From: a bacterium
Lineage (GTDB): Bacteria > JAJVIF01 > JAGGVT01
Direction of reading: 5' to 3'
Length of the DNA: 8,371 bases
NCBI GenBank assembly: GCA_021157815.1
Contig: JAGGVT010000034.1
Location: forward strand, 1-8,371
A program made the translations under genes and the position numbers. The notes beneath the pieces were generated by a model. It made no database searches and was not told where the DNA came from. It was given only the letters and a program-made list of their open reading frames with translations. Positions 1 to 8,371 of this stretch are shown one piece after another; position 1 is the stretch's first letter, and each line of letters opens with the position of its first letter.

Positions 1-13
1 CAGGTAAAAAATA
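1..13 (+). promoter_or_regulatory. Ribosome-binding site of the CoA-transferase/GNAT gene (weak)
   Basis: CAGGT at 1-5 gives a short AGG Shine-Dalgarno core nine bases before the ATG at 14. A longer match may lie left of the window edge, so only part of the site can be judged. Confidence 0.4.
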
Positions 14-1894
14 ATGAATGAAAAAATCAAAACAAAACTCGATCCTGATTGGCAGGAAAAATTCAGCGATATGATCGCGACAGCCGATGAGGCTGTTGCC
101 AATATCACACCCGGTGAGCGTGTGTTTATCGGAACAGGCTGCGCCACGCCAATCCAGCTAATCTCATCATTGGCAAAAAGAGCGAATGAACTGGCGGATA
201 TCGAATTGATTCATCTTCTGACACAGGGTGATGCGCCATACGCCGAGCGGGAACTCGCGCAGCATTTTAAGGTCAACAGTTTTTTCATCGCCGCAAATGT
301 CAGAGATATCATCCAGCAGGGGCTGGGGGATTACACTCCTATATTTCTTTCAGATATCCCAAAACTGTTCAATTCCGGACAGCTTCCGCTCGATGTCGCT
401 TTAATCGAGGTTTCCCCTCCGGACATGAGAGGCTATTGCAGCCTTGGAGTTTCAGTGGATATTGTCAAAAGCGCCGCTGAAAATGCCAGTGTGGTTATAG
501 CACAGGTCAATTCGAAAATGCCACGCACACAAGGAGACAGTTTTATGCACATATACGATTTCGATATTCTTGTGCCGGTTGATATAGATATTCTCGAATT
601 CGAAATGCCTGAATCATCAGAGGAGATAAGCAAGATAGGGGAGTATATCGCAGCTCTGATTGATGACGGCTCCACAATTGAGGCGGGTATTGGGCGAATT
701 CCTCAGGCTGTTCTTTCCCACCTGCATAAAAAAAAAGATCTCGGAATACATACTGAAATGCTTTCTGATTCCATCGTTGACCTGATTGAATCCGGTGTTA
801 TCAATGGCAAGCAGAAATCCATTGATAGAGACAAGGTCGTAGCCAGCTTCTGCATGGGAACTAAAAAACTCTATGATTACATCGATGACAATCCGGTGTT
901 CTCGTTTAATCCGACTGAATATGTAAACGATCCGTTTCTAATCAGCCAGCAGCACAAGATGGTCGCGATTAACGTCGCCTTGGAAGTTGATCTGACAGGC
1001 CAGGTTTGTTCCGATTCACTTGGAACACATTTCTATTCAGGCATAGGCGGCCAGGTTGATTTCAACAGGGGCGCGTCCCGTTCTCAAAAAGGAAAAGCGA
1101 TAATAGCGCTGCCATCAACAGCAAAAGCCGGAAAAATCAGCAGGATTGTGCCGTATTTAAGCCAGGGAGCGGGTGTTGTAACAACTCGCGGCGATGTTCA
1201 TTATGTCGTTACTGAATACGGCGTTGCATATCTTCATGGCAAAAGCGTCCAGGAACGCACGCTTGCGTTGATTAGTATCGCACATCCTGATTTCCGCGCT
1301 GAACTGCTGAGAGCGGCAATCGAAGCCAAATATGTACGGTCTGAACTTGCGGATATTGAGGGTAAAATTCTTGTCGGGCCGCAGGAACTCAGAACAGCTT
1401 ACCTTCTCAGCGACGGTACACAGATTAATTTCCGGCCTGTTCATCCAACGGATGAAGCTGAAATGAAAGACCTGTTCTATGACATGTCAGAGGATTCCAT
1501 CTACTATCGATTTATGGGCAGATTGAAAAGAGCTCCTCTAAAACAGATTCACGATTTTGTTTATATCGACCACCGAAACGAGGTCTCGATTGTCGGTACT
1601 CTTCCTGCGGTGCACGGAGAGGATATAATCGCTGTCGGCGGATATTATCTTGACCCTCTGACCAACCGTGCCGAGGTCGCGTTCATTGTCCATGACAAAT
1701 GGCACAACAAGGGAATCGGTTCGTTTCTGCTGAGGTACCTTATCCAGATTGCGAGAAGAAACGGAATCGCCGGTTTCACCGCTGAGGTGCTTCAAGAGAA
1801 CAAAGCAATGCAGGCCGTTTTCCATAAAAGCGGTTGCATGATAAAAACAACGATGGATGGTGGAATCTACAGTTTCGAGCTCGATTTTGTTTAA
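14..1894 (+). CDS. Acetyl-CoA hydrolase/CoA-transferase family protein with C-terminal GNAT acetyltransferase domain
   Basis: The 626-aa protein has two parts. Residues about 10-450 match the acetyl-CoA hydrolase / 4-hydroxybutyrate CoA-transferase family, which moves CoA between acyl-CoA and a carboxylate (often acetate) in the cytoplasm. The segment GIHTEML carries Glu248, placed like the family's catalytic glutamate that forms the CoA thioester. GIGGQVDFNRGA (343-354) is the conserved glycine-rich CoA-site motif. Residues about 470-626 are a GNAT N-acyltransferase domain: INFRPVHPTDEAEM opens it, and HNKGIG (564-569) is the acetyl-CoA pyrophosphate loop, with His where the Q/R-x-x-G-x-G/A consensus has Gln or Arg. 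Plain CoA-transferases of this family are about 430-500 aa, so the extra length is the GNAT domain. Such fusions are known in other bacteria; the acyl-acceptor of the GNAT part is unknown. The ATG is preceded by AGG (2-4) at a spacing of 9. The promoter lies outside the window. The substrate cannot be fixed from sequence. Confidence 0.93.
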   Translation: MNEKIKTKLDPDWQEKFSDMIATADEAVANITPGERVFIGTGCATPIQLISSLAKRANELADIELIHLLTQGDAPYAERELAQHFKVNSFFIAANVRDIIQQGLGDYTPIFLSDIPKLFNSGQLPLDVALIEVSPPDMRGYCSLGVSVDIVKSAAENASVVIAQVNSKMPRTQGDSFMHIYDFDILVPVDIDILEFEMPESSEEISKIGEYIAALIDDGSTIEAGIGRIPQAVLSHLHKKKDLGIHTEMLSDSIVDLIESGVINGKQKSIDRDKVVASFCMGTKKLYDYIDDNPVFSFNPTEYVNDPFLISQQHKMVAINVALEVDLTGQVCSDSLGTHFYSGIGGQVDFNRGASRSQKGKAIIALPSTAKAGKISRIVPYLSQGAGVVTTRGDVHYVVTEYGVAYLHGKSVQERTLALISIAHPDFRAELLRAAIEAKYVRSELADIEGKILVGPQELRTAYLLSDGTQINFRPVHPTDEAEMKDLFYDMSEDSIYYRFMGRLKRAPLKQIHDFVYIDHRNEVSIVGTLPAVHGEDIIAVGGYYLDPLTNRAEVAFIVHDKWHNKGIGSFLLRYLIQIARRNGIAGFTAEVLQENKAMQAVFHKSGCMIKTTMDGGIYSFELDFV

Positions 1895-1956
1895 TCGGTG
1901 TTTGATTGTGTATTAGTTGACTTTGAGAGGGTGTCGGAAAAGGCGTTAAATCCGTC

Positions 1957-1976
1957 ATTCCCGAGAAATCGGGAAT
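1957..1976. repeat. 20-bp hairpin of form ATTCCC-N8-GGGAAT
   Basis: ATTCCCGA and TCGGGAAT are perfect 8-bp arms around a GAAA tetraloop. The form ATTCCC-N8-GGGAAT is the one described for the neisserial dRS3 repeat, and CGTCATTCCCG...CGGGAATCC repeats are common in other Gram-negative genomes. A partial relative, TCATTCCCGCGAAAGCG, lies at 2032-2048, and an inverted one lies near 2428-2442. There is no T-tract on either side, so I do not call it an intrinsic terminator. Confidence 0.7.
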
Positions 1977-1980
1977 CCAT

Positions 1981-2031
1981 TCAGGTTGAATAACATATCA
2001 GGTCGAATAAAACGTCAGGTTGAATAAAACA
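1981..2031. repeat. Three tandem copies of a 17-bp unit
   Basis: Copies occupy 1981-1997, 1998-2014 and 2015-2031 with no gap. Unit 3 reads TCAGGTTGAATAAAACA; units 1 and 2 each differ from it at two positions. The array sits exactly between a full dRS3-like repeat (ending about 1979) and a partial one (starting 2032). Array length may vary between strains. Function unknown. Confidence 0.85.
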
Positions 2032-2047
2032 TCATTCCCGCGAAAGC

Positions 2048-2262
2048 GCTTGTTGAAAAAACTTATTTCCACCGTAACCCGGTCATGCCGTCCCGAACAA
2101 AATCAGCAATTACCTGTTTGGTGAGTCAGGCATGCCGGGGTTCCGCGTAAATAGCCACCTCCCCGGCATGCCTGATTTGCCTTATAGAAAATTGTTAACT
2201 GTGCACGGGACGGCATAACCGGGTTACGATTCATCATCTTTTTTCTGCCTTTTTCAACAAGC
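2048..2262. mobile_element. Inner palindromic element (MITE-like, 215 bp, non-coding)
   Basis: Terminal arms GCTTGTTGAAAAA (2048-2060) and its exact complement (2250-2262) bound the element. Inside, a 23-bp arm at 2073-2095 pairs with 2206-2228 with one mismatch. Innermost, TCAGGCATGCCGGGG (2126-2140) pairs perfectly with 2161-2175 around a 20-nt loop. Three concentric stems without a protein gene fit a miniature inverted-repeat element or a strongly folding RNA/DNA structure. No clear target-site duplication could be fixed by eye. The mobile-element label is an inference. Confidence 0.55.
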
Positions 2263-2299
2263 CCCCACCCCAGCCCTCCCCGCGAGCGGGGAGGGAGAA
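2263..2299. repeat. C/G-rich REP-like palindrome, first copy
   Basis: A C-rich lead (CCCACCCCAG) runs into a perfect 10-bp inverted repeat: CCCTCCCCGC (2274-2283) and GCGGGGAGGG (2286-2295) around GA. C-rich leader plus hairpin repeats of this look are widespread in bacterial intergenic regions. A diverged copy in the opposite orientation lies at 2363-2399. Confidence 0.65.
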
Positions 2300-2362
2300 T
2301 GTTGTCTTTTTCTTTCGCAAGTGTATAGACCGGGTATATCGTTTGCAAATGCAAAAATATTT

Positions 2363-2399
2363 CACCCCGCTCGCGGGGGGATTAAGGGGGGGATGAGAT
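2363..2399. repeat. C/G-rich REP-like palindrome, second copy in opposite orientation
   Basis: CCCCGC (2365-2370) pairs with GCGGGG (2373-2378), followed by a G-rich tail to about 2393. Read on the minus strand it repeats the C-rich leader plus CGCGAGCGGGG core of the copy at 2263-2299. The two face each other across about 63 bases and could form one larger cruciform. Confidence 0.6.
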
Positions 2400-2465
2400 A
2401 TAAAAACAACCTTTTCCGACAAGCCCTTTCGCGGGGATGACGGAATCTAGTTTTGCGGGAATATG

Positions 2466-2491
2466 AAAAGCAGAGGGTTTAAACCCTCTGC
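2466..2491 (-). terminator. Second (distal) Rho-independent terminator of lipoprotein A
   Basis: GCAGAGGGTTT (2470-2480) is followed directly by its complement, a perfect 22-bp palindrome giving a 9-bp stem with a TTAA loop. On the minus strand TTTT follows (2466-2469). On the plus strand no T-tract follows, so it acts on minus-strand transcripts. It resembles the proximal terminator at 2496-2526, as if the unit was duplicated. Confidence 0.65.
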
Positions 2492-2495
2492 CATT

Positions 2496-2526
2496 CAAAA
2501 AAAGCAGAGGATTAAAACACTCTGCT
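2496..2526 (-). terminator. Proximal Rho-independent terminator of lipoprotein A
   Basis: On the minus strand AGCAGAG (2526-2520) pairs with CTCTGCT (2509-2503) around a 10-nt loop, and the pairing runs straight into a run of seven T (2503-2497). It starts about 31 bases after the stop codon of lipoprotein A. A textbook intrinsic terminator. Confidence 0.85.
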
Positions 2527-2557
2527 GTTGTATTTTCTATTTCTCCTAAATAACCAA

Positions 2558-3208
2558 TTATGGATCAAAGATACCACATACATCGTATGCCAGATTGAAT
2601 TCAAAGAGCCCTGAACGGAAGGAGATATTGAAATCTGTCGTCGTACAACCCCAGCCGAAATAGCAATCCATCGGTATTGTATATTTTCCTCTGAGTTGAC
2701 AAGAACCATACGGTTCGATTTCAAGAGGGTCCCAGATTTGAGTGGAATCACCCGGCAATGGAACCATTGATGGCCAGAATCTGGTGCATGCAGTAAGTTG
2801 CGCGTTCAGGATTGGATATAAGTTCAGCGGAACACTGCCGTTGTAGTCGATATCCAAATCATATACGATTGTGTCGCCACGACGGTAAATGGGGTAAAGG
2901 TTTTGATATAATCCTCGATGGTTTTTATATTCAAGTTCAATACCAAGCACTGGAATTGGTTCAACCGCGGCACCGCGATCCGCAACAAATGTCAGGTTGC
3001 CTTGTTTATCCCTAATTACATTGCCTGTCTGGTAACTGCCATCGTTGCCAGTCCATGTGTAACTGCCGACTATTCCGTCAAGTGATGGAGGAGTGCCGAG
3101 GTAAGCTTCAATATCATTACTTCCTTGAGGCACTGTGGGATTACTGCTGCATCCCAGACTAATAAAAAGTCCTGTGACAAACAACACTAAAAGAAAATGC
3201 CTAATCAT
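2558..3208 (-). CDS. Small lipoprotein A, paralogue of B and C (family not recognised)
   Basis: A 216-aa exported protein. Residues 1-19 are a signal peptide (MIRHFLLVLFVTGLFISLG) ending at Cys20, the predicted lipidated residue; the lipobox S-L-G-C is not the classical L-A/S-G-C. Next come a flexible Ser/Pro linker (21-31) and a beta-rich domain. Shared with B and C are GSYTWTGNDGSYQTG (48-62), DRGA (77-80), PLNLYPIL (127-134), LPGDST..WDP (151-161) and the C-terminal CGIFDP. Identity to C is about 40% by hand count, nearly gapless. Cys188 and Cys211 are shared with C; Cys141, Cys170 and Cys182 are extra. I chose the ATG at 3208: a GGAGGT site (3216-3221) precedes it by 7 bases, and the alternative TTG at 3223 overlaps that site. 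The start also matches MIKHF of C. It has its own promoter and terminators. Function unknown; binding or structural roles are possible. Confidence 0.85.
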   Translation of the reverse strand: MIRHFLLVLFVTGLFISLGCSSNPTVPQGSNDIEAYLGTPPSLDGIVGSYTWTGNDGSYQTGNVIRDKQGNLTFVADRGAAVEPIPVLGIELEYKNHRGLYQNLYPIYRRGDTIVYDLDIDYNGSVPLNLYPILNAQLTACTRFWPSMVPLPGDSTQIWDPLEIEPYGSCQLRGKYTIPMDCYFGWGCTTTDFNISFRSGLFEFNLAYDVCGIFDP

Positions 3209-3225
3209 AATTCTGACCTCCAAAT

Positions 3226-3239
3226 AAAAGTTAACTTTT
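3226..3239. promoter_or_regulatory. Perfect 14-bp palindrome in the leader of lipoprotein A
   Basis: AAAAGTTAACTTTT is fully self-complementary and lies between the predicted transcription start and the ribosome-binding site (3216-3221) of lipoprotein A. It could be an operator or could affect translation; no matching site is seen before B or C. Confidence 0.3.
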
Positions 3240-3248
3240 TTAACAGCT

Positions 3249-3269
3249 AATTGATTATCCGGATCAATT
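3249..3269. promoter_or_regulatory. Inverted repeat next to the promoter of lipoprotein A (operator-like)
   Basis: AATTGAT (3249-3255) and ATCAATT (3263-3269) are perfect 7-bp arms with a 7-base centre that itself helps form ATCCGGAT. They lie just downstream of the predicted -10 box, around the start of transcription. The site could bind a dimeric repressor or form a 5' hairpin in the mRNA. Not found before B or C. Confidence 0.35.
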
Positions 3270-3279
3270 CAGCAGATTC

Positions 3280-3309
3280 ATTATTGAACACTGAAGGCTC
3301 TTTTGTCAA
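3280..3309 (-). promoter_or_regulatory. Predicted sigma70-type promoter of lipoprotein A
   Basis: On the minus strand TTGACA (3309-3304) is a perfect -35 box and AATAAT (3285-3280) a 5/6 -10 box, spaced by 18. The -35 box starts only three bases after the T-tract of the terminator of B, so one unit ends exactly where the next begins. The start would be near 3273, giving a leader of about 65 bases. Confidence 0.6.
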
Positions 3310-3312
3310 GGC

Positions 3313-3341
3313 AAAAAAGAGACCTGCGCATTGGCAGGTCT
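3313..3341 (-). terminator. Rho-independent terminator of lipoprotein B
   Basis: On the minus strand AGACCTGC (3341-3334) pairs perfectly with GCAGGTCT (3327-3320) around a 6-nt loop, followed by C and six T (3318-3313). It begins 29 bases after the stop codon. The stem sequence recurs in the terminator of C, so it was probably duplicated with the gene. Confidence 0.88.
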
Positions 3342-3369
3342 TGCTCATTTCAAATGTCAATATATTGAC

Positions 3370-4026
3370 TTAGGGATCCCAGAGTCCGCAAATACCGTGG
3401 GCCAGCTGGAACTGGAACATTCCAAACATGAATTGCAAGTCGATTTTGCAGACTGTGCAATCATTACCTGGAACCGTGCCGGATACGATTTTGAATGTAT
3501 CAAGAACTTCGACATATCCGTGTGGTGCAATCAGGAAAGGATCCCAGACTTCGGTTGAGTTTCCGGGGAGAAGTTGCATCCCGGGATAATATCTCTGCTC
3601 AGCTGTGAGCTTTCCGTAAAGAATGGGGTACAGGTTCAATGGCAATCCACGTTTGTAATCAACCATGATTTTGTACGTGAATGTGTCACCTAAGTAATAA
3701 TAGGGAAGTCCCATTCCTGTGTAGCCGCGTGGATTCATGTATTCAACGTCAACGTCGAACCACCAGTTTGAATAAACCGATGCGCCTCGATCTGACACAA
3801 GCTGAACCTCACCATCAGGTCCCGCGACAAGCATACCTGTTTCGTATGAGCCATCTGTTCCTGTGAATGTGTAACTGCCGATAATTCCTGAAATCTCAGG
3901 ATTGACATTCGCGAAGAATGCTTCAAGATCATTATCTGCGACAGGTGTAGTTGGGTTGCCACCACAGCCAAACGCGACAAGCAAGCTGACTAGAAGAATC
4001 GCTGCGAGGTTAATTCTCAAAAGCAT
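3370..4026 (-). CDS. Small lipoprotein B, paralogue of A and C (family not recognised)
   Basis: A 218-aa exported protein. A signal peptide ends at Cys21 (lipobox A-F-G-C), followed by a Pro/Thr linker (GGNPTTPV) and an aromatic-rich, probably beta-sheet domain. Motifs shared with the paralogues: GSYTFTGTDGSYETG (50-64), DRGASV (79-84), LPLNLYPIL (128-136), LPGNSTEVWDP (153-163) and terminal CGLWDP. A Cys-x-x-Cys pair (190, 193) and Cys213 could form disulfides outside the cytoplasm. From about residue 82 to 204 it is almost the same as C; before that only about 70%. The ATG at 4026 has a GAGGAG site (4033-4038) six bases upstream. It has its own promoter and terminator, so it is probably a single-gene unit. 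The ligand or partner is unknown. Confidence 0.88.
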   Translation of the reverse strand: MLLRINLAAILLVSLLVAFGCGGNPTTPVADNDLEAFFANVNPEISGIIGSYTFTGTDGSYETGMLVAGPDGEVQLVSDRGASVYSNWWFDVDVEYMNPRGYTGMGLPYYYLGDTFTYKIMVDYKRGLPLNLYPILYGKLTAEQRYYPGMQLLPGNSTEVWDPFLIAPHGYVEVLDTFKIVSGTVPGNDCTVCKIDLQFMFGMFQFQLAHGICGLWDP

Positions 4027-4102
4027 GACAAGCTCCTCTCTATAGGGATAGGTAATAGCAATATTTAATAAGCGTAAGCCATAAAAGAGCCATACATATA
4101 TT

Positions 4103-4130
4103 ATTAAACTGCCTTTTTCAATTTTGTCAA
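4103..4130 (-). promoter_or_regulatory. Predicted sigma70-type promoter of lipoprotein B
   Basis: On the minus strand TTGACA (4130-4125) is a perfect -35 box and TTTAAT (4108-4103) a 5/6 -10 box, spacing 16. It lies downstream of the terminators of C and gives a leader of about 70 bases before the start codon at 4026. Confidence 0.6.
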
Positions 4131-4182
4131 GTAATTTATTGCATGATTTATTTTCATTCCACTTCTATAGGTGCGAAAACTC

Positions 4183-4213
4183 AAAAAAAAATATCCAATC
4201 AGGGATTGGATAT
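4183..4213 (-). terminator. Distal Rho-independent terminator of lipoprotein C
   Basis: On the minus strand ATATCCAATC (4213-4204) pairs perfectly with GATTGGATAT (4200-4191) around a 3-nt loop, followed directly by eight T (4190-4183). This is the stronger of two tandem terminators after C. Confidence 0.88.
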
Positions 4214-4243
4214 TAAAATAGACCTGCCATAAGGGCCAGGTCT
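4214..4243 (-). terminator. Proximal Rho-independent terminator of lipoprotein C (weaker)
   Basis: AGACCTG (4243-4237 on the minus strand) pairs with CAGGTCT (4226-4220), extended by a CC/GG inner stem with one bulged G, then ATTTTAAT. The arms copy those of the terminator of B, 27 bases after the stop here against 29 there. The T-tract is poor, which may explain the second hairpin behind it. On the plus strand GTTTTTG follows, so it may also stop some plus-strand reading. Confidence 0.6.
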
Positions 4244-4269
4244 GTTTTTGTTAAAATTGCTTTAAATCT

Positions 4270-4920
4270 TTAAGGATCCCAAAGACCACAGATACCGTGA
4301 GCCAGTCTGAACTGGAACATTCCAAACATGAATTGCAAGTCGATTTTGCAGACTGTGCAATCATTACCTGGAACCGTGCCGGATACGATCTTGAATGTAT
4401 CAAGAACTTCGACATATCCGTGTGGTGCAATCAGGAAAGGATCCCAGACTTCGGTTGAGTTTCCAGGGAGAAGTTGCATCCCGGGATAATACCTCTGCTC
4501 AGCTGTGAGCTTTCCGTAAAGAATGGGGTACAGGTTCAATGGCAATCCACGTTTGTAATCAACCTTGACTCTGTACGTGAATGTGTCACCTAGGTAATAA
4601 TAGGGGAGTCCCATTCCTGTGTAGCCGCGAGGATCCAGGTATTCAACGTCAACGTCGAACCACCAGTTTGAATAAACTGATGCTCCTCGGTCAGATACTA
4701 GAGTGACTGTGCCCTTCTCATCCGCAACCAACGTACCGGTTTCAATTGAACCATCATTACCAGTGAATGTATAATCACCAATAATACCGGTCATTGATGG
4801 ATTAACACCTGCAAAGAACGCTTCCAAATCAGCGTTCGAATCAGGTGTGGCAGGACTGCTACAACCAACTGCCATCAACATTACACCGATGGTTAAAGCT
4901 GTTAGAAAGTGTTTAATCAA
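4270..4920 (-). CDS. Small lipoprotein C, paralogue of A and B, TTG start (family not recognised)
   Basis: A 216-aa exported protein. A signal peptide (MIKHFLTALTIGVMLMAVG) ends at Cys20 (lipobox A-V-G-C), then comes a short Ser/Pro linker and the domain shared with A and B: YTFTGNDGSIETG (50-62), DRGASV (77-82), LPLNLYPIL (126-134), LPGNSTEVWDP (151-161), Cys188-x-x-Cys191 and terminal Cys211 in CGLWDP. The start is TTG at 4920: a consensus AGGAGGTG site (4927-4934) lies six bases before it, a TGA stop stands directly upstream in frame, and the first in-frame ATG would destroy the signal peptide. Its 3' part is about 97% identical to B over 370 bases, but the 5' part is only about 60% identical. 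It is divergent from the large lipoprotein gene. Role unknown. Confidence 0.88.
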   Translation of the reverse strand: MIKHFLTALTIGVMLMAVGCSSPATPDSNADLEAFFAGVNPSMTGIIGDYTFTGNDGSIETGTLVADEKGTVTLVSDRGASVYSNWWFDVDVEYLDPRGYTGMGLPYYYLGDTFTYRVKVDYKRGLPLNLYPILYGKLTAEQRYYPGMQLLPGNSTEVWDPFLIAPHGYVEVLDTFKIVSGTVPGNDCTVCKIDLQFMFGMFQFRLAHGICGLWDP

Positions 4921-4926
4921 TCAATT

Positions 4927-4934
4927 CACCTCCT
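4927..4934 (-). promoter_or_regulatory. Consensus ribosome-binding site that fixes the TTG start of C
   Basis: On the minus strand AGGAGGTG is a full Shine-Dalgarno match, spaced six bases from the TTG at 4920. Its strength offsets the weak start codon and decides the start. Confidence 0.8.
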
Positions 4935-5007
4935 CTCGCCATAGATATGGTGAGATTATTAGTTAATTTTAATGCATAAATTATAAAGATTATTTAAAGA
5001 CACTTAT

Positions 5008-5036
5008 ATAATTGCACAATTTTTGAACAATGTCAA
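5008..5036 (-). promoter_or_regulatory. Predicted sigma70-type promoter of lipoprotein C
   Basis: On the minus strand TTGACA (5036-5031) is a perfect -35 box, with AATTAT (5013-5008, 4/6) as -10 at spacing 17. The start would be near 5001, with a leader of about 80 bases. Confidence 0.45.
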
Positions 5037-5096
5037 CATTAGAAATGATTTATTATCTGTTTTATTCAATACACTTTGGTTAAGCCAATTTTGGAA

Positions 5097-5126
5097 TTGA
5101 CCAGTTTTTCAAGATGTTCATGTAAT
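5097..5126 (+). promoter_or_regulatory. Candidate upstream promoter of the PKD lipoprotein
   Basis: TTGACC (5097-5102, 5/6) and TGTAAT (5121-5126, 5/6), spacing 18. It would give a leader of about 200 bases. The -35 box is part of the 12-bp direct repeat in this region. Confidence 0.35.
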
Positions 5127-5217
5127 CACTCAATGTTATTTCTATATCGACCAGTTTCATTACACCGTTTAACCTGGGAAACATCAAAAAGAGTATTTTG
5201 GTATAAGGTGTGTAAAA

Positions 5218-5245
5218 TTGGAGCGGATAGTGCTAACATTATAAT
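5218..5245 (+). promoter_or_regulatory. Candidate downstream promoter of the PKD lipoprotein
   Basis: A perfect TATAAT (5240-5245) with a weak -35 TTGGAG (5218-5223) at spacing 16, giving a leader of about 80 bases. The weak -35 box could mean dependence on an activator. Confidence 0.4.
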
Positions 5246-5321
5246 TGTATTTAGATTTGAGCATGTGGTTCACAAGAATAAAACCTGTGAAACTTCGTTG
5301 TTTCCAAATAGATATTGAGCG

Positions 5322-5325
5322 AGGA
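5322..5325 (+). promoter_or_regulatory. Ribosome-binding site that decides the start of the PKD lipoprotein
   Basis: AGGA within GCGAGGA lies six bases before ATG 5332, which opens a proper signal peptide. The longer in-frame start at 5245 has no such site. Confidence 0.7.
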
Positions 5326-5331
5326 TTTACT

Positions 5332-8088
5332 ATGATTTCAGAAATCTCTAACCGATTAACCTGTTACATTCTGCCACTTGGTTTAATTTTCATCTTGCTG
5401 ATAGCTGGATGCTCCTCTTCAAAAGGCGGCAATCCAATTTCACCGTCGAGTGATTTTAACCAGTTGGAATCCATATCTGAAATACCACCTGCGATTAGAA
5501 CGGGCGCGAACAGCTATATGGGGATGCTTGGACTATATGACTTGTCTATAAATCCAGCCGGCAACCATGCTGAAATTGTCCCGATTCGATTATCCGACAC
5601 GCTTGGTGAACAATATGTGGTTGACATTGTTAGTTTCCTGAATATTTCACCTTGTGCGGATTGCGTTCGTATTATGGGCATTGAACTGGAGCCTGATGGA
5701 ACAATCACGGTGAATATCGGAATTCGCCACCCGTTCCCTTTGCCTGTCGATATGGAGAATCCGCAAAACAACGAACGCCTTGACCTTCACGTTTTCGACG
5801 TTCAGGGAATACTCGTTCTCGATGGCGATTTTGAATTCCCGTTGACTGTCAGTGATGTCAACGCTGATTGCATTTTTGAGGAATCGATTGTTTCATCAAG
5901 AGATATTCTTCGAAACGCGGATGGGTACACGTCCATTTTTGATTCCTTCTACGATACCATTTTCCCGACGACATCAAACATACATCCTTTTAAACTGTTT
6001 GCGCGTGATGGTTCCGAGGGGAATTACAATCCGGATTATGACCCGCTCAATGGATTTCCTTTCCTTGATAATCCAACCGGACATAATGTTTTCAGGCAGG
6101 CATGTCCCGAATATATAGTTGGATACAATCTGGCTCTAACACCGGGGCAAAATTACAATTTCCTGTTCGCGCTTTCCGCAAGTTATGGCCAATCCGCTAA
6201 GGGTAAAGGCACCGAACTGGGCAAACGCAACAACCCGAGATATTTCCTTCCGGAGTTCAATCGCAAGGAGCCGTGGATGGTTACTTGTGAAATTACTAGC
6301 AGTAACCTTGCCGGTTATACGCCATCCAGTTATGCAGACATGGTTATTGAAATTCGGGATTGGCAGAACAATGCAACAGTTGACCCTGATTTCGATTTCA
6401 TGACATCGTCACTAAGATCGATTAGCCGTGAAAGCGGTATTCGAAATGTTACACTCGAGGTTCCGGGAATGTCCCTGATGCTGAATGAGTACACTCTTCC
6501 CGTACCGACTGGAAATGGTTCCGATACAAGCCCATTAAAATATCAACTCAGGATATATAACGAGGGCCTGGTTCCTGAGGGAATTTACTATGGTCTTGTT
6601 ACCGCTCGCGATGATCTTGAGGGAACAGTCCTTTCTATCGGTATTGAACGGGATGGAGTGACCATATTTCCGGTAAATGATTTTTCAACATACCAGGTTT
6701 TCACTCTGGATGTCGCACAGGCTGATTACCCGCCGGTTCCGGTTATAACAACGATTCCCGACCCGCCACAAATTCTTGAAACAAATCAGCCGATTACATT
6801 CGATGGCAGCCTGTCCACTGATGACAGTGCGATTGTGTCGTACGAGTGGGATTTCGACTACACTGGTTCCAATTACGATTTCCATGTGGGCAGAACCGGT
6901 GCGGATGTGGATTATAGTTATCCTGTTCCCGGATTCTACACCGCTGCGCTGAGAGTTACAGATGACCATGTTCCAGCCCAGCAGGCAATTGGATTGATTA
7001 ACGTAAGTGTTTTCTGCAATACTTTCACGGTGGGTTCATGCCCAATAAGCGAACGCCCGGACTGGCTGGTAACATCACATAATGAGGACTGGGAAACTGA
7101 GGACGGCAAGGTTGATTTTGGTTTCCTTTCAAACGGTGATGTAGTTATCGAGGATAACGAAATACTTGGAAGAGCGAATGTCAGCCCGTCCGGAGGCGCG
7201 GGTTTCATGCCTTTCATAAGCAATTACCCCGGAGTTAATGTCGGTTCAATTGATGTTGACCGCGAGGATAGGGTTATCTGGGTGCAATATAATGGTCCTG
7301 ATGCAGTAATCATTGGTGGCCTGTTAGCTCGTAACACGGAATACGGTAATGTTGTTCATGTTTTCGATACCATTTCAAATTCCGAGATTGCCGCTATTTC
7401 TCTTGATTCCTATTGTAACTACATTCAGGCAATTGATACTGACGAGGGAAATAACGTCTGGGTCATAATGGAAGGAAACAAGACAATCAAACTGCGAGCC
7501 AGCGATTTCACAGCAGTTCAATCCAATATCTATGAACTAAATGATATTGCCGGTGAGGATATGGGATTGGTTTTTGATCTGGCAATAGATTTCCATAACG
7601 ACTGCTATTACGTTCTTACTGATTCGCATGATAAGGGCGCACTATACAGGTTTGAATGTGATTTGACATTCCAGCCAATGGTCAATGGGAATCCAAATCC
7701 GCTTGACGAGGTTTTCGACATGGTTGGCAGTTTCCAGATTATTGAAACCTTTGGTGATGATGCTCTCGCTGATATTGAAATCGACAACTTTTCCGGTTCA
7801 GGATACGGAAGCGTTCTTGATGGTGCACAGGATTGCCAAATTGTGATGTTTGCGAATGGGTTGCTGCCGACCACACAGATGTTCGCATCGCGAACTGTCG
7901 TAAACGCTGATTTGGAAATACTTGCGCAGGGAATCGATTCAACCGGATTCGGCACTCATGCGATTGCCATTAACCCGGACGGCACTAATCATATTTACTC
8001 GATTGTGTATGGCAATACTCCTTATCTGCCCCCAGGTTGTTCCGACAAGGAGATGGATGTTTATCTGGCACCGACCGGCTGGTTGTAG
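5332..8088 (+). CDS. Large PKD-domain lipoprotein with propeller-like C-terminus
   Basis: A 918-aa exported protein. The signal peptide (MISEISNRLTCYILPLGLIF to residue 26) ends at Cys27 in a classical I-A-G-C lipobox, then a Ser/Gly/Pro linker (SSSKGGNPISPSS). Residues about 45-440 are a region I do not recognise, beta-rich, with a Cys-x-x-Cys pair (108, 111). Residues about 468-559 are a PKD domain: FDGSLSTDDSAIVSYEWDFD carries the W-D-F core (506-508) and GFYTAALRVTDD its last strands. Residues about 570-918 look like a beta-propeller or NHL-like region (SIDVDREDRVIWVQYNG, AIDTDEGNNVWVIMEG, DLAIDFHNDCYYVLTDS recur as blade-like units). PKD domains usually mediate surface protein or glycan contacts. 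I chose ATG 5332, with AGGA (5322-5325) six bases upstream; starting at 5245 would place 29 charged residues before the signal peptide. No enzyme motif is seen. No good terminator follows. Confidence 0.88.
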   Translation: MISEISNRLTCYILPLGLIFILLIAGCSSSKGGNPISPSSDFNQLESISEIPPAIRTGANSYMGMLGLYDLSINPAGNHAEIVPIRLSDTLGEQYVVDIVSFLNISPCADCVRIMGIELEPDGTITVNIGIRHPFPLPVDMENPQNNERLDLHVFDVQGILVLDGDFEFPLTVSDVNADCIFEESIVSSRDILRNADGYTSIFDSFYDTIFPTTSNIHPFKLFARDGSEGNYNPDYDPLNGFPFLDNPTGHNVFRQACPEYIVGYNLALTPGQNYNFLFALSASYGQSAKGKGTELGKRNNPRYFLPEFNRKEPWMVTCEITSSNLAGYTPSSYADMVIEIRDWQNNATVDPDFDFMTSSLRSISRESGIRNVTLEVPGMSLMLNEYTLPVPTGNGSDTSPLKYQLRIYNEGLVPEGIYYGLVTARDDLEGTVLSIGIERDGVTIFPVNDFSTYQVFTLDVAQADYPPVPVITTIPDPPQILETNQPITFDGSLSTDDSAIVSYEWDFDYTGSNYDFHVGRTGADVDYSYPVPGFYTAALRVTDDHVPAQQAIGLINVSVFCNTFTVGSCPISERPDWLVTSHNEDWETEDGKVDFGFLSNGDVVIEDNEILGRANVSPSGGAGFMPFISNYPGVNVGSIDVDREDRVIWVQYNGPDAVIIGGLLARNTEYGNVVHVFDTISNSEIAAISLDSYCNYIQAIDTDEGNNVWVIMEGNKTIKLRASDFTAVQSNIYELNDIAGEDMGLVFDLAIDFHNDCYYVLTDSHDKGALYRFECDLTFQPMVNGNPNPLDEVFDMVGSFQIIETFGDDALADIEIDNFSGSGYGSVLDGAQDCQIVMFANGLLPTTQMFASRTVVNADLEILAQGIDSTGFGTHAIAINPDGTNHIYSIVYGNTPYLPPGCSDKEMDVYLAPTGWL

Positions 8089-8371
8089 GATATATAAATA
8101 TTTAAAATCAAGGCTCTCCAATAAATCGTGTGGGTTGAGTATAGATTGAGCAAAAAAAAGGGGATTGTCCCAACTACGTTTATTAATGCGATAAACACTG
8201 GGGTTATTTATAAGGCTCATTGAAATCATCAAGTTTGAAGCCTCATGTGGACGTACCCCATTATTGGGGAATGCTCCTTTTTGCGGATAGAACGATTCGG
8301 TATTCACCCTAAATCCGCGATGGGATATTTTCGTATCACCTACGGCTCGCAGGTTATGTGGGAAGCTCTCG
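8089..8371. other. Intergenic right end with several short stem-loops, no supported gene
   Basis: After the PKD lipoprotein comes an AT-rich stretch, then an A8 run (8152-8159), then a series of short inverted repeats: GGGA/TCCC (8161-8171), GTTTAT/ATAAAC (8178-8196), AGGCT/AGCCT (8213-8243), CCCCA/TGGGG (8256-8269) and GCGGAT/ATCCGC (8283-8318). One open frame runs from ATG 8245 to the window edge without a good ribosome-binding site; I do not call it. I match no known RNA family. Confidence 0.5.
8152..8171 (-). terminator. Possible weak intrinsic terminator for a minus-strand transcript
   Basis: On the minus strand GGGA-CAA-TCCC is followed by C and eight T. The stem is only 4 bp, so this is weak. 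It would end transcripts entering from the right edge. The same GGG can pair instead with CCCA to form a longer outer stem (8169-8202). Confidence 0.3.

Follow-up and report, generated by a model that had tools for sequence, protein, structure and literature searches.

In Salmonella, conversion between the tuf genes runs for about 500 nt either way (PMC5485169), and in Borrelia segmental conversion acts on the surface lipoprotein gene vlsE, with tracts up to 423 bp (review PMC4534519). The tract described here, shared by two adjacent lipoprotein genes that we call B and C, measures 369 bp with both edges inside the gene, and its length is thus ordinary in comparison with both systems. Like tufA and tufB, B and C show block-like transfer between intact functional paralogues over several hundred bases; however, the tuf copies are near-identical overall and lie 762 kb apart, whereas B and C lie next to each other and are diverged except in the tract (PMC5485169). 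With vlsE they share partial tracts within lipoprotein genes (PMC4534519), but there are no silent cassettes here: each copy begins with a start codon and signal peptide of its own and ends in its own stop, and nothing points to diversifying selection. From the concerted evolution of bacterial tandem paralogue families, where homogenised stretches also occur in old duplicates, B and C differ in no point of principle; they add a new family, from an uncultured lineage. The process is known and the example is fresh, and that B and C carry a real conversion tract in an uncharacterised lipoprotein family is well supported.

The analysed stretch of DNA (the window, 8371 bp) is one complete contig of the source assembly, a metagenome-type draft of 3.2 Mb in 221 contigs with completeness of 90.88, which may leave about 9% of the genome unrepresented. 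Three lipoprotein genes stand in tandem on the minus strand, each with a lipobox at the end of its signal peptide: A (2558..3208, FISLGC), B (3370..4026, 218 aa, LVAFGC) and C (4270..4920, 216 aa, TTG start, LMAVGC). B and C are both intact, and A, the third paralogue of the tandem, shares about 42% identity with C and took no part in the exchange described below. A family profile search of the assembly found A, B and C as the only full-length members in the source genome. Their conserved neighbour is a large PKD-domain lipoprotein gene on the plus strand (5332..8088), divergent from A, B and C. At the other end of the window (14-1894), an Acetyl-CoA hydrolase/transferase is fused to a GNAT acetyltransferase domain. 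Similar stems (GACCTGC...CAGGTC) occur in the probable terminators of B (3310-3350) and C (4195-4255), in flanks that are otherwise unalignable.

The tract occupies 3409..3777 in B and 4309..4677 in C, on the minus strand in both, and covers codons ~84-206 of B with at most 12 differences to C. Recounting 3411-3780 of B against 4311-4680 of C (offset +900) gives the figures of the initial annotation, 12 differences in 370 bases with three of these in 3411-3660. The longest exact runs measure 81 bp (3409-3489), 74 bp (3491-3564) and 72 bp (3593-3664). The sharp edges described there are also borne out, and they are abrupt on both sides. Above 3780, towards the 5´ ends of the genes, 17 of the 30 bases differ at 3791-3820. 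On the 3´ side, where an excess of differences just before 3411 had already been seen, B and C differ at 9/36 bases (3373-3408), mostly by silent changes within the final 12 codons; the intergenic flank beyond is unrelated. This return of divergence on both sides, with two close edges within the gene, indicates a copied segment. A search of the ~91%-complete assembly at the DNA level found no further copies or fragments, B being the only other place of the tract in C; presence in these two genes only means that the exchange took place between B and C.

The silent sites carry the argument. In the codon alignment, synonymous changes between B and C number 7/80.5 inside 3409-3780 (p-distance 0.087, dS 0.092; dN 0.017), whereas the 5´ part of B outside the tract (3781..4026, minus strand) is saturated, with pS of 35/44.5 (0.79) in the mature part and 0.81 in the signal peptide. 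The last 12 codons of B (3373..3408, minus strand), a tail of these 12 codons only, hold 6 silent codon changes and one Q/R replacement and are saturated as well (7.5/8.5, pS 0.88). The tract differs from the 5´ part with Fisher p ~1e-18 (7/80 vs ~48/60) and from the 3´ tail with p ~4e-6 (7/80 vs ~7/8). A permutation scan restricted to degenerate codons of identical amino acids picks codons 84-208, with 6/112 changed inside and 37/57 outside, and none of 2000 shuffles was as extreme. Because the low change persists at such codons, a conserved protein is not its cause, and protein constraint is refuted by the drop at silent sites. Further, the synonymous sites of A-B and A-C are saturated along the whole stretch, which excludes a general constraint at DNA level. 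Gene conversion is recognised by a sharply bounded low-dS stretch flanked by high dS and by a donor in the same genome; B and C show such a stretch, and the tract is found in these two genes only.

The initial annotation had read the block as gene conversion and had named equal dS inside and outside, or a block held constant by constraint, as findings that would speak against it. Within this genome dS is low inside (0.09) and saturated on both sides, so that equal dS is excluded, and constraint is excluded by near-unchanged silent sites inside, saturated ones outside and the saturation of A-B and A-C there. The conversion reading therefore stands on the within-genome dS pattern; the alternative it carried, diversifying pressure on the 5´ part, is not supported, since pN in the mature part (0.24) is well below pS (0.79). 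dN/dS within the tract is ~0.2 and outside it pN stays well below pS; both B and C proteins are under purifying selection. Cassette-type antigenic variation of the vlsE or pilE kind was rejected, because A, B and C are each a complete lipoprotein ORF with a signal peptide, no additional copy or fragment was found in the assembly at DNA level, and the variable 5´ mature part has no excess of amino-acid over silent change. A diversity-generating retroelement was likewise discarded, as no reverse transcriptase was found (PF00078 without match in the ~91%-complete assembly).

Because B and C diverge again ahead of the stop codon and, beyond it, in the 3´ flank, simple tandem duplication is excluded as well, in agreement with the earlier rejection of a simple recent one. 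A whole-gene duplication would bring its flanks along. The same mosaic picture would nevertheless be expected if a whole gene had recently been duplicated in tandem and the 5´ part and 3´ tail of one copy had then been replaced from another paralogue, and the donor might belong to the ~9% of the genome that may be absent from the assembly. We consider this unlikely: it needs two replacements rather than one and an unseen donor, there being no other in the assembly; the intergenic flanks are without trace of recent duplication; and B and C are closest to each other in the 5´ part too (pN 0.24 vs 0.37 for A-B and 0.34 for A-C).

Even less probable is an artefact of assembly or consensus, in which reads of one copy were polished into the other. 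The 221 contigs of the draft and exact runs of 72-81 bp would fit such an error, but 12 differences persist, scattered and in 7 cases silent, and neither reading frame is interrupted; a collapse would be expected to yield exact identity or a contig break. Unequal crossing-over, to which tandem direct repeats are prone, would produce a hybrid gene instead of conversion, yet a single crossover would bring the 3´ end of the donor together with its downstream flank, and here B and C have diverged both in the final 12 codons and in the flank. Nothing speaks more strongly against duplication or unequal crossing-over than the silent changes in these codons, and we give the latter very little credence. 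Strong constraint on the C-terminal half, acting on protein or on DNA/RNA without any exchange, has practically no chance of being the answer: in the lipoprotein pair of a related genome (G002, below) the C-terminal part is also better conserved at amino-acid level, but that pair is evenly diverged at silent sites, the window contains no Rfam family, and no long antisense ORF runs over the tract in both copies.

Ectopic gene conversion between the old tandem duplicates B and C, presumably RecA-dependent, is thus very probably the origin of the tract. We suggest the following course. B and C would be old tandem duplicates, already saturated at silent sites when, relatively recently, about 370 bp of one gene were copied onto the other by homologous recombination. 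The copied stretch would begin near codon 84 and end 12 codons short of the stop, and the event would be an ectopic gene conversion, presumably during RecA-dependent repair with the neighbour as template. After copying, about 0.09 silent substitutions per site would have accrued under purifying selection on the protein. The outcome would be two complete secreted lipoproteins with a common C-terminal part and differing N-terminal parts. A recA gene is present in the source genome; we infer both the RecA dependence of the exchange and the number of conversion events, and GC3 points weakly to copying from B to C. The region 3663-3780 is less clean than 3409-3662, with nonsynonymous sites changed in 5/93 vs 0/199 (p 0.003), and all five amino-acid changes of the tract fall there, in two clusters (3665-3671 and 3735-3738). 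An earlier event overlapping with the main one, or patchy repair of a heteroduplex, may account for this region. Weighing against the conversion reading are the single genome of the family, the draft metagenome-type assembly, the 12-codon length of the tail and the uneven spread of nonsynonymous changes within the tract. As a half-gene conversion in an uncultured bacterial class, the case is both clean and statistically clear, and it warns that trees or identity values for the B/C paralogues vary by gene segment.

For comparison within the class we used three further genomes, all belonging to other families than the source. In the nearest genomes, homologues are only ~20-30% identical. Scans of genome contigs with the C protein and with the PKD alignment gave no relatives, and neither a scan of viral contigs nor a plasmid tblastn gave matches. 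In G002, from another family of the class (locus L008), the PKD lipoprotein has a full-length orthologue (40%), whose gene stands divergent from a tandem pair of lipoproteins belonging to the A/B/C family. This synteny shows that the neighbourhood is old, and it suggests that the PKD lipoprotein and the tandem lipoproteins may have a working link. The two tandem genes of G002, D1/D2, were considered as a second case of conversion after a look at the protein level, but their silent sites are evenly diverged and this syntenic pair has no low-dS tract. As to function, Pfam returned 0 matches for A, B or C, a comparison of six family members with Pfam and NCBIfam returned weak single-member matches only, and weak lysozyme matches of a PDB sequence search were taken as chance. 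An AlphaFold model of C, from an alignment of three rows, has mean pLDDT of 49.5. Judging by synteny and by this low-confidence model, proteins of the A/B/C type are probably envelope-anchored, beta-rich and secreted, and probably work with the neighbouring PKD lipoprotein.

A two-sequence profile of the PKD lipoprotein family has 60-120 matches per genome in the four genomes of the class (G000-G003), often in tandem, with ~120 in the source genome. Lipoprotein pairs were surveyed in the window, L008 and L051-L070, loci chosen for several PKD lipoproteins, and the counts are therefore not a genome-wide rate. Eleven pairs reach 50% or more amino-acid identity across the alignment (L054 was judged from the codon alignment). 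In five of the 11, 0/60 shuffles were as extreme, and one further pair (L062) is identical at silent sites. The clear cases are B/C and a neighbouring lipoprotein pair on contig C98 of the source genome (L057 4751-6530 and 9705-11427), whose N-terminal half holds patchy low-dS blocks (16/154 inside the low-dS tracts vs 100/263 outside); this pair, too, probably underwent gene conversion. The other three pairs at 0/60 have weaker gradients, which may come from older exchange or varying constraint. In L062 (G002), PKD lipoprotein genes at 4463-7283 and in a copy at +5280 are identical over ~2.8 kb with sharp edges. A run of Ns and an exact repeat of 127 bp adjoin this near-identical pair of 2.9 kb, and it was set aside as perhaps misassembled or simply duplicated in recent time; a conversion would also be conceivable. 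The conversion between B and C hints that the large lipoprotein families of the lineage evolve partly through exchange between neighbours. A bolder proposal would be that segmental conversion is frequent among neighbouring lipoprotein genes of this little-known class and steadily reshuffles N- and C-terminal parts in a very large surface repertoire, B/C then being not one chance event; this we hold to be rather doubtful.

The window also contains two dispersed repeats. The first (2030-2445) carries imperfect inverted repeats at its ends (2032-2068 / 2404-2440), encloses a further inverted repeat of 68 bp and resembles a MITE or a REP-type element. Used as a query, it has 53 matches in the genome assembly, mostly to two separate modules (query ~22-236 and ~226-414). 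The second (8112-8282) is 76% alike to L060 2948-3117.
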